In this document: positions 1 through 64,000 of the stretch, one piece after another
How positions within the stretch are numbered: position 1 is the first letter of the stretch
How the letters are laid out: each line of letters starts with the position of its first letter
Origin: Martelella limonii
GTDB lineage: Bacteria > Pseudomonadota > Alphaproteobacteria > Rhizobiales > Rhizobiaceae
Reading direction: 5' to 3'
Assembly: GCF_013344475.1 (NCBI RefSeq)
Contig: NZ_JABUOU010000003.1
Coordinates: 1 to 64,000, forward strand
DNA: 64,000 bases
Notes under the pieces: model-generated
Seen by the model: only the letters and a program-made list of their open reading frames with translations
What the model was told of the DNA's origin: nothing
The model's database searches: none
Made by a program: the position numbers and the translations under genes

Positions 1-183
1 CCATTGCCGACGCCGGCGTCGGCAATGGGTTCGATCAACCCCGCAAGAGCATGCGGCCAAGCCGCATGCCGCTTCCAGCCACCATCCCGCTCCGCGGGCA
101 ATCGCCAACGCTGGAAGGTTTCCGCCCAAGGCGGAAACAGACTCAGAATAAAGAGAGAGTGCGCCTGCATCGGCAGTGCCGAT
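1..183. repeat. Cluster of perfect hairpins
   Basis: Consecutive inverted repeats fill this stretch: a perfect 28-bp palindrome at 1-28; 9-bp arms 49-57/61-69 with loop CAA; 8-bp arms 72-79/110-117 enclosing 5-bp arms 86-90/94-98; 9-bp arms 118-126/130-138, again with loop CAA; and 7-bp arms 169-175/177-183. No coding sequence is supported here. The density of perfect arms, and two hairpins sharing the same loop, suggest a structured RNA, a REP-like element or a single-strand origin. The role is unknown. Confidence 0.7.
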
Positions 184-236
184 CCCGCGAAGGTTGGAAG
201 CTGAGCGATGCCGCGTGGTGTACGAAACTAAATTTT

Positions 237-652
237 CTGAAAAAGTTAGTTGGCACTCCGCCAACATTCTCCGCACAAAACCCGAAAGTATTTTTTTCGA
301 GAAAAAAAGGTTTGGAAAAAAGGGCGCGGCGGAGAGCCCGCCGCAAAAATTCTGGAAGAAAATGGTCGAAAACCGGCGCACAGGACACCAAAACCTTTTT
401 TTCTGAAAAAAGTTAGTCGGCGTTTTCCCCTCGCCGGGGGCCAGAAAAGCCAAAGGTAAATTATTTCAGAAAAAAGTTTGGGCAAAAAATTCGACGAGAG
501 CCCAAAACTGAAATTTATCGAAAGAAAATGGCTCGGGAACTGGCGCGAAGGAGATCAAAACCTTTTTTCTGAAAAAAAGTTAGTCGGAGCTTTCACCCTG
601 CGGAGCGCCCAAAAAACCAAACCAATATTTTTCAGAAAAAAAGATTTCGCGA
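237..652. repeat. Tandem imperfect repeat, period 166 bp, about 2.5 copies
   Basis: The motif TTTTCTGAAAAA followed by AGTTAG(T)CGG recurs with its CTGA at 237, 403 and 569, an exact spacing of 166 bp twice. Other shared blocks include a second AT dyad of the TTTCAGAAAAAA type in each unit, GAAAATGG followed by a GGCGC block, and a terminal CAAAACC. The third copy decays after about 652. Each unit carries two AT-rich dyads that are roughly reverse complements of each other, so a unit can fold on itself. The remaining 653-887 up to the relaxase stop shows nothing I recognise. Confidence 0.75.
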
Positions 653-887
653 CCATTGCTGACACGAAAGACCAACTCGGCTGGATCAAAATCTTTCGCG
701 GACACCCGCGCGAGCGGCAGGACGATGTCAAAATCGTTCAGTTAGATTCGCGTTTTCGGGATGTTTTCCGCCTTCAATCAAGCTCGCACTGCCGGCAAAA
801 ATCGCTGACGGAATATCCTCGTTTTGGAAATTCCCGCGCGCGTCAAAATCTCCAGCACCCCGAGCACCACCCGGGCCAATTGCAGCC

Positions 888-2900
888 TTAAAACCCCGGC
901 CCGTCATCTATGTCGTTGTCGTCATCAATCTCATTGTCGTTGTCGAAAGAATCCGGTTCCGGCTCGGAACGCAATGACAGCGGCATGCCATCAGTATCAA
1001 AATCCATTAATGTCTCGCCATCATAGAGCACATGACCGTCCTCAGTGTCGAAGCGAAGCCATTCCCTGCCTTCATGATGAACGAACGAGATGCGTGGATG
1101 AATGTTCGTGCGATCCTTCAAACTCAACACTCTTCGTATCAGATCCGCGCGGCTCAACTCGGCTGTCGTTCCGCCAAGGGTTGACCCAGTGCTGCGAGGA
1201 TCTTCTCCACGTTGGCGTTCAGCCTCTTCAGTTCGGCGTGCTGGTGCTTGACGACCGAGCCAATTGCCCGGACCACTTCGTGGAGTTCCATCTCGTTTTC
1301 TACCGTCTTGCTGAACACCTCCAGTTGAACGGCGATCGCTTCCACGGCTTGCGTGAACTCCATCAGCCGGTCGCCGACCTTCGGCTTTTCCATCTGCTCT
1401 ATCATTCGCTGCAGTGGCCCCGCCAAAGATGAGATCGTCATCAGGGCTTTCAGCATTTCGGGATCGCTTTTGAGAGGCGCGTTTTGTTCGTTCATTGATC
1501 ATCTCCAGTGTCTTGGCAATGCGTTTGAAACGCTCAAGTCCCACTCGCTCCAGTTCGCCAAGCAACAGAACTGTTGCCTGGTTGTGCCGCAAACGGTCCG
1601 CCATCATGCCCAGATGGTTTTTCAGTCCGGCAAGGAACTTTCGGGGGTCGAAATCTGGCTGAGGTACAGGAGTGACGGCATCATTTTCGTCTGCCAGGCC
1701 GTCAGTGCCTTCAAATCCGCCTTCAGCTCTTTGACCTCTGCCTCCAGCGCCGATATCCGCGATGCCTGCTCCTGCTCGCGTTGCTTCAGGCACGCGACCA
1801 ATTCTCGTTCCATTAGGCTCAGTGTTTTTTCCATGACGTGCTCCGGGGAGGAATTCTGGATGACAGGACGGAAGCGGAAGGCCGGGTCCGGCGAGAATGT
1901 CTTCTGGATCAGGGACGGGCTCTGGTGGATATCCATAGCGCTCGGCATTCATCTCGGCCCGCTTTTGCATGCCTTCGAGCAGTTGGCGCGGCGCCCGTTC
2001 AAGCTTTGCCGCGCGCTCTGCCCGATACGCGTCCTCGCTCATGCCGAGAAACGGCTTTCCATCGTCGAAATCCTTCGACATCCAATATCCGCTGATCGTG
2101 ATCGGGCGGTCGGCTATCGGATCGTAGATCGTCACCGATTGTGGATCGAAACTGATAACTTCAAGCCCATCCAGTTCCGCCGCTATATTGGCAAATATCG
2201 TATCGCGGTTGCGCGCACCACCTTCGCCCTGGTATTCGGCCAAGGTGGCGACTTCGGAGCTTTGCAGGCCTTTTCCGAAGACCAGATTTCTCCAGGCCTC
2301 GCTTCTCTGCTTCAATATCCAGTCCGCCAGGATAACCTTGCGCCTGCGCTCATACTCCAGTGGATCACTCCACCCGAACCTGCCGTTCAGCGTGTCACGA
2401 AACGCATCCCACAATTGCCTGCTGCCTTCTCTCGGCGGATGGGGGTTATAGGAAAGCAGCTTGCCGTTCGAAGCGCAGACGGCGCGCGGCATCAGAATAT
2501 TCACTTCGAGCCGACCAGTATGGGTGTGCGTGCCGACAAGCGGCTGGAAGCGCGCCGCGCGCGGTACCCCGGCATAGGCAACCTCATTGAAGAGCCGCAG
2601 CGCCTTGCCGACCTGATCACGCAACACCCGGTCTCCGGCGTTGAAAGCAGGGACCGGAATATCATCGGCGAGAAAGGACATCGTCATAGCGCTGTAGCGA
2701 TGCTTGTTGCGCAGCGAGCGCACGAGATCGCGCATCGGGTCGGCCTGACCAAGGAGAAGCTCCGGTGCAGGATCGCGACGGATCGTGACACGCTTTCCCT
2801 CGAGGTTCTTTCTCACCATCTTCTGCAGGTAGTAGATGATGGCTCGCAGCACCTCGCTATCGATCGTGCTCCCGGTATGGGGAGAAAAGCCGAAGATCAT
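888..2900 (-). CDS. Relaxase / mobilization nuclease
   Basis: Predicted to nick and covalently hold the transferred strand at oriT during mobilization. In this 670-residue protein the N-terminal 340 residues look like a relaxase. H125-T-H127 followed by N134 matches the HxH...N metal-binding motif, and Y23/Y24 are candidate nucleophiles. Residues about 345-600 are a low-complexity Gly/Arg/Asp-rich linker, and the C-terminus (after about 640) is strongly acidic. The start overlaps the stop of the MobC-like gene by 4 bp (ATGA), implying translational coupling. Two other reading frames inside the linker region look like genuine genes. The exact MOB class cannot be settled by eye. Confidence 0.78.
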   Translation of the reverse strand: MIFGFSPHTGSTIDSEVLRAIIYYLQKMVRKNLEGKRVTIRRDPAPELLLGQADPMRDLVRSLRNKHRYSAMTMSFLADDIPVPAFNAGDRVLRDQVGKALRLFNEVAYAGVPRAARFQPLVGTHTHTGRLEVNILMPRAVCASNGKLLSYNPHPPREGSRQLWDAFRDTLNGRFGWSDPLEYERRRKVILADWILKQRSEAWRNLVFGKGLQSSEVATLAEYQGEGGARNRDTIFANIAAELDGLEVISFDPQSVTIYDPIADRPITISGYWMSKDFDDGKPFLGMSEDAYRAERAAKLERAPRQLLEGMQKRAEMNAERYGYPPEPVPDPEDILAGPGLPLPSCHPEFLPGARHGKNTEPNGTRIGRVPEATRAGAGIADIGAGGRGQRAEGGFEGTDGLADENDAVTPVPQPDFDPRKFLAGLKNHLGMMADRLRHNQATVLLLGELERVGLERFKRIAKTLEMINERTKRASQKRSRNAESPDDDLIFGGATAANDRADGKAEGRRPADGVHASRGSDRRSTGGVQQDGRKRDGTPRSGPGNWLGRQAPARRTEEAERQRGEDPRSTGSTLGGTTAELSRADLIRRVLSLKDRTNIHPRISFVHHEGREWLRFDTEDGHVLYDGETLMDFDTDGMPLSLRSEPEPDSFDNDNEIDDDNDIDDGPGF
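1154..1495 (-). CDS. Overprinted small gene inside the relaxase gene (113 aa)
   Basis: Reads in a different frame from the relaxase, on the same strand, inside codons for relaxase residues about 469-582. ATG at 1495 has a GGAG Shine-Dalgarno 7 nt upstream. The product has ordinary globular/helical composition, with many heptad-like Leu/Ile/Val positions (for example EAIAVQLEVFSKTVENEMEL), whereas the overlapped relaxase segment is low-complexity. That contrast suggests this frame is the constrained one. Known precedent: IncQ plasmids encode mobB inside mobA in another frame. Function unknown; a relaxosome accessory role is inference. Confidence 0.6.
   Translation of the reverse strand: MNEQNAPLKSDPEMLKALMTISSLAGPLQRMIEQMEKPKVGDRLMEFTQAVEAIAVQLEVFSKTVENEMELHEVVRAIGSVVKHQHAELKRLNANVEKILAALGQPLAERQPS
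1622..1834 (-). CDS. Overprinted coiled-coil gene inside the relaxase gene (70 aa)
   Basis: Same strand as the relaxase but shifted frame (the same frame as the 1154-1495 gene), within codons for relaxase residues about 356-426. ATG at 1834 has GGAG 6 nt upstream; an in-frame ATG at 1948 is possible but lacks such a site. The protein is a clear coiled coil: Leu and Ile at heptad spacing across MERELVACLKQREQEQ and SALEAEVKELKADLKAL. The overlapped relaxase sequence is a Pro/Gly/Ala-rich linker. The composition argues for a real product, perhaps a relaxosome or coupling accessory protein. No family assignment can be made by eye. Confidence 0.6.
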   Translation of the reverse strand: MEKTLSLMERELVACLKQREQEQASRISALEAEVKELKADLKALTAWQTKMMPSLLYLSQISTPESSLPD

Positions 2901-3226
2901 CTTCCCCCTCCCTGACGCTGCAGGTCCGCGCAGAGCCGTTCGATTGCAACAAGCTCCAGAAGAAGGTCTGGGATCGCCGCATGCCCTTGACCGCGCAGCG
3001 CCGCGGCAACCTCGCCGAGCGCGATCTCGACCGCCTGTATGGCCGGCAGAATGCGAGCACCATCCGCCGGATTTGCCCCAGGCTGACTGCAGCAGCGGCG
3101 GACATATTCGGATATCGAAATACCACCTTTAGCTGCTGCCTTTTTCAAGGCCGCCCATGTCGCATCATCGACCTGGATCTCGCGTCTTCTGGCAATCTCA
3201 GCTTCTGCTTTACGCGGTCTCGCCAT
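2897..3226 (-). CDS. MobC-like relaxosome accessory protein
   Basis: A 109-residue basic protein beginning MARPRKAEAE, with a ribbon-helix-helix-like segment (REIQVDDATWAALKKAAAK then GISISEYVRR, residues about 15-45). MobC family proteins bind near oriT and help the relaxase melt and nick DNA. GAGG lies 8 nt before the ATG. It is the first gene of a two-gene mobilization unit and overlaps the relaxase start by 4 bp. Identification rests on the RHH-like N-terminus and the position directly upstream of a relaxase; another small DNA-binding regulator is possible. Confidence 0.7.
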   Translation of the reverse strand: MARPRKAEAEIARRREIQVDDATWAALKKAAAKGGISISEYVRRCCSQPGANPADGARILPAIQAVEIALGEVAAALRGQGHAAIPDLLLELVAIERLCADLQRQGGGR

Positions 3227-3512
3227 CGTACTATCCTCTCAGAAAGGCCAGAGCGGTCGCCGGGTTTCGCCCCCGGTGCTTTGCGGAGCCTTGATCTTTA
3301 TGGTCAGCGATTTCTGCGAAAAACCAAAACAGCTTTTGGAAAAAAGTTTCGGCGAGGTCAGAACAGGCACTCCAGGCTTTGAAAGCGTTGACGGAAATTC
3401 TCGCTTTTTCGTGTGCTTCAAGCCGAGAAATGGATGTTTTCGCAGTCCGCATTCAAAGTCGAAACACAACCTTGGAATGTTGCTCTCGTTAGCTTCACGG
3501 GTGTACTGATCG
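3227..3512. other. Intergenic region, candidate oriT
   Basis: A 286-bp gap between mobC (leftward) and the cargo gene (rightward). It contains inverted arms 3324-3329/3334-3339 followed by an A-run and GTTTCGG, resembling the AT-dyad part of the tandem repeat units at 237-652. Origins of transfer are usually just upstream of mobC, so this is the obvious place, but I cannot identify a nic site. Confidence 0.35.
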
Positions 3513-4640
3513 ATGGGCAAATCGCTCAAAAAAGACGCCCAGGGACCTCAGTGGATGCAGTTTCGACGCACGATCGGGATCGACTATTCGGGAGCTGAAA
3601 CGGCCGATTCAAGCCTCAAGGGCTTGCGCGTCTTCATGTCCGAAGACGGCGCCGAAGCGGCCGAGGTCCTGCCTCCTTCGGGAGCCGCAAAGCACTGGTC
3701 GCGTCGGCGCATGACGTCCTGGCTGATTGATCGCCTCAACGAACCTCTCCCGACAATCGTCGGGATCGATCATGCCTTTTCCTTCCCCGATGCCTATTTC
3801 AGGCGGCACGATCTCGCACCGGACTGGGATGCGTTTCTCGACGATTTTAGCCTTCACTGGCCCCTCGATGAACCGAACCTCTATGTCGATTTCGTGCGGT
3901 TTGGCAGCTTCGGCAACGGCGCCATGCGATCCGGCGAGCGGCGTTGGCGGCGGCTTTGCGAACAGGCCTCGCGTGCTAAATCGGTCTTTCATTTCGACGT
4001 CCCCGGCCAAGTCGCAAAGTCGACCCATAGCGGCCTGCCGTTTCTCAGGCAGATCCGGCAAGCATGTCCGGAACTGCACATCTGGCCTTTCGATGGCTGG
4101 GAGGTGCCCTCAGGACGCTCTTGTCTCGTGGAAGCCTATCCCCGCCTTTATGCCAGCCAATACGACAGGGCCGATCGAACCGAAGATCAGCACGACGCCT
4201 TCGCGATCGCATCCTGGCTGCGCGACGCCGACCAGCAAGGCACACTTGTTAACTCGCTCCAGCCTGACCTATCTGATCGGGCTCGCACAATGGCGAAACA
4301 TGAGGGGTGGATCATTGGCGTGGAGGAAGCGATGCCCGACAGGAAAGTGCATCCTCGTCGCCAAACCGCAAAGCCAGCACCTGAGCGGATGCACCAGCAG
4401 CATCCAGAACGCCAGCAGCAACACCGACATGCCAAGACAACGCGTCCCGGCTATCGCAATCGCAATGGGCAGATCGTCATTGCAGATACCGGTCTTCCCG
4501 GCACAGACCATAATCAGCGCATCTACCAGCTCTGCTGCGGCCGTTGCGGACACAATTATGGTGCGAACGGATCAGACATTCACCTGCGCAGATGTCCTGC
4601 CTGCGATGGCGGTAAGCCGGGCCTTCGGTACGGAGACTGA
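3513..4640 (+). CDS. DUF429-like RNase H-fold protein fused to a zinc ribbon
   Basis: Product of 375 residues. Residues about 18-270 look like the DUF429-type predicted nuclease fold: IGIDYSGAE (D24) starts the first strand, a second strand follows at IVGIDHAFSFP, and the Asp-rich segment TEDQHDAFAIASWL lies near the end of the domain. A His/Gln/Arg-rich linker (about 285-315) leads to a zinc ribbon with C342-x2-C345 and C361-x2-C364. No good Shine-Dalgarno is seen at ATG 3513; ATG 3555 is an alternative start just before the domain. It is the main cargo gene of the mobile element. The substrate is unknown; a defence or nucleic-acid processing role is inference from context and fold only. Confidence 0.55.
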   Translation: MGKSLKKDAQGPQWMQFRRTIGIDYSGAETADSSLKGLRVFMSEDGAEAAEVLPPSGAAKHWSRRRMTSWLIDRLNEPLPTIVGIDHAFSFPDAYFRRHDLAPDWDAFLDDFSLHWPLDEPNLYVDFVRFGSFGNGAMRSGERRWRRLCEQASRAKSVFHFDVPGQVAKSTHSGLPFLRQIRQACPELHIWPFDGWEVPSGRSCLVEAYPRLYASQYDRADRTEDQHDAFAIASWLRDADQQGTLVNSLQPDLSDRARTMAKHEGWIIGVEEAMPDRKVHPRRQTAKPAPERMHQQHPERQQQHRHAKTTRPGYRNRNGQIVIADTGLPGTDHNQRIYQLCCGRCGHNYGANGSDIHLRRCPACDGGKPGLRYGD

Positions 4641-4830
4641 TCGTTGGGGCGCTCCGGATCTCGCACATCACAATCTGCGAGCATGCCATTCTGCCCAAGC
4701 GCATCTTGCTCGACATAAGCCCAAAATAGCGGACTCCTAATGCGTTAGGACTTTTCCGTATAAAATCATACACTTGTCCACATTTCCGAGCTGATTTCCG
4801 TTGGAAATCTGTTGTTCTGATCGGGTACTA

Positions 4831-4858
4831 TGCCTCCATCAGCAACAGCGGAGGCATG
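4831..4858 (+). promoter_or_regulatory. Hairpin covering ribosome site and start codon
   Basis: Arms TGCCTCC (4831-4837) and GGAGGCA (4850-4856) with a 12-nt loop. The 3' arm contains the only GGAGG near the ATG at 4856 and includes the A of the start codon, so initiation would be occluded when folded. Confidence 0.4.
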
Positions 4859-5170
4859 TCCTCCATCGATAGAAGTGACTTGCAGCCTATGGCGCGAGAA
4901 CGGGAAAGCCATGCCGAAAGTGAGGCGGTGCGGGAGCGATCAGTTGCTCGTCCTCGCTTCGCCCGTCGCCCGGCAGCAACGGCATCGGAACGCGAGCGGC
5001 TGCAAACCGCCATCGAGACCATCGCCGCGCTCATGATCGATGATCCCGTCTACCTACCGATCTTCGAACGCCTGGAGCGTGAGATCGAGCTGGAGAGAAA
5101 CCGTGCCGACACAATGGCCCGCGCCCGCGCAGTCCTGCGTCAGAAAGAAATGGTACCTGCAAAACCTTGA
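4856..5170 (+). CDS. Small hypothetical protein (104 aa)
   Basis: I do not recognise the family. The N-terminal half is Arg/Ser/Glu-rich and probably disordered. Residues about 45-100 form a likely helical, charged segment (ERERLQTAIETIAALMIDD, then IFERLEREIELERNRADTM). It converges on the integrase gene with a 22-bp gap. The Shine-Dalgarno at ATG 4856 is only 1 nt away and lies in a hairpin, so translation may begin at a later Met (4889) or be regulated. The gene belongs to the mobile element. Confidence 0.5.
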   Translation: MSSIDRSDLQPMARERESHAESEAVRERSVARPRFARRPAATASERERLQTAIETIAALMIDDPVYLPIFERLEREIELERNRADTMARARAVLRQKEMVPAKP

Positions 5171-5192
5171 GCTACCTGCAACACTTGATCGC

Positions 5193-6458
5193 TCAAAATG
5201 CCAATGGCTGCAACAGATCACTCAATTGCTTCAGGCTCGCTCCGGCGCCATAGCGCTCTCTATTAAGGGCATGCCCCATCAGATCGCGGCGGATGCGCTC
5301 GTCAAGGCCAGCGGCCAGCATGCGATCCTCGAAGGAATGCCTCAGGCAATAAAGCGTGTGCTCTGCTGTTTCACACAAACCGTTTTCCCTGAGAAACTTG
5401 TTCACCGTACCACTCAGGCCCGCCGAACGCGTCTGGTACCTTGAAAAGCCGTCCGGGAACGGCCTCATGGCCTCAAGAGAAACGCCGATCAGGGGTATGA
5501 CACGTCTTGCATTGCCGCTCTTCAGCTTCCGACCGATCGGCTTGATCGAAATGTGAGGAATATTGGCATCTAGATGGATCTCTTCTGGAGTGAGGCCTGC
5601 AAGTTCACTCGGTCTTGCGCCGGTATTGATCATGACGAGAAGAATTGCCCGCGCCTGCTCATTCAACCCGTCAAGCGCGCCAGGCCGCAATAACTGATCC
5701 CGGATCCAGGCATGTGAGAAAGGTGGCCGGGTCTTGGCCTCGCCGGATTTCAGGGCAATATCCGTGAAGGGCAGAACGAGACCCAGTCTCTTCATGCGGC
5801 TCACAGTCTTGAGCACGTCGCCAAGATGCATGAAGTCCTTGTTGGCTGTGTCGGGCGATATGTCCTCGATATCGACCCGCTCCACCCACCACGCACGAAA
5901 ATCCAGCATGACGTCGCCGGAAATTTCGTTCAGGGGAAGGTTTCCGCAAACCGAGATGAAATTCCTGACGGCCTTGATCCGAGGGTTGCGCCATCGGCGC
6001 AATTGATCTTCACTCTTGCCAACTATTCTATCTTTCGCCAGCGGCCAGTAGAGTTCGAGGGCGCGCTCGACCGAAATGAGAGGTTCGGCAACGCCGCCCA
6101 GCAAAGCGGCCGCTTCCTGTGGCGCGTGCCGTTGGTCTGCTACGGTTTCGATGCGCTCCAGCAGTTCGGCTCTGGGAAGTTGGGCGACCTTCTCTGCCGT
6201 GAGATAGCGATAGCCGCGCCGCTGGGCCAGTTCTGCAGCTGCCTGAAACCGCGCCTCGGCATCATCGGTATCGCCCGCAAGTCGGGCTTCCCAGGCTTCG
6301 ATCTGCTCGGCCCATATCAACGGTGCCTTGGCCTTGGCCTGTGTCTCGGAATCAGTATGGAGGCTCAGCCAGATTTCGCTACGACTTTCGACCGGCGCAA
6401 AGCGCTTCGGGACACGCCGCCGGATATAGAATACCGATCCTCTTCGCATAAGCGGCAT
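5193..6458 (-). CDS. Tyrosine recombinase (integrase)
   Basis: Site-specific recombinase that would integrate and excise the element at the tRNA. Of 421 residues, about 1-120 are the arm-binding/N-terminal region, 125-235 the SAM-like core-binding domain and 245-421 the catalytic domain. R282 in INTGARPSEL, K311/K313, R373 in LYCLRHSF, H396 in LMGH and nucleophile Y403 in ERYGAG are visible. Y370 occupies the place of the usual first His of HxLR, which may be normal for this subfamily. Start ATG 6458 has GGGAG 7 nt upstream. It is transcribed away from the tRNA 3' end, 142 bp from it. Confidence 0.92.
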   Translation of the reverse strand: MPLMRRGSVFYIRRRVPKRFAPVESRSEIWLSLHTDSETQAKAKAPLIWAEQIEAWEARLAGDTDDAEARFQAAAELAQRRGYRYLTAEKVAQLPRAELLERIETVADQRHAPQEAAALLGGVAEPLISVERALELYWPLAKDRIVGKSEDQLRRWRNPRIKAVRNFISVCGNLPLNEISGDVMLDFRAWWVERVDIEDISPDTANKDFMHLGDVLKTVSRMKRLGLVLPFTDIALKSGEAKTRPPFSHAWIRDQLLRPGALDGLNEQARAILLVMINTGARPSELAGLTPEEIHLDANIPHISIKPIGRKLKSGNARRVIPLIGVSLEAMRPFPDGFSRYQTRSAGLSGTVNKFLRENGLCETAEHTLYCLRHSFEDRMLAAGLDERIRRDLMGHALNRERYGAGASLKQLSDLLQPLAF

Positions 6459-6489
6459 CGCATGCTCCCGTCAGAAAAGTGGAGCAGAA

Positions 6490-6509
6490 TGTGTAGCACA
6501 TCGTGTAGC
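6490..6509. repeat. Direct repeat pair near attachment site
   Basis: GTGTAGCA occurs at 6490-6497 and 6502-6509 (12-bp period) between the integrase start and the tRNA 3' end. Short phased direct repeats in this position are typical arm-type integrase or excisionase sites; that assignment is inference. Confidence 0.35.
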
Positions 6510-6599
6510 AGAAATGAAGAATCGCGTAAGGCAGTAAACGGCACAAAAGTCTAAGAGATTGATATTAAGACGAAATTTAACATGAGCTATAAAGTTTAA

Positions 6600-6689
6600 T
6601 GGCGGACAGAGAGGGATTCGAACCCTCGATACGGTTTCCCGTATACACGCGTTCCAGGCGTGCGCCTTCAACCACTCGGCCACCTGTCC
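6600..6689 (-). tRNA. tRNA-Ser (GGA)
   Basis: The reverse complement folds as a class II tRNA. The acceptor GGACAGG pairs with the 3' TCTGTCC, followed by discriminator G and encoded CCA (6602-6600). The D arm begins GGCCGAGTGG, the anticodon loop reads CTGGAAC (anticodon GGA, serine), a long variable arm TACGGGAAACCGTA follows, and the T loop is GGTTCGAATCC. Its 3' end is the integration site of the element to the left, and the gene is kept intact. Confidence 0.95.
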
Positions 6690-6828
6690 TTCCAATGCCA
6701 GCTTCGTGAAGCGGCGGGAACGGCGCGATATATACCGATGAACGGGCGATGATCAACCCGAATTTGTCAGATTTCTGAAATGACTGGCGCGATGGCCGCG
6801 CTGATCGCAGCGTTTGGGCCTTTGCCCC

Positions 6829-6854
6829 GGAACCGCTGCTTGTCTGAAGGCGTT
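6829..6854 (+). promoter_or_regulatory. EcfG-type stress promoter for msrA
   Basis: GGAAC at 6829-6833, a 17-nt spacer and CGTT at 6851-6854 match the alphaproteobacterial general-stress sigma factor consensus GGAAC-N16/17-CGTT. The predicted start of transcription is about 80 nt before the msrA ATG. Confidence 0.55.
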
Positions 6855-6939
6855 TCCATGCCTATCTATTGGCCATGTTTCGCCGGCCGTCGCAATGGAT
6901 GCGTGAAAGGCACGGCGCTCTCGATCAAAGGAGAATCAC

Positions 6940-7590
6940 ATGTTTCTCTCGACCTTCAAGAAGGAAAAGACCACGCTGCCGACCACGGAGACGGCGCTTC
7001 CCGGCCGTTCCGAACCGATCCCCACGGCGCGCGAACACTTCGTCAGCGGGCGCAGCCTTGCCCCGCCCTATCCTGCCCACCTGAAGGAAGTCATGCTCGG
7101 CATGGGCTGTTTCTGGGGCGCTGAGCGGCTTTTGTGGCAGACGCCGGGTGTCTACGTGACGGTCGCCGGCTATTCCGGCGGGATCACGCCTAACCCGACC
7201 TATGAGGAAACCTGCACGGGCCTCACGGGCCACACCGAAGTTGTGCGCGTCGTCTACGATCCGACCGAGGTCAGCCTCGAACAATTGCTCGCGATCTTCT
7301 TCGAGGCCCATGACCCGACCCAGGGCATGCGCCAGGGCAATGACATCGGCACCACCTACCGCTCCGCGATCTATCTCGAAAGCGAAGAGGACATGGAGCT
7401 TGCCGAGACGGTCCGCGACCGGTTCCAGCAGGCCCTGAAGGACAGCGGACGCGGCGACGTCATCACCACCGAGATCACCCGCGCGCAGGAATTCTATCCG
7501 GCCGAGGATTACCACCAGCAATATCTGGCGAAAAACCCCGCGGGCTATTGCGGGCTGCGCGGCACAGGCGTTTCCTGCCCGATCGGCTGA
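6940..7590 (+). CDS. msrA: Peptide methionine sulfoxide reductase MsrA
   Basis: Reduces methionine S-sulfoxide in oxidised proteins with thioredoxin as reductant. The 216-residue protein has the signature GMGCFWGAE with catalytic C57, and C204 and C213 near the C-terminus as resolving cysteines. The family core includes [16 protein letters not shown] and DYHQQYL. An N-terminal extension of about 45 residues before the core is common in alphaproteobacteria. Start ATG 6940 is preceded by AAGGAG. The gene stands alone after the tRNA, with an EcfG-type promoter upstream and an intrinsic terminator downstream, fitting a general stress repair role. Confidence 0.95.
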
Positions 7591-7619
7591 CCTGCCGGAG
7601 CCGCTTGAAAAGCATATGG

Positions 7620-7650
7620 AAAAGGGAGCCCTAGCGCTCCCTTTTCGTTT
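7620..7650 (+). terminator. Intrinsic terminator after msrA
   Basis: Arms AAAAGGGAGC (7620-7629) and GCTCCCTTTT (7636-7645) with a 6-nt loop; the 3' arm itself ends in a T-run. It lies 30 bp after the msrA stop. Confidence 0.8.
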
Positions 7651-7696
7651 GTCCCCAGGCAAGGCCCGCACTGTTCCGTATTTTTACCCTTCGGGC

Positions 7697-7719
7697 AAAT
7701 TTTGTGGTGAAATTTTGTG
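7697..7719 (+). promoter_or_regulatory. Tandem direct repeat upstream of nucleoside operon
   Basis: AAATTTTGTG occurs at 7697-7706 and 7710-7719, a 13-bp period, about 105 bp before the first gene of the nucleoside uptake operon. Possible regulator binding site or part of the promoter. Confidence 0.4.
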
Positions 7720-7824
7720 TGAGCCGTGCAACCATGACAGCAGGGCCGGCCGTCAAGCGCCGGCAACCTTCCCGGATATCGGCCGGGATTTCAGGTTTTC
7801 ACGCACAGGGAACAGAGCTGCAAT

Positions 7825-8817
7825 ATGAAAAAGACGATTTTGAGCCTTATGGCTGTAGCCGCCATGTCGACCACCGCACTGGCCGCCGATTTCAAGCCGG
7901 CGCTGGTTTACGGCACCGGCGGCAAGTTCGACAAATCCTTCAACGAGTCCGGTTACAACGGCGCGGAAAAGTTCAAGGCCGATACCGGCGTAGACTACCG
8001 CGACTTCGAGCCGACCGGCGACGCCCAGGGCGAACAGGCGATCCTCAACTTCGCGTCGATGGGCTTCAGCCCGATCGTCGCTCTGTCCTTTGCCTGGAAA
8101 TCGGCCGTCGAAAAGATCGCGCCGCAGTTCCCCGACACCCAGTTCTACATCGTCGATGACGTCGTCGATGCGCCGAACGTCCAGTCCGTCGTCTTCAAGG
8201 AAGAACAGGGTTCCTACCTTGTCGGCCTTCTCGGCGCGATGAAATCGGAAACCGGCACGGTCGGCTTCGTCGGCGGCATGGACATTCCGCTGATCCACAA
8301 GTTCGGCTGCGGCTATGCGCAGGGCGCGCATGCGGCAAATGACAACGTCAAGGTCGTCACCAACTTCGTCGGCACCACCGGCGCCGCCTGGAACGACCCG
8401 GTCAAGGCAGGCGAGCTGACCAAGAACCAGATGGACCAGGGCGCCGACGTGATCTATGCGGCAGCCGGCGCATCCGGTCTCGGCGTTCTCCAGGCTGCGG
8501 CCGATGCCGACAAGTATTCGATCGGCGTCGATTCCAACCAGAACTACGTCCATCCGGGTTCGGTGCTGACATCGATGGTCAAGCGCGTCGACAACGCTGT
8601 CTATGACGCCTTCAAGGGCAGCCAGGACGGTTCGTTCAAGGCCGGCGTCAACAGCCTGGGCGTTGCCGAAAACGGCGTGGGCTGGGCCTATGACGACGAC
8701 AACAAGCCGCTGATCACCGAAGAGATGCTGGCCGCGGTCGAAAAGGCCAAGGAAGGCATCGTTTCCGGCGAGATCGAGGTTCACGACTACTCGGTCGACA
8801 ACACCTGCCCCTATTGA
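7825..8817 (+). CDS. BMP-family nucleoside-binding protein of ABC transporter
   Basis: Periplasmic substrate-binding component of a BmpA/Med-family ABC importer, which takes up purine or other nucleosides. A 330-residue precursor with a signal peptide of about 20 residues (cleavage after TTALA) and no lipobox Cys. Family features include GGKFDKSFNESGYNGAEKF, GFSPIVALSF and a C-terminal GVDSNQ segment. It is followed by a strong terminator-like hairpin and then the ATPase and permease genes, an arrangement that yields more binding protein than membrane components. The salvage genes downstream (cdd, punA, deoC, deoA) support nucleosides as substrates. Confidence 0.9.
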   Translation: MKKTILSLMAVAAMSTTALAADFKPALVYGTGGKFDKSFNESGYNGAEKFKADTGVDYRDFEPTGDAQGEQAILNFASMGFSPIVALSFAWKSAVEKIAPQFPDTQFYIVDDVVDAPNVQSVVFKEEQGSYLVGLLGAMKSETGTVGFVGGMDIPLIHKFGCGYAQGAHAANDNVKVVTNFVGTTGAAWNDPVKAGELTKNQMDQGADVIYAAAGASGLGVLQAAADADKYSIGVDSNQNYVHPGSVLTSMVKRVDNAVYDAFKGSQDGSFKAGVNSLGVAENGVGWAYDDDNKPLITEEMLAAVEKAKEGIVSGEIEVHDYSVDNTCPY

Positions 8818-8826
8818 TCTGAAGAA

Positions 8827-8863
8827 GCCGGGCGTCGGACAACCAAGCCGACGCCCGGCTTTT
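8827..8863 (+). terminator. Attenuating terminator after the binding-protein gene
   Basis: Perfect 12-bp arms 8827-8838 and 8848-8859, a 9-nt loop, then TTTT. Being inside the operon, it probably gives partial termination and protects the upstream mRNA. Confidence 0.8.
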
Positions 8864-8944
8864 CACATCCGGCAGCCGTGGCACCGGCATCTTGGCAGCA
8901 CCCTTGCGCAGGCTGCCTCATCTTCTGTTGGAGTTTAAGAGCAT

Positions 8945-10450
8945 TTGAACCCCGCGATCGAACTCATCGGCATCGACAAGAGCTTTGGACCGGTAAAGGC
9001 CAACAAGGATATCAACCTTACGGTTGAAAAGGGCACCATACACGGCATCATCGGCGAAAACGGCGCTGGCAAATCGACACTGATGTCGATCCTCTACGGC
9101 TTCTACCAGGCCGACAACGGCGAAATCAAAGTCAACGGCGAAAAGCTCGTGATCGCCGACACGGATGTCGCCATCGATGCCGGTATCGGCATGGTGCATC
9201 AGCATTTCATGCTGGTGGAAGATTTCACCGTGCTGGAAAATATCATGCTTGGCGCCGAAGGCGGAGCGCTGCTCGGCAAAGGCGCGAGCGCTGCCCGCAA
9301 GGAACTGAAGCGGCTTGAAAGCGAATACGGGCTCGAAGTCGACCCCGATGCCGTGATCGAGGAACTGCCCGTCGGCCTGCAGCAGCGCGTGGAAATTCTG
9401 AAAGCCATGTTCCGCGGCGCGGAAATCCTGATCCTCGACGAGCCGACTGGCGTGCTGACGCCGGCGGAAGCAGACCATCTGTTCCGCATTCTCGGCATGC
9501 TGCGCGAACAGGGCAAGACCGTCATCCTGATCACCCACAAGCTGCGCGAGATCATGGCGATCACCGACAATGTTTCGGTCATGCGCCGCGGCGAGATGGT
9601 GGCAACGCGCAAGACCTCCGAAACCACCGTCGAGGAACTCGCCGAACTGATGGTCGGCCGCAGGGTTCTGCTGCGCGTCGAAAAGGGCGAGGCCAATCCG
9701 GGCGAGGTCGCCCTTTCGGTCCGCAATCTCACCGTGCACGACGGACGCGGCGTGCCGATGGTGAAGAATGTTTCCTTCGATGTCCGCAAGGGCGAGATCG
9801 TGGGCATTGCAGGCGTTGCCGGCAATGGCCAGTCGGAGCTTCTGGAGGCGCTGTCGGGCATCCGCAAGCCGCATTCGGGCGAGATCTGGATCGAGGGCAA
9901 GAAGATTACCCATGCCGATCCCGCCCAGATGCGGGAGATCGGCGTCGCCCACATTCCGGAAGACCGCCACCATATGGGCCTGATCCTGCCCTTCGAGGAG
10001 CGGGAGAACAATATTCTCGGCTATCATCACCGCGACGCGTATGGCCGCGGCGGCGTGCTTGACCGTCAGGCGATCCTCGAAGACGCCAAGGCACGGATAG
10101 AAAAATACGATATCCGCCCCCCGAACCCGATGCTGAAGACCGCCAATTTTTCCGGCGGCAACCAGCAGAAGATCGTGGTGGCGCGCGAGATCGAGCGCGA
10201 CCCGGACATCCTGCTTGTCGGCCAGCCGACCCGTGGGGTGGATATCGGCGCGATCGAATTCATCCACAGCCGCATCATCGACATGCGCGACAGCGGCAAG
10301 GCGGTGCTTCTCGTGTCCGTGGAACTCGACGAGATCCGCGCGCTTTCCGATCGCATCCTGGTGATGTTCGCCGGCGAGAATGTCGGCGAGACCACACCGG
10401 AAGCGGATGAACAGAAACTCGGCCTGATGATGGCCGGGATAGCATCTTGA
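8945..10450 (+). CDS. Nucleoside ABC transporter ATPase (tandem NBD)
   Basis: The 501-residue protein has two ABC domains in the RbsA/NupA layout. The first domain has Walker A GENGAGKST (residues 37-45) and Walker B ILILDEPT. The second has a degenerate Walker A GVAGNGQSE, signature FSGGNQQK, and LLVGQPTRGVD, where the usual Asp-Glu of Walker B is lost, as is usual for one half of these tandem ATPases. The start is TTG at 8945, with GGAG about 11 nt upstream; no better ATG lies before the first conserved strand. Energises import with the two following permeases. Confidence 0.92.
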   Translation: MNPAIELIGIDKSFGPVKANKDINLTVEKGTIHGIIGENGAGKSTLMSILYGFYQADNGEIKVNGEKLVIADTDVAIDAGIGMVHQHFMLVEDFTVLENIMLGAEGGALLGKGASAARKELKRLESEYGLEVDPDAVIEELPVGLQQRVEILKAMFRGAEILILDEPTGVLTPAEADHLFRILGMLREQGKTVILITHKLREIMAITDNVSVMRRGEMVATRKTSETTVEELAELMVGRRVLLRVEKGEANPGEVALSVRNLTVHDGRGVPMVKNVSFDVRKGEIVGIAGVAGNGQSELLEALSGIRKPHSGEIWIEGKKITHADPAQMREIGVAHIPEDRHHMGLILPFEERENNILGYHHRDAYGRGGVLDRQAILEDAKARIEKYDIRPPNPMLKTANFSGGNQQKIVVAREIERDPDILLVGQPTRGVDIGAIEFIHSRIIDMRDSGKAVLLVSVELDEIRALSDRILVMFAGENVGETTPEADEQKLGLMMAGIAS

Positions 10451-10457
10451 GGTCGAC

Positions 10458-11570
10458 ATGAGCGCCGCTAACACGCCCCTGCCCTCCTGGGTTTCCTTTC
10501 TTCTGATGCCGCTCCTGAACCTCGTTACCGCGCTGGTGATTTCGGGGTTCGTGATCTGGATGATCGGCCAGAACCCGCTGGAAGCCTTCGGCATTCTCAT
10601 CAATGGCGCCCTCGGCAGCGGCATGGGCATCGGCTTCACGCTGTTTTACGCCACCAGTTTCATCTTCACCGGGCTTTCCGTGGCGATGGCCTATCACGCA
10701 GGGCTCTTCAACATCGGCTCCGAGGGCCAGGCCTATGTGGGCGGCCTTGGCTGCGCGCTGGTGGCACTGGCACTCGATCAATACCTGCCGTGGTATGTGA
10801 CGATGCCTTTTGCCGTTCTCGGCGCCGCGATCTTCGGCGCGGCCTGGGCCTTCATTCCGGCATGGCTTCAGGCCAAGCGCGGCAGCCACATCGTGATCAC
10901 CACGATCATGTTCAATTTCATCGGCGCGGCGCTGATGGTCTACCTGCTGGTGCATGTGCTGAAGCCTGCGGGCGCGATGTCGCCCGAAACCCGCGGCTTC
11001 CTGCCCGGCGGCCAGCTTCCGAGCCTCAACTGGCTGATGGCGATGTTCGGCTCCAGGCTCGGCCCTGCGCCGCTCAACGTCTCTTTCCTGATCGCGCTGG
11101 TGATGTGCGTTGCGGTCTGGTTCCTGATCTGGCGCACGAAATTCGGCTATTCGGTCCGCGCCCTCGGCCTCAGCGCATCGTCCGCCACCTATGCCGGCAT
11201 CCCTTATGCCCGGACCGTGATCATCACCATGCTGCTCTCCGGTGGCCTTGCCGGCATGATGGCGCTCAATGTGGTGATGGGATCGGCAGACCGCCTGCAG
11301 GTGGAATTCGTCGGCGGGGCAGGCTTTGTCGGCATTGCCGTTTCGCTGATGGGCCGCAACCATCCGCTGGGCATCGTCCTGGCGGCCATCCTGTTCGGCA
11401 TTCTCTACCAGGGCGGCGCGCAGGTATCGTTCATGATGCCGCAGATCACCCGCGACATGATCGTGATGATCCAGGGGCTCGTCATCCTGTTTGCCGGCGC
11501 GCTGGAGTTCCTCTACCGCCCGGCACTTGTCAGGGTATTTGCAAGACGACAGCTGGCGGCGGGGGTCTGA
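10458..11570 (+). CDS. Nucleoside ABC transporter permease 1
   Basis: A 370-residue integral membrane protein with about ten hydrophobic segments, of the BPD_transp_2 (branched-chain/ribose-type) permease family. The motif LFNIGSEGQAYVGGLG and the cytoplasmic loop GYSVRALGLSASSATYAGI are characteristic of the YufP/NupB group. It starts 8 bp after the ATPase stop and is followed after 3 bp by the second permease, so the transporter genes are tightly linked. The first of a heterodimeric permease pair. Confidence 0.92.
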   Translation: MSAANTPLPSWVSFLLMPLLNLVTALVISGFVIWMIGQNPLEAFGILINGALGSGMGIGFTLFYATSFIFTGLSVAMAYHAGLFNIGSEGQAYVGGLGCALVALALDQYLPWYVTMPFAVLGAAIFGAAWAFIPAWLQAKRGSHIVITTIMFNFIGAALMVYLLVHVLKPAGAMSPETRGFLPGGQLPSLNWLMAMFGSRLGPAPLNVSFLIALVMCVAVWFLIWRTKFGYSVRALGLSASSATYAGIPYARTVIITMLLSGGLAGMMALNVVMGSADRLQVEFVGGAGFVGIAVSLMGRNHPLGIVLAAILFGILYQGGAQVSFMMPQITRDMIVMIQGLVILFAGALEFLYRPALVRVFARRQLAAGV

Positions 11571-11573
11571 GCC

Positions 11574-12545
11574 ATGCAGTATACAGACATCATCGTCGGC
11601 ATGCTCGGCTCCACCGTAAGGCTGTCCATTCCGCTGATCTTCACGGCACTCGCCGGTCTCTTCTCCGAACGGTCGGGCATTTTCGACATCGGGCTCGAGG
11701 GCAAGATGCTCGCCTCCGCCTTCGCCTCCGCAGTGGTCGCCTATTACACGGGTTCTCCGTGGCTCGGCCTTCTCGGCGGTATCGCGATCTCGATTGTCTT
11801 CAGCCTTGTCCATGGCTATGCATCGATCACCGCGCGCGGCAACCAGATCGTTTCAGGCGTCGCGCTGAACTTCGTTGCAGCGGGTCTCACCGTCGTTCTC
11901 GGCAATGCCTGGTTCCGCCAGGGCGGGCGGACGCCGCAGCTTGAAAACTCCGCCCGCTTCACCGGCATCGACCTTCCGGGTTCGGAAGCGGCAAGCCAGA
12001 TGGGCTTTTTCGGCAAGCTCTATTCCGATGTCATTTCCGGCAACAACATCCTCGTCTACATCGCCTTCGCCACCGTTCCGATCGTGTGGTGGGTGGTCTA
12101 CAAGACCCGTTTCGGTCTCCGGCTCCGGGCCGTCGGCGAAAATCCGGGCGCGGTCGATACCGCCGGGATTTCGGTGACATGGCTTCGTTACCGCGCGGTG
12201 ATCCTCGCAGGCCTGCTCTGCGGCTTTTCCGGAACCTATCTTGCCATTGCCCAGTCGGCGTCCTTCATCAGCAACATGTCGGCCGGCAAGGGCTATATCG
12301 CACTCGCCGCACTGATCTTTGCCAAGTGGAAGCCCGTGCCGGTCATGTTTGCCTGCCTGCTGTTCGGCTTCCTCGATGCCTTCTCGAACTTCATGCAGGG
12401 CAAGTCGATGCCGCTGATCGGCGAAGTGCCGGTCCAGGTGTTCCAGGCCATGCCCTATATCCTCACCTGCGTTCTGCTGGCAGGCTTCATCGGCACTGCG
12501 CGCCCGCCCAAGGCAGGCGGCGTGCCCTACACCAAGGAACGGTAA
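11574..12545 (+). CDS. Nucleoside ABC transporter permease 2
   Basis: A 323-residue membrane protein of the same permease family (YufQ/NupC-like). The motif RSGIFDIGLEGKMLASAF and the loop GLRLRAVGENPGAVDTAGI are visible. It probably pairs with permease 1 to form the channel. The stop codon TAA overlaps the start of cdd by one base (TAATG), indicating coupled translation of uptake and salvage functions. Confidence 0.92.
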   Translation: MQYTDIIVGMLGSTVRLSIPLIFTALAGLFSERSGIFDIGLEGKMLASAFASAVVAYYTGSPWLGLLGGIAISIVFSLVHGYASITARGNQIVSGVALNFVAAGLTVVLGNAWFRQGGRTPQLENSARFTGIDLPGSEAASQMGFFGKLYSDVISGNNILVYIAFATVPIVWWVVYKTRFGLRLRAVGENPGAVDTAGISVTWLRYRAVILAGLLCGFSGTYLAIAQSASFISNMSAGKGYIALAALIFAKWKPVPVMFACLLFGFLDAFSNFMQGKSMPLIGEVPVQVFQAMPYILTCVLLAGFIGTARPPKAGGVPYTKER

Positions 12546-12943
12546 TGGCAAGCCCGAACGACCTTTTCGATGCTGCCCGCACGGCAAGCGGGAAATCCTA
12601 TTCGCCCTATTCCAAGTTCCCTGTGGGCGCCGCCATTCTGGCCGCAGACGGCGCGATCTATACCGGTGCGAATGTCGAAAATCTCGCCTACCCTGAAGGC
12701 ATCTGCGCCGAAGGCGTCGCGATCGGCCAGATGGTCATGGGCGGCACAACCAGCATCAAGGCCGTTGCCGTCTACGCACCGCGCCTGGCGCTCTGCCCGC
12801 CCTGCGGCGGCTGCCGCCAGAAGCTTGCGGAGTTTTCCGACGCCGGCACCGAAGTCTATCTGTGCGATGATACCGGCGTGCGCGAGACCGTGACCGTCGG
12901 CGCGCTGCTGCCCCACGCCTTCGAGACCGAGAACATAGGATGA
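12545..12943 (+). CDS. cdd: Cytidine deaminase
   Basis: Deaminates cytidine and deoxycytidine to uridine and deoxyuridine. The 132-residue size suits the homotetrameric class. Zinc ligands C54 (ICAEG, with catalytic E56) and C87/C90 in PPCGGCRQKLAEF are present, as is the NVEN substrate motif. The start ATG at 12545 overlaps the preceding permease stop, and the 3' end overlaps the punA start by 4 bp (ATGA). Part of the nucleoside salvage operon. Confidence 0.95.
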   Translation: MASPNDLFDAARTASGKSYSPYSKFPVGAAILAADGAIYTGANVENLAYPEGICAEGVAIGQMVMGGTTSIKAVAVYAPRLALCPPCGGCRQKLAEFSDAGTEVYLCDDTGVRETVTVGALLPHAFETENIG

Positions 12944-13737
12944 CCGAGGCAGCGCTCCTGCTGAAGCAGTCGCTCGGCGATTTTTCGCCGCGCCATGCGA
13001 TGATCCTCGGCTCCGGCCTCGGCGGCCTTGCCGACGAGCTGGAAGATGCCAGGCGCTTTGCCTTTTCCGAATTGCCGGGCTTTCCGCAGGGCGCCGTCAG
13101 CGGCCATCACGGCAGTCTCGTCGCCGGCTATCTCGCCGGCACGCCCGTCATCGTTCTTTCCGGACGCGTGCACTATTACGAGCAGGGCGATGCGGCGGCG
13201 ATGCGCCTGCCGCTCGAGACGCTGGCAGCACTTGGCGTCGAGAACCTGTTTCTGACCAATGCCGCAGGATCGCTCCATCAGGACGTGCCTCCGGGCTCGG
13301 TGATGCTGATTACCGACCATATCAACTACTCCGGCATGAACCCGCTGATCGGTGAAATGTCCGACCGCCGCTTCACCGGCATGAGCCATGCCTATGACCG
13401 CGAAGCCGCCGATGCGATGCGCCATGCAGCGCGCGCGCTCGACATAAAACTTGCGGAAGGCATATATATGTGGTTTTCAGGACCTAGTTTCGAAACACCG
13501 GCTGAAATCCGCATGGCCCGGATACTGGGCGCCGACGCGGTAGGCATGTCGACCGTCCCAGAGGTCATACTCGCGCGGTTTCTGGGCCTCAAGGTATCGG
13601 CAGCCTCCGTCATTACCAATTTCGGCGCCGGCATGGACCAGAGCGAACTCGGCCACGGTGAAACCAAGAAGATGGCGCCGATCGGGGGCGAGAAGCTTGC
13701 AGCGATCGTAAAGGCCATGATTGGCAGGAGAGAGTAG
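12940..13737 (+). CDS. punA: Purine-nucleoside phosphorylase
   Basis: Phosphorolyses purine (deoxy)nucleosides to base and (deoxy)ribose-1-phosphate. At 265 residues it belongs to the trimeric PNP class. GSGLGG phosphate loop, SGRVHYYEQG, NAAGSL, SGPSFETPAEIR and the base-binding TNFGAGM segment (usually TN.A.G) are visible. Coupled to cdd by a 4-bp overlap and followed by deoC after 3 bp. Supplies deoxyribose-1-phosphate to the deoC route. Confidence 0.93.
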   Translation: MTEAALLLKQSLGDFSPRHAMILGSGLGGLADELEDARRFAFSELPGFPQGAVSGHHGSLVAGYLAGTPVIVLSGRVHYYEQGDAAAMRLPLETLAALGVENLFLTNAAGSLHQDVPPGSVMLITDHINYSGMNPLIGEMSDRRFTGMSHAYDREAADAMRHAARALDIKLAEGIYMWFSGPSFETPAEIRMARILGADAVGMSTVPEVILARFLGLKVSAASVITNFGAGMDQSELGHGETKKMAPIGGEKLAAIVKAMIGRRE

Positions 13738-13740
13738 GCC

Positions 13741-14514
13741 ATGAAACATCACACGCTTCAGGAAGCAGCGTCCGTCTCGCTTTCGCTCCTCGATCTGACC
13801 AACCTCAACGAGGACTGCACGGAAAAGGACATCGAGGCGCTGCTGGAGCGTGCCCATACGCCTTACGGCACGCCGGCGGCGATCTGCATCTGGCCGCGCT
13901 TCGTCAGCCTCGCACGCCAGATGCTGGGGCCCGACCATCTGATCAAGATTGCGACCGTGGTGAATTTCCCGTCGGGCGAGATGCCGGTGGCGGACGTCGA
14001 GGCCGAGACCGAACAGGCGATCCGCGACGGCACAGACGAGATCGATCTGGTGATCCCTTACGCAAAGCTGAACGCGGGCGACGAGACCGCCGTGACCGAC
14101 ATGGTCCGCGCCGTCAGGAGCGTTTGCCGTGAACCGGTCAAGCTCAAGGTCATCCTGGAGACGGGCGAACTTTCCGATGCCGGCCTGATCCGAAAGGCCG
14201 CCGAAATCGCGATTGCCGAAGGCGCCGATTTCATCAAGACCTCGACCGGCAAGGTGAAGGTCAACGCCACGCTGGAATCGGCGGATATCATGCTCGGCGC
14301 CATCCGCCAATCCGGCCGCAAGGTCGGCTTCAAGCCCGCAGGCGGCATATCCTCGGTGCGCGACGCCCAGCTCTATCTGAGTCTGGCCGAGACGGTGATG
14401 GGCGAAGGCTGGGTTATGCCCACAACCTTCCGCTTCGGCGCCTCGGGGCTTCTGAACGACATTCAGGACGTTCTCGCAGGCAGGCCCTCGAAGGCTGCCG
14501 GCAGCGGCTATTGA
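13741..14514 (+). CDS. deoC: Deoxyribose-phosphate aldolase
   Basis: Cleaves 2-deoxyribose-5-phosphate to glyceraldehyde-3-phosphate and acetaldehyde. The 257-residue class I aldolase has Schiff-base K166 in DFIKTSTGK, D102 in EIDLVIPYAKL, K198 in GFKPAGGI and KVILETG. It lies between punA and deoA, with gaps of 3 bp on each side. No phosphopentomutase (deoB) gene is present in the window. Confidence 0.95.
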   Translation: MKHHTLQEAASVSLSLLDLTNLNEDCTEKDIEALLERAHTPYGTPAAICIWPRFVSLARQMLGPDHLIKIATVVNFPSGEMPVADVEAETEQAIRDGTDEIDLVIPYAKLNAGDETAVTDMVRAVRSVCREPVKLKVILETGELSDAGLIRKAAEIAIAEGADFIKTSTGKVKVNATLESADIMLGAIRQSGRKVGFKPAGGISSVRDAQLYLSLAETVMGEGWVMPTTFRFGASGLLNDIQDVLAGRPSKAAGSGY

Positions 14515-14517
14515 GCC

Positions 14518-15828
14518 ATGCTCGCCCAGGAAATCATCCGCCGGAAGCGCGATGGGCTGACGCTCTCGGGTGAGGAGATCTCCGTCTTTGTCGACGCGCT
14601 TGCCAACGAGACGCTGTCCGAAGCGCAGGCCGCCGCCTTTGCCATGGCCGTTTTCTTCCGCGGCATGGACGCGGCCGAAACGGTGGCCCTGACGCTTGCC
14701 ATGCGCGATTCCGGCCATGTTCTCTCTTGGCCCGGCATTGATCGGCCGATCGCAGACAAGCATTCAACGGGCGGTATCGGCGACAATGTCTCGCTGATGC
14801 TTGCCCCGATCGCAGCAGCCGCCGGCCTTGCCGTGCCCATGATCTCGGGACGCGGCCTCGGTGCCTCGGGCGGCACGCTCGACAAGCTGGAATCGATACC
14901 GGGTTACAATATCGCTCCTGACGAAGCCACGCTCAGCCGGATCATAAACGACACCGGCTGCGCGATCATCGGCCAGACGGCGGAACTCGCGCCGGCCGAC
15001 AAGCGGCTCTACGCCATCCGCGACGTCACGGCGACGGTCGAATCCATGCCGCTGATCGTTTCCTCGATCCTGTCGAAAAAACTTGCCGCCGGGCTTCAGA
15101 CGCTGGTGCTCGACGTGAAGTTCGGCAACGGCGCGTTCATGGCCGAGCCGGATGACGCCAGGGCCCTTGCCCGCCTTCTGGTGCAGGTCGCAAACGGAGC
15201 GGGTCTTCCGACCACGGCACTCGTTACCGACATGAACGAGCCGCTCGCCGATGCGGTCGGCAATGCGGTCGAGATCGAAAACGCGCTGTCTTTCCTCAGC
15301 GGCGAGAAAGCCGGAACGCGGCTTGAAACGGTGGTACTTGCCTTCGCCGCGGAGATGATCGCCAATGCCGGGCTCGCCGACAGCCGGGAAAGCGCGAGCG
15401 ACATCGCCCGTGAGGTCCTTTCAAGCGGCAGGGCGCTGGAAGTTTTCGGCAGGATGGTGGCAGGCCTTGGCGGCCCGTCCGATTTCGTCGAACGGTGGCA
15501 ATTCTATCTGCCGAAGGCCAATGTGATCCGTGCGGTCGCGGCACCCCTCTCCGGCTATCTCACCGCAATGGACGCGCGGGCAATCGGGCTAAGCGTCGTA
15601 TCGCTCGGCGGCGGGCGAAAGCGGCCATCCGACCGCATCGATCACAGCGTCGGCTATTCCATGATGAAGCCGCTTGGGACGTGGGTCGAGGAGGGAGAAC
15701 CGCTCGCCCTTGTCCATGCCGCCACGGAAGATGGCTGGCAGGCCGCCGCCGCGACGCTCAGCGACGCCATCACCATCGGAAATAATCCGCCCTCCACCCG
15801 GCCTCTGGTGCTGGAGCGGGTCGACTGA
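14518..15828 (+). CDS. deoA: Thymidine phosphorylase
   Basis: Converts thymidine and phosphate to thymine and deoxyribose-1-phosphate. The 436-residue length is typical. DKHSTGGIGDNVSL, SGRGLGASGGTLDKLESIPG (phosphate and pyrimidine binding) and the C-terminal alpha/beta domain with GGGRKRPSD are present. Last gene of the nucleoside operon that starts with the BMP protein at 7825; all downstream spacings are short, consistent with one transcript. Confidence 0.95.
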   Translation: MLAQEIIRRKRDGLTLSGEEISVFVDALANETLSEAQAAAFAMAVFFRGMDAAETVALTLAMRDSGHVLSWPGIDRPIADKHSTGGIGDNVSLMLAPIAAAAGLAVPMISGRGLGASGGTLDKLESIPGYNIAPDEATLSRIINDTGCAIIGQTAELAPADKRLYAIRDVTATVESMPLIVSSILSKKLAAGLQTLVLDVKFGNGAFMAEPDDARALARLLVQVANGAGLPTTALVTDMNEPLADAVGNAVEIENALSFLSGEKAGTRLETVVLAFAAEMIANAGLADSRESASDIAREVLSSGRALEVFGRMVAGLGGPSDFVERWQFYLPKANVIRAVAAPLSGYLTAMDARAIGLSVVSLGGGRKRPSDRIDHSVGYSMMKPLGTWVEEGEPLALVHAATEDGWQAAAATLSDAITIGNNPPSTRPLVLERVD

Positions 15829-15881
15829 AGGCATGACGAAGGATAGTGTGGAATGACACTCGCCAGCAGGAGGCCGTTCCA

Positions 15882-16403
15882 ATGTCTTTCAAAGCCCTGA
15901 TCGCAACCCTCTTTCTCGCCTCTCCCGCTCTCGCCGCGGAGCCGCCTGAGCCGGTTCGCGAAGTCATGACCGTGACCGAAAACAACTGGGCCACGGAGGG
16001 CGCGGTCTATGAGCCTCTGTTTACCGAGGATCGCCTGTCGCGTCTGTTCAGCAAGGATTTCCAGACGCGCTATGCGGAAGCCATGAGGACCGGCTTTGCC
16101 GAGGAGACCGGCTCGCCCTTCGACTATGATGTCGTGACCAATGCGCAGGACGGATGCCCGCTCGAAAATGTGACGATCTCCGAGCCGCAACCGGTTGGCG
16201 ACGTGTTCCATGTCACCGCGCGGTTCCAGACGCTCGCCTGCGCCGGAGATGCGGACGAATACCAGGCCTATTCCACCGCCCGTTTCTCGATGGTCGAGGA
16301 GAACGGTGAAGAGCGGATCGACGACATCGTCGCAATCAGCCCCATCGGCCAGATGATGTCGGCAAAGGAAAACTTGCAGGCTGTCATCGACGCGGGCGAG
16401 TGA
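15882..16403 (+). CDS. Secreted protein of unknown function (173 aa)
   Basis: Family not firmly recognised. ATG 15882 is preceded by AGGAGG at 8 nt, and the N-terminus MSFKALIATLFLASPALAAE is a clean signal peptide, so I prefer it to the in-frame GTG at 15846. The mature part has two cysteines (in DGCPLENV and TLACAG) that may form a disulfide, and it resembles small periplasmic DUF3828-like proteins, but weakly. It sits just after deoA, converging on usg. Confidence 0.6.
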   Translation: MSFKALIATLFLASPALAAEPPEPVREVMTVTENNWATEGAVYEPLFTEDRLSRLFSKDFQTRYAEAMRTGFAEETGSPFDYDVVTNAQDGCPLENVTISEPQPVGDVFHVTARFQTLACAGDADEYQAYSTARFSMVEENGEERIDDIVAISPIGQMMSAKENLQAVIDAGE

Positions 16404-16676
16404 TCAGTGGATCGTGAATTCCCCTGAAACCTGCCGCCATTCATTGGGGCCGATCAGCCGTCTGTGGGCATAGCGGACAGAATGCAACGGCCCATCGAGC
16501 TTCTCTTTCCAGAAGTCGAGAAACTTGTGCATCTCGGGGAAGTCCGGCGCGAGATCGTAGGCCTGCCAGACATAGGTCTGGAGCAGGCTTTCGAAATCCG
16601 GCAGGCGGTAGAGGATATGCGCGGTCGTAAGTCCGTAGCCGGCAAGCTGCAGTTCGAAGTCCGAAGCAATTTTCAT
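16404..16676 (-). CDS. usg: Usg family protein
   Basis: A 90-residue cytosolic protein of the Usg family, named from its frequent neighbourhood to trp genes; function unknown. The sequence MKIASDFELQLAGYGLTTAH and the C-terminal RYAHRRLIGPNEWR are highly characteristic. The start at 16676 is chosen because GAGG lies 6 nt upstream and family members begin MKIA/S; ATG 16688 and 16700 are alternatives. A 9-bp inverted repeat overlaps the ribosome-binding region. No trp genes are nearby here. Confidence 0.85.
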   Translation of the reverse strand: MKIASDFELQLAGYGLTTAHILYRLPDFESLLQTYVWQAYDLAPDFPEMHKFLDFWKEKLDGPLHSVRYAHRRLIGPNEWRQVSGEFTIH

Positions 16677-16683
16677 GATCCAC

Positions 16684-16704
16684 CTCATTGTCGTTGACAA
16701 TGAG
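16684..16704 (-). promoter_or_regulatory. Perfect inverted repeat in usg leader
   Basis: CTCATTGTC (16684-16692), 3-nt spacer, GACAATGAG (16696-16704). In usg mRNA the second arm runs into the GAGG ribosome site, so it could be an operator or an RNA hairpin limiting translation. Confidence 0.5.
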
Positions 16705-16743
16705 CAAGGCTGACGTATTTTGCCGTCGGCTTCAATCCTGAAA

Positions 16744-16762
16744 ATTGTTTTTGGATAACAAT
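16744..16762. promoter_or_regulatory. Inverted repeat ATTGTT-N7-AACAAT
   Basis: Arms 16744-16749 and 16757-16762, extended loosely by flanking GAAA/TTTC, upstream of usg. A possible operator; the regulator is unknown. Confidence 0.35.
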
Positions 16763-16802
16763 TTCAATATCTTGGCAGCATTCATCCCGGAGTGCTGCCA
16801 GC

Positions 16803-17621
16803 TCAGTCCCATTCGGGAGCCCATTCCGGATCGATCATTCGCATGCCTGCATCGAGTTCGCGAATGCGCATGATTTCCTCACCCGAAAGCGCGATCGATG
16901 CCGCTTCGAGATTGGAGCGGACGCGCTCGGGCCGCGACGACGTCGGGATCACGACATGGCCTTCGGCCATCAGAAACGCAAGCGCGATCTCGCCTTCGCC
17001 CGTCTCGTGCGCTTCGGCCACTTCCTTCAGGATCGGATTGCCCACGACCTTGCCCTGGGCAAGGGGTGAGTAGGCCGTGAACGCGATCTCGTTCTGTTTA
17101 CAATAATCGGCAACGCTCTGGTTCTGGTGGAAGACATGGCATTCGACCTGGTTTGCGGAGATCTTGCGGTCGCCAAGAAGCTTGGCCGCCTTTTCCATCA
17201 GATCGATCGTGAAGTTCGAAACGCCGATCCGCTCCGTCAGACCTTCGTCATAGACTGTTGCAAGCTCGCCGATATAGTCCTCGAATGCAGGCCCATCCTT
17301 GCGTCCCGGCCAGTGCAGCAGCAACAGGTCGATCTTGTCGAGCCTCAGCCGCGCCAGGCTTTCCTCGACGCTGGGACGGAAGGAGGCAGGCCCGTAATTG
17401 TCGATCCAGACCTTGGTCGTGACGAAGATGTCGCTGCCGGTGAAGCTTGAATCCGAGATCGCCTGACCGACCTGGCTTTCATTGTCATAGGCCTGAGCGG
17501 TATCGATATGCCGATAGCCGGCCTCGAGCGCTGCCAGAACGGTATCGTAAGCTTCATTCCCCTTCCGCTTCCAGGTTCCGAAACCCATCTGCGGAATGCC
17601 GTTGATCGTATTCATGGTCAT
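16803..17621 (-). CDS. Aldo/keto reductase
   Basis: NAD(P)H-dependent carbonyl reductase of the AKR superfamily, nearest in style to 2,5-diketo-D-gluconate reductases (DkgA/DkgB). In this 272-residue protein the catalytic tetrad is visible: Asp and Tyr in HIDTAQAYDNE, Lys in VTTKVW, His in LLLHWPG. The cofactor end is VIPTSSRPERVRSNLEA. It starts at ATG 17621 with GGAGG upstream; ATG 17615 is an alternative. Monocistronic by position. The substrate cannot be told from sequence. Confidence 0.88.
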   Translation of the reverse strand: MTMNTINGIPQMGFGTWKRKGNEAYDTVLAALEAGYRHIDTAQAYDNESQVGQAISDSSFTGSDIFVTTKVWIDNYGPASFRPSVEESLARLRLDKIDLLLLHWPGRKDGPAFEDYIGELATVYDEGLTERIGVSNFTIDLMEKAAKLLGDRKISANQVECHVFHQNQSVADYCKQNEIAFTAYSPLAQGKVVGNPILKEVAEAHETGEGEIALAFLMAEGHVVIPTSSRPERVRSNLEAASIALSGEEIMRIRELDAGMRMIDPEWAPEWD

Positions 17622-17689
17622 GATTTTTCTCCTCCCGCCAAAGCAGGATCAAGCCGCATGGGCCTTCCGGTGCACGCTGAGGCGACCGG

Positions 17690-18109
17690 CTATTTCTTCT
17701 GATAGGCGCGCATCATCACGAAAGCGAGGGCTGCGACAGCACCCATGCCCGAAATGGGCTTCTCGCGGATGATCGTCGGCACAACGCCGGCAACGCTCTG
17801 CAGCATATCCTCGGTCGCATATTTGGCCGCCCGGAAACGCCGGCGCTCCATCCGGTTCATCATCATGCCATAGGCAAGGACGAACAGGGCAAGGGCGAGA
17901 GAGGCGATCGCGATGGTCAGCGCTGCACCAAGCGGGCCAAGCCTTTCGGCAAGGTAGATCGCAAGCGCGGCAACGCCGCTGACAAAGGCGGACAGAAACA
18001 GGAAGACCAGGATAACACTGACGATCGCATTCCGCTTGGCAGAACGCGCGACGAGGCGACCGTCGAGAGCCATCGCGGTCGCCACCAGTGATATGAGACG
18101 ATCCATCAT
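17690..18109 (-). CDS. Holin-superfamily-like membrane protein
   Basis: A 139-residue protein with two strong membrane segments (about 28-55 and 62-88) and a weaker hydrophobic C-terminal stretch, resembling the Phage_holin_3_6/putative actinobacterial holin-X group that usually accompanies DUF883 proteins. Its ATG overlaps the stop of the upstream DUF883 gene by one base, so the two are co-translated. Likely an inner-membrane stress factor; the molecular role is unknown. Confidence 0.65.
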   Translation of the reverse strand: MMDRLISLVATAMALDGRLVARSAKRNAIVSVILVFLFLSAFVSGVAALAIYLAERLGPLGAALTIAIASLALALFVLAYGMMMNRMERRRFRAAKYATEDMLQSVAGVVPTIIREKPISGMGAVAALAFVMMRAYQKK

Positions 18110-18438
18110 CAGCGACGCGTCAGCAGCGCCATCAGGAAGCCGAAGCCGGCGGCCATCATAATCGACTGAAGCGGACGGTTACGGATGTGATCTTCAACAT
18201 CTTCCTCGAAGGAAAGCGCTTCATCGCGGGCACGGTCATAGGCGTCCTGCCCGGTCCGGATTGCCTCGTCCTTAAACTGCTCGGCCTTTGCGCGCGCCTC
18301 GGAAGCCTTCTGGTTTCCGAGCGAGCCGATCAACTTGGTCAGTTCCGCGATATCGCCGCGAAGCTGATCGATCTGCGCCTGAATATCAGCTTCGGTCGTC
18401 TTGCCCGTCGGGGCGCCGGTGGTCTTTTCGGCAGACAT
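18109..18438 (-). CDS. DUF883 (ElaB/YqjD-like) membrane-anchored protein
   Basis: In 109 residues, a coiled-coil, charged region (about 15-85; AQIDQLRGDIAELTKLIGSL) leads to a C-terminal hydrophobic anchor SIMMAAGFGFLMALLTRR, the pattern of ElaB/YqjD proteins, which bind ribosomes and the inner membrane in stationary phase in E. coli. ATG 18438 is chosen from AAGGAG at 6 nt; ATG 18441 is adjacent. First gene of a two-gene unit with the holin-like protein, preceded by an EcfG-type promoter. Confidence 0.8.
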   Translation of the reverse strand: MSAEKTTGAPTGKTTEADIQAQIDQLRGDIAELTKLIGSLGNQKASEARAKAEQFKDEAIRTGQDAYDRARDEALSFEEDVEDHIRNRPLQSIMMAAGFGFLMALLTRR

Positions 18439-18477
18439 CATGAACTCCTTAAAATATGAAAATTCGCACTCTTCAAC

Positions 18478-18502
18478 AACGTGCAAGCATGCCGCTTGTT
18501 CC
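18478..18502 (-). promoter_or_regulatory. EcfG-type stress promoter for the DUF883 operon
   Basis: On the minus strand GGAAC (18502-18498), exactly 16 nt, then CGTT (18481-18478). The predicted start is about 33 nt before ATG 18438. Confidence 0.65.
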
Positions 18503-18532
18503 ACGGCAACTCAACGGTATTTGAGTAAAAAA

Positions 18533-18739
18533 TCAGCCTGCGAGCGCTTGTTTCGAGCCGTTGCGGTAGAAATCCTCGACATGCGCGCGAATTGCCCGGC
18601 GCAGCTCGTCCATGGTCTCGTAAAGGCCGCCATCAAGACCATGCACATGGAACTTGACCGCGACGAATTTCAGCCTTCCGTTTTCCGGAACGACGATGCC
18701 GACCGACTGGCCGGCAAATTCGACCATCTGCTTTTTCAT
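18533..18739 (-). CDS. Small hypothetical protein (68 aa)
   Basis: Not recognised. MKKQMVEFAGQSVGIVVPEN begins a compact alpha/beta-looking protein ending in a helical, charged tail (ETMDELRRAIRAHVEDFY). ATG 18739 has GGAGG at 8 nt; GTG 18748 is also possible. No signal peptide or membrane segment. It is upstream of the DUF883 operon on the same strand, but that operon has its own promoter. Confidence 0.55.
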   Translation of the reverse strand: MKKQMVEFAGQSVGIVVPENGRLKFVAVKFHVHGLDGGLYETMDELRRAIRAHVEDFYRNGSKQALAG

Positions 18740-19231
18740 GAAACGCACCTCCGGCCATCAGGTTTGGGCCGGCCTTCCTGGATCTGATTGTGAAGCGATA
18801 ACGACTTGAAATTGTATCCTTTTCGAGAGCTCGCCGAAGCGCGCGCCCAAAAGATCATTCACATTTCAAGATTTACCGAATGACAGTCACAAAACATGGA
18901 ACGAATGAGATGACGGTGCTGATTGTTTTTCGATGTAAGCATCTCAACGGGCATTGTCGTTTCCTCTCCTGATAGCGGCATAAATCCGCTCGTCGGGTGC
19001 CGTTTTAACCAAAGGACAAAACGAATACCAGACTTATATTTTGCAGATATCGGGGATGTTCTTCAAATTCATGTCACAAAGGGACGAAAATGCGGAATTT
19101 GTTTCCGGCTCGCCTGCACGAACGTGTAGCCATCCTCTCACCAGATGAGAGATAGCGCCAGGCTGATGCCGGACAAGGGGCCGGCATCCAAAATCTAATC
19201 AATTGAATCAAATACAGCCAAAGGCTGCAGA
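18740..19231. other. Intergenic region
   Basis: No supported gene in these 492 bp. The only structure seen is a hairpin 19165-19172/19181-19188 just beyond the purU stop. Base composition is visibly more AT-rich than in the flanking genes. Confidence 0.5.
19165..19188 (-). terminator. Hairpin downstream of purU
   Basis: GATGCCGG (19165-19172), 8-nt loop, CCGGCATC (19181-19188). No T-run follows on the purU strand, so it is at best a weak terminator. Confidence 0.35.
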
Positions 19232-20116
19232 TCAGCCCATGCGCTCGGAAGCGTAGGAGCCGGCCGAAGGCGGGAAGACGACGGTTCGGTTGCCGTTGAT
19301 GAAGACGCGATGGTGGATATGCGCGTGGATTGCACGCGCCAGCACCAGGGCCTCGACATCGCGGCCGAGCGCCACATAGTCTTCAGGGCTCTGCGCATGG
19401 GTGATGCGCACCGTTTCCTGCTCGATGATCGGACCTTCGTCGAGATCGGGCGTCACGTAATGGGCGGTCGCACCGATGAGCTTCACGCCGCGCTGATAGG
19501 CCTGCTTGTAGGGATTTGCCCCCTTGAAGGACGGGAGGAAGGAGTGATGGATGTTGATCACCCGGCCCATCATCTTGCGGCAGAGCGTATCCGACAGAAC
19601 CTGCATGTAGCGCGCGAGCACGACGAGTTCGGTCTCGGTCTGATCGATCAGCTCCATCAAACGGGCCTCGGCCTGCGCCTTGGTGTCCTTCGTGACCGGG
19701 ATATGGAAGAAGGGAATGTCGTGATTGACGACGAGCTTCTGGTAATCGAGGTGGTTGGAAACCACGCCGACGATATCGATCGGCAGCGCGCCGATGCGCC
19801 AGCGGTACAGCAGATCGTTCAGGCAATGGCCGAAGCGCGACACCATGATCAACGCCTTCAGCTTGTATGACCCGTCATGGAATTTGTAATCCATCGAGAA
19901 ATCGGCGCCGATGCGCGCAAAGCCTTCACTCAGACTATCGAGTTCAGCGCCGGTTTCAGAAATGAAGCTGATCCGGATGAAGAACCGGCCCGTGCCGAGA
20001 TCGTCATATTGCGAACTGTCGATGATATTGCAGCCTTCTGCCGCCAGATAACCCGAGATCGCGGCAACGATTCCACGGGTTGAAGGACAGGTCACCGTCA
20101 GCACGTAATCATTCAT
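19232..20116 (-). CDS. purU: Formyltetrahydrofolate deformylase
   Basis: Hydrolyses 10-formyl-tetrahydrofolate to formate and tetrahydrofolate, balancing one-carbon pools. In 294 residues, an N-terminal ACT domain (about 1-80, starting YVLTVTCPSTRGIVAAI) precedes the formyltransferase domain with INIHHSFLPSFKGANPYKQA (catalytic His) and DLDEGPIIEQ (catalytic Asp), the standard PurU layout. Monocistronic, divergent from the GH5 gene. Confidence 0.95.
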   Translation of the reverse strand: MNDYVLTVTCPSTRGIVAAISGYLAAEGCNIIDSSQYDDLGTGRFFIRISFISETGAELDSLSEGFARIGADFSMDYKFHDGSYKLKALIMVSRFGHCLNDLLYRWRIGALPIDIVGVVSNHLDYQKLVVNHDIPFFHIPVTKDTKAQAEARLMELIDQTETELVVLARYMQVLSDTLCRKMMGRVINIHHSFLPSFKGANPYKQAYQRGVKLIGATAHYVTPDLDEGPIIEQETVRITHAQSPEDYVALGRDVEALVLARAIHAHIHHRVFINGNRTVVFPPSAGSYASERMG

Positions 20117-20414
20117 CGTCGTTTTCCATTTCTCAAGCGGCGGCGGAGCGCGGCAGCCGAACGGTCTTAAAAGGTTGCGGCAGCGCTTTCAACCGTCGCC
20201 AGTTCGCTGACATCAGACAATGGCCTGGCAGCCGGCACTTTTGCGTCGGCGACGCAAACAAGCCGATTGCCGACAGCGGCTGACGGGAAGGCCCTCGCGC
20301 GCAAAAATCAAAAATCACGCGCCGCCTTATCTGGCGCGACCAGCGCGCTATGTTACTGTTCACGCAACGCTGCTATATGTGTAACCCTTGCCCTGACTGC
20401 CCGGAGATATCTGA
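20117..20414. other. Divergent intergenic region of purU and the GH5 gene
   Basis: 298 bp without a gene. It contains the inverted repeat TTTGCGTC-GGC-GACGCAAA at 20240-20258. GCTATATG near 20370 is a plausible -10 for the rightward gene. Nothing else recognised. Confidence 0.4.
20240..20258. promoter_or_regulatory. Perfect 8-bp inverted repeat
   Basis: TTTGCGTC (20240-20247), 3-nt spacer, GACGCAAA (20251-20258), in the purU/GH5 divergent region. Operator-like; the regulator is unknown. Confidence 0.4.
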
Positions 20415-21518
20415 ATGCGACGTCTGAAAGGATCCACGCCGTGCCGCTTTGGCTTTTCGACCCTCCGGAAGACACTCTACGCGACGGCGGTCTCGCTGAC
20501 CGCACTTTCCCTCTCCGTTCAGGCAGGCATGGCGGCGGACTGTGAGATGAGCCTGCGTGGCATCAATGTCGCCGGCGCCGAATTCGGCAAGCCCGGCGAC
20601 CCATACGGCCAGGGCTACATCTACCCCGCCCAGGAAACCATTGATTCGCTGGCGGCAGACAAGTTCAACGCCATCCGCCTCCCCTTCCTCTGGGAACGGC
20701 TGCAGCCGAAGCTCAACGGCATCCTCGACCCGACCGAGCTGTCGCGTCTTCAAAATACGGTGGAGGAAGCGCGGGCGAACAAGATGGTGGTGATCCTCGA
20801 CCCACACAATTATGCCCGCTATGGCGGCCAGCTGATCGGCAGCCCCAATGTGCCGGTGACGGCCTTTGCCGATTTCTGGAAACGCCTCAGCGCCGTCTTT
20901 GCCAATGATCAGGACATCATCTTCGGACTGATGAACGAGCCGCACAACATCGCAGCAGAGGACTGGCTGACGGCGGCCAATGCCGCGCTGAAATCGATCC
21001 GGGATATCGGCGCCGGCAATCTCGTGCTGGTCTCGGGCACCGCCTGGTCTGGCGCCCACAGCTGGAGCCAGGATTTCTACGGCAGTTCCAACGCCTCGGT
21101 CATGACCGGCGTGAAGGATCCGCTCAACAATTTCGCCTTCGAGGTCCACCAATATGCCGATGGCGACTATTCCGGCAAGAACGCCAATTGCAGCCAGATG
21201 GCGGGTGCGGTCAGCGCGATCCAGAGCTTCACCGACTGGCTCAACACCAACAGGTATCAGGGCTTTCTCGGCGAATTCGGCACGACCAGCGACCTCCAGT
21301 GCCTGAAGGGCCTGAAGCAGATGGTCGACATCATCGAGAGCAATCCCAATGCCTGGATCGGCTGGGCCTATTGGGCAAGCGGCGACTGGTGGCCCAAGAA
21401 CTCGCCGATGATCATCCAGCCGGATCTGCGCAATGGCGGCAGTGCGCAGCTCAGCACGCTGAAGACCGTCCTCGACGATCCGAACACCACGCGCCAGGTC
21501 TGCAACGGAAAATCGTAG
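20415..21518 (+). CDS. Secreted glycoside hydrolase family 5 (endoglucanase-like)
   Basis: Likely hydrolyses beta-1,4-glucan, a cellulase-type activity. The 367-residue precursor has an unusually long signal region: a basic N-terminus, then a hydrophobic segment at about 20-38, cleavage near QAGMAAD. GH5 signatures: [11 protein letters not shown]; acid/base E175 in GLMNEPHN; H245-x-Y247; nucleophile E287 in [18 protein letters not shown]. Cys43, Cys259, and one near the end may form disulfides. Rhizobia use such enzymes in root entry or in trimming bacterial cellulose; no cellulose synthase genes are nearby. Confidence 0.88.
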
Positions 21519-21542
21519 AGCCTGCCCTTCCGGCGGGGTGGG

Positions 21543-22634
21543 CTAGCCTGCCCCGCCTTGTGCAACCGGCGCCCAGAGCACATCCTCGATCCGCCTCGCG
21601 CCGGTGCAGAGCATCACCAGCCGGTCGAAGCCGAGCGCGATGCCGCTTGCAGGCGGCATGATCGAGAGCGCCGCAAGAAAATCCTCGTCGATCGGATAGC
21701 GCTCGCCGTAGATACGTTGTTTTTCGGCCATGTCGGCTGCGAACCGGCGGCGCTGCTCAGCCGCATCCGTCAACTCGCCGAAGCCATTGGCAAGCTCCAC
21801 CCCGCAGACATAAAGTTCGAAGCGCTCGCTGATGCGGGGATCTGCGGGATTGCGGCGCGCAAGGGCTGCTTCCGAGGCCGGATAGGCGTCGAGCACGGTC
21901 GCCGCGCCATGGCCGAGCTGCGGCTCCACCTTTTCCACCAGCACGCGGGAGAACATGTCCGACCAGCTGTCATCGGCGCCGAAGCTGAGACCGGCGGCCT
22001 GCATCTGCGCGCCGAGCGCGCCCGCCTGCCCCTCCCCGTCCGGCCCGATCGTCGCCATCAGATCGATGCCGGCATGGCGCTCGAAAGCCTCAGTCACGCT
22101 CAAGCGGACGATCGGGGCTTTCGGATCGCAGGTGCTGCCGCGCCATGAGAGCACCGTGGTGCCTGCCGCCTCGGCGCCAAGCGCCAGAAGCGCCTGACAA
22201 TCGGAAAACAGCGTCTCGTAGGGTTCACGGGCCCGGTACCATTCAACCATCGTGAATTCGGGATGATGCAGCGGCCCGCGCTCGCGGTTGCGGTAAACGG
22301 GCGAAAAGCAGACCAGACGCGCCTCGCCTGCGGCCAGCAGTTTCTTGGCGGCAAATTCCGGCGAGGTGTGGAGATACATCGTCTCGCCGCTGCCGTCATT
22401 GCCGATCATGGTGGTCGAAAACCCGTGGAGATGGGTTTCATTGCCGGGCGACACCTGAAGCGCCGGCACATCCGCCTCGATGAAACCCTCGCCGTCAAAC
22501 CAGGCGCGCATCGCCGCCTTCACCCGATTGCGGGCCAGAAGTGCGGGCCTGCGGTCGGCATGGCGATCCGGCTGCCACCAGGCTTCGACTGCGGCACTCT
22601 TGTCATGATCAGGCTTGTTCATCGGGCTTTCCAT
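21543..22634 (-). CDS. epmA: EF-P beta-lysylation protein EpmA (GenX/PoxA)
   Basis: A lysyl-tRNA synthetase-like enzyme that attaches (R)-beta-lysine to elongation factor P. Its 363 residues lack the anticodon-binding domain of LysRS. Class II motif 2 is CFSPVYRNRERGPLHHPEF and motif 3 is GIALGFDRLVMLC. ATG 22622 is an alternative start with a GGAAAG upstream. It is divergent from efp, its substrate, a functional pairing. No lysine 2,3-aminomutase (epmB) gene is in the window. Confidence 0.92.
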   Translation of the reverse strand: MESPMNKPDHDKSAAVEAWWQPDRHADRRPALLARNRVKAAMRAWFDGEGFIEADVPALQVSPGNETHLHGFSTTMIGNDGSGETMYLHTSPEFAAKKLLAAGEARLVCFSPVYRNRERGPLHHPEFTMVEWYRAREPYETLFSDCQALLALGAEAAGTTVLSWRGSTCDPKAPIVRLSVTEAFERHAGIDLMATIGPDGEGQAGALGAQMQAAGLSFGADDSWSDMFSRVLVEKVEPQLGHGAATVLDAYPASEAALARRNPADPRISERFELYVCGVELANGFGELTDAAEQRRRFAADMAEKQRIYGERYPIDEDFLAALSIMPPASGIALGFDRLVMLCTGARRIEDVLWAPVAQGGAG

Positions 22635-22660
22635 GGTCTCGAAGGCGCTTTGAGGCGTTT

Positions 22661-22695
22661 GGCACTGGCATTAAGGCGCAATTTGCGTTAGTGCC
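22661..22695. promoter_or_regulatory. Interrupted inverted repeat between epmA and efp
   Basis: GGCACT (22661-22666) pairs with AGTGCC (22690-22695), with a further inner CGCAA/TTGCG match. It sits between the divergent genes. Weak evidence for a shared operator. Confidence 0.25.
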
Positions 22696-22755
22696 GCACT
22701 CACAATTCAAGAAGGATTGCGGCCTTGGGCCGCGCTTTGAACGCAAGGAAGTTTC

Positions 22756-23325
22756 ATGGTCAAGGTCATCGCCTCGTCGCTGCGCAAGGGGAATGTCGTC
22801 GATGTCGACGGCAGGCTCTACGTCGTTCTCACCGCCCAGAATTTTCATCCCGGCAAAGGCACGCCCGTCACCCAGGTGGACATGCGCCGGATCGCCGACG
22901 GCGTCAAGGTTTCCGAACGCTGGAAGACAACCGAGCAGGTCGAGCGCGCTTTCGTCGAGGACAACAACCACACCTTCCTCTACGCCGATGGCGAAGGCTA
23001 TCACTTCATGAACCCGGAATCCTACGACCAGCTCACCATGAGCCCCGACGATATCGGCGATGCGGCGGCCTATCTTTCCGAAGGCATGTCCGTCGTCCTG
23101 TCGATCCATGAAGGCGTTGCGATTGCCATCGAGCTTCCGCGCCAGGTCACGCTCGAAATCACCGAGACCGAACCGGTGGTCAAGGGCCAGACGGCCTCGT
23201 CCTCCTACAAGCCCGCCATGCTCTCCAATGGCCTGCGCACCATGGTGCCGCCGCATATCGATGCCGGCACCCGCGTGGTGATCCTCACCGAGGACGGCTC
23301 CTACGTCGAGCGCGCCAAGGACTGA
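22756..23325 (+). CDS. efp: Elongation factor P
   Basis: Relieves ribosome stalling at polyproline stretches. The 189-residue protein has three beta-barrel domains; the loop NFHPGKGTP carries K34, the position that EpmA beta-lysylates. Conserved segments include [10 protein letters not shown] and the C-terminal [17 protein letters not shown]. Start ATG 22756 has AAGGAA upstream. Divergent from epmA, 121 bp apart. Confidence 0.97.
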
Positions 23326-23382
23326 CGTCTGTCAGCATGCCGAGGGAGCGGGTTACAACACCTCCCCTTCGTTTGCGCATCA

Positions 23383-23454
23383 CCCTCGGGCTTGACCCGA
23401 GGGTTCAGGCCAGGCTCTCCGTGTTGTCTGGATGCTCGGGTCAGGCCCGAGCAT
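23383..23454. repeat. Paired palindromic intergenic element
   Basis: Two hairpins, CCCTCGGG/CCCGAGGG (23383-23390/23396-23403) and ATGCTCGGG/CCCGAGCAT (23432-23440/23446-23454), lie in the 188-bp convergent gap between efp and hisG. Same family as the 26916-27066 element. The first hairpin could also help end efp transcription. Confidence 0.65.
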
Positions 23455-23513
23455 GACCCGGCGAATAGGCAGCGAAGCGCGTCATGCGCGTGGGCAGGAC
23501 TGCCCGCCCCAGA

Positions 23514-24215
23514 TCACGCCAGGCTTTCCGCCCGCATGGCCGCGACAATTTCCGCAACCACCGCATCGCCTTCATGCTCCACCTTCCTCGCGCGCACGAA
23601 GCAGGCTTCGGAGCGCAGGATCAGCCCGTCGGACAATATCTTCAGGTGATTGGCCCTGAGCGTCGAGCCGGTCGAGGTGATGTCGACGATGATATCGGCT
23701 TGCCCCGCCATCGGCGCGCCCTCGGTGGCGCCAAGGCTTTCGACGATCCGGTAGAGCTGGATGCCGTGGGTGGCGGTGAAGAACTGCTGCGTCAGCCGCC
23801 AGAACTTGGTGGCGATCGCAAGCCGGCGGCCATGCCGGCTGCGAAACTCGGCGGCGACATCGTTGAGGTCGGCCATGGTATCGACATCGAGCCAGATTTC
23901 CGGCACGGCAACCACGACATCGGCCTGACCGAAGCCGAGGCGCGAGACGATCTCGACGCGGGCATCGGCATTGGCGACATTCTCGCGCACCACATCTTCA
24001 CCCGTGACACCGAAATCGACAGCGCCGCTGCCGACTTCGCGCGCGATTTCGGACGCCGAGAGAAACGCGATCTCGATATCGTCGCGGCCTGCGATCACGC
24101 CGCGATAGGAGCGGCTGTTGCCATTGGTGGCGACCGTGAAGCCGGCCTTCTTCAGCGCCTCTTCTGCGCCTTCCTTGATGCGGCCCTTGGAGGGCAGAGC
24201 GATGGTGACGGTCAT
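23514..24215 (-). CDS. hisG: ATP phosphoribosyltransferase, short form
   Basis: First step of histidine biosynthesis: ATP + PRPP to phosphoribosyl-ATP. At 233 residues it lacks the C-terminal regulatory domain, the HisGS type that needs HisZ. Starts [20 protein letters not shown]; the PRPP loop is [17 protein letters not shown]. It follows hisZ with a 1-bp gap, so the hetero-octamer subunits are co-expressed. Confidence 0.95.
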
Positions 24216-24216
24216 G

Positions 24217-25338
24217 TCAAATTCTCCCGGCCGCGCGCTCGATCCGGTCGAGCCACAGCGAAAAGCCGACGGCGGGGATCGGATCGCCGGCGCCGAGCAG
24301 CGTCAGCAGCCGGTCATAGCGCCCGCCACCGGCCAGAAGCGCGCCATTGGCCGCGCTGATCTCGAATACGAGCCCGGTATAATAATCGAGCGGACGGCCG
24401 AAGGCCGCGCGATAGGTGATTGCATCGGCGGCAACGCCGCTTGCGGAAATGGCTTCGATCCGGCTTTCGAAGGCCGCAATCGCCGCGCCGATATCGAGAC
24501 CGAATTTTTCCGAAAACGCCGTGAGCGCTTCCGCCGAGCGGTCGAGGCTGATTTCCAGATCCAGAAAGCTCGTCAGCGCATCAAGCGCGTCCGCATCAAG
24601 GCTGGTCACGGACAGCGCCAGCTTCTCCTTCAGCCGTCGCGCGATTTCCTCCGGGCTGCGGCTGGCATTGGTGGAATAGCCGGTCGCCTGCATAGTTTCG
24701 TCGATATGGGCGATCAACCCGGCCTCGTCACCATCGGCGAGAAAGCCTGCGACGCGCCGGTCCAGTCCGCCAACCGGCTGCGGTTTTGCCAGCGCCGCAA
24801 GCAGTGCGTTGAGGCGCTGATGGTTGCCGAAGGCGTGGATCAGACGCTTCTGCCAGCCGCCCGGAAGGCCGAGCGCCCGCACCACGGCTTCGAACAGGTT
24901 CTGGTCGCCGAGCGTGACCGTGAACGCGGCATCCGGCAGGCAATCCTCGAGCGTTGCAAGCGCATCCGCGATCGCGCGGGCATCGGCGGCGGCAAAATCG
25001 GCGCTGCCCAGATCCTCGATGCCGGCCTGGAAGAATTCGGATGCGCCGTCATCGCGGGCCTGGCGGAACACCATGCCGCAATAGGCATAGCGCTTCGGGG
25101 TGCCGGCATTCTTCTCAATATGGTGGGCGCAGACGGGAATGGTGAATTCCGGCCTGAGGCACAGGCTTTCACCCGTCTCGCTTTCCGTCATGAAGATACG
25201 GCGGCGCAAGGCTTCGCCCGCCATATCCAGAAACGGCGCGGCAGGCTGGATGACCGGAATATCGGTCAGGGCCGTATCGCGCGCCGCAAAGGCTTGAAGA
25301 ATGGTGCCGGCGCAATCCGGCAGGCTGGTGGACGGCAT
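24217..25338 (-). CDS. hisZ: ATP phosphoribosyltransferase regulatory subunit
   Basis: Histidyl-tRNA synthetase paralogue that activates short HisG and mediates histidine feedback. The 373-residue protein has class II synthetase motif 2-like [14 protein letters not shown] and [11 protein letters not shown], and a C-terminal [13 protein letters not shown]. It has no anticodon domain. Alphaproteobacteria often have hisS immediately upstream; here the next gene is an unrelated aminotransferase, so hisS must be elsewhere. Confidence 0.92.
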
Positions 25339-25416
25339 GGATGGATCGTCTCTTCTGTTTGCCGCCCCCGATGACCATCCTTTCGCCCAAATGTCAACGA
25401 TTGCGGGCTGAAAAGC

Positions 25417-26787
25417 TCAGCCCAGAACCGCCGTCACCGCCTTCTTCGTCGCCGCGACGATCTGGTCGGCTTCCTCGCGCGTCAGGCAGAGCGGCGGAGC
25501 GTAGCCCAGAATATCGCCCTCCGGCATGGCGCGCGCGATCACGCCTTCGGCAATCAGCGCGGCGGCAAGGCTGGGGCCGATCTTTTCCGACGGATCGTAG
25601 AAGGTGCGGCTGTCGCGATCCCTGACAAACTCGATCGCCATCAGCATGCCTTCGCCGCGAATGTCCCCGACATGGGGATGATCGGAAAGCGCATCCCTTG
25701 CCGCGGCGCGGAGATAAGCGCCGGTTTCGGCGGCATTTTTCACCAGACCCAGCTCATCGATCAGCTTCAGATTGGCAACGCCCGCCGCAGCCCCGATCGG
25801 GTGAGCGGAATAGGTCCAGCCATGACCGATCGGACCGTTTTCATCCGTGCCCTGTTCCAGCACCTTCCAGACCTTGTTGGAAACGATCGTGCCCGACAGC
25901 GGCGCATAGGCCGACGTCAACCCCTTGGCGATGGTGATCAGGTCGGGCTTCAGGCCATAATGCTCGGAGCCGAACATCGAACCCAGCCGGCCGAAACCGG
26001 TGACGACCTCATCAGCGATCAGCAGGATATCGTGCTTTTCGAGCACCGCTGAAATCGCCTTCCAGTAGCCTTCCGGCGGGGGCACGATCCCCCCCGTGCC
26101 CAGCACCGGCTCGCCGATGAAGGCCGCGATCGTGTCCGCGCCCTCGCGCTCGATCCGCATTTCGAGCTCGGCAACGCAGTGGGCGACGAAATCGGCCTCG
26201 CTCATGGAAAGATCCGCGCGGCGGTAATAATAGGGCGCGGTGGTGTGGAACACCCGTTCCAGCGGCAGGTCGAACTTTTTCTGGAAGCCGGCAAGCCCGG
26301 TCAGCGAGCCCGTCATCAGGCCCGAGCCGTGATAGCCGCGCCAGCGCGAGATGATCTTCTTCTTTTCCGGCCGGCCGAGGATGTTGTTATAGTACCAGAC
26401 GAGCTTGATATTGGTCTCGTTGGCATCCGACCCCGACAGGCCGAAATAGACCTTGGACATGTGATCCGGCGCGCGGTCGATCACCATCTTTGCCAGAGTG
26501 ATCGAGGCCTCCGTGCCGTGACCGGCATAGGCATGGTAATAGGCAAGCTCTCGTGCCTGCTCGGCCATCGCCTCGATGATGCTCTCCTGCCCGTAGCCGA
26601 CATTGACGCAGTAAAGCCCACCAAAACCATCCAGCAGCTTCTTGCCGTCGCGATCCTCGATGAATACGCCCTTCGCCGTTTTCACGATCCGGCTCGGGCT
26701 CTCGCCGCGCGCATGCTGGGCGAGATGGGTCGAAGGGTGAAAGAAATTCTCGCGGTCGAAACGGTCGAGCTGATCGTTGGTGAGCAT
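25417..26787 (-). CDS. Class III (omega) aminotransferase
   Basis: PLP enzyme moving a terminal amino group, usually to pyruvate or 2-oxoglutarate. In 456 residues, PLP lysine K288 lies in TIAKGLTSAYAPLSG, D259 in LLIADEVVTGFGR, and the phosphate-binding GLSGSDANETNIKL is present. Divergent from an M24 hydrolase/ArgE/GntR operon, with a 12-bp palindrome 49 bp upstream of its start matching one beside the M24 gene, so the two transcripts are probably co-regulated. The substrate is not determinable; a diamine or omega-amino acid produced by the neighbours is likely. Confidence 0.85.
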   Translation of the reverse strand: MLTNDQLDRFDRENFFHPSTHLAQHARGESPSRIVKTAKGVFIEDRDGKKLLDGFGGLYCVNVGYGQESIIEAMAEQARELAYYHAYAGHGTEASITLAKMVIDRAPDHMSKVYFGLSGSDANETNIKLVWYYNNILGRPEKKKIISRWRGYHGSGLMTGSLTGLAGFQKKFDLPLERVFHTTAPYYYRRADLSMSEADFVAHCVAELEMRIEREGADTIAAFIGEPVLGTGGIVPPPEGYWKAISAVLEKHDILLIADEVVTGFGRLGSMFGSEHYGLKPDLITIAKGLTSAYAPLSGTIVSNKVWKVLEQGTDENGPIGHGWTYSAHPIGAAAGVANLKLIDELGLVKNAAETGAYLRAAARDALSDHPHVGDIRGEGMLMAIEFVRDRDSRTFYDPSEKIGPSLAAALIAEGVIARAMPEGDILGYAPPLCLTREEADQIVAATKKAVTAVLG

Positions 26788-26835
26788 CGTATCCTCGTTC
26801 GGTTTGAAAGGGCTTGCGCGCCGTGATGAAACGGT

Positions 26836-26847
26836 GTTGTATACAAC
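26836..26847. promoter_or_regulatory. Predicted GntR operator, aminotransferase side
   Basis: GTTGTATACAAC is a perfect 12-bp palindrome with the GT-N2-AC core of FadR-type GntR sites, 49 bp upstream of the aminotransferase start. Confidence 0.6.
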
Positions 26848-26915
26848 TTTGAGCGAGAATGCAAAGCGGAACGTTTCGAGACTGTGGGGCGCGCCTCAAT
26901 CGCCTGTCTTTCTGA

Positions 26916-27066
26916 GTCATCCTCGGGCTCGACCCGAGGATCCATCACGGCCACAGCCAAATGCATATGCATGGCGAATAGGCTGAGAACGGTTGAGAAA
27001 GCCTGCCCCGCACGCATAGTCCGCGCGCACAATCGCCTGGATCCTCGGGTCAAGCCCGAGGATGAC
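26916..27066. repeat. MITE-like element with 29-bp inverted ends
   Basis: Left arm 26916-26944 and right arm 27038-27066 are reverse complements over 29 bp with one mismatch. Each arm is itself a hairpin (26919-26927/26933-26941 and 27041-27049/27055-27063). The core is non-coding. It lies between the two predicted GntR operators in the 369-bp divergent region. Confidence 0.75.
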
Positions 27067-27129
27067 CCGGAGAGATAGAGAGCAACCTGAGAAGGCGGTT
27101 CGACCTTTACCCACAACGCGGCCAAAGGC

Positions 27130-27141
27130 GTTGTGCACAAC
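27130..27141. promoter_or_regulatory. Predicted GntR operator, M24 side
   Basis: GTTGTGCACAAC, a perfect 12-bp palindrome differing from the 26836 site only in the two central bases, 15 bp before the M24 gene ATG. Position suggests repression by blocking initiation. Confidence 0.6.
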
Positions 27142-27156
27142 AAAACGAGGATAGCC

Positions 27157-28341
27157 ATGGCGGCGATGGAACTGCCTTTTTCGAAAGCTGAATATGACCG
27201 GCGGATCGCCCTGACCCGCAGGGCGATGGAGGAATACGGCCTCGATGCGCTGGTGGTCACCTCGCCGGCCGGCATGAACTGGCTCACCGGTTATGACGGC
27301 TGGTCCTTTTATGTCGATCAGGCCGTGATCGTCACCGGCGATGGCATGCCCTATTGGTGGGGCCGGCTGATGGACGCCAATGGCGCGCGCCGCACCTCCT
27401 TCCTCGATGAGGACCACATCCTCTGGTATGCCGACCGCTATATCCAGGCGGAAGGCATCCACCCGATGGATGACCTTGCCGAGAAGCTTGCGGGCCTCGG
27501 CCTCGACAAGGCTCGCATCGGCGTCGAGATGAATGCCTATTATTATTCCGCCGCAGGCCACGCCGCGCTGGTGAAGGGCCTGCCGGGCGCGACGATCAAA
27601 GACGGCTCCGGACTTGTCGACTGGCAGCGCGTGGTCAAATCGGACGAGGAAATCGCCTTCATGCGCAAGGCGGCGAAGATCTCCGACCGGGTGATGGGCC
27701 ACGCGATGGAGATTGCCGAGCCGGGCATGAAGAAGAACCACTTCGTCGGCGAGCTGATGAAGACCGCGATCACCGGCGTCGGCGACATCTGGGGCGATTA
27801 TCCGGCGATCATGCCGCTGCTGCCGTCGGGCGCCGATGCCTCGGCACCGCACCTCACCTGGCGCGGCGACGAATTCAAGAGTGGAGAGGCCACCTTCATC
27901 GAGCAGGCCGGCTGCTATCGCCGCTATCATGCACCGCTGTCGCGCACCGTGTTCTTCGGCAAGCCGCCGCAATTCATGACCGATGCTGCGGCAGCGCTGG
28001 TCGATGGCCTCAATGCAGGCATCGAGGCGGCGCGGGCGGGCAACCGGGCGGGCGACATTGCCGCAGCGCTCGAAAAGGAACTCTGGAAGGTCGGCATCGA
28101 GCGGCCGAACCGCTGCGGCTATGCGACCGGCCTTGCCTATCCGCCGGATTGGGGCGAGCACACCGTCAGCATCCGCACCAGCGACGAGACGCTGCTGATG
28201 CCCGGCATGACGCTGCATTTCATGCCGGGTCTGTGGATGGATGACTGGGGCCTGGAAATCACCGAGACCATCCTGATCACCGAAAACGGCCCTGCCGAGG
28301 CGCTCTGCAGCGTCGAACGCAAGCTGTTCGTGAAGGACTGA
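27157..28341 (+). CDS. M24-family hydrolase, ectoine hydrolase (DoeA/EutD)-like
   Basis: Creatinase/aminopeptidase-fold enzyme (394 aa). Start MAAMELPFSKAEYDRR, then MNWLTGYDGWSFYVDQ; the C-terminal pita-bread domain has DYPAIMPLLPSGADASAPHL, CYRRYHAPLSRTVF and GLWMDDWGLEITETILI. These segments resemble ectoine hydrolases, which open the ectoine ring. ATG 27157 is chosen for the GAGG at 6 nt; an in-frame GTG at 27133 lies inside the operator. The next gene (2-bp gap) is ArgE-like, not the DoeB deacylase expected for ectoine, so the true substrate may differ. Confidence 0.7.
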   Translation: MAAMELPFSKAEYDRRIALTRRAMEEYGLDALVVTSPAGMNWLTGYDGWSFYVDQAVIVTGDGMPYWWGRLMDANGARRTSFLDEDHILWYADRYIQAEGIHPMDDLAEKLAGLGLDKARIGVEMNAYYYSAAGHAALVKGLPGATIKDGSGLVDWQRVVKSDEEIAFMRKAAKISDRVMGHAMEIAEPGMKKNHFVGELMKTAITGVGDIWGDYPAIMPLLPSGADASAPHLTWRGDEFKSGEATFIEQAGCYRRYHAPLSRTVFFGKPPQFMTDAAAALVDGLNAGIEAARAGNRAGDIAAALEKELWKVGIERPNRCGYATGLAYPPDWGEHTVSIRTSDETLLMPGMTLHFMPGLWMDDWGLEITETILITENGPAEALCSVERKLFVKD

Positions 28342-28343
28342 TC

Positions 28344-29501
28344 GTGAGCGACCTTGCCACCGCCCGCGATATTCTCGCCGATCTGGTTGCCTTTCCGTCG
28401 GTATCGTCGGAAAGCAACCTGCCGGTGATCGCCTATATTGCCGAGCGGCTCTCCGATTGCGGGGCGCGGGTCGAAATCCTGACCGATTCCACCGGCGCCA
28501 AGGCCAACCTGTTCGCGACGCTTGGCGACGATCGCCCCGGCGGGCTGATGCTCTCGGGCCACAGCGATGTCGTGCCGGTGGATGACCAGAACTGGACCAG
28601 CGATCCGTTCACCCTTGCCGAACGCGACGGCAAATATTTCGGCCGCGGCACCTGCGACATGAAGGGCTTCATCGCCGCCTGCCTTGCAAAGCGTGAGCGG
28701 CTGGCCGAGATCGCCGCCGCAAAACCGATCCACTTCGCCTTCACCCATGACGAGGAGGTCGGCTGCATCGGCGCGCGGGCGCTGACCGAATGGCTGAAGG
28801 CGCGCGAGGCCCGCCCGGCACTCGCGATCGTCGGCGAGCCGACGATGATGCGGGTAATCGAAGGCCACAAGGGCTGCTGCGAATATACCGTCACCTTCAC
28901 CGGCCGATCGGGTCACTCCTCCGCCCCCGAGGCCGGCGTGAATGCCGTGGAATACGCCGCCCGCTATATCGCCCGGCTGATGGAGCTCAGGGAAAGGCTG
29001 ATTTCGCGGGTGCCGGAGGGCTCCCGCTACCAGCCGCCCTATGCGACGCTCAATGTCGGCGGACTTGAAGGCGGGCTGTCGCACAATGTGATTGCGCCGC
29101 GCGCAGTGCTGCGCTGGGAGACCCGGCCGGTGATTGCCGAGGACCTGTCGCTGGTCAAGGACGGGCTTGCCGATTACTGCGCCCACACACTCCTGCCGGC
29201 GATGCGCGCGGTGGCGCCTGAAGCAGACATCGAAACCGAGATCATCGGCGAGGCAGCGGCGCTGTTTCCGAAAAACGAGAACGCCGCCCGCGACCTCGCC
29301 TTCAGGCTGACGGGCGAGGACAGGGCGGATGTGGTTCCCTTCGGCACCGAGGCCGGCTTCTTCCAGGAAATCGGCATGGATGCTGTGGTCTGCGGCCCGG
29401 GCTCGATCGATCAGGCCCACAAGCCGGATGAATATCTGAGCGCCGACCAGCTTGGCCAATGCCTTGCGATGCTGAACCGGCTCGGGGATTCGTGGCGATG
29501 A
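28344..29501 (+). CDS. ArgE-type M20 deacylase
   Basis: Zinc-dependent amidohydrolase, acetylornithine deacetylase family, 385 residues. H73 in SGHSDVVPVD, D105 in RGTCDMKGF, and catalytic/metal E137-E138 in THDEEVG are present, followed by the dimerisation insert and the C-terminal CGPGSIDQAHKPDEY. The start is GTG 28344. In the operon between the M24 enzyme and the GntR regulator (4-bp overlap with the latter), it probably removes an acyl group from the M24 product rather than acting in arginine synthesis. Confidence 0.85.
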   Translation: MSDLATARDILADLVAFPSVSSESNLPVIAYIAERLSDCGARVEILTDSTGAKANLFATLGDDRPGGLMLSGHSDVVPVDDQNWTSDPFTLAERDGKYFGRGTCDMKGFIAACLAKRERLAEIAAAKPIHFAFTHDEEVGCIGARALTEWLKAREARPALAIVGEPTMMRVIEGHKGCCEYTVTFTGRSGHSSAPEAGVNAVEYAARYIARLMELRERLISRVPEGSRYQPPYATLNVGGLEGGLSHNVIAPRAVLRWETRPVIAEDLSLVKDGLADYCAHTLLPAMRAVAPEADIETEIIGEAAALFPKNENAARDLAFRLTGEDRADVVPFGTEAGFFQEIGMDAVVCGPGSIDQAHKPDEYLSADQLGQCLAMLNRLGDSWR

Positions 29502-30154
29502 GCGAGGAGCCTGCAACCGGCCGCGACCGGCTCGCCCAGATCCACGACCTCATCCGCGAGCGGATCATGATGCTCGAGTATCCGCCGGGCGAGCGCCTTT
29601 CGGAGGCAGCGCTCGCCGCGGAATTCGGGGTCTCCCGCACGCCGCTCCGGCGCGTGCTCGCAAGCCTCGAGGATGAGGGCCTGCTGCGCTCCGTGCACGG
29701 CGTCGGCACCATCGTTACCGATGTCGATCTGGAGGAACTGGCCCAGGTCTATCGCCTCAGAATGGAGCTGATCGTGCTGATCCCCAGGCTCGATCCGCTG
29801 CCCGTCACGACGGAAGTGATTTCCGGTTTCCGCGAACTGCACCAGCGTGCGCTCGCGCTCCGGCATGCACCTGCAGCGCGTGACTTCGCAGCGCTCGACC
29901 GCGACATGTTCCTGGCGTTGAACGCGCTTTCCGGCAACCAGCCGCTGCGGGACACCAGCGAACGCCTCTATTTCCGGACCGCCCGCATCTGGCTGCAGGC
30001 GATCACCGCGTCCGATATCGACCTCGAAAACGAGGCCGAAATCTACTGCCGCGAGACCGCCGAAATCCTTGCCGCCGTCGAAGCCCTCAATCTCGACGCC
30101 CTCAGCCACCTCCGCCGCGCCCATATTGCGATGAGCTTTTCGCGGATGCGGTGA
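29498..30154 (+). CDS. GntR-family regulator
   Basis: A 218-residue transcription factor: winged helix-turn-helix at about 10-75 (YPPGERLSEAALAAEFGVSR, then TPLRRVLASLEDEGLLRS) and an all-helical FCD-like effector domain after about 90. ATG 29498 overlaps the deacylase stop (ATGA); an upstream in-frame start inside the deacylase gene is unlikely. Likely the local regulator acting on GTTGT-N2-ACAAC sites at 26836 and 27130; an inference from position and site symmetry. Confidence 0.85.
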   Translation: MSEEPATGRDRLAQIHDLIRERIMMLEYPPGERLSEAALAAEFGVSRTPLRRVLASLEDEGLLRSVHGVGTIVTDVDLEELAQVYRLRMELIVLIPRLDPLPVTTEVISGFRELHQRALALRHAPAARDFAALDRDMFLALNALSGNQPLRDTSERLYFRTARIWLQAITASDIDLENEAEIYCRETAEILAAVEALNLDALSHLRRAHIAMSFSRMR

Positions 30155-30224
30155 TCGGGTCCGGCAGGCCTCGTGCGAAGTTTCCATCCTCACCCAAATC
30201 CGAGTACCGATAAACCCTTTCCGC

Positions 30225-30390
30225 TTGTGCACCATACTCTCTCCCGCTTGCGGGAGAGATGCTTCGAAAGGGGCAGTGAGGGTGATGCAGCATTTCAAAG
30301 CGGACGGCGTTCGTGAGGACAGCCTCCCCCCTCACTGTCGCTGTCGCGACATCTCTCCCCTCCGGGGCGAGAAGATCTGGGGGGCTAAGC
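30225..30390. repeat. Mosaic palindromic repeat
   Basis: Contains CTCTCCCGC/GCGGGAGAG (30239-30247/30250-30258), a CAGTGAGGG block with an inverted CCTCACTG partner, and TGTCGC/GCGACA before a second CTCTCCCC. This pattern is familiar from non-coding rhizobial intergenic repeats. It lies in the 354-bp gap before the COG0523 gene. Confidence 0.6.
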
Positions 30391-30436
30391 GGCAGCTTTT
30401 GCAGCGCGTTGACGTCCGGCCTGATTTTCAATATTG

Positions 30437-30453
30437 ATGTAACGTTATAACAT
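30437..30453 (+). promoter_or_regulatory. Putative Zur box
   Basis: ATGTAACGTTATAACAT, with outer ATGT/ACAT symmetry and the GTTATAAC core of alphaproteobacterial zinc-uptake regulator sites, 55 bp before the COG0523 start. Confidence 0.55.
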
Positions 30454-30508
30454 TTAGAGAACCGGAGTGAGACTCATAGCCTCTCCTCCCACTTTCAGGA
30501 TCCAGCCC

Positions 30509-31720
30509 ATGCTGCAAAACAACGACAATCGCCTTCCGGTCACCGTGCTTTCGGGCTTTCTCGGCGCAGGCAAGACCACGCTGCTGAACCACATTCTCAA
30601 CAACCGCGAAGGCCGGCGGGTCGCCGTCATTGTCAATGACATGAGCGAGGTCAATATCGATGCTGATCTGGTGCGCGAGGGCGGGGCGGATCTTTCACGC
30701 ACCGAGGAGACCATGGTCGAGATGACCAATGGCTGCATCTGCTGCACGCTGCGCGACGACCTTCTGACGGAGGTGCGGCGGCTGTCGGAAGAGAAACGCT
30801 TCGACTACCTGCTGATCGAGGGAACCGGCATTGCCGAGCCGCTTCCGGTGGCGGCGACCTTTTCGTGGCGCGACGAGCATGGACGGAGCCTCTCCGATCT
30901 CGCCCGGCTCGATACCATGGTGACGGTAGTCGATGCGGCGAACCTGCTGCGCGACTATGGCAGCCATGAATTTCTCAGCAGTCGCGGCGAAGTTGCCGGC
31001 GAAGGCGACGAACGCACGCTGGTCGATCTCCATGTCGAGCAGATCGAATTCGCCGATGTCGTCGTCGTCAACAAGGCGTCAGAGGTAACGCCCGCCGAAC
31101 GCGAAAACGTGGTGAAGATCGTCCGCGCACTCAACGCCGATGCGAAGGTCATCGAGACCGACTTCAGCCGCGTCGATCTGGACGATCTCCTCGACACCGG
31201 CCTTTTCAGCGAGGACAAGGCGCGCCAGCATCCGCTCTGGGCCAAGGAGCTTTACGGCTTCGCCGATCATGTGCCGGAAACGGAGGAATATGGCATTTCA
31301 AGCTTCGTCTACCGGGCGCGCGCGCCCTTCGATCCGCTGAAATTCGACGCGTTCACACGGATGACCTTCCCCGGCCTGATCCGCGCCAAGGGCCATTTCT
31401 GGCTGGCAACAAGGCCGGGTTTCGCGGGCGAGTTCTCGCTTGCCGGCGCGATCGTGCGCAGCGGTCCGTTCGGCCGCTGGTGGGCGGCGGTGCCGCGGAG
31501 CCGCTGGCCAGACGCGCCGGAACTGAAGCAGATGATCGATGCCTCCTGGGACGAAACCTATGGCGACCGCCGCCAGGAAATCGTGTTCATCGGCGCTGGC
31601 ATGGATCAGGACGCGATCCGCCAGGCACTGGACGACTGCCTGATCGATACTGGCGCCGCCTTCAACGCGCTTGATTTCGAAGGCCTGACCGACCCATTCC
31701 CGAGCTGGACGCGAGGGTAG
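30509..31720 (+). CDS. COG0523 GTPase, putative zinc metallochaperone
   Basis: G3E-family P-loop GTPase (403 aa). Walker [10 protein letters not shown] (16-24), the metal-binding GCICC motif (75-79), Walker B-like [14 protein letters not shown] guanine specificity motif, and a C-terminal CobW_C domain with [12 protein letters not shown] 30509 starts right before the first strand; the in-frame upstream start at 30467 has no support. A Zur-like box upstream points to zinc starvation control, as for ZigA/YciC-type chaperones, rather than cobalamin synthesis. Confidence 0.88.
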
Positions 31721-31732
31721 CTTTCGCTACCC
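31715..31732. terminator. Hairpin between convergent genes
   Basis: GGGTAGC (31715-31721), TTTC loop, GCTACCC (31726-31732), overlapping the stop of the COG0523 gene and ending inside the 3' end of the opposing gene. No T-run. Confidence 0.35.
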
Positions 31733-32713
31733 CCACAGCAGCGGATCGGCCGGGTGCATCACGGAGCCGTCGAAGGTGATCGCGTTGATGCGGTCCTCGG
31801 CAAGCAGCAGCGGGCCGTCGAGATCGACGAACGCAGCACCTTCGGCCACCAGCATGGCAGGCGCCATGGAAAGCGACGTGCCGAGCATGCAGCCGGTCAT
31901 GATCTGAAAGCCCATGGCGAGCGCTTCCTGCTTCAGCAGCAACGCCTCGGTCAGACCGCCGGTCTTGTCGATCTTGATGTTGATCGCATCATATTTGCCC
32001 TTGAGATCGGCAAGCGAGGGACGGGCATGGCAGCTTTCATCGGCGCAGACCGGCAGCGGCCTGTCGATATGGCGCAGCGCCTCGTCTTCGCCCGCCGGCA
32101 GTGGCTGCTCCACCAGCGCAACGCCGAGCCGAACGAGCTGCGGCGCAAGCGCCTGATAGGCCTCGACGCTCCAGCCCTCATTGGCATCGACGATGATCGT
32201 GGCATTCGGCGCGCCGGCGCGCACCGCCTCGATGCGGCCGAGATCGTCATCCGTGCCGAGCTTGACCTTCAGCAGCGGCCGATGGGCGTTCTCGGCGGCC
32301 TGCGCCTGCATCTTTTCGGGCGTGCCGAGCGATACGGTATAGGCGGTCGTCAGCGGTCCGGGCTCCTGAAGCCCGGCGAGCTGCCAGACCGGCTTGCCGC
32401 TCACCTTCGCAGCAAAATCCCAGAAGGCACAGTCGAGCGCGTTGCGCGCCGCACCCGGTTTCATTCGCTCCTGCAGCGCTTCACGGTCGAGGCCTGAACG
32501 GATCTCGGCTTCGAGCGAGAGAATGTCGGCGATGACGCCATCCACCGTCTCGCCGTAGCGGGCATAAGGAACCGATTCGCCGCGCCCGGTATGGGTGCCA
32601 TCGGTCAGCGTGACCGTGACCACCCGGATTTCCGTGCGAGACCCGCGCGAGATGGTGAACGACCCGGCGACCGGAAACACGTCCTCGCGGGCGGAAATGT
32701 AAAGATCCGTCAT
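31727..32713 (-). CDS. dgcA: Enolase-superfamily racemase DgcA (N-acetyl-D-glutamate racemase/dipeptide epimerase type)
   Basis: A 328-residue muconate-lactonising subgroup enzyme. K149-x-K151 in LLKVKLG, metal ligands D176, E202 and D225, and a second-half lysine K247 in NIKIDKTGG fit the 1,1-proton transfer chemistry of Ala-Glu epimerases. Paired with a DUF1611 gene, it matches the DgcN-DgcA route, in which D-Glu is acetylated and the N-acetyl-D-Glu is racemised. ATG 32713 overlaps the dgcN stop (ATGA). A peptidoglycan-recycling dipeptide epimerase is the alternative. Confidence 0.8.
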   Translation of the reverse strand: MTDLYISAREDVFPVAGSFTISRGSRTEIRVVTVTLTDGTHTGRGESVPYARYGETVDGVIADILSLEAEIRSGLDREALQERMKPGAARNALDCAFWDFAAKVSGKPVWQLAGLQEPGPLTTAYTVSLGTPEKMQAQAAENAHRPLLKVKLGTDDDLGRIEAVRAGAPNATIIVDANEGWSVEAYQALAPQLVRLGVALVEQPLPAGEDEALRHIDRPLPVCADESCHARPSLADLKGKYDAINIKIDKTGGLTEALLLKQEALAMGFQIMTGCMLGTSLSMAPAMLVAEGAAFVDLDGPLLLAEDRINAITFDGSVMHPADPLLWG

Positions 32714-33711
32714 ACCGCCGCCAACGCTTCGGCAAGACGCTCCGCGCCATGGCGGAACGGATCGACGGTCGGCAGCCCCATGCGCTCCTCGGTCTTCCGG
32801 CAATAGTCCAGCGATTCTTCATCCGACATGGCGGAGGTGTTGAGCGAAATGCCGACGACCTTGCACTCCGGATTGACGATCCGCGCCATCTGCAGCGCGA
32901 CATCGCGCAGCGTCTCGAGTTCGGGCAACTGATAATCAGGCAGGCCGCGCATATGGGCGCGGTTCGGCTCGTGGCAGAGCACCAGCGCATCCGGCTGCCC
33001 GCCATGGATCAGCGCCAGCGTCACGCCCGAATAGGAAGCGTGGAACAGACTGCCCTGACCCTCGATCAGGTCCCAGTGGTCGGCATCATTGTCGGGCGTC
33101 AGATATTCGATCGAGCCGGCCATGAAATCGGCGATCACGGCATCGAGCGGCACGCCGCCGCCGGTCACCAGAATCCCGGTCTGGCCGGTCGCGCGGAAGG
33201 TTGCCTTCATGCCTTTGTCACGCATGGCCTTTTCAACACAGAGCGCGGTGTACATCTTGCCGACCGAGCAATCGGTGCCGACGGCGAGCATGCGCTTGCC
33301 GGTCCGCTTCTTGCCGTTGGCGATCGGATACTGGACGGCGGGAATGCGCACATCATGCAGCGTCCGCCCCAGTTCCTGGGCCTTTGCGGCAAGATCGGGC
33401 TCGTTGCGCAGCAGGTTGTGCAGGCCGGATGCCAGGTCAAGACCGGCTTCCATGGCCTCGATCAACACGCTCTTCCAGGACGGCGAGATCACGCCTCCGC
33501 GGTTTGCGACACCGATGACCAGCGTCTTGACGCCCTTCTCCACAGCCTCGGCAATGGTGAGGTCAGGCAGTTTCATGTCCGCCTTGCACCCTTCAAGCCG
33601 GAACTGGCCGAGAGCATATTCCGGACGCCAGTCCTTGATGCCCTGAGCCACCTTGGCAGCAAGACCATCGGGCGCATCGCCCAGGAAAAGAAGATAGGGA
33701 GTTTCGATCAT
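32710..33711 (-). CDS. dgcN: DUF1611 family N-acetyltransferase DgcN
   Basis: A 333-residue protein of the DUF1611 family. Starts MIETPYLLFLGDA; a P-loop-like VGTDCSVGKMYTAL is near residue 150, followed by FRATGQTGILVTGGGVPLD and a C-terminal LNTSAMSD segment. Reported family role: acetyl transfer to D-glutamate in D-Glu catabolism together with DgcA, to which it is coupled. The upstream in-frame start at 33762 is disfavoured because family members begin at this Met. An ArgE-like deacylase to finish the route might be elsewhere or be the one at 28344. Confidence 0.78.
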   Translation of the reverse strand: MIETPYLLFLGDAPDGLAAKVAQGIKDWRPEYALGQFRLEGCKADMKLPDLTIAEAVEKGVKTLVIGVANRGGVISPSWKSVLIEAMEAGLDLASGLHNLLRNEPDLAAKAQELGRTLHDVRIPAVQYPIANGKKRTGKRMLAVGTDCSVGKMYTALCVEKAMRDKGMKATFRATGQTGILVTGGGVPLDAVIADFMAGSIEYLTPDNDADHWDLIEGQGSLFHASYSGVTLALIHGGQPDALVLCHEPNRAHMRGLPDYQLPELETLRDVALQMARIVNPECKVVGISLNTSAMSDEESLDYCRKTEERMGLPTVDPFRHGAERLAEALAAV

Positions 33712-33925
33712 GTGTTCGACCACCGGCTTTAAAACATAAGTGCCACGACGATATGCGGGCACACGGCGGCGGTCAAGCGGATGCGATCAAAGTTTGCGCG
33801 AATTACCGCTCAAAATGCAGAATTCCCGAATTTTTATATATTAGGATATCGTTTCGACGGCTTTTTGCACATCTGACGCAATACTACGGCAGCGCCCATG
33901 CGTGTCTCACGCACCTTGAAAGAGC

Positions 33926-33953
33926 CCGGATGCCGGAGCAGGCCGGCATCCGG
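33926..33953 (-). terminator. Terminator after manC
   Basis: Perfect 11-bp arms 33926-33936 and 33943-33953 with a 6-nt loop, followed on the minus strand by CTCTTTC. Placed 10 bp past the manC stop. Confidence 0.6.
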
Positions 33954-33962
33954 AAGCAACGA

Positions 33963-35396
33963 TCAGCCGCGGCCGAAATCATCCGATATGCGAATGATGT
34001 CGTCCTCGCCGAGATAGGAGCCGGTCTGCACCTCGATCAGCTCCAGCGTGATCTTGCCGGGATTCGACAGGCGGTGAACGGCGCCGAGCGGAATATAGAC
34101 CGACTGGTTTTCGGTGAGCATCTTCACGGTTTCGTCCACCGTCACCTCGGCCGTGCCCTTGACCACGATCCAGTGCTCGGCGCGATGATGATGCTTCTGC
34201 AGGGAAAGCTTCTTGCCGGGCTTGACGAAGATGCGTTTCGCCTGAAAACGCTCGCCCTTGATGATAGAGGTATAGCCGCCCCAGGGGCGGTAGGACGTCG
34301 GATGGTCCTCGGCAAGCGCGCGGGTCTCTGTCTTGGCCTTCAGCAGCTTGACGATATTGCCGACATTCTGGCTGTCGGAGAGCTTGCCGACATAGACGGC
34401 ATCCTCGGATGCAATCACCGCCATGCCCTCCATCCCCTGCATGGCAACATGCATGTCGCGCGAGATTACCAGCGAATTGCGGCTGTCGACCAGCGTGGCA
34501 TCGCCCGCCACCACATTGCCGTCGTCATCCTGCTCGCCATCCTTCCAGATCGCATCCCAAGACCCGAGATCGGACCAGGTGAACGGCGATGGCACGACTG
34601 CCGCTTCGGATGTCTTTTCCATCACCGCGTAGTCGATCGAAATATCCGGGCACTGGCTGAAGGTCTCCTTGTCAAGACGGGTGAAATCAAGATCGAGATC
34701 ACTCTCATCCTTCAGCACTGCCTGTTCGGCGAACTGGAACACGTCGGGCGCATATTTCTCAAGCTCCCGCACCAGGACGGCGATCGGGAACATGAACATC
34801 CCCGAATTCCAGGTATAGTTACCGGCGGCAATCATCTCTTCCGCCTTGGCCTTTTCCGGCTTTTCGACAAAGCGCTGAACGGTCCGCGCGCCCGACGCCA
34901 GTTCCTCGCCGGCCTCGATATAGCCGTATCCGGTTGCAGGCTCGGTCGGCTCGATGCCGAACGTCACGAGCTTGCCGGACCTGGCGGCTGCGACTGCCAT
35001 GTCGATGGAAGCAAAATAATCCTCGCCCGCGTCGATCTCGTGGTCGGAGGCAAGCACCTGCATCACCGTATCCTCGCCAAAATTGTTGCGCACCAGCGCG
35101 GCAGCTGCGGCAACGGCAGGCGCGGTGTTGCGCGCGATCGGTTCCAGAATGATGCCGGAGAGTTCAATGCCAAGTTCGCGGGCCTGTTCTGCGGCGAGAA
35201 ATCGGAAATCTTCATTGGTCAGGATGATCGGGGCCTCATAGCGCTCGGGATCGGAAACACGCTCGAGCGTCTTCTGATAAAGGGTCTTCGGGCCGAGAAA
35301 GCGGATGAACTGCTTGGGCGCTGCAGAGCGCGACAGCGGCCAAAGGCGCGTGCCCTTGCCGCCGGCCATGATGACGGGAACAATCTTGCTGGTCAT
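33963..35396 (-). CDS. manC: Mannose-1-phosphate guanylyltransferase / mannose-6-phosphate isomerase
   Basis: Bifunctional type II enzyme supplying GDP-mannose for surface polysaccharides. In 477 residues the N-terminal nucleotidyltransferase has VIMAGGKGTRLWPLSR and FVEKPEKAKAEEMI, and the C-terminal cupin isomerase domain has GKKLSLQKHHHRAEHW, VVKGTAEVT and the RLSNPGKITLELIEVQTG end. It lies 77 bp downstream of manB on the same strand and ends at a strong hairpin. Confidence 0.93.
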   Translation of the reverse strand: MTSKIVPVIMAGGKGTRLWPLSRSAAPKQFIRFLGPKTLYQKTLERVSDPERYEAPIILTNEDFRFLAAEQARELGIELSGIILEPIARNTAPAVAAAAALVRNNFGEDTVMQVLASDHEIDAGEDYFASIDMAVAAARSGKLVTFGIEPTEPATGYGYIEAGEELASGARTVQRFVEKPEKAKAEEMIAAGNYTWNSGMFMFPIAVLVRELEKYAPDVFQFAEQAVLKDESDLDLDFTRLDKETFSQCPDISIDYAVMEKTSEAAVVPSPFTWSDLGSWDAIWKDGEQDDDGNVVAGDATLVDSRNSLVISRDMHVAMQGMEGMAVIASEDAVYVGKLSDSQNVGNIVKLLKAKTETRALAEDHPTSYRPWGGYTSIIKGERFQAKRIFVKPGKKLSLQKHHHRAEHWIVVKGTAEVTVDETVKMLTENQSVYIPLGAVHRLSNPGKITLELIEVQTGSYLGEDDIIRISDDFGRG

Positions 35397-35473
35397 AGCG
35401 ATAAATCTCCTGATAAATTGAATGGTGATAAGATTTCGCTCGCCCCGAGAGGCGAGCCCGCGAAAAACATGTG

Positions 35474-36892
35474 TCAGGCTGGTTTGAAATTCTCGATCAG
35501 GCCGAGCCCCTGCTTCAACAGGTCAGCAGCCTCTTCCGCCGTGGATGCCTCGACATAGCACCGCATTTCCGGCGCATTGCCGGAGGGCCGGAAATGGATG
35601 ATGCGGCCATCGGCAAGCGCAACCCGCAAACCATCAATATCGCTCGTTTCCGCAACCATGCCGACAGGCGCGAGAAACGCCTCCAGGTTCTCGCCGCTTG
35701 CGCGCAGATGCTCCATCAATGCGGCGCTGCGGGCCTGGGCAAAATCCTTGATCCGGTCGGCATCGGCCACCGGCAAGCTGTAGGCCTTGGCAAGCTCCGA
35801 CATGCGTCGCTTGTCGCGATGCGCAAGGTAGAGCGCCGATAGCACCGGAAGGAAGCAATCGCGCGTCGGCAGCGCGGCAATGGTTTCATCGGCCGGGCGG
35901 AACGGCGAACCGGTCAGCAGGCCGCCATTGGCCTCAAAGCCCATCACGCCCTCCTTGCCTTCGGCGATCGCCTTTTCCATGCCTGCGATGACATAGGGCG
36001 AACCGACCTCGGTGCGGATCACCTCGAAGTCGCCGTTCTTTTCAATCCCGGAATTGGAGGTCACCGGCGTCACAACCACCTTGGCGCCGAGGAAATTCGC
36101 GGTCATAAGCCCGATCAGATCGCCGCGCAGCGGCGTTCCGGTCTCATCGGCGACCAGCGGGCGATCGGCATCGCCATCCGCTGAAATGATCGCGTCGAAA
36201 CCGTGCTCGCCGGCCCAGCCTTTCAGGCGCGTGACCGTTTCCGGCGAAACCGCTTCGGTGTCGACAGGAATGAATTCCTCGGAAAAACCAAGCGGCGTGA
36301 CCTCTGCACCGTAATGTTCCAGGATCGCGATGAACAGGTCGCGCGCAACCGTCGAATGTTGGTAGACGCCGATCCTCATGCCGGAGAGGGCCTCATCGGG
36401 AAGGATAGCCGTGCAGCGCGCGCCAAATCCTGCAAGCGCCTCGCTCGCCTCGTCCTCGCCTTCCTGCGGGGCTGCAGCAGGCGCACCCTTCAGCTTCTCC
36501 GCAAAGGCAGAGATCGCGTTTTCGTCTTCCTTGGTGATTTCGCCGGTGGGAAGATAGAATTTGATGCCGTTTCTGTCGGCGGGAATATGGGAGCCTGTCA
36601 CCATCAGGGACGCCGCCTTACGTTTCAATCCATAGAAGGCAAGCGCCGGTGTCGGCAGCGCGCCGCAATCGACGGGCGTGAAACCTGCCTCCGCAATGGC
36701 CCCCATGCAGTTGGCCGCAATCGCCGGGCTGGATTGGCGATAGTCCTGCCCGACCAGGACGGGATCGCCCGGCTTGGCATGACCAGCTTCCTGAAGATGG
36801 AGGCAGAAGGCTTTGGCGTAAAGCGAGGAAGGCTCGCCGAGAAGATCAGTCGATAGGCCGCGCAGGCCGCTCGTGCCGAATTTGACGCTCAT
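35474..36892 (-). CDS. manB: Phosphomannomutase (alpha-D-phosphohexomutase)
   Basis: Interconverts mannose-6-P and mannose-1-P, the step before ManC. In 472 residues, phosphoserine S101 lies in MVTGSHIPADRNG, the metal loop is SADGDADRPLV, the sugar loop GFEANGG, and the phosphate-binding RPSGNAPEMR is near the C-terminus. Start MSVKFGTSGLRG. Pairing with manC favours mannose over glucose specificity. Confidence 0.88.
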   Translation of the reverse strand: MSVKFGTSGLRGLSTDLLGEPSSLYAKAFCLHLQEAGHAKPGDPVLVGQDYRQSSPAIAANCMGAIAEAGFTPVDCGALPTPALAFYGLKRKAASLMVTGSHIPADRNGIKFYLPTGEITKEDENAISAFAEKLKGAPAAAPQEGEDEASEALAGFGARCTAILPDEALSGMRIGVYQHSTVARDLFIAILEHYGAEVTPLGFSEEFIPVDTEAVSPETVTRLKGWAGEHGFDAIISADGDADRPLVADETGTPLRGDLIGLMTANFLGAKVVVTPVTSNSGIEKNGDFEVIRTEVGSPYVIAGMEKAIAEGKEGVMGFEANGGLLTGSPFRPADETIAALPTRDCFLPVLSALYLAHRDKRRMSELAKAYSLPVADADRIKDFAQARSAALMEHLRASGENLEAFLAPVGMVAETSDIDGLRVALADGRIIHFRPSGNAPEMRCYVEASTAEEAADLLKQGLGLIENFKPA

Positions 36893-37028
36893 AGATACAC
36901 TTAATCCCGGTTTTCAAATGCTCATACCCGTCAGAAGGCCGGGCATCGCCGTTTGCAGATGTGGAAGCGGACAAGGCCACTTTCGATGTGTTTTCTCACG
37001 CACGCAAGTCAAGGCCGCGTAACGGCCG

Positions 37029-37523
37029 TCAGCCACGACCGAGCGATCTGAGGCTTGGTATTGCCTGTTCGTGAAAAACGATACGCTGGCTGAGTAGATC
37101 TTCGGTGACAAGATCGCCAAAATCGCCTGCGACATCTGCCGCCCGACGCATTGCAGAGACGACGCGTTCATGCTCATCGATCAATGCGCCGATCGGATCC
37201 TGAGAGGGCTCGTGATGAACGTCTTCAGCCTCGACCGTCTGCGCTTTGAGCTCATGGCCCTTGCCGAGCGCGAAGGCACGCTGGACAATCATCCCGACGG
37301 CATTGTCGAGTTCCGCATGGTGACGCTCCAGCATGGCCTGGAAATGAGGAGACGAGACAACCTTGGCGCGATTGCTGCGGGTGTTGCGGATGAGGCGATG
37401 CATTCTTGCGATGACGCTGCTCAGGTCTTGCACGATCAAGGAGCAATAGCGCTCCGAAACGCCATTCGCCGTCTGCAATCCCTCTTGGCTTATCATCTCG
37501 AACCGTGGCGCTCCGCCTGACAT
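37029..37523 (-). CDS. Dps/ferritin-like protein, divergent
   Basis: A 164-residue all-helical protein. ALGKGHEL and the C-terminal DLVTEDLLSQRIVFHEQAIPSLRSL match Dps, but on my alignment the ferroxidase positions (His, Asp and Glu of the LHE...VDEIAER region) are Q62, G77 and Q81, so iron oxidation by the usual site is doubtful. Start ATG 37523 with GGAGG upstream. Preceded by an EcfG-type promoter and divergent from an HWE kinase, it is probably a stationary-phase/general-stress DNA or membrane protector. Confidence 0.65.
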   Translation of the reverse strand: MSGGAPRFEMISQEGLQTANGVSERYCSLIVQDLSSVIARMHRLIRNTRSNRAKVVSSPHFQAMLERHHAELDNAVGMIVQRAFALGKGHELKAQTVEAEDVHHEPSQDPIGALIDEHERVVSAMRRAADVAGDFGDLVTEDLLSQRIVFHEQAIPSLRSLGRG

Positions 37524-37558
37524 GCCGCCCTCCGACAGCTATTTATCTCCCTCAAGCC

Positions 37559-37583
37559 AACGCAGAGGGCGTGGGTTTGTTCC
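37559..37583 (-). promoter_or_regulatory. EcfG-type promoter for the Dps-like gene
   Basis: On the minus strand GGAAC (37583-37579), 16 nt, CGTT (37562-37559); predicted start about 29 nt before the ATG. Confidence 0.65.
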
Positions 37584-37632
37584 GGCAAAATTCAAAAAAA
37601 GTGACACACGGTGAGAAAAATCTCCTCGCGCG

Positions 37633-37657
37633 GGAACCAGACCGTAACTTGGGCGTT
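37633..37657 (+). promoter_or_regulatory. EcfG-type promoter for the HWE kinase gene
   Basis: GGAAC (37633-37637), 16 nt, CGTT (37654-37657); predicted start about 100 nt before GTG 37763. Back to back with the Dps-like promoter. Confidence 0.6.
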
Positions 37658-37762
37658 TCGGAGCGAGGTCGTAATCCCTTGCGTGATTGCGGCATGGTGA
37701 CCTAATAGACCTGCGCGGAGGGCGGACATGCTCTCCAAGCGAGTAGTAAAGAGCTTGAGCCT

Positions 37763-39268
37763 GTGGAACATCTGCCAGCGGAAATTGTGAAGGCGATCAA
37801 GGACGAGGATCGTCTGCGCACCCTTTCTCATTCCATCATGCGCGTTGCCGAAGAAGACGATGATTTCATTGCAATCGTCGAGTCGGCTGCAAAAAGATTC
37901 GATTGTCCCGCAGCCCTGATCGTGATTGCCGATGCCGAAGAGAACTGGGTTCAGGCTGCCCATGGCATCAAGATCGACGATGTGCCGACCCGTTCCGGAT
38001 TGTTTGTCTATCCGATCGCCCTGAAGAAGGAAAAGGCGCTGATCCTCAACAACCCGAAAGACAATGCCGACCTTTCGCTTTCGGTGCCCTCGTATGAGGG
38101 CGAGCCCGTCCGGTTCTTCGCGGGTTGCGCAATCCGGGTCCATGGCGTCAATGCCGGCGCGCTTTGCGTGATCGACGGGGAAAACCACCGCGACATCACC
38201 GATGCGGATGCAGACGCACTGCGCCGGCTCGCAAATCTTTCCGGCTCTCTTTACGAACTCAAGCACGCGGCCCGCGCCAAGGCCTCGGCCGATCTCGCAC
38301 TCTCCCAGGCGGAGCGTCGCCATTCGATCGCGATGAAGGCCGCAAACATTGCAGCCTGGAGCTGGGACGGCGTCAGCGAAACCGTGGATTGCGATGACAC
38401 TCTGCGGGAAATGTTGGCGCTTTCATCGCATGAAAAGGTGACGTGCCGCCGTGTCCTCGGGGCAATCCAGCCCGACATGCGGTTTTCCCTGATGCGCCGT
38501 TTCAAGGCTGCCCTTGAACGGGGCGAGGAATACCAGTGCGAGTTCAAGGTGGAATCGACCGGCCGCTGGCTCCTCTCGCTCGGCGGGGCCTACGAGAGCG
38601 CAATGTCGGAAGACAGGCGCGGTCCGGTTTTCGGCGTCGTCGTCGATATCACCACCACCAAGGAGTCTGAGCAGAAGACCCGCCTTCTGCTGCGTGAGCT
38701 CAACCACCGCGTCAAGAACACGCTGGCCATCGTCCAGTCGATCGCCGGCCAGACATTGCGGCGTTCGCGGACATCGGCCGAATTCAACATGTCGTTTTCG
38801 GCAAGATTGCAGGCGCTTTCGGCTTCTCACACGCTTCTTTCCGACGAGCAGTGGGGCGCGATCGCGCTCGATCGCCTGCTGAAGTCGCAGATCGCACCTT
38901 ATATCGACAGCTCCGGACGCCAGGTGGATATTCACGGCAGCGCCGTCTATCTCGATCCCGACGAGGCGCTCGCGCTCGGTCTCGTCATCCACGAACTTGC
39001 CAGCAATGCGGCGAAGTTCGGCGCACTCTCGACGCGCTCCGGGATCGTCGACATCTCGGTTGCCTGCCAGGAACAGGGCGGCGTTACCAGCCTGCTGCTC
39101 GATTGGGTGGAAGTCGGTGGGCCGCATGTCTCAAAACCGGAACAGCGCGGTTTCGGCTCGGTCCTGATCGAGCGCAGTCTCGACAAGGTGATCGGCAGCA
39201 AGGTCGCCGTGGACTATGCCGAAACCGGCCTCAAGGTTCGCATCAGCATGCCCCTGCGATATTGCTGA
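37763..39268 (+). CDS. GAF-PAS HWE-family histidine kinase
   Basis: Soluble sensor kinase of 501 residues without membrane segments: GAF domain about 25-165, coiled linker, PAS domain about 185-300, then the HWE dimerisation/phosphoacceptor with H315 in RELNHRVKNTLAIVQSIAGQ and an ATPase domain with HELASNAAKFGALS and a C-terminal GFGSVLIERSL. HWE/HisKA2 kinases often feed the PhyR-NepR-EcfG stress cascade, and this gene has an EcfG-type promoter itself, suggesting positive feedback. The start is GTG 37763; no convincing Shine-Dalgarno. Its partner response regulator is not adjacent. Confidence 0.88.
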   Translation: MEHLPAEIVKAIKDEDRLRTLSHSIMRVAEEDDDFIAIVESAAKRFDCPAALIVIADAEENWVQAAHGIKIDDVPTRSGLFVYPIALKKEKALILNNPKDNADLSLSVPSYEGEPVRFFAGCAIRVHGVNAGALCVIDGENHRDITDADADALRRLANLSGSLYELKHAARAKASADLALSQAERRHSIAMKAANIAAWSWDGVSETVDCDDTLREMLALSSHEKVTCRRVLGAIQPDMRFSLMRRFKAALERGEEYQCEFKVESTGRWLLSLGGAYESAMSEDRRGPVFGVVVDITTTKESEQKTRLLLRELNHRVKNTLAIVQSIAGQTLRRSRTSAEFNMSFSARLQALSASHTLLSDEQWGAIALDRLLKSQIAPYIDSSGRQVDIHGSAVYLDPDEALALGLVIHELASNAAKFGALSTRSGIVDISVACQEQGGVTSLLLDWVEVGGPHVSKPEQRGFGSVLIERSLDKVIGSKVAVDYAETGLKVRISMPLRYC

Positions 39269-39289
39269 GACCAGCCCTTTTTGCCCTCG

Positions 39290-39322
39290 GCCCGCCCGCA
39301 TCCCATGCGCGGCGGGCTTTTT
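39290..39322 (+). terminator. Terminator after the HWE kinase
   Basis: GCCCGCC (39290-39296) and GGCGGGC (39311-39317), with an inner CGCAT/ATGCG stem, followed by TTTTT. Confidence 0.8.
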
Positions 39323-39364
39323 CATTCTCGACACAATTTTTTTCGAAAAAAAGCAACTGCTTTA

Positions 39365-39389
39365 GGAACAAGGAATCTCTGAGGGCGTT
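39365..39389 (+). promoter_or_regulatory. EcfG-type promoter for the PRC-barrel gene
   Basis: GGAAC (39365-39369), 16 nt, CGTT (39386-39389); predicted start about 85 nt before ATG 39483. Confidence 0.65.
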
Positions 39390-39482
39390 TTATTGCTGTG
39401 AGACGGGTGAGATGAAACCAATAACTCAAAACAAATAGTCACACCTTTACTGAATCAAACAAGAAGAGAAGTGAGTATTTCA

Positions 39483-40502
39483 ATGCTTCGTAAGATTCTT
39501 TCGACCACCGCACTTGTAGCTGTTGTTTCCACCGGCGTTGCTTTTGCCGATGAAACCAAGACGGCTGACCCTGTAAAGCAGCCAGAAGCTTCTGCAACCA
39601 TGGAAAATAATGGCTCGATGAGGGTTTTCCCTGATCGTCAGGCGGCCGGCGAAAATGCTGAAAGCTTCTATGGCGCATCGGACCAGCAGATTCTGGCGAG
39701 CTCGCTCCTCGGATGGCCTGTTTATGGCCTGGACGCCGAAGACGGCGAACGCGAACAGGTCGGCGACATCAACAATATCGTGATGAACACCGACGGGACG
39801 GCCAATGCTGCCGTGATCGGCGTCGGCGGCTTCCTCGGTATGGGCGAAAAGGCAGTGGCAGTTTCATTCGATCGCCTGTCCTGGCAGCCCGGTGCTGAAG
39901 GCGAGGGCCAGTGGCTCAGCATCGACGCCACCAAGGAGGAGCTGGAAGCCGCTCCGGAGTTTGAATCCGACAACGAAAACCTGATGGAAGCCGGCTCTGT
40001 TCCGGAAAGTGAGACCAATCAGGATCAGCCGAATGACCTCGCCAATACGGCAGGCACGGCACTCGACCAGGCTGGCAATGCCACTGCAGAGACAGCAAAT
40101 GACGTTGCCAACGAAGACGGCATGAATTCTGATGCCTCAATGACGGCCGACACCGCCGAAAATCCGATGCTGGAAGGCATGAGTGAAGTCGACACCGCGA
40201 CGATTTCCTATGACGACCTCGAAGATGCGCCGGTGCTTGGCGCGGAGGGCGACAGCGTCGGCGAAATTTCCGACATCCTCGCATTCGGCGACAACAACGA
40301 GAATATCTTCATCGTTGACGTCGGCGGCTTCCTCGGCATCGGTGAAAAGCCGGTCGCCATTTCGGCAGACAGCACCACGATCATGAGCGATGGCGACAGC
40401 TACGTCGTCAAGACCATGTACGATCGCGAGACGCTTGAAAACCAGCCGGAATATACCGAGCAGAGCCTCAATGATAATCCGGACGCCGTTCTTCTGAAGT
40501 AA
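39483..40502 (+). CDS. Secreted protein with two PRC-barrel domains
   Basis: A 339-residue exported protein: signal peptide MLRKILSTTALVAVVSTGVAFA, then PRC-barrel repeats at about 70-140 and 225-300, each with a matching VGGFLGMGEKAVAVSF / VGGFLGIGEKPVAIS strand block. An acidic Asn/Ala/Asp-rich linker joins them. ATG 39483 gives the clean signal; GTG 39471 is in frame. PRC-barrel envelope proteins of this type are common in rhizobia and often stress-induced, fitting the EcfG-type promoter. The molecular role is unknown. Confidence 0.82.
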   Translation: MLRKILSTTALVAVVSTGVAFADETKTADPVKQPEASATMENNGSMRVFPDRQAAGENAESFYGASDQQILASSLLGWPVYGLDAEDGEREQVGDINNIVMNTDGTANAAVIGVGGFLGMGEKAVAVSFDRLSWQPGAEGEGQWLSIDATKEELEAAPEFESDNENLMEAGSVPESETNQDQPNDLANTAGTALDQAGNATAETANDVANEDGMNSDASMTADTAENPMLEGMSEVDTATISYDDLEDAPVLGAEGDSVGEISDILAFGDNNENIFIVDVGGFLGIGEKPVAISADSTTIMSDGDSYVVKTMYDRETLENQPEYTEQSLNDNPDAVLLK

Positions 40503-40527
40503 TCCGGATTGCATCACCATGCAGGAA

Positions 40528-40557
40528 GCCCGCGATCGCAAGATCGCGGGCTTTTTT
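40528..40557. terminator. Terminator between convergent genes
   Basis: Perfect 10-bp arms 40528-40537 and 40542-40551 with a GCAA tetraloop, then six T on the plus strand. It ends PRC-barrel transcription and abuts the stop of the opposing phosphoribosyltransferase gene. Confidence 0.85.
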
Positions 40558-41225
40558 CATGCGCGCCACAAACCGTCATTCCCACGCCGGAGCATCGGCG
40601 TCTTCAGACACGTGTGCACCGGCCCGCTCCACCCTGCTGCGCCAAGCGCATCGGCGGCGCGATCCGTCTGCAACATCGCAGCGCCAACCGCGATTGGCCG
40701 TACCCCGCAAAGATCAAGAAGCGCGAGACCGGCCACGATCGACTGGCCGGATGAAATCACGTCATCGACGAGCACGATCCGCTTTCCCGCAATCAGCGGC
40801 AGCATGCGCGGGTCGATGTAAAGCCGCTTGCCGGCGCCGGGCGTCGTGATCGATTGCACCGGCAGCGACAGGCGCTCCTGATACCAGAACTTGCGCGAGT
40901 TGCCGAGCGGCACATACCGGGCGTGCCCGAGCGCCTCGCCAACGGCGGCTGCAAGCGTCAGGCCCAGTGTCGGCATGCCGACAACGATCTCAGGTTTCAG
41001 CGCGGCAAGCCTTTGTGCGAGGTCATCGGCCAAGGCACGCATGACCGTGAACGACGCCTGGTTGATGATCAGCGATGCGAGCCCGCTGCCAGTGTCGCCG
41101 AGAGCGCGGATCGGCAGCATCAGCCGGCGCCCATCGGCAAGGCTTGCGGGAAAGGCGTTCCCGTAAGCCTCCCCGGGGGAACGCCCGGGTGGCAGGAACG
41201 ACTGCCAGTAGTCGTGACCTTCCAT
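40557..41225 (-). CDS. Phosphoribosyltransferase family protein
   Basis: A 222-residue type I PRTase. The PRPP loop IVLVDDVISSGQSIVAGL is near residue 165, and the IVVGMPTLGLTLAAAVGEAL and SRKFWYQERLS segments resemble orotate/adenine PRTase-like proteins, but I cannot name the base. Monocistronic by position, 209 bp from the divergent corA start. Likely a nucleotide salvage or regulatory PRTase. Confidence 0.75.
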   Translation of the reverse strand: MEGHDYWQSFLPPGRSPGEAYGNAFPASLADGRRLMLPIRALGDTGSGLASLIINQASFTVMRALADDLAQRLAALKPEIVVGMPTLGLTLAAAVGEALGHARYVPLGNSRKFWYQERLSLPVQSITTPGAGKRLYIDPRMLPLIAGKRIVLVDDVISSGQSIVAGLALLDLCGVRPIAVGAAMLQTDRAADALGAAGWSGPVHTCLKTPMLRRGNDGLWRA

Positions 41226-41434
41226 GGTTCTCTAAATCTCTCGCTTGCATCAAAACAGACTTGCCCTCCCCTTTAGGCTTCGCTAGCCGTTTGAGGCAAG
41301 GCGTCCCGAAAAACGTGCGGGCGCCATGAGCCGCGCTTGAGCTTTCTGCCCGGATCATTTCACACCGGTCAGATGATTTAACCCGGCCGCGAAATGATCT
41401 AGAACAGGGCCGCAGCGCAGGAAGCGGGGTTTGA

Positions 41435-42412
41435 ATGATCCACCTCTACAAGATCGGCGGGGCAAAGACGCCGATGTCGCCGCTCGGCACGCCAGAGCCG
41501 ATCTCCGACGATGTGATCTGGGTCGACATGCTCGATCCGACGGACGACGACATGCGCCAGGTGGAAGCGCTCCTGGGCGTTGTGCTTCCCACCCGCGAAT
41601 CGCTCAAGGACATCGAGCCATCGAGCCGCTTCTACACCGAAGGCAATGCCGTCTACATGACCGCGTCGATCGTGATGAATGTGGATTTCGGCCTCGCCCA
41701 CCTGACCGATATCGGCTTCATTCTGGTCGAGGGGCGCCTGATCACCATCCGCCATGCCGAGCCAAAGCCGTTCTTCCTCTTTGCTGCGGATCTGAAACGT
41801 CTGGAGATCGAGCCCGGCCAGGGCGTCAAGGTGCTCGCCCACCTGCTTGACACCATAGTCGACCGTACCGCCGAAATTCTCGAGCTTGCCGTTGCAAAGA
41901 TCGACAATATTTCCATCGCCGTCTTCGGCGAAGGCGTGCGCGGGCGAAGACGCTCGCCGGCGCTCCTTGAGGAACGCCTGATCGAGATTTCGACCTATCA
42001 CCGGCTCGTCAGCAAGACGCGCGACAGCCTGACAACGCTTTCGCGCCTTGCCACCTACGTCCAGACATTGCGGAGGGTACGCGACGACAAGCCGACCAAG
42101 GATCTCTGCCGCATCGTTTCGCACGACATCCAGTCGCTCTCGGAGCATGCAGGCTTCGTTGCCTCCAACATCACCTTCCTGCTCGATTCCTCGCTGGGCC
42201 TGATCAACCTTGAACAGAACAACATCATGAAGCTGTTCTCGGTGGTCTCGGTCGTGTTTGCGCCGCCCATGCTGATTGCGGGCATCTACGGCATGAACTT
42301 CGATCGCATGCCGGAACTGCACTGGCCGTTCGGATATCCTGCCGCGATCGGCGCAATGTTCGTGACGGGCGCGGCTGCCGTCTACTGGCTGCGGCGGCGC
42401 GGCTGGCTCTAG
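41435..42412 (+). CDS. corA: CorA-family magnesium/divalent metal transporter
   Basis: A 325-residue inner-membrane channel: large N-terminal cytoplasmic domain, long helix (about 190-260), then two membrane segments. The selectivity motif GMN is in GIYGMNFDRMPE between them, and the C-terminus ends WLRRRGWL. AGGAAG precedes ATG 41435 at about 10 nt. Could carry Mg, Co or Ni; specificity is not readable. Confidence 0.92.
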   Translation: MIHLYKIGGAKTPMSPLGTPEPISDDVIWVDMLDPTDDDMRQVEALLGVVLPTRESLKDIEPSSRFYTEGNAVYMTASIVMNVDFGLAHLTDIGFILVEGRLITIRHAEPKPFFLFAADLKRLEIEPGQGVKVLAHLLDTIVDRTAEILELAVAKIDNISIAVFGEGVRGRRRSPALLEERLIEISTYHRLVSKTRDSLTTLSRLATYVQTLRRVRDDKPTKDLCRIVSHDIQSLSEHAGFVASNITFLLDSSLGLINLEQNNIMKLFSVVSVVFAPPMLIAGIYGMNFDRMPELHWPFGYPAAIGAMFVTGAAAVYWLRRRGWL

Positions 42413-42484
42413 CCCGCGTTTTTTCGGCTTTTCCTGAAGCAAATTCAACGTCTTCCGGCCTGCTTTCGGGCAACGCTCCTGCGG

Positions 42485-42513
42485 CTTGACTAGCGGGGTG
42501 ATGAAAACTATGG
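42485..42513 (+). promoter_or_regulatory. Housekeeping promoter of the atp F0 operon
   Basis: CTTGAC (42485-42490), 17-bp spacer, CTATGG (42508-42513), close to the rhizobial sigma-70 consensus CTTGAC-N17-CTATAT; about 85 nt before the atpI ATG. Confidence 0.5.
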
Positions 42514-42598
42514 TGCGCGCGACTTGACCGGGCCTCAATAGCGCTTTATCGCGTGGCCCTTGCCCCTCGGGACAGGGGACGGTCGGGAAGGGGTTGTC

Positions 42599-42934
42599 AT
42601 GGCTGATGACGGACAGGAAGATCTGGAAGCCCGCCGCAAGCGGCTGGCCGATGAACTGGGTTCGCTGCGCAAGGAGCAGCCGGACGAACAGGCAAAGATC
42701 AACAGCTCCGCCAGCAATGACCGGAAGGAAATGTCGAAGGGGCTGAAGCTTTCAAGCGAGTTCATGGCGGCGATATTCGTCGGTTTCATGCTCGGTTATC
42801 TGCTGGATCGCTTCGCCGGAACCGGACCTTGGGGATTGATCGTCTTTATTCTCCTTGGATTTTGCGCCGGGGTATTGAATGTCATGCGCTCCGTGGGTTA
42901 TGTGGCGGAGCCGGAAGACCGCATTGAAAAATGA
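42599..42934 (+). CDS. atpI: ATP synthase subunit I
   Basis: A 111-residue accessory protein, with a charged N-terminal part (QEDLEARRKRLADELGSLRK) and two membrane helices (about 58-78 and 82-102). It aids c-ring assembly or Mg supply for F0. ATG 42599 is preceded by GGGAAGGGG. First gene of the F0 operon; the F1 genes are not in the window, the usual split in alphaproteobacteria. Confidence 0.88.
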   Translation: MADDGQEDLEARRKRLADELGSLRKEQPDEQAKINSSASNDRKEMSKGLKLSSEFMAAIFVGFMLGYLLDRFAGTGPWGLIVFILLGFCAGVLNVMRSVGYVAEPEDRIEK

Positions 42935-43004
42935 CGGTGCGTAAGGTTTTGGTTGTTTGACGGCTGTGACAGGCTGCGAACAAGGCAAGAAGAGAGAGAT
43001 TTAG

Positions 43005-43757
43005 GTGGCAAACGATCCGACCCATCAGTTTCAGATTCACAACATTGTTCCGATCAATGTCGGTGGGCTGGACCTGTCTTTCACCAACGCTTCGATGTTC
43101 ATGGTGATTTCCGCTGGCGCCGCTGCCGCGTTTCTTTACCTTGCAACGGCAAAGCGCGGCCTGATCCCCTCGCGCACCCAGTCGATCGCCGAGCTTCTCT
43201 ATGAATTCGTGGCCTCGATGCTGCGCGAGGGTGCCGGGACCAAGGGGATGGTGTTCTTCCCCTTCGTGCTGACGCTGTTCATGTTCCTGCTGACGGCAAA
43301 TCTGATCGGCATGTTCCCCTATTTCTTCTCCGTAACCAGCCAGATCGTGGTGACCTTCTCGCTCGCGCTCATGGTGATGGGCGTCGTCGTCGGCTACGGC
43401 CTCTATAAGCACGGCCTGCACTTCTTCAAGGTGTTCGTGCCCTCCGGCGTTCCGGTTGCGCTTCTTCCCCTGGTGACCGCGATCGAGATCGTTTCGTTTC
43501 TCTCGCGTCCCATCAGCCTTTCCGTCCGTCTTTTCGCCAACATGCTGGCAGGCCACATCACGCTGAAGGTGTTTGCCGGCTTCGTGGTCTCGCTGATCTC
43601 GATCGGCACGATCGGTACCGGCGGCGCCATCCTGCCGCTCGCCATGACCGTGGCACTGACGGCACTCGAATTCCTGGTAGCCTTCCTGCAGGCCTATGTG
43701 TTTGCAGTGTTGACCTGCATGTATCTCAACGACGCCGTCAACGCGGGCGATCACTAG
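43005..43757 (+). CDS. atpB: ATP synthase subunit a
   Basis: Proton-channel subunit of F0, 250 residues, 5-6 membrane helices. The conserved stator arginine is in [15 protein letters not shown], and the C-terminal helix holds [19 protein letters not shown]. The start is GTG 43005 (MANDPTHQF), 70 bp after atpI. Confidence 0.96.
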
Positions 43758-43845
43758 GATAGAAAAGTCGCCGGCTTCGTCTGGACAGGCGGAACCGGCA
43801 TCGCTATTAAGCCGCAACAACCCAATTCTTCTAAGGAGTTCTCAT

Positions 43846-44073
43846 ATGGAAGCGGAAGCAGCAAAGTTCATCGGCGCCGGTATTGCCTGCCTTGGCATGG
43901 GTGCAACCTCCATGGGTCTCGGCCGCATCTTCGGTGACTACCTCACCGGTGCCCTGCGCAACCCGTCTGCCGCTGACAGCCAGTTCGGCCGTCTGGTTTT
44001 CGGCTTCGCCGTTACCGAAGCGCTCGGCATCTTCTCGCTGCTCGTTGCCCTGCTCCTCCTGTTCGCCGTTTAA
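43846..44073 (+). CDS. atpE: ATP synthase subunit c
   Basis: A 75-residue hairpin of two membrane helices forming the proton-driven ring. The polar loop contains ALRNPSA, and the ion-binding Glu is in FAVTEALGIFSLLVALL in helix 2. Start ATG 43846 with AAGGAG upstream. Confidence 0.96.
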   Translation: MEAEAAKFIGAGIACLGMGATSMGLGRIFGDYLTGALRNPSAADSQFGRLVFGFAVTEALGIFSLLVALLLLFAV

Positions 44074-44160
44074 TTTACTGAACGGTACGACTATCGCTCG
44101 CGGCGACCGGCCTGAGGCTGGCGTCGCGAGTCCTTTTGTCGAACACCTTTGGAGGTGAGC

Positions 44161-44745
44161 ATGTTTGTGACCCCGGCTTTGGCCCAGACGTCGCATGGTG
44201 CACAAGAGCAGCACACGGAAACTACGCTGGCCGATTTTGAGCATCACGAACAGCAGGTGTTCCCGCCGTTCGATTTTGCGACCTTTCCGTCGCAGATCCT
44301 GTGGCTGGCCATTACGTTCGGTCTCTTCTATCTGGTCATGAAGAAAGTCATCGTTCCGCGCGTCGGTTCGATTCTTGAAGACCGCCACGACCGGATCGCT
44401 CAGGACCTCGATGAAGCCGACCGGCTTCGCAACGAGGCTGACGCCGCGATCGCGGCCTATGAAAAAGAACTCGCGGAAGCCCGCAGCGAGGCGCGCCGGA
44501 TTTCCGCCGCCGCCGCCGACAAGGCCCGCGCCGAAGCTGAAGCAGAACGCGAACAGCTTGAGTCAGAACTCGACAAGAAGCTTTCAGCCGCCAACGAGCG
44601 CATTGCCGCCGTTCGCGCCGAAGCGCTTCAGGAAGTCGGCGGAATCGCCGAGGAAACAGCGTCGCTGATCGTGACCCACCTGATCGGTGGTCGGATCGCC
44701 AAGGGCGAAATCGAAAGCGCGGTTTCGACCGTCAGGGAGGGCTGA
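44161..44745 (+). CDS. atpG: ATP synthase subunit b'
   Basis: Peripheral stalk subunit b' (194 aa): an N-terminal segment with one membrane helix (ILWLAITFGLFYLVMKKVIV) and a long charged coiled coil rich in Glu/Ala/Arg. The short VTPALAQT-containing extension before the helix is typical of alphaproteobacterial b'. ATG 44161 is chosen with GGAGGTGAGC upstream; an in-frame TTG at 44149 overlaps that site. Also called atpF'. Confidence 0.93.
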   Translation: MFVTPALAQTSHGAQEQHTETTLADFEHHEQQVFPPFDFATFPSQILWLAITFGLFYLVMKKVIVPRVGSILEDRHDRIAQDLDEADRLRNEADAAIAAYEKELAEARSEARRISAAAADKARAEAEAEREQLESELDKKLSAANERIAAVRAEALQEVGGIAEETASLIVTHLIGGRIAKGEIESAVSTVREG

Positions 44746-44749
44746 GCCG

Positions 44750-45235
44750 ATGTCACTTGATGCAACATTCTACGCATTTGTCGGCCTGATCCTGTTCTTC
44801 ATCGTGGTCGCCTATTTCAAGGTTCCCGGCATTCTGCTGCGGTCGCTTGATTCCCGCGCCAATGAAATTCGCGACGAACTGGCGGAAGCCAAGCGTCTTC
44901 GCGAAGAAGCCCAGCATGTGCTTGCCGACTATCAGCGCAAGCGCCGCGAAGCCGAGGAAGAGGCCAAGGACATCGTCGCCGCAGCCGAACGCGAAGCCCA
45001 GTCGATCAAGGAAGAAGCCCGCCGCAAGACCGAAGAATATGTCGAGCGTCGCACCGCCTTTTCCGAACAGAAGATCCGCCAGGCCGAGCAGGAAGCTGTT
45101 GCCGCCGTTCGCGGTGCTGCCGTCGACGTCGCCGTCGAAGCTGCCCGCATCGTGCTGGACAAGAAGGCAACGCCGGCTGTTCAGTCGAAGCTGTTCTCGC
45201 AGTCTGTCGATGCGGTCAAGAACCGCCTGAACTGA
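44750..45235 (+). CDS. atpF: ATP synthase subunit b
   Basis: Second peripheral stalk subunit (161 aa): membrane anchor FYAFVGLILFFIVVAYF, then a long amphipathic coiled coil (RSLDSRANEIRDELAEAK, and on). Starts ATG 44750, 4 bp after the b' stop. Together b and b' form the heterodimeric stalk. Last gene of the operon, followed by a terminator. Confidence 0.94.
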   Translation: MSLDATFYAFVGLILFFIVVAYFKVPGILLRSLDSRANEIRDELAEAKRLREEAQHVLADYQRKRREAEEEAKDIVAAAEREAQSIKEEARRKTEEYVERRTAFSEQKIRQAEQEAVAAVRGAAVDVAVEAARIVLDKKATPAVQSKLFSQSVDAVKNRLN

Positions 45236-45262
45236 TCGGTCCTGTTTACTGGTCAAGATATT

Positions 45263-45291
45263 GGCAAGCGTTCCGGCGCTTGCCGTTTTTG
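45263..45291 (+). terminator. Terminator after the atp F0 operon
   Basis: GGCAAGCG (45263-45270), 6-nt loop, CGCTTGCC (45277-45284), then GTTTTT. Confidence 0.85.
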
Positions 45292-45343
45292 TTTCTGGCG
45301 CCCTCTATCCTGTGTCTGCGGCGCCCATTGAATGGTGAGTGGC

Positions 45344-46243
45344 ATGGCAGAGCGGATTGACGGAAAAGCGATCGCAGCGGATGTGATCTCGAAGGTCAGG
45401 GAAGCGAGCGATCGGCTGAAGGACGAAAAGGGCGTCGTGCCCGGTCTGGCGGTGGTGATCGTGGGCGATGACCCGGCAAGCCACACCTATGTCGCCGCCA
45501 AGGGCAAGCGCGCCAAGGAATGCGGCTTCCACTCTGTCCAGATCACCCTTCCCGCAGAAACCAGCCAGGACGAGCTGGAAAAGGTCGTGCGCGAACTCAA
45601 CGACGATGCCGACATCCACGGCATTCTGGTCCAGCTTCCCCTCCCCGACCATCTCGATGAAGCGCCCGTCATCCAGCTCATCCGTCCCGAGAAGGATGTA
45701 GACGGCCTCTCCGTCGTCAATGCCGGCAAGCTTGCGCTGGGCGACATGAAGACCGGGCTGATCTCCTGCACGCCCGCCGGATCCATGGTGCTGATCCGCT
45801 CCGTCCATGGCAGCGATCTCTCCGGCCTCAATGCCGTCGTCATCGGCCGCTCCAACCTGTTCGGCAAGCCGATGGGGCAATTGCTGCTTCAGGCGAATGC
45901 GACCGTGACCATGGCCCATTCGCGCACCGCAAACCTGGCAGAAATCGCTGCCCGCGCCGATATTCTCGTCGCCGCCACGGGCCGTGCCGAGATGGTGAAG
46001 GCCGACTGGGTCAAGCCCGGCGCCACCGTGATCGATGTCGGCATCACCCGCGTACCGGCGCCCGAGCGGGGCGAAGGCAAGACGCGGCTTCTGGGCGATG
46101 TGGATTTCGTGGCGGCCGAGAAGGTCGCAGGCGCCATCACGCCGGTTCCGGGCGGCGTTGGCCCTATGACGATCACAATGCTGATGGCCAATACGGTGAT
46201 CGCCGCATACCGCGCAAACGGCCTTGCCGCACCCGAATTCTGA
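45344..46243 (+). CDS. folD: FolD methylenetetrahydrofolate dehydrogenase/cyclohydrolase
   Basis: Bifunctional one-carbon enzyme interconverting 5,10-methylene-, methenyl- and 10-formyl-THF; it produces the substrate that purU (19232) hydrolyses. In 299 residues, the catalytic [13 protein letters not shown] (Tyr-x3-Lys), [17 protein letters not shown], and the NAD(P)-binding [15 protein letters not shown] are present, with a [14 protein letters not shown]-terminus. ATG 45344 is preferred to ATG 45332 because the family begins just before IDGKAIA. Confidence 0.95.
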
Positions 46244-46299
46244 TCGAACTGGCGGTGCGACAGCCTCGCGGCCCGCACCGCTCAATCACCCTGCAAGCG

Positions 46300-46542
46300 T
46301 TACGAGAACGCCTTGAAGGTGACGATCGTGAAGGTTTCCTTGACGCCCTCGATCGTCTGCAGCTTGCTCGTCACGAAATGCCCGATATCGGCGTCCTTGC
46401 CCAGATAGAACTTGGCAAGCAGGTCGTAATGGCCGGAGGTCGAATAGATTTCCGAGGTCTCCTCGAGCGTGCGCACGACGAGGTCGGCAACGTCATAGGC
46501 GTGGCCGGGCTGGCATTTGAACTGAACGAAAATCGTCTGCAT
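46300..46542 (-). CDS. Stand-alone Lrp/AsnC effector-binding (RAM) domain protein
   Basis: An 80-residue protein made only of the alpha/beta effector domain of Lrp/AsnC regulators (MQTIFVQFKCQPGHAYDVA, then YSTSGHYDLLAKFYL and TIEGVKETFTIVTFKAF). No helix-turn-helix is present: codons upstream of ATG 46542 are not HTH-like. Such proteins form dimers that bind amino acids and may modulate full-length Lrp paralogues. Convergent with folD. Confidence 0.8.
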   Translation of the reverse strand: MQTIFVQFKCQPGHAYDVADLVVRTLEETSEIYSTSGHYDLLAKFYLGKDADIGHFVTSKLQTIEGVKETFTIVTFKAFS

Positions 46543-46934
46543 CTGGCACCTTTTCCAAGAGCATCCCGCAGCGTGACGGACGGAATTGCCGCCGGCTTGC
46601 GAACATGCGTCAAAACTCGCTGGGCTCCGCATCTTCTTCCGCGGGCCCATCGCGCATCATGGCTGACCTATAGCATTTCGCGCCCGCCTGAAACCAGCCC
46701 CCGCACGGTTGCGTGCGCTGGCGTTCCAAAGGGGCCCCGGAGGCCTCTATCATGCGGTAGCGCTGATTCCGATCGGCATCCTGCAGCCCTGCCCACGCGA
46801 CTGCATGCCTCATGACCGCGCGCAGAAATTTTGGAAGATTTCATTTGGCGAACATTGGTGCTGATCTATATGCATGGTCTGACACATCGCACGGAGGCGT
46901 GCGGCAAAGAGCAAAGCATAGAGGGAATTCCATC

Positions 46935-48419
46935 ATGACGATCGCGAAAGCGCTTTCCGACAAACTGACCAGAACCGAACTTGCAGTATCGCGCGCGCTC
47001 GTCGCGGGCGAATGGCGTGATGCGGTGGCAAGCGGCAAGACCTTCGACGTCGTGAACCCGGCCAATGGCGACGTCATCGCAACGCTTCCCGACTGCGGCA
47101 AGGAAGACGTCGAGGAGGCCGTCGCAGCTGCCTACGAGGCGCAGAAGGCCTGGGCGAAGAAGACCGGCAAGGAGCGCGCCGCGGTGCTGCGCAAACTTTA
47201 CGATCTGATGGTCGAAAACGCCGATGATCTCGCGACCATCCTGACCATGGAAATGGGCAAGCCCTGGGCAGAGGCCCGCGGCGAGGTCCTCTATGGCGGC
47301 GCCTATATCGAATGGTTCGGTGAAGAAGCCAAGCGCGCCTATGGCGACATCATCCCCGGCCATCAGGCAGACAAGCGCATCATGGTCATTCGCCAGCCCG
47401 TCGGCGTCGTCGGCGCGATCACGCCCTGGAACTTCCCGAATGCCATGCTCGCACGCAAGATGGCGCCCGCACTTGCCGCAGGCTGCTCGATCGTCTGCAA
47501 GCCGGCGCAGCAAACCCCGCTCTCCGCCCTTTCCATGGCGCTGCTGGCCGAACAGGCGGGCGTTCCCAAGGGCCTTCTGTCGGTCATCACCTCAACCAGC
47601 TCCTCGACGGTCGGCAAGGTGTTCAGCGAGGATGACCGCGTCCGCAAGATCACCTTCACCGGCTCCACCGAAGTTGGCCGGATCCTGATGCGTCAGGGCG
47701 CCGACCAGATCAAGAAGATGGGCCTCGAACTCGGCGGCAACGCGCCCTTCATCGTCTTCGACGATGCCGATCTCGATGCCGCCGTCGAAGGCGCGATCGC
47801 ATCCAAGTTCCGCAATGCCGGCCAGACCTGCGTGTGCGCCAACCGGCTCTATGTCCAGTCCGGCGTCTATGATGCCTTCGCCGAAAAGCTCGCAGCGCGC
47901 GTGGCCAAGCTCAAGGTCGGCAACGGCATGGAGGATGGCACCGAGATCGGCCCGATGATCGAGAAAGCTGCCGTCGAGAAGGTCAAGGACCATATCGAGG
48001 ACGCCACGTCCAAGGGCGCGGAAATCAAGCTCGGCGGCAAGGCGCACGAACGCGGCGGCCTGTTCTTCGAACCGACCGTGCTCACCGGCGTCACGCCGGA
48101 CATGAAGTGCGCGCGTGAGGAAACCTTCGGCCCCGTCGCGCCGCTCTTCAGCTTCGACAGCGAGGAAGACGTGATCGCGATGGCCAACGACACCGAATTC
48201 GGCCTCGCCTCCTATTTCTTCTCGCGCGATGTGGCGAAGATCTTCCGCGTTGCCGAGGCGCTGGAATACGGCATTGTCGGCGTCAATACCGGCTTGATCT
48301 CGACCGAAGTCGCGCCCTTCGGCGGCGTCAAGCAGTCGGGCCTCGGCCGCGAGGGCTCGAAATACGGCCTCGATGACTATACCGAGCTGAAATATATCTG
48401 CCTCGGCGGCATCGCCTGA
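46935..48419 (+). CDS. gabD: Succinate-semialdehyde dehydrogenase (NADP+)
   Basis: Oxidises succinate semialdehyde to succinate in GABA and related catabolism. The 494-residue aldehyde dehydrogenase has the N-acceptor PWNFPNAML, FTGSTEVGRIL, catalytic Glu in GLELGGNAPFIVFDDAD, and the nucleophilic Cys in NAGQTCVCANR, where the second Cys two residues on is typical of GabD. Start ATG 46935; no gabT beside it, although an omega-aminotransferase exists at 25417. Confidence 0.9.
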   Translation: MTIAKALSDKLTRTELAVSRALVAGEWRDAVASGKTFDVVNPANGDVIATLPDCGKEDVEEAVAAAYEAQKAWAKKTGKERAAVLRKLYDLMVENADDLATILTMEMGKPWAEARGEVLYGGAYIEWFGEEAKRAYGDIIPGHQADKRIMVIRQPVGVVGAITPWNFPNAMLARKMAPALAAGCSIVCKPAQQTPLSALSMALLAEQAGVPKGLLSVITSTSSSTVGKVFSEDDRVRKITFTGSTEVGRILMRQGADQIKKMGLELGGNAPFIVFDDADLDAAVEGAIASKFRNAGQTCVCANRLYVQSGVYDAFAEKLAARVAKLKVGNGMEDGTEIGPMIEKAAVEKVKDHIEDATSKGAEIKLGGKAHERGGLFFEPTVLTGVTPDMKCAREETFGPVAPLFSFDSEEDVIAMANDTEFGLASYFFSRDVAKIFRVAEALEYGIVGVNTGLISTEVAPFGGVKQSGLGREGSKYGLDDYTELKYICLGGIA

Positions 48420-48420
48420 A

Positions 48421-48462
48421 TGACAGGGGGGAGCCCGGCGCTTCCCCTTCGCTTGCCTGTCA
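48421..48462. terminator. Hairpin between convergent gabD and pxpC
   Basis: TGACAGG (48421-48427) pairs with CCTGTCA (48456-48462), enclosing an imperfect GGGGAGC/GCTTCCCC stem. It starts 1 bp after gabD and includes the last bases of pxpC. Confidence 0.5.
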
Positions 48463-49398
48463 GGCGGGCGTGGCGATGGAGCGGATCGCCGTTTCGATCC
48501 GCTCCCGTTCGGCAAGCAGTCTCATCTCGGCCTCGTCCTGCGTGATCGCCACGAAATGGAAGGGTGCGCCCGCGGGCATCTGCGCCAGACGTCCGAGATC
48601 GGACGAGATCACGGTGGCAATCTTGGGATAACCGCCCGTTGTCTGCCGCTCTGCCATCAGCACCGTCGCAATGCCCGAGCCCGGCACCTGGATGGAGCCT
48701 GCAGGCGTCGCGTCCGAGATGATGTCATGGCCGCCTGTGGTGCGCAGAAGCGGCCCGTCAAGCAGGCTTGCCATGCGGTCGCGGCGCGGCGAGACAGCAA
48801 AGGCTTCCCCGAGCAGCTGCGACCAGGCATAGCGATCGAACCGCTCCGCCTGGGGCCCGGCAACGATGCGGATCGGCCCGTGCGGCCGGTGGAAGATCCC
48901 GCTCAGGCGATGGACGGGTCCGGGCGCGCTTTCCCCGAGCGGCAGGATATCGCCATCGGCAAGCACCCGCCCCTCGAAACCGCCCATGCCGTTTCTGACA
49001 TGGGTTGCGCGCGAGCCGAGCAGCGCCGGCACGGCGATGCCGCCGGAAAAGGCGATATAACCCCAGACCGCGCCGCGCATCGGGCCGATGTCGATCACCT
49101 CGCCGGGACGCACCGCATGGCTTTCCCATAGCGGCATCGGCCGGCCATTGATGGCGAGCGCGGCAGCGCCGCCGGTAACGGCTACCATGCAGGCCTCGGT
49201 GACACGGTAGCGCCCGCCGAACTGGGCAAATTCGAGCGCGGCCGCATCCCCATCATTGCCGACAAGGGCCTGTGCAATCCTGAACGCGGCCTCGTCCATC
49301 GGGCCGGAGGGAGAAACGCCTGCGGCCATATAGCCGGTACGCGGCTTCGCCTGGACAGACACCATAAGTCCGGCCCTGATCACCTCCAGCGCGTTCAT
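48460..49398 (-). CDS. pxpC: 5-oxoprolinase subunit C (KipA-type)
   Basis: With PxpA and PxpB, hydrolyses 5-oxoproline (pyroglutamate) to glutamate using ATP. This 312-residue biotin-dependent carboxyltransferase-like protein has GYMAAGVSPSGPMDEAAF near the start, an FSGGIAVPALLGSRATHVRN segment, and a C-terminal QTTGGYPKIATVISSDLGRL, all typical of the KipA family. Overlaps pxpB by 4 bp (ATGA). Confidence 0.9.
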   Translation of the reverse strand: MNALEVIRAGLMVSVQAKPRTGYMAAGVSPSGPMDEAAFRIAQALVGNDGDAAALEFAQFGGRYRVTEACMVAVTGGAAALAINGRPMPLWESHAVRPGEVIDIGPMRGAVWGYIAFSGGIAVPALLGSRATHVRNGMGGFEGRVLADGDILPLGESAPGPVHRLSGIFHRPHGPIRIVAGPQAERFDRYAWSQLLGEAFAVSPRRDRMASLLDGPLLRTTGGHDIISDATPAGSIQVPGSGIATVLMAERQTTGGYPKIATVISSDLGRLAQMPAGAPFHFVAITQDEAEMRLLAERERIETAIRSIATPA

Positions 49399-50102
49399 GA
49401 TGCCTCCGCCTCAACGATTGCCTCGCCAGCATCCGCTCGGCGCTGAAGCGCTTCGAATTCGTCCGGAGAAATCTCGAAAAAGCGGATCATGTCACCCGCC
49501 CGAAAGAAGGATGGTTCCGGACGTTCGGGATCGAAAAGATTGAGAGGCGTGCGGCCGATATAACGCCAGCCGCTGGGCCCGGTGACCGAATTGATCGCCG
49601 CCTGCGCACCGCCAATGCCGACCGCGCCAGCCTCCACCCTCTGGCGGGGAACCTCAAGGCGCGGCGTATGCAGCGCCTCCGGCAGCCCGCCGAGATAGGT
49701 GAAGCCCGGCGCAAAGCCGATCATGTAAACCCGGTACTCTGCTCCGGTATGAAGCGCGATCAACTCTTCGGCATCTAACCCTTTCATCTCGGCGAGCGCC
49801 GCGAGATCCGGCGAGCCGTGATAGCAGACGGGCACATTGAACCGGCGAGCGCTTTCCATGTCCCCGACCGCCTGTTCGGCACGCTCCTCCAGAAGCGGCA
49901 CCAGGGCCGCCGCACGAATCCGGCCAGGATCATAATAGACGAGCAGCGAACGATAGGCCGGCACGGTCTCGACGATGCCTGCGATCGGCTCCTCCTTCAG
50001 CGCGCGATCGAGCGCGACAACACGGGCATGGACCGCAGGATCGATCGCATCCTCAAACTCGACGCTGATGGCCTGATCTCCGGCCGCCCTTATCCTCACC
50101 AC
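49395..50102 (-). CDS. pxpB: 5-oxoprolinase subunit B (KipI-type)
   Basis: A 235-residue KipI/PxpB family protein: AGDQAISVEFEDAI at the N-terminus and the diagnostic MIGFAPGFTYLGGLPEAL near the centre, followed by RVEAGAVGIGGAQAAI and SGWRYIGRTPLNLFDP. The start is GTG 50102, immediately followed by another GTG, with GGGAGG upstream. Operon with pxpC; the third subunit gene pxpA is not in the window. Confidence 0.92.
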   Translation of the reverse strand: MVRIRAAGDQAISVEFEDAIDPAVHARVVALDRALKEEPIAGIVETVPAYRSLLVYYDPGRIRAAALVPLLEERAEQAVGDMESARRFNVPVCYHGSPDLAALAEMKGLDAEELIALHTGAEYRVYMIGFAPGFTYLGGLPEALHTPRLEVPRQRVEAGAVGIGGAQAAINSVTGPSGWRYIGRTPLNLFDPERPEPSFFRAGDMIRFFEISPDEFEALQRRADAGEAIVEAEAS

Positions 50103-50414
50103 TGCCCTCCCCGCCCCTCATTTCTGCAATCGTGAAAGGCTAGCAGCTTTCAAGGCGCAAGCGAAATGGCAAGTTTCACGATTTGCCTTTGCAGCGGTTG
50201 CCTTCAATACAAAAGGGTGTGGATCCGACCGCCCCTCAGACAGCTGGCCAAGCCAGCGCTTTTGAGACAATCACTCACGCCAGCCTCACCCACAGGGATC
50301 ACGCTCCGACTTGATCCGAGCATCCAGGCAGCATTCAAGGACATGCGCTAAAACAAACTAAGGGGCGGATTGCTCCACCCCTCAGTCATACGGCAAGTCT
50401 GCAGGACCCTGCGA
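50103..50414. other. Intergenic region, degenerate palindromic repeat
   Basis: 312 bp without a supported gene. About 50297-50326 carries CTCCGACTTGATCCGAGCATCC, a decayed relative of the 23383 and 26916 elements. The leuC terminator lies at 50350-50382. Confidence 0.4.
50350..50382 (-). terminator. Terminator after leuC
   Basis: Stem 50361-50368/50375-50382 (AGGGG-x-GG with CC-x-CCCCT, one mismatch), followed on the minus strand by TAGTTTGTTTT. Confidence 0.65.
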
Positions 50415-51824
50415 CTACTTCCAGTCGCGGATATCGACGAAGTGGCCTTCGATTGCGGCAGCGGCGGCCATCGCGGGCGACACCAGATGGGTGCGGCCCT
50501 TGTAGCCCTGACGGCCTTCGAAGTTGCGGTTCGAGGTCGATGCGCAACGCTCTTCCGGCTTCAGCCGGTCGTCGTTCATGGCAAGGCACATGGAGCAGCC
50601 CGGCTCGCGCCATTCGAAGCCGGCCTCGATGAAGATCTTGTCGAGGCCTTCGGCTTCCGCCTGTTCCTTGACGAGACCCGAGCCCGGCACGATCATGGCG
50701 TTCACGGTGGACGCCACCTTGCGGCCCTTGGCAACGGCTGCTGCCGCGCGCAGATCCTCTATGCGACCATTGGTGCAGGAGCCGATGAACACGCGATCAA
50801 CTGCAACGTCGGTCATCCTGGTTCCCGGCTCGAGGCCCATATATTTCAACGCGCGCCACTTCGACGTGCGCTTGTTCTCGTCCTCGATATCATCCGGGTT
50901 CGGCACTTCGCCGGTGACCGCGATCACGTCTTCAGGCGAAGAGCCCCACGAGACGATCGGCGGCAGGCTTGCAGCATCGAGCGTGACGACGCGGTCGTAA
51001 TGCGCGCCCTCATCGGTCGTCAGCGACTTCCAGTATTCGACGGCACGATCCCAGGCCTCGCCTTCAGGCGCACGCGGGCGGCCCTTGATATATTCGAAGG
51101 TCTTTTCATCCGGCGCAATCAGGCCGGCGCGGGCGCCGCCTTCGATCGTCATGTTGCAGACGGTCATGCGGCCTTCCATCGACAGGTCGCGGATCGCTTC
51201 GCCCGCAAACTCGATCACATGGCCGGTACCGCCGGCGGTGCCGATCTCGCCGATGATCGCCAGGATGATGTCCTTGGCTGTGACGCCTTCCGGCGCCTTG
51301 CCATCGACACGCACCAGCATGTTCTTGGCCTTCTTCTGGATCAGCGTCTGGGTAGCGAGCACGTGCTCGACTTCCGACGTGCCGATGCCATGCGCCAGCG
51401 CGCCGAAGGCGCCATGCGTCGAGGTGTGGCTGTCGCCGCAGACGATCGTCATGCCGGGCAGCGTGAAGCCCTGCTCGGGACCGACGATGTGGACGATGCC
51501 CTGACGCTTGTCCTTCTCGGAATAATACTCGACGCCGAAATCGGCGGCATTCTGGGCAAGCGCTTCCACCTGGATGCGGCTTTCCTCGTTCTTGATGCCG
51601 TTGACGCGGTCCGGCGTGGTCGGCACGTTGTGGTCGACGACAGCCAGCGTCTTCAGCGGCGCGTGGACCTTGCGGCCGGCAAGCCTCAGGCCTTCGAACG
51701 CCTGCGGGCTGGTGACTTCATGCACCAGATGGCGGTCGATATAGAGGAGACAGGTGCCGTCATCCTGTTGGTCAACCAGATGATCGTCCCAGATTTTGTC
51801 GTAAAGTGTGCGAGCCTTGCTCAT
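50415..51824 (-). CDS. leuC: 3-isopropylmalate dehydratase large subunit
   Basis: Isomerises 2- and 3-isopropylmalate in leucine synthesis with LeuD. 469 residues from [17 protein letters not shown]; 4Fe-4S cluster cysteines lie in FIGSCTNGR and [27 protein letters not shown] is present. ATG 51839 is an in-frame alternative; neither has a good Shine-Dalgarno. leuD is not adjacent. Confidence 0.95.
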
Positions 51825-52073
51825 GATTTCATGACCCATATGTCGAAGAAAAAGGAAAATGCGGCGAAAGCGCCAACGTTCAGCTGGAGGCGATCAGCTA
51901 AGTCGGGCGTTGAGCGCGCCGGAAATCATCGCAAAGAACCGTCCCGGCAGGCGTTTTCTGTCCTGCAGAACGAAGGGCCGGAAAGTAACGGCCGGATTGC
52001 GATGGTCAATGGTCCTCATGGGGCGCGTTATTACCAGCTTTCTGGGAGCGCGGCAATCACTTCCGAGAATGGT

Positions 52074-52940
52074 TCAAAACTGGCCCGGCCCTCCGGCTTT
52101 CGCCCGTTCCGCACCATAGCGGCTGAAGCCGTTCTTCTTGCGCATCCGCTGTTCGATGCCACGCAGGATCAGCGACAGGCCAATCGTCAGCAGCAGATAG
52201 ACATAGGCGACGATCGAATAGGTCTCGAAGAACCGGAACGAGCTTGCGGCATAGACCTTGCCCATCTGGGTGATATCGGCGACGCCGAGAACGGAAACGA
52301 GCGAGGAATCCTTGACCATCGAGACGAAGTCGTTGGAAAGCGGCGGAAAGATCGTGCGGATCGCCTGCGGAAACACGATCAGACGGAAGCGCTGGAACCG
52401 CCTGAGCCCCAGCGCCTGTGCCGCCTCGATCTGGCCCTCGTCCACGGCCTGGATTCCGGCGCGGAAGATTTCGGCAATGAAGGCGGCATAGCCGATCGTG
52501 AGCGCAATGATCGCCCGCCACATCAGCGAGAAGTCGCGGACCACGAATGCATCCATCATGCCGGCGTCGATCAGCGGCGAGAACACCGTGTTGGCAAGCC
52601 CCACAAGCGCCGGGGCGCCGACAAAGGCGACGTAGAACAACAAGACGATGATCGGGATGCCACGGATGATCTCGACATAGAAGCGCGCAATCTGGCGCAG
52701 CGCGACATGGCGCGAGAGCCCGAGAAGCGCCAGCATCATGCCAAAGGCGGTCGCCAGCGCGAAGGCAACCAGCGTGACGAACACGGTAACGCCGATGCCC
52801 TTGGCAACGATCGCGAACACCTCGGCGTAAAGCCTGTTTGCGGCAATGGCGATGGCGGCCGCCGCGGCAAGTGCCAGAAAGGCATAAAGCCACCACGGCC
52901 GCTCGCCCGCATTGCCCGCGGGCAGTTTCTGGAAGCCCAT
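52074..52940 (-). CDS. Polar amino acid ABC transporter permease
   Basis: HisM/GltK-type inner-membrane permease (288 aa), about five to six membrane segments after a short cytoplasmic N-terminus. The EAA loop reads EAAQALGLRRFQRFRLIVFP, and ARFYVEIIRGIPIIVLLFY is the family's conserved N-terminal membrane motif. Follows the binding-protein gene by 7 bp. No ATPase gene is adjacent, so it must borrow one. Confidence 0.9.
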   Translation of the reverse strand: MGFQKLPAGNAGERPWWLYAFLALAAAAAIAIAANRLYAEVFAIVAKGIGVTVFVTLVAFALATAFGMMLALLGLSRHVALRQIARFYVEIIRGIPIIVLLFYVAFVGAPALVGLANTVFSPLIDAGMMDAFVVRDFSLMWRAIIALTIGYAAFIAEIFRAGIQAVDEGQIEAAQALGLRRFQRFRLIVFPQAIRTIFPPLSNDFVSMVKDSSLVSVLGVADITQMGKVYAASSFRFFETYSIVAYVYLLLTIGLSLILRGIEQRMRKKNGFSRYGAERAKAGGPGQF

Positions 52941-52947
52941 TCCGGTG

Positions 52948-53742
52948 CTACTGCCCCATCGCGTAGTCGACGAACCATTTCTGGTTCAGCGCGTCGAGCG
53001 TGCCATCGGCCGCCATGGAGCCGATGGCCGCATCAAAGGGGCCGACAAGGTCGGAGCCCTTCTGGAAGATGAAGCCGAAATCCTCGGCACCCATCGGCGA
53101 GCCAATGAGCTTCAAGGCGCCATCGGACACATTGACATAGCCGTTTGCGGCCGTGCTGTCGGACAGCACCAGATCGACATCGCCGATCCTGAGCGCCTGC
53201 ACGGCAGCGCCGATGGTCTCGTAAAGCTTGATGCGCGGGTTCTGCTCGTTCCCGTCCAGCACCTCGTAGACGCCGGTGTAGAACGGCGTGGTGCCCGCCT
53301 GCGAGCCGATCAGGCCATCTTCAAAGGCTGCGAAACTCTCCGCGTCGCTGAACCGGTCTTCGTCGCCGCGCACCAGCATCAGCATTTCCGAATGCAGATA
53401 GGGCGCGGAGAAATCCACCATCTCCTTGCGGTCGTCGCGGATGGTGATGCCGTTCATGGCGACATCATACTGACCGTCATGGATCGCCTGCACCATCGCA
53501 TCCCAGCTTGCAGTGGCATAATCGATGTTGAGGTTGAGGCGCTTGGCGATCTCCGCCATCGCATCATATTCCCAGCCAATCGCCTCGCCGGTCTTGGGAT
53601 CGATGAACTGCAGCGGCGGATAGGTGTTTTCCGACACGACGCTGATGGTGCGTCCTTCCATATCCGGCAGTTCGGCAGCAGGCGCTGCGGCCGCGCTGAA
53701 CAGCACCAGAACCGCAGCACAAAGGGCGCGTCGAGACAGCAT
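52948..53742 (-). CDS. Amino acid ABC transporter substrate-binding protein
   Basis: A 264-residue periplasmic protein of the SBP_bac_3 (HisJ/GlnH) family: signal peptide [23 protein letters not shown], then [20 protein letters not shown] and [20 protein letters not shown] (ligand-binding Arg in ITIRDDR). AAGGAG lies 7 nt before ATG 53742; longer in-frame starts would destroy the signal peptide. Operon with the permease only. Confidence 0.93.
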
Positions 53743-53843
53743 TTCATGACTCCTTGCAGCAGATGAAGGCCGCAGGGTGTCATATCTCGGCTTCAAAGCG
53801 CAAGAGCGCCGGAGATACGGGAGAGCGAAAAGCGCAGGCGTCG

Positions 53844-54026
53844 TCAGTGAAGCGTTGCGCTTTTCGGCATAGCCGGCGCGCTCAGTCGAGCCTCGTAAGC
53901 TTCGAATTCGCTTTCCCTGAGGAATTCGAACACGTCGCGGGTCGCGCGTTTTTTGGTCAGGACGGGTGTGGCAATCGTTCCCAGTATCAGGGCTGCGCCA
54001 GCCATTCTGGCGCGTCGAATGAACAT
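53844..54026 (-). CDS. Small membrane/secreted hypothetical protein (60 aa)
   Basis: Not recognised. [20 protein letters not shown] is a basic-then-hydrophobic N-terminus (anchor or signal), followed by a charged helical stretch ([19 protein letters not shown]). CGGAG lies 5 nt before ATG 54026. Too short for certainty, but the composition is protein-like. Upstream of the amino acid transporter genes on the same strand. Confidence 0.45.
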
Positions 54027-54167
54027 TTCTGCTCCGTTTCGCCGGCACCGATGCGGCGCCGGACTTCTTGTTCCAAGGCTGCAGGAGATAGGCTCTGATT
54101 TCGACTTTTTCTTGTCAAACCCGAAGTTGCAACCCAGCCATGCATATTGGGGGATGCAGTCGCCGCC

Positions 54168-55094
54168 CTAGCTGTCGCGCCACAGCACCCTGACCGCCAT
54201 GGTCGCCGCCGAGGTCCGCTTGTCCACCATCAGCTTGTTGAAGATCTGTTCCAGATGCTTGTTCACGGTGCGTGGCGACATGGCGAGGATGTCGGCGATT
54301 TCCTTGTTGGTCTTGCCGTGGGCGATCCACAGCAGCACTTCGGCTTCCCGGAGCGTCAGGCCGAAGGCCTTGGCGAGCTGTTCCTCATCGGTGCCGCGCT
54401 GGCGGTCGACCAGGCGCAGCAGCACCTCCTCATTGCCATCGTCGGACAGAAGCCGGAATTCCATGTCGTGGCCGTTGCGGGAATAGCGCGTGCTTTCGCT
54501 GACGGCGCCCTTGGCGCCCTGCCCCTCCAGCCCCGACAGCCATTCGACGATTTCCCAGGGCAGATAGGCGTTCTGGTCGGCGCGGATGCCCGCGCGCTGC
54601 ATCAGTTCCGCGGCCTGCGGGGTCGACCAGAAGATCTTGCCGTTGCGGTCGCAGGCAACGATCCAGCGCCCGGTGGAATCGAGCGCCTTGCGGGCGGAAC
54701 GGGCGCGCCGCGCATTGCCGAGATGGACCCGCATGCGGGCAAAGAGCTGGTCGAGCATGATCGGCTTGCTGATGAAATCGACGCCGCCGGCCGTCAGCGC
54801 CTTCACCACATGTTCGCTCTCGTTGAAGCCGGTCATGAAGATCACCGGTGTGTCCTCGAAGCCCTGCTCGGCCTTCAGGATCTGGCAGGTCTCGAAGCCG
54901 TCGAGCCCGGGCATGATCGCGTCCATCAGCACGATGTCGGGCGCGGTGGAGTTGGCAAGCGAGATCGCCTGCCGCCCGCTGCTGCAGGTCATCACGTCCA
55001 TGCCCTCGAGCGTCAGCGCGTCGGAGAGCATGCACAGCGCATCGGCGCTGTCATCGACCACCAGTACCCGGCTTGTTTCGGCTTTGTCAGGCAT
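54168..55094 (-). CDS. Response regulator, REC-PAS-LuxR
   Basis: A 308-residue transcription factor: receiver domain 8-125 with DD14-15, phosphoacceptor D58 in VLMDAIMPGLDG, and K in FISKPIMLDQL; a PAS-like segment about 140-225; and a LuxR/GerE helix-turn-helix about 240-305 (LTLREAEVLLWIAHGKTNKE). Its start overlaps the 3' end of the large kinase gene by 8 bp, so the two form a phosphorelay pair. Probably controls the divergent urea/amide uptake operon. Confidence 0.92.
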   Translation of the reverse strand: MPDKAETSRVLVVDDSADALCMLSDALTLEGMDVMTCSSGRQAISLANSTAPDIVLMDAIMPGLDGFETCQILKAEQGFEDTPVIFMTGFNESEHVVKALTAGGVDFISKPIMLDQLFARMRVHLGNARRARSARKALDSTGRWIVACDRNGKIFWSTPQAAELMQRAGIRADQNAYLPWEIVEWLSGLEGQGAKGAVSESTRYSRNGHDMEFRLLSDDGNEEVLLRLVDRQRGTDEEQLAKAFGLTLREAEVLLWIAHGKTNKEIADILAMSPRTVNKHLEQIFNKLMVDKRTSAATMAVRVLWRDS

Positions 55095-58000
55095 GGTTCA
55101 CCTCATCAAGGACAGACAGGAAATCGCTCAGCCGGTGGTCGTCCAGGAGCTGGCGCATATGGGCGCAGAACCGCTTCGTTTGCGGTGTCGAGGTCTCGAT
55201 CTCGGTAAGCATCGCCTCGATCGAGCGGATGAAGCCCATGCGGGCGAGCGTGTGAAGCTGGTTGAGCTTGCTGGTCTCCGGCAATTCCCCGGCAGAAAAA
55301 GCCATGCCGGCATCGAGCAGGTCGGATTTGCGCTCGTCATCGGTCCAGACGAGCGGGATCAGGGTCGCAAAATGCTCGAACAGTTCCTCGAAGCTGAAGG
55401 GCTTGACCAGATAGGCGTCGCAGAGGCCGGCATAGTCCGGCCGGGTGCGCTCATTGCCGGCATCGGCCGAGACCATCACGATCGGGAGCGCGCGGTCGAA
55501 GCGCTTGCGCACCTGGCGCGCCACCTCCCAGCCCGTCATGGTCGGCATGGCGATATCGAGGATCAGGAGATCGGGCGCGTAAAGGGCGAGCGCCGAAAGG
55601 CAGGCCGGACCGTCGGAAACTGTGAGGACTGTGAAGCCCAACGGCCGCAGCACGTCTTCGAGAAGTGCCCGCTGCGCCGGATCGTCGTCGGCGACCAGAA
55701 TGGTGCGGCGCGGCCCTTCATAGCCGCTGACCGAAGTGATCGAGGACGAGGTCTCGACCGGCTCCTTGGCGGATGACAGCATCAAACGGATCGAGACATA
55801 GGTGCCCTTGCCGTAGCGGCTGCGCACCACAAGCTCGCCGCCCATGATTTCCACCAGAAGCTTGGTGATGGTGAGCCCGAGACCCGTTCCCGGCGGGCGC
55901 GACGCGTTGGCGGGCTGTTCAGCGCGCTCGAACGGCAGGAACACGCGCTCGATATCCGCGTCTGAAATGCCGATGCCGGTATCCTCGATCTCGAAGGTCG
56001 CCACCTGTCCGCGATAGGAAAGGGTCAGCCGCACCTCACCCTGATCGGTGAACTTGATCGCGTTGGACAGAAGGTTGATCAGCACCTGCCTGAGCCGCTT
56101 GTCGTCAGTGAAGACGTAATCCGGCACGTTGGAGGTGGCGTTGAATTCGAAGCCGATGCCCTTGGCCTTGGCCTGCAGCGCGAACATGTCGACGATCTGG
56201 TCGAGGAAGGGACGCAGCGCGATCTTGTGGCGGAAGATCTCGAGCCTGCCGGCCTCGATCTTGGAAATATCGAGCAGACCCTCGATCATGTCGGCCAGAT
56301 GTTCCCCGCTCCTCTTGATGGTGCGGGCGGCGTTGTGGATATAGACCGGCAGCCCCTTCTGGCGCTCCAGCAGCTGCGCATACCCGAGGATCGCCGACAG
56401 CGGCGTGCGCAGTTCGTGGCTCAGGCCCACGACATATTTGCTTTTCGCCTGATTGGCGGATTCGGCCTGCTCCTTGGCCTTCTGCAAAAGCTTGCCGGTC
56501 TCGTCATGGGCGATGATCTCGTCCATCAGCATGCGGGTATGCTTGCGCGACTCGTCCTCGGCGAAGTTCCGGCTTTCCTGCGCCAGCACGAACAGCCAGA
56601 CGATGATGCCGGAGATGATGAACAGGATCACGAACAATTTCCACATCACCGCGGCGATGTGGTGGGCGGGCAGCGACGGGTCGAAGGTGGACTGGAAATA
56701 GATCAGCCAGAACACGGTGCCGATCAGCGCGGTGACGATGGTCTGCACCGCGATATAGCGCGCAAGCCGGCTTTCGAGGAAGGCCGCGAGGCTTTTCGGC
56801 AGGAAGGCGGTTGCGAAGGTGCGGATCTGGTCCTTCAGCCGCGCATCGGTCTTGCAAGCATCGCCGCAGCGCGCATCGAGCGTGCAGCAGAGCGAGCAGA
56901 TCGGTCCGGCATAGACCGGGCAGCGCGCCATGTCCTCGCTGTCGAAATGATGCTCGCACAGGCAGCACTGGATGCGCTCGGCGCTTTTCCACTCCGAGGG
57001 CGGCGTGCGGGCGATGTAGAACCGGCTGCGGGTAACAAGCGCGATCGCGGGTGAAAGCAGAAAGGGCGCCGTCAGCGCGACATAGATATAGACATGGGCA
57101 AGCGTCTCGCCGAAGAAGCCGAAATAGGCGGCAAGGCCGAGAAGCGCCGCCATGCACATGGCGCCGAATCCGACCGGGTTGATGTCATAGAGATGCGCGC
57201 GCTTGAACTCGATGCCTGCAGGAGACAGACCGAGCGGCTTGTTGATCACGAGATCGGCCACGATCGTCGCCATCCAGGCGACCGCCACGATGGAATAGAG
57301 GCCGAGCGTCTGTTCCAGCGCCTTGTAGACCCCGAATTCCATCAAAAGCAGGCCGAGCATGACATTGAACACCAGCCAGACGACGCGGCCGGGATGGCTG
57401 TGGGTCAGGCGCGAGAAGAAGTTCGACCAGGCGATCGACCCGGCATAGGAATTGGTGACGTTGATCTTCATCTGGCAGATGACCACGAAGATGCCGGCCA
57501 CGCCGAGCGCCAGTTCAGGAGAACCGAGCATTTCGCGGAACACGCTCAGATACATCTGGGTCGGATCGGAGGCATCGTGAAACAGCACACCCTGCTTGAA
57601 GGCAAAGAAGGCGAGAAAAGAGCCGCCGAGGATCTTCAGCCCGCCGATCACGATCCAGCCGGGACCTGCCGCCAGAAGTGCAGCCCACCAGCGCAGGTGA
57701 TTGCCCCTGGTGCGGCGCGGCAGGAAGCGGAGGAAATCCACCTGTTCGCCGATCTGTGCGACGAGCGAAAACAGGACAGCCGAGGCAGCGCCGAAATGGA
57801 CAATGTCGGCGCTGCCGTCCGCAAAGCCCCACAGCCCCGAATAGCCTGTCCACTGGCGGATCGAATCATGGCTTTGCAGCGCGATGAAGATGAAGGGCGC
57901 AAGCTGCAGCACCACCCAGAAGGGCTGGGTCCAGGCCTGAAACCGGCTGATGAAGGTGACCCCGTGGGTGACCAGCGGAATGATCACCAGCGCGCTGACG

Positions 58001-58503
58001 ATATAGCCGATCGACAGCGGCAATCCGGTGCAAAGCTGCAGCGCGGTCGCAACGATCGCCGCCTCGATGGCGAAGAAGATGAAGGTGAAGGTCGCATAGA
58101 TCAGCGAGGTGACGGTGGAGCCGATATAGCCGAAGCCGGCGCCCCGCGTCAGAAGATCGATATCGACGCCGTATTTGGCTGCATAATAGGCAATCGGAAC
58201 GCCCATCAGAAAGATGATCAGGCAGCACACAGCGATCGCGGTGACTGCGTTGGAAAACCCGTAGTTGAGTGTGATCGCGCCGCCGATCGCCTCAAGCGCC
58301 AGAAACGAGATCGCGCCAAGCGCCGTATTGGCGATCCGCCAGTTTGAAAAACGGCGTACCTTGTAGGCTGTGAACCTGAGCGCGTAGTCCTCCAGCGTCT
58401 GGTTCGCCACCCACTTGTTGTAGGTCCGCCGGTTGCGCGGAATACGCTCGGCGGTTGTCACGCCCCGATATCCCCCGTCATCCCACTCTCCTTTGTTGCG
58501 CAC
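55087..58503 (-). CDS. NCS1 transporter-like / hybrid histidine kinase fusion
   Basis: A 1138-residue inner-membrane sensor. Residues about 50-500 are an NCS1 (cytosine/allantoin/hydantoin permease-like) domain with about twelve membrane helices. About 510-550 is a Cys cluster (QCCLCEHHF, CSLCC, DARCGDACK) likely binding metal. One or two more helices precede HisKA with phosphoacceptor H696 in GLSHELRTPL. The HATPase follows (LINLLSNAIKF, DTGIGI, GTGLGL), then a receiver with D983 and a tail resembling an Hpt-like helix bundle. The start is GTG 58503; in-frame GTG 58461 is possible. Divergent from urtA. Acts as transporter-sensor or sensor only; the ligand is unknown. Confidence 0.88.
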   Translation of the reverse strand: MRNKGEWDDGGYRGVTTAERIPRNRRTYNKWVANQTLEDYALRFTAYKVRRFSNWRIANTALGAISFLALEAIGGAITLNYGFSNAVTAIAVCCLIIFLMGVPIAYYAAKYGVDIDLLTRGAGFGYIGSTVTSLIYATFTFIFFAIEAAIVATALQLCTGLPLSIGYIVSALVIIPLVTHGVTFISRFQAWTQPFWVVLQLAPFIFIALQSHDSIRQWTGYSGLWGFADGSADIVHFGAASAVLFSLVAQIGEQVDFLRFLPRRTRGNHLRWWAALLAAGPGWIVIGGLKILGGSFLAFFAFKQGVLFHDASDPTQMYLSVFREMLGSPELALGVAGIFVVICQMKINVTNSYAGSIAWSNFFSRLTHSHPGRVVWLVFNVMLGLLLMEFGVYKALEQTLGLYSIVAVAWMATIVADLVINKPLGLSPAGIEFKRAHLYDINPVGFGAMCMAALLGLAAYFGFFGETLAHVYIYVALTAPFLLSPAIALVTRSRFYIARTPPSEWKSAERIQCCLCEHHFDSEDMARCPVYAGPICSLCCTLDARCGDACKTDARLKDQIRTFATAFLPKSLAAFLESRLARYIAVQTIVTALIGTVFWLIYFQSTFDPSLPAHHIAAVMWKLFVILFIISGIIVWLFVLAQESRNFAEDESRKHTRMLMDEIIAHDETGKLLQKAKEQAESANQAKSKYVVGLSHELRTPLSAILGYAQLLERQKGLPVYIHNAARTIKRSGEHLADMIEGLLDISKIEAGRLEIFRHKIALRPFLDQIVDMFALQAKAKGIGFEFNATSNVPDYVFTDDKRLRQVLINLLSNAIKFTDQGEVRLTLSYRGQVATFEIEDTGIGISDADIERVFLPFERAEQPANASRPPGTGLGLTITKLLVEIMGGELVVRSRYGKGTYVSIRLMLSSAKEPVETSSSITSVSGYEGPRRTILVADDDPAQRALLEDVLRPLGFTVLTVSDGPACLSALALYAPDLLILDIAMPTMTGWEVARQVRKRFDRALPIVMVSADAGNERTRPDYAGLCDAYLVKPFSFEELFEHFATLIPLVWTDDERKSDLLDAGMAFSAGELPETSKLNQLHTLARMGFIRSIEAMLTEIETSTPQTKRFCAHMRQLLDDHRLSDFLSVLDEVNHA

Positions 58504-58811
58504 CTTCCGGGCGGGATCTCACATCAAAAGACGCAAGTTCCGTTCCAGATCACGGCAAGCCGCGCTCGATAAAAATTTAACCCCTGTCGGATGCAGAACC
58601 GGCCATTTGTCCCTCGGGCGAATTGGCCTGTCGTTTCAGCCTGATAGGGCCTTCTGCCTTCCAACTGTCCCCGATGCTACGGGTAAAACGCTCCAGGGCA
58701 TATACGTCAAACGCTCCATTGTTGCGCCGGCTCATTGCTGGCGAACTTCCCCTCAGTTGGCGGCAACAGCCAGCGCAAGACCGAAACCCAGAGACATGAA
58801 AAGGCTCTGCC
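58504..58811. other. Divergent promoter region of kinase and urt operon
   Basis: 308 bp without a gene. GTTCC is repeated at 58537 and 58542. I looked for a sigma-54 -24/-12 element in view of the nitrogen-uptake genes and found none that fits. Confidence 0.4.
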
Positions 58812-60068
58812 ATGAGGGACGAACTTAAGAGACTATCGATTGCGCGGCGGGCTCTGCTTGCCGGGCTGGCGGCGCTGCCGCTGATTGCCACTGCGGCATT
58901 CCCCGCAGCGGCACAGGAGTATCCGACAGCCGAGGTCAACACGACCGGGCTTGCGGTGACGGACGATACCGTGAAGGTCGGCATCCTCCACTCCGTCACC
59001 GGCACGATGTCGATCAGCGAGACCGGCTCGGTGCAGGCCGAAAAGCTTGCCATCGAGCAGATCAATGCTTCCGGCGGCGTGCTTGGCCGCCAGATCGAAT
59101 ACATCCAGGAAGACGGTGCTTCCGACTGGCCGACCTTTGCCGAAAAGGCGAAGAAGCTGCTGGTGCAGGACAAGGTCGCTGCCGTGTTCGGCTGCTGGAC
59201 GTCGGCGTCGCGCAAGGCCGTGCTGCCGGTGTTCGAGCAGTATAACGGCATGCTCTACTACCCGACCTTCTACGAAGGCCTCGAGGAGAGCCCGAACGTG
59301 ATCTACACCGGTCAGGAAGCGACCCAGCAGATCATCGCCGGCATCGACTGGGTGGTGAAGGAAAAGGGCGCCAAGAGCTTCTACCTGCTCGGCTCCGACT
59401 ATATCTGGCCGCGCACCTCCAACAAGATCGCCCGCAAGCACATCGAAAAGCTGGGTCTCGAAGTCGTCGGCGAGGAATACTATCCGCTCGGCCACACCCA
59501 GTTCAACTCGGTCATCAACAAGATCAAGCTGAAAAAGCCTGATGTGATCTACGCGATCGTCGTCGGCGGCTCCAACGTTGCGTTCTACAAGCAGCTCAAG
59601 GCTGCCGGTATCGACCTCACCAAGGAAAAGCCGCTTCTGCTGACCATCTCGGTCACCGAAGACGAAATCCTCGGGATCGGCGGCGAGAACATCGTCGGCG
59701 CCTACGCCACGATGAAGTACTTCCAGAGCCTGCAGAACGAGAACAATGCCGAATTCGTGGCTGCGTTCAAGGACATGTGGGGCGAGGACATCGTCATCGG
59801 CGACGTCACCCAGGCCGCCTATCTCGGCCCCTGGCTTTGGAAGGCCGCGGTTGAAAAGGCCGGCTCCTTCGACATCGACAAGATCAAGGAAGCCTCACCC
59901 GGCATCGAGCTGACGACCGCGCCGGAAGGCTACGTCAAGATCCACGACAACCACCACCTCTGGTCCAAGACCCGCGTCGGTCACGCCCTCGACGATGGCC
60001 AGTACGAGGTCGTCTACGAGACCGAAGAGCTGATGGAACCGAACCCATTCCCCGAAGGCTATCAATAA
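58812..60068 (+). CDS. urtA: Urea/short-chain amide ABC transporter substrate-binding protein
   Basis: A 418-residue periplasmic protein of the UrtA/FmdD type. The N-terminus has a twin-arginine-like ARRALLAGLAALPLIATAAF signal. The binding domain has VKVGILHSVTGTMSISE, GCWTSASRKAVLPVFE, NGMLYYPTFYEG and GHTQFNSVINKIKLKKPD, characteristic of urea receptors. Followed by a hairpin and urtBCDE, then a formamidase, so amides such as formamide are as likely a substrate as urea. Confidence 0.92.
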   Translation: MRDELKRLSIARRALLAGLAALPLIATAAFPAAAQEYPTAEVNTTGLAVTDDTVKVGILHSVTGTMSISETGSVQAEKLAIEQINASGGVLGRQIEYIQEDGASDWPTFAEKAKKLLVQDKVAAVFGCWTSASRKAVLPVFEQYNGMLYYPTFYEGLEESPNVIYTGQEATQQIIAGIDWVVKEKGAKSFYLLGSDYIWPRTSNKIARKHIEKLGLEVVGEEYYPLGHTQFNSVINKIKLKKPDVIYAIVVGGSNVAFYKQLKAAGIDLTKEKPLLLTISVTEDEILGIGGENIVGAYATMKYFQSLQNENNAEFVAAFKDMWGEDIVIGDVTQAAYLGPWLWKAAVEKAGSFDIDKIKEASPGIELTTAPEGYVKIHDNHHLWSKTRVGHALDDGQYEVVYETEELMEPNPFPEGYQ

Positions 60069-60077
60069 GCCTGGCCT

Positions 60078-60110
60078 GCGCTGCCCTGAAAACGGGCAGC
60101 GCCTTTCTTC
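60078..60110 (+). terminator. Attenuating hairpin between urtA and urtB
   Basis: GCGCTGCCC (60078-60086), 7-nt loop, GGGCAGCGC (60094-60102), then CTTTCTT. Probably partial termination, setting receptor in excess over membrane parts. Confidence 0.6.
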
Positions 60111-60149
60111 CCGCATTGATCTGACACGTTTCCAACCGGTGAGGCCACG

Positions 60150-61076
60150 ATGATTGGCGACTATACGATTGGCGAATTCTCTTCCATCATGGCCATGCAG
60201 GGTTTTGCCGGCCTCAGCCTGTTCTCCGTCTTCGTGCTGATGGCGCTCGGCCTTGCGATCATCTTCGGCCAGATGGGCGTGATCAACATGGCCCATGGCG
60301 AGTTCATGATCCTCGGCGCCTATGTCACCTACATGTGCTCGCATGTGGTGACGGAATACGCGCCGGCGCTGTTTCCGATCTACTTCTTCATCGCGATGAT
60401 CCTTGCCTTCATGGCCACCTTCGCGCTCGGCGTCCTGGTGGAATGGGCGATGATCCGCCATCTCTACCGGCGGCCGCTCGATACGCTGCTGGCCACCTGG
60501 GGCCTGTCGCTGATCCTCCAGCAGGTCTATCGCTCGGTCTTCGGCGCGCGCGAGGTCGGCGTCACATTGCCCGACTGGATGATGGGCTCAGTGGCGCTGA
60601 CGGACCTGATCGAAATCCCGATCAACGGGTTGTTCGTGATGGTGCTGACCTTCATCGTCGCCTTTGTCGTCTATTTCATCATGTTTCGTTCATCCTTCGG
60701 CAAGCAGGTGCGCGCCGTGCTGCAGAACCGCGTGATGGCAGGTGCCGTCGGCATCAACACCAAGCGCGTCGACCGGATGACCTTCGGCCTTGGCTGCGGC
60801 ATTGCCGGCATTGCCGGTGCCGCCTTCACCATGATCGGCTCGACCGGGCCGACCGCCGGCCAGCTCTATATCGTCGATACCTTCCTCGTGGTCGTCTTCG
60901 GCGGCGCGGGCAGCCTGATCGGCACGATCGCATCCGCCTTCACCATCAGCCAGGCCCAGTCGACCATGGAGTTCTTCATGTCCGGCTCGATGGCGAAGGT
61001 CCTCACCCTGCTCGCCGTCGTCGGCATCCTGATGATCCGTCCGCAGGGCCTGTTCACCCTCAAGATCCGCCGCTGA
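60150..61076 (+). CDS. urtB: Urea/amide ABC transporter permease UrtB
   Basis: A 308-residue branched-chain-type permease with about eight to nine membrane helices. LAIIFGQMGVINMAHGEFMI near the N-terminus is the family hallmark; the cytoplasmic loop is GKQVRAVLQNRVMAGAVGIN and the end GILMIRPQGLFTLKIRR. Follows urtA and the attenuator; urtC begins 11 bp later. Confidence 0.94.
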   Translation: MIGDYTIGEFSSIMAMQGFAGLSLFSVFVLMALGLAIIFGQMGVINMAHGEFMILGAYVTYMCSHVVTEYAPALFPIYFFIAMILAFMATFALGVLVEWAMIRHLYRRPLDTLLATWGLSLILQQVYRSVFGAREVGVTLPDWMMGSVALTDLIEIPINGLFVMVLTFIVAFVVYFIMFRSSFGKQVRAVLQNRVMAGAVGINTKRVDRMTFGLGCGIAGIAGAAFTMIGSTGPTAGQLYIVDTFLVVVFGGAGSLIGTIASAFTISQAQSTMEFFMSGSMAKVLTLLAVVGILMIRPQGLFTLKIRR

Positions 61077-61087
61077 GGAGATAAGTC

Positions 61088-62221
61088 ATGAAAGCCTTTG
61101 ACGTGCTGTTTTCCAAACGCGAGTGGGTGGCCTTCTTCATCCTCGCAGCCCTCATCCTGGTAGTGCTGCCAAGCCTGCTCGACGTGTTCCGCCTCAACCT
61201 TGTCGGCAAATACCTGACCTATGCCTTCGTCGCCCTCGGCCTCGTGCTCTGCTGGGGCATGGGCGGCATCCTGAGCCTCGGCCAGGGCATCTTCTTCGGC
61301 CTGGGCGGCTACTGCATGGCGATGTTTTTAAAGCTCGAGGCCTCGACGCCGGAAGCGACCGCGATCCAGTCCACCCCCGGCATTCCGGATTTCATGGACT
61401 GGAACCAGATTACGGCACTCCCGATCTGGTGGCAGCCCTTCCACTCGCTCGCCTTCACCCTGGTCGCGATCATCGCGGTGCCGATGATCTTCGCCTTCAT
61501 CATTGGCGCTGCGATGTTCAAGCGGCGGGTCGGTGGCGTCTACTTCGCGATCATCACCCAGGCGATCGCCGCGATCCTGACGATCCTGATCATCGGCCAG
61601 CAGGGCTATACCGGCGGCGTCAACGGCATCACCGACCTGCGCACCCTGCTCGGCTGGGATATCCGCACCGACGATGCCAAGGTGGTGCTCTATTTCGTCA
61701 ACGCCTTGCTGCTGCTTGCCTGCCTGATCCTCGCCCAGGGCGTGCGCATCTCCAAGTTCGGCAGGCTGCTGGTCGCCATGCGCGACCGCGAGGACCGGGT
61801 CAGGTTCTCCGGCTATTCCGTCGCGAACTTCAAGATCTTCATCTTCTGCCTGTCGGCCGGTCTCGCGGCGATCGGCGGGGCGATGTTCACGCTCCAGGTC
61901 GGCTTCATGTCGCCCTCCTTCGTCGGCATCGTGCCCTCGATCGAAATGGTGATCTTCTGCGCGGTCGGCGGCAGGCTGTCGCTGTTCGGCGCGATCTACG
62001 GCGCGCTGATCGTCAACTACGCCAAGACCACCTTTTCCGAGAGCTTCCCGGAGCTCTGGTTGTTTGCCATGGGCGGCCTGTTCATCGGCGTCGTCATGGC
62101 CTTCCCGAACGGTCTTGCCGGTCTCTTCCACGACCATGTGGAACCCGCGCTCGGCCGCGCCTTCGGAAAGTTCCGCTCCTCCCGTTCCGACGACACCCCC
62201 GCCACCGAACCGGCCCAGTGA
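61088..62221 (+). CDS. urtC: Urea/amide ABC transporter permease UrtC
   Basis: A 377-residue second permease (LivM-like) pairing with UrtB. GMGGILSLGQGIFFGLGGYC and GQQGYTGGVNGITDL are typical of UrtC; the cytoplasmic loop RLLVAMRDREDRVRFSGYSV is the ATPase-contact segment. C-terminal charged tail ends TPATEPAQ. Confidence 0.94.
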   Translation: MKAFDVLFSKREWVAFFILAALILVVLPSLLDVFRLNLVGKYLTYAFVALGLVLCWGMGGILSLGQGIFFGLGGYCMAMFLKLEASTPEATAIQSTPGIPDFMDWNQITALPIWWQPFHSLAFTLVAIIAVPMIFAFIIGAAMFKRRVGGVYFAIITQAIAAILTILIIGQQGYTGGVNGITDLRTLLGWDIRTDDAKVVLYFVNALLLLACLILAQGVRISKFGRLLVAMRDREDRVRFSGYSVANFKIFIFCLSAGLAAIGGAMFTLQVGFMSPSFVGIVPSIEMVIFCAVGGRLSLFGAIYGALIVNYAKTTFSESFPELWLFAMGGLFIGVVMAFPNGLAGLFHDHVEPALGRAFGKFRSSRSDDTPATEPAQ

Positions 62222-62232
62222 GGTAGACGATC

Positions 62233-62988
62233 ATGAACGCCCCCACCGAACAGAAAGACTTTCTCTTGAGCGTCGACCGGCTGACCGTTTCCTTCGATGG
62301 TTTCAAGGCGGTGAACGACCTCTCCTTCTATGTCGATGAAAGCGAAATCCGCGTGATCATCGGCCCGAACGGCGCCGGCAAGACTACGGTGCTGGACCTT
62401 ATCTGCGGCAGGACGCGACCGACCGAAGGCACGATCCGCTTCGACGGCCATGAACTCACCGGCATGGCCGAGCACAAGATCGTGCATGCAGGCGTCGGCC
62501 GAAAGTTCCAGAATCCCTCGATCTACGAAGACCTGACCGTCTTTGAAAACCTCGAACTGTCGTTTCCGCGCGGCCGCAACGTCTTTGGCGCGCTGTTCTT
62601 CCGCCGCGATGCCGAGGTGCGCGACCGGGTGGAGGAGGTCGCCGAGATGATCTTCCTGAAGGATCATCTCGGCACCGAGGCCGCAATCCTCAGCCACGGC
62701 CAGAAACAGTGGCTCGAAATCGGTATGCTGCTGATCCAGAGCCCGAAGCTCCTGATGCTTGACGAGCCGGTCGCCGGCATGAGCGTCGCCGAGCGGATCA
62801 AGACCGCGGATCTCTTGAACACCATCATCCGCAACCAGTCTGTGATCGTGATCGAGCACGACATGAAGTTCGTCGAGGACATCGCCCACCGGGTGACGGT
62901 GCTGCACCAGGGCAAGGTGCTGTCGGAAGGCTCGATGGCGCATGTGAAGAACGACCCCAAGGTCATCGAAGTCTATCTCGGGCATTAG
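62233..62988 (+). CDS. urtD: Urea/amide ABC transporter ATPase UrtD
   Basis: A 251-residue LivG-type ATPase. Walker A GPNGAGKTT, Q-loop region VGRKFQNPSIYEDLTV, signature LSHGQKQWLEIGMLL (His instead of the second Gly/Ser, typical of UrtD), Walker B LLMLDEPVAGM, switch His in VIEHDMKFVE. Spaced 11 bp on both sides. Confidence 0.95.
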   Translation: MNAPTEQKDFLLSVDRLTVSFDGFKAVNDLSFYVDESEIRVIIGPNGAGKTTVLDLICGRTRPTEGTIRFDGHELTGMAEHKIVHAGVGRKFQNPSIYEDLTVFENLELSFPRGRNVFGALFFRRDAEVRDRVEEVAEMIFLKDHLGTEAAILSHGQKQWLEIGMLLIQSPKLLMLDEPVAGMSVAERIKTADLLNTIIRNQSVIVIEHDMKFVEDIAHRVTVLHQGKVLSEGSMAHVKNDPKVIEVYLGH

Positions 62989-62999
62989 GAGGCACAATC

Positions 63000-63689
63000 A
63001 TGCTTGCAATCGAGAACCTGCATGTCGGCTACGGCCAGAGCGCGGTCATCCACGGCATGAACTTCGCCCTCCAGCCGGGCGAGATCGTCGCCATCATGGG
63101 CCGCAACGGCATGGGAAAGACCACGCTGATGAAATCGCTGATGGGCGTGCTGCCGTCGTCCTCCGGCGTGATCCGCATCGGCGATACGCCGGTGCAGACG
63201 ATGGAGAGCTACCAGCGGGTGGCGGCAGGCCTTGCCTATGTGCCGCAGGGCCGGATGATCTTCTCGTCGATGACGGTGAAGGAGAATATCGAGACGGGCC
63301 TCACCGTCACCGACGAGCGCACCGTACCGGAGCATATCTACGAACTCTTCCCCGTGCTTCTGGAGATGAAGGGCCGTCGCGGCGGCAATCTTTCCGGCGG
63401 ACAGCAGCAGCAGCTTGCGATCGCCCGCGCGCTCGCTTCCAAGCCCAAGGTGCTGCTCCTCGACGAGCCCACCGAAGGCATCCAGCCCTCGATCATCAAG
63501 GAAATGGCCCGCACGCTCTGCCGCATCCGCGACGAGATGGGGCTTTCCATTCTCGTTTCCGAACAGGTGCTGAGCTTCGCCCTCGACATGGCCGACCGCG
63601 TGCTCGTCATCGAGAAGGGCGAGATCGTCCATGAAAGCCCGCGTGCGGGCATCGACGAAGCCCGCGTCGCCGGCTTCCTCTCCGTCTGA
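63000..63689 (+). CDS. urtE: Urea/amide ABC transporter ATPase UrtE
   Basis: A 229-residue LivF-type ATPase. Walker A GRNGMGKTT, signature LSGGQQQQLAIARAL, Walker B VLLLDEPTEGIQPSII, and VSEQVLSFAL in the switch region. Heterodimerises with UrtD on the cytoplasmic face. The formamidase gene begins 41 bp later. Confidence 0.95.
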   Translation: MLAIENLHVGYGQSAVIHGMNFALQPGEIVAIMGRNGMGKTTLMKSLMGVLPSSSGVIRIGDTPVQTMESYQRVAAGLAYVPQGRMIFSSMTVKENIETGLTVTDERTVPEHIYELFPVLLEMKGRRGGNLSGGQQQQLAIARALASKPKVLLLDEPTEGIQPSIIKEMARTLCRIRDEMGLSILVSEQVLSFALDMADRVLVIEKGEIVHESPRAGIDEARVAGFLSV

Positions 63690-63729
63690 CTTCAAAAACC
63701 ACCGCCCAGCAACTGAAGGAGTAGCAGAA

Positions 63730-64000
63730 ATGACAGACACGCTGATCAAGGTCGATCTCAGCCAATCGCCCCACACCAACGAAAACATCCACAACCGCTG
63801 GCATCCCGATATTCCGATGGCCTGCTGGGTCGAGCCGGGCGACGACTTCAAGGTCGAGACCTATGACTGGACCGGCGGCCAGATCAAGAACGACGATGAT
63901 GCCGCGGACGTGCGCGATGTCGAGCTGGAACAGGTCCACTATCTCTCCGGCCCGATCGGCGTGAAGGGCGCGGAGCCCGGCGATCTTCTGGTGGTCGACA
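63730..64000 (+). CDS. fmdA: Formamidase FmdA (5' part, cut by window end)
   Basis: The first 90 codons of an acetamidase/formamidase-family gene: MTDTLIKVDLSQSPHTNENI, then HNRWHPDIPMACWVEPGDDF and VHYLSGPIGVKGAEPGDLLV, as in formamidases that hydrolyse formamide to formate and ammonia. GAAGGAG lies upstream of ATG 63730. Downstream of urtABCDE, it indicates that the transporter brings in short amides, as in the fmd locus of Methylophilus. Formate produced could feed the folate pool. Confidence 0.9.
   Translation, partial: MTDTLIKVDLSQSPHTNENIHNRWHPDIPMACWVEPGDDFKVETYDWTGGQIKNDDDAADVRDVELEQVHYLSGPIGVKGAEPGDLLVVD

Follow-up and report, generated by a model that had tools for sequence, protein, structure and literature searches.

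The window, that is, the whole stretch of 64,000 nucleotides of Martelella limonii DNA that was analysed, carries a mobilization locus close to its first base. Its parts, all on the reverse strand, are listed in the direction of transcription:

6689..6600, (-) strand: tRNA-Ser(GGA), probable attachment site
6458..5193, (-) strand: tyrosine recombinase (DUF6538 + Phage_integrase) that is probably the integrase of the element
3295..3270, (-) strand: conserved GC-rich block, non-coding and ahead of mobC; a candidate oriT or MobC operator
3226..2897, (-) strand: MobC/MbeC-like ribbon-helix-helix protein of 109 aa, whose gene shares 4 nt with the start of the relaxase gene
2900..888, (-) strand: MOBP(HEN)/MbeA-like relaxase of 670 aa with the motif HTHTGRLEVN
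1844..1841, (-) strand: GGAG 6 nt ahead of the ATG of D, its candidate ribosome-binding site
1834..1622, (-) strand: D, nested coiled-coil-like gene of 70 aa in frame +1 of the relaxase, MbeD-like
1506..1503, (-) strand: GGAG 7 nt ahead of the ATG of X, its candidate ribosome-binding site
1495..1154, (-) strand: X, a further nested gene (113 aa, frame +1 of the relaxase) whose product is probably helical and of no known family

The original prediction had placed a coiled-coil gene of 70 aa, overprinted in a shifted frame on the same strand and preceded by GGAG, inside a linker of the relaxase. This frame was recovered, running from ATG to TGA in frame +1 relative to the relaxase gene, and the comparisons below support the overprinting, but the description was incomplete, since X is a second gene in the same shifted frame. 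Judged by eye, Gly, Ala, and Arg were abundant in the relaxase frame across D. When the codons of the whole relaxase gene were shuffled synonymously, a frame +1 ORF with an ATG and at least 70 codons appeared in 4852 of 5000 shuffles, and the D stretch itself remained open in 1287. ORFs of at least 113 codons in either shifted frame were present in 1577 of 5000 shuffles, and D and X were jointly open in 563. Long frame +1 ORFs are common in such shuffles, and ORF length was therefore given no weight as evidence.

Conservation of the nested frames

The test set consisted of 11 loci, the window and ten close full-length ones, comprising both copies of genome G005, single copies from G006, G008, G002, G003, and G007, and three P. 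yeei plasmids, with a fourth P. yeei match (H3) left out. The relaxase frame was open in all 11. In the frame +1 geometry, the third codon position of the relaxase (p3) is the second position of the nested codon, and the first position (p1) is the nested wobble position. Synonymous variation had been predicted to be depressed in D, and this was found: between the window and its nearest relative G005, p3 differed at 13/64 codons in D and 38/110 in X, compared with 271/475 codons outside the nested genes (p = 2e-8 for D and 2e-5 for X, taking sites as independent). Within three groups of close relatives, without the window, the variable sites at p1/p2/p3 numbered 24/11/3 of 330 codons in X, 10/2/6 of 128 in D, and 78/60/168 of 1509 outside, and the Fisher test of p3 inside versus outside, again with sites taken as independent, gave p = 8e-12 for X and 0.024 for D. 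The within-group support for D alone is thus modest. In pairwise comparisons, more changes fell in the relaxase frame than in the nested frame for 11 of the 12 X pairs and for 3 of the 6 D pairs; of the other D pairs, two were ties and one was reversed. Between the window and P. yeei, the D stretch had no clear depression of p3 (p1/p2/p3 0.67/0.51/0.61), as expected if both frames have diverged far.

The nested products were also compared with a null in which codons were resampled while both relaxase proteins were kept, with 1000 trials per comparison and the alignment of the nested products as the score. For D, the score was 187 between the window and G005 (null maximum 78) and 65 between the window and P. 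yeei (null maximum 52). The corresponding X scores were 196 for G005, 108 for G008, and 120 for P. yeei, with null maxima of 70, 52, and 55, so that the nested products beat all 1000 resamplings in five of five comparisons. Over the same bases, 43 of 63 residues were alike in the D products of the window and G005, versus 27 in the relaxase frame. The 40-codon gap between D and X was flat in the window/G005 comparison (p1/p2/p3 = 19/18/18), with no clear sign that the relaxase frame is again the constrained one. After X, third positions were again the highest (27/26/48 of 77 codons), as in an ordinary relaxase.

Start signals were examined in the same 11 loci. A GGAG, AGGA, or GAGG ending 4–8 nt before the start was present at all 18 nested starts (7 of D and 11 of X), and such a site preceded 22 of the 399 other same-strand ATGs in these relaxase genes. 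For the pair of OXR plasmids from Sulfitobacter, the spacing at D is 9 nt, outside the 4–8 nt range. At X, a good site precedes an ATG further upstream, and in one of the two plasmids the annotated start is a later TTG with no such site. Taken as predicted proteins, both nested frames are shown by these comparisons to be conserved, each with a Shine-Dalgarno-like site, and the relaxase frame stays open through both.

Three other explanations of these patterns were weighed. That D and X are spurious open frames, conserved only through the relaxase protein or codon bias, would fit the frequency of long frame +1 ORFs in the shuffles, but the scores above every relaxase-preserving resampling, the depressed third positions inside D and X, and the start signals at 18/18 nested starts all speak against it. 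Moreover, in relatives that have no D, the equivalent stretch varied as ordinary relaxase (p1/p2/p3 = 3/4/9 of 55 codons). The shuffle, resampling, and third-position results have already largely refuted this explanation, which we consider extremely improbable. A conserved RNA or DNA signal encoding no protein could likewise lower third-position variation, and overlap regions can hold signals too; against this, the changes track the nested codons, with the wobble position of X the most variable and its second position the least, X protein identity is retained out to P. yeei at 24–25%, and the tRNA was the sole Rfam match in 1..8000 at gathering thresholds. Such a signal in place of the proteins is very unlikely. 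The excess of relaxase-frame over nested changes in X would also fit a relaxase whose C-terminal half has decayed, with only the nested genes translated past about 1067 nt. The relaxase frame is nevertheless open at every close locus, and the third positions following X are again the most different, which makes decay an improbable account.

Relaxase type and comparison with known systems

The relaxase matched the MbeA model NF047848 with E = 5.9e-12 and 45.5 bits, below the cut-off of 500, and the MobC/MbeC-like protein reached 25.5 bits with PF21983, below the cut-off of 27. Motif III of the relaxase, HTHTGRLEVN, aligned with HQDKGRLELN of ColE1, and the HEN motif is present; among nine rows compared, the N of HEN was replaced by H in L049, L052, and L055. 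One N-terminal Y column was common to all 23 aligned relaxases and is a candidate for the catalytic tyrosine.

IncQ plasmids (RSF1010) carry the accessory gene mobB overprinted in the relaxase gene mobA, and the original prediction had cited this pair as the precedent while expecting a different relaxase type. The difference in type held up and the precedent did not. A passage of one source names HEN as the defining motif of its subgroup and assigns RSF1010 MobA to MOBQ (PMC12857230), in contrast to the HEN motif of ColE1 MbeA found in the window relaxase. Nesting of the IncQ type was rejected on the HEN motif and the MbeA similarity.

In the ColE1 record, MbeB and MbeD are encoded in frame +1 of mbeA, and a mobC-type gene precedes the relaxase. 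The overlap of mbeA with mbeB and mbeD is described in part of PMC6118388, and an excerpt of PMC9282650 gives coordinates for "internally encoded MobB and MobD" in a ColE-type plasmid. Given the HEN motif, the MbeA match, and the frame of mbeB and mbeD within mbeA, the nesting corresponds to the known ColE1 scheme. The window locus shares with ColE1 a ribbon-helix-helix (MobC) gene overlapping the relaxase start, a HEN-type relaxase, and small genes nested in frame +1. It differs in that ColE1 has the order B then D, whereas D is followed by X here and MbeB was not found, in that its relaxase falls in a separate supported branch, and in that the locus is tied to an integrase and a tRNA. Alphaproteobacterial MOBP5(HEN) relaxases with overlapping mobA, mobB, and mobC are described for the Paracoccus plasmids pMARC2 and pAES4 in a section of PMC3832669; unlike the window, another plasmid, of P. 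marcusii (L068), nests a B-like and then a D-like ORF and belongs to the ColE1 side of the tree.

A maximum-likelihood tree of 31 relaxase N-termini, rooted at the midpoint and with long branches flagged by the program, resolved two branches (supports 98/98 and 98/95), one comprising 12 relaxases, that of ColE1 among them, and the other 17, including that of the window. In the ColE1 branch, 10 of the 12 loci were labelled B then D, L051 having D with B cut and L053 B with D cut; the nested labels were assigned by us, and most of the labelled rows are themselves part of the B and D profiles and match by construction. Members of the window branch had D and X, X, or a frame weakly like X, and MbeB was not found among the nested frames of the fetched loci of this branch. 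L055 and L060 fell outside both branches, on long branches of their own. A truncated relaxase copy of 195 aa lies behind a mobC-like gene at 3764-4351 of L048 (G002); this genome also has a full-length copy, and L048 was left out of the alignments and the tree. Contig C22 of G000 carries, near 318514, a second MbeA-like relaxase (L056 3426-5057), and the ORFs nested in its frame +1 are MbeB-like and MbeD-like.

D compared with MbeD

A profile was built from 11 MbeD-like nested proteins chosen by position and motif. D was the best of 1169 window segments against it, with an E value of 0.0077 that is weak for a coiled coil, and the profile comparison of D with the MbeD-like set gave a probability of 85% (83% with other rows). 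Against the MbeD-like profile, copies of D reached 1.8e-5 and 5.5e-5 in the Sulfitobacter OXR plasmids and 7e-4 to 6e-3 in P. yeei. The profile is not specific for D, since for G005 and G006 it favoured X (E 0.011-0.044) over D (0.15 and 0.2 where listed). PF04899 and NF033829 were absent among the matches of D at E ≤ 1 and at 0.1; the nested gene of L052 is matched by both (E = 3.4e-18 and 1.5e-20, respectively). Since no curated cut-off was reached, D is called MbeD-like and is not filed as a member of MbeD. The distant relaxase L055 (G1038) contains a different coiled-coil-like frame +1 ORF of 158 aa, with a weak match to the MbeD-like profile (E 0.0096).

These scores leave room for D being an unrelated coiled coil that arose at this locus, its likeness to MbeD being one of coiled-coil composition. 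The lack of a match to any curated MbeD model points that way, as do the preference of the MbeD-like profile for X in G005 and G006, the match of the X profile to ColE1 MbeD at 3.3e-4, a coiled-coil cross-match, and the nearly equal matches of the D profile to the MbeB-like and MbeD-like segments of P. marcusii (0.0024 and 0.0029). On the other side, the likeness extends over an N-terminal motif, LSxxERxL versus LTPxERxL, whose position within the nested protein and whose reading frame are shared, and the Sulfitobacter OXR copies bridge the two (MTSRLTPMERALLDMVEQ). An independent origin of D appears doubtful to us, if with an appreciable chance of being correct. By its predicted protein, D weakly resembles MbeD.

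The second nested gene X

As a predicted protein, X is better supported than D. No family was found above a curated cut-off, the Pfam and NCBIfam matches to both D and X being weak and below threshold, and no paper describing X was found in the literature searches. A single-sequence fold consisted of three helices at low confidence (mean pLDDT 63.7), and X had no membrane helix as judged by eye. Identity with MbeB was ruled out, as the probability against the MbeB profile was 0.8% and X lies downstream of D.

A search of PLSDB with the X protein returned four records, all of P. yeei. Within the class, 289 genomes were searched for X, which was matched in the own genome and weakly in one other (G1048, E = 8e-4). 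The X profile matched the second nested ORFs of the OXR plasmids (4.6e-10 and 6.6e-10). A nested frame weakly like X is present in four other Sulfitobacter plasmids (E 4.6e-5, 6.2e-4, 0.016, and 0.018), and neither the D nor the X profile had a match inside the relaxase of P. aminovorans (L060).

Distribution of the relaxase and of D

Genomes with a match to the relaxase protein numbered 7 of 13 in the genus, 15 of 394 in the family, 11 of 397 in the order, and 3 of 385 in the class, these draws overlapping and each counting the own genome. The relaxase protein search of PLSDB returned 737 records. The DNA of the mob region had no match in PLSDB, and a pattern scan of the genome contigs with the relaxase found no relative. 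From these searches, 16 stretches from genomes and 15 plasmid regions (of the 737 plasmid records) were compared. Plasmid neighbours pointed to a probable alphaproteobacterial host.

By profile, D occurs in 3 of the 13 genomes of the genus, the own one included. The P. yeei copies are rows of the D profile; the Sulfitobacter OXR copies are not, and match it weakly (E 0.0023 and 0.004). A shifted frame lost from homologs with an open relaxase frame had been named as evidence against the nested gene. This state was found in part: four of the 11 close loci (G008, G002, G003, and G007) have an open relaxase and X but no D, while the other seven conserve D. Because of the latter, we read the four as a branch in which D is absent or was lost.

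Genomic setting

The recombinase gene lies 141 nt from tRNA-Ser, and the mob operon is on the same strand. Close integrase copies were found in only 2 of 17 fetched loci searched, G003 and contig C26 of G005, where they are 83% and 80% identical and lie 141-142 nt from tRNA-Ser, beside mob genes and with the relaxase on the same strand. According to part of PMC5704250, sites such as tRNA 3' ends are used by most integrative mobilizable elements that have a single tyrosine recombinase. The nearby recombinase and tRNA-Ser suggest that the mob operon is carried by a putative element of this kind at tRNA-Ser. The other end of the element and its attachment repeats were looked for and not found. 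The 3' end of the tRNA had no further exact match in the genome, where one site with two mismatches lies on C37. The contig starts at base 1 of the window, and the far end may lie beyond it.

For the candidate oriT or MobC operator, the written motif was present in 4 of 21 loci scanned (the window, both G005 copies, and G006), which are the loci it was drawn from; similar blocks upstream of mobC were seen by eye in G008, G002, G003, G007, and P. yeei. An ORF of 375 aa between mobC and the integrase (3513-4640) belongs to no Pfam family at threshold and has a weak zinc-ribbon likeness at its C-terminus. Downstream of the relaxase, positions 272-647 contain four imperfect AT-rich repeats of 42 nt and several inverted pairs of the TTTTTTCTGAAAAAA type.

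Proposed organization and function

We read the locus, at a probability of about 0.83, as a ColE1-type mobilization operon composed of mobC, the relaxase, and two small genes nested in frame +1, probably residing on an integrative mobilizable element at tRNA-Ser. The arrangement has long been known from the ColE1 plasmid family; what is found here is a divergent version with a second nested protein that has no known relative.

Ribosomes would start internally at the two GGAG sites on the mobC-relaxase mRNA, and D and X would be made beside the relaxase, so that the accessory proteins would always travel with the enzyme they serve. Over D and X, the relaxase residues would serve as a tolerant linker joining the nicking domain to the C-terminal region. 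As a coiled-coil oligomer, D could do the job of MbeD as a transfer accessory, perhaps with mild exclusion of related elements. MbeD is described as responsible for exclusion in a portion of PMC2831885; a passage of PMC11493245 states that it has no identified target and puts the exclusion reading in doubt. For X, the place beside the C-terminal region of the relaxase suggests a relaxosome or coupling function, and it may act as a helical accessory of this kind in a branch where MbeB, the membrane protein of the ColE1 branch, was not found. More tentatively, and with the odds somewhat against it, X might be a new protein family born or recruited inside the relaxase linker and replacing MbeB in one HEN branch, in which case the linker would be a recurrent site where accessory genes are overprinted, kept, and lost (B and D, D and X, or X alone).

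D thereby moves from an odd one-off to part of a recognisable operon scheme whose nested content varies by branch. The natural series of B+D, D+X, and X only offers material on the gain, retention, and loss of overlapping genes and on the contribution of MbeB and MbeD to mobilization. Nested relaxase loci are also prone to poor annotation. For the P. yeei plasmids L003, L057, and L058, the PLSDB gene table lists nested and reverse-strand ORFs and omits the enclosing relaxase, which may be an annotation error or a gap in the table, from which mbeA of ColE1 is missing as well.
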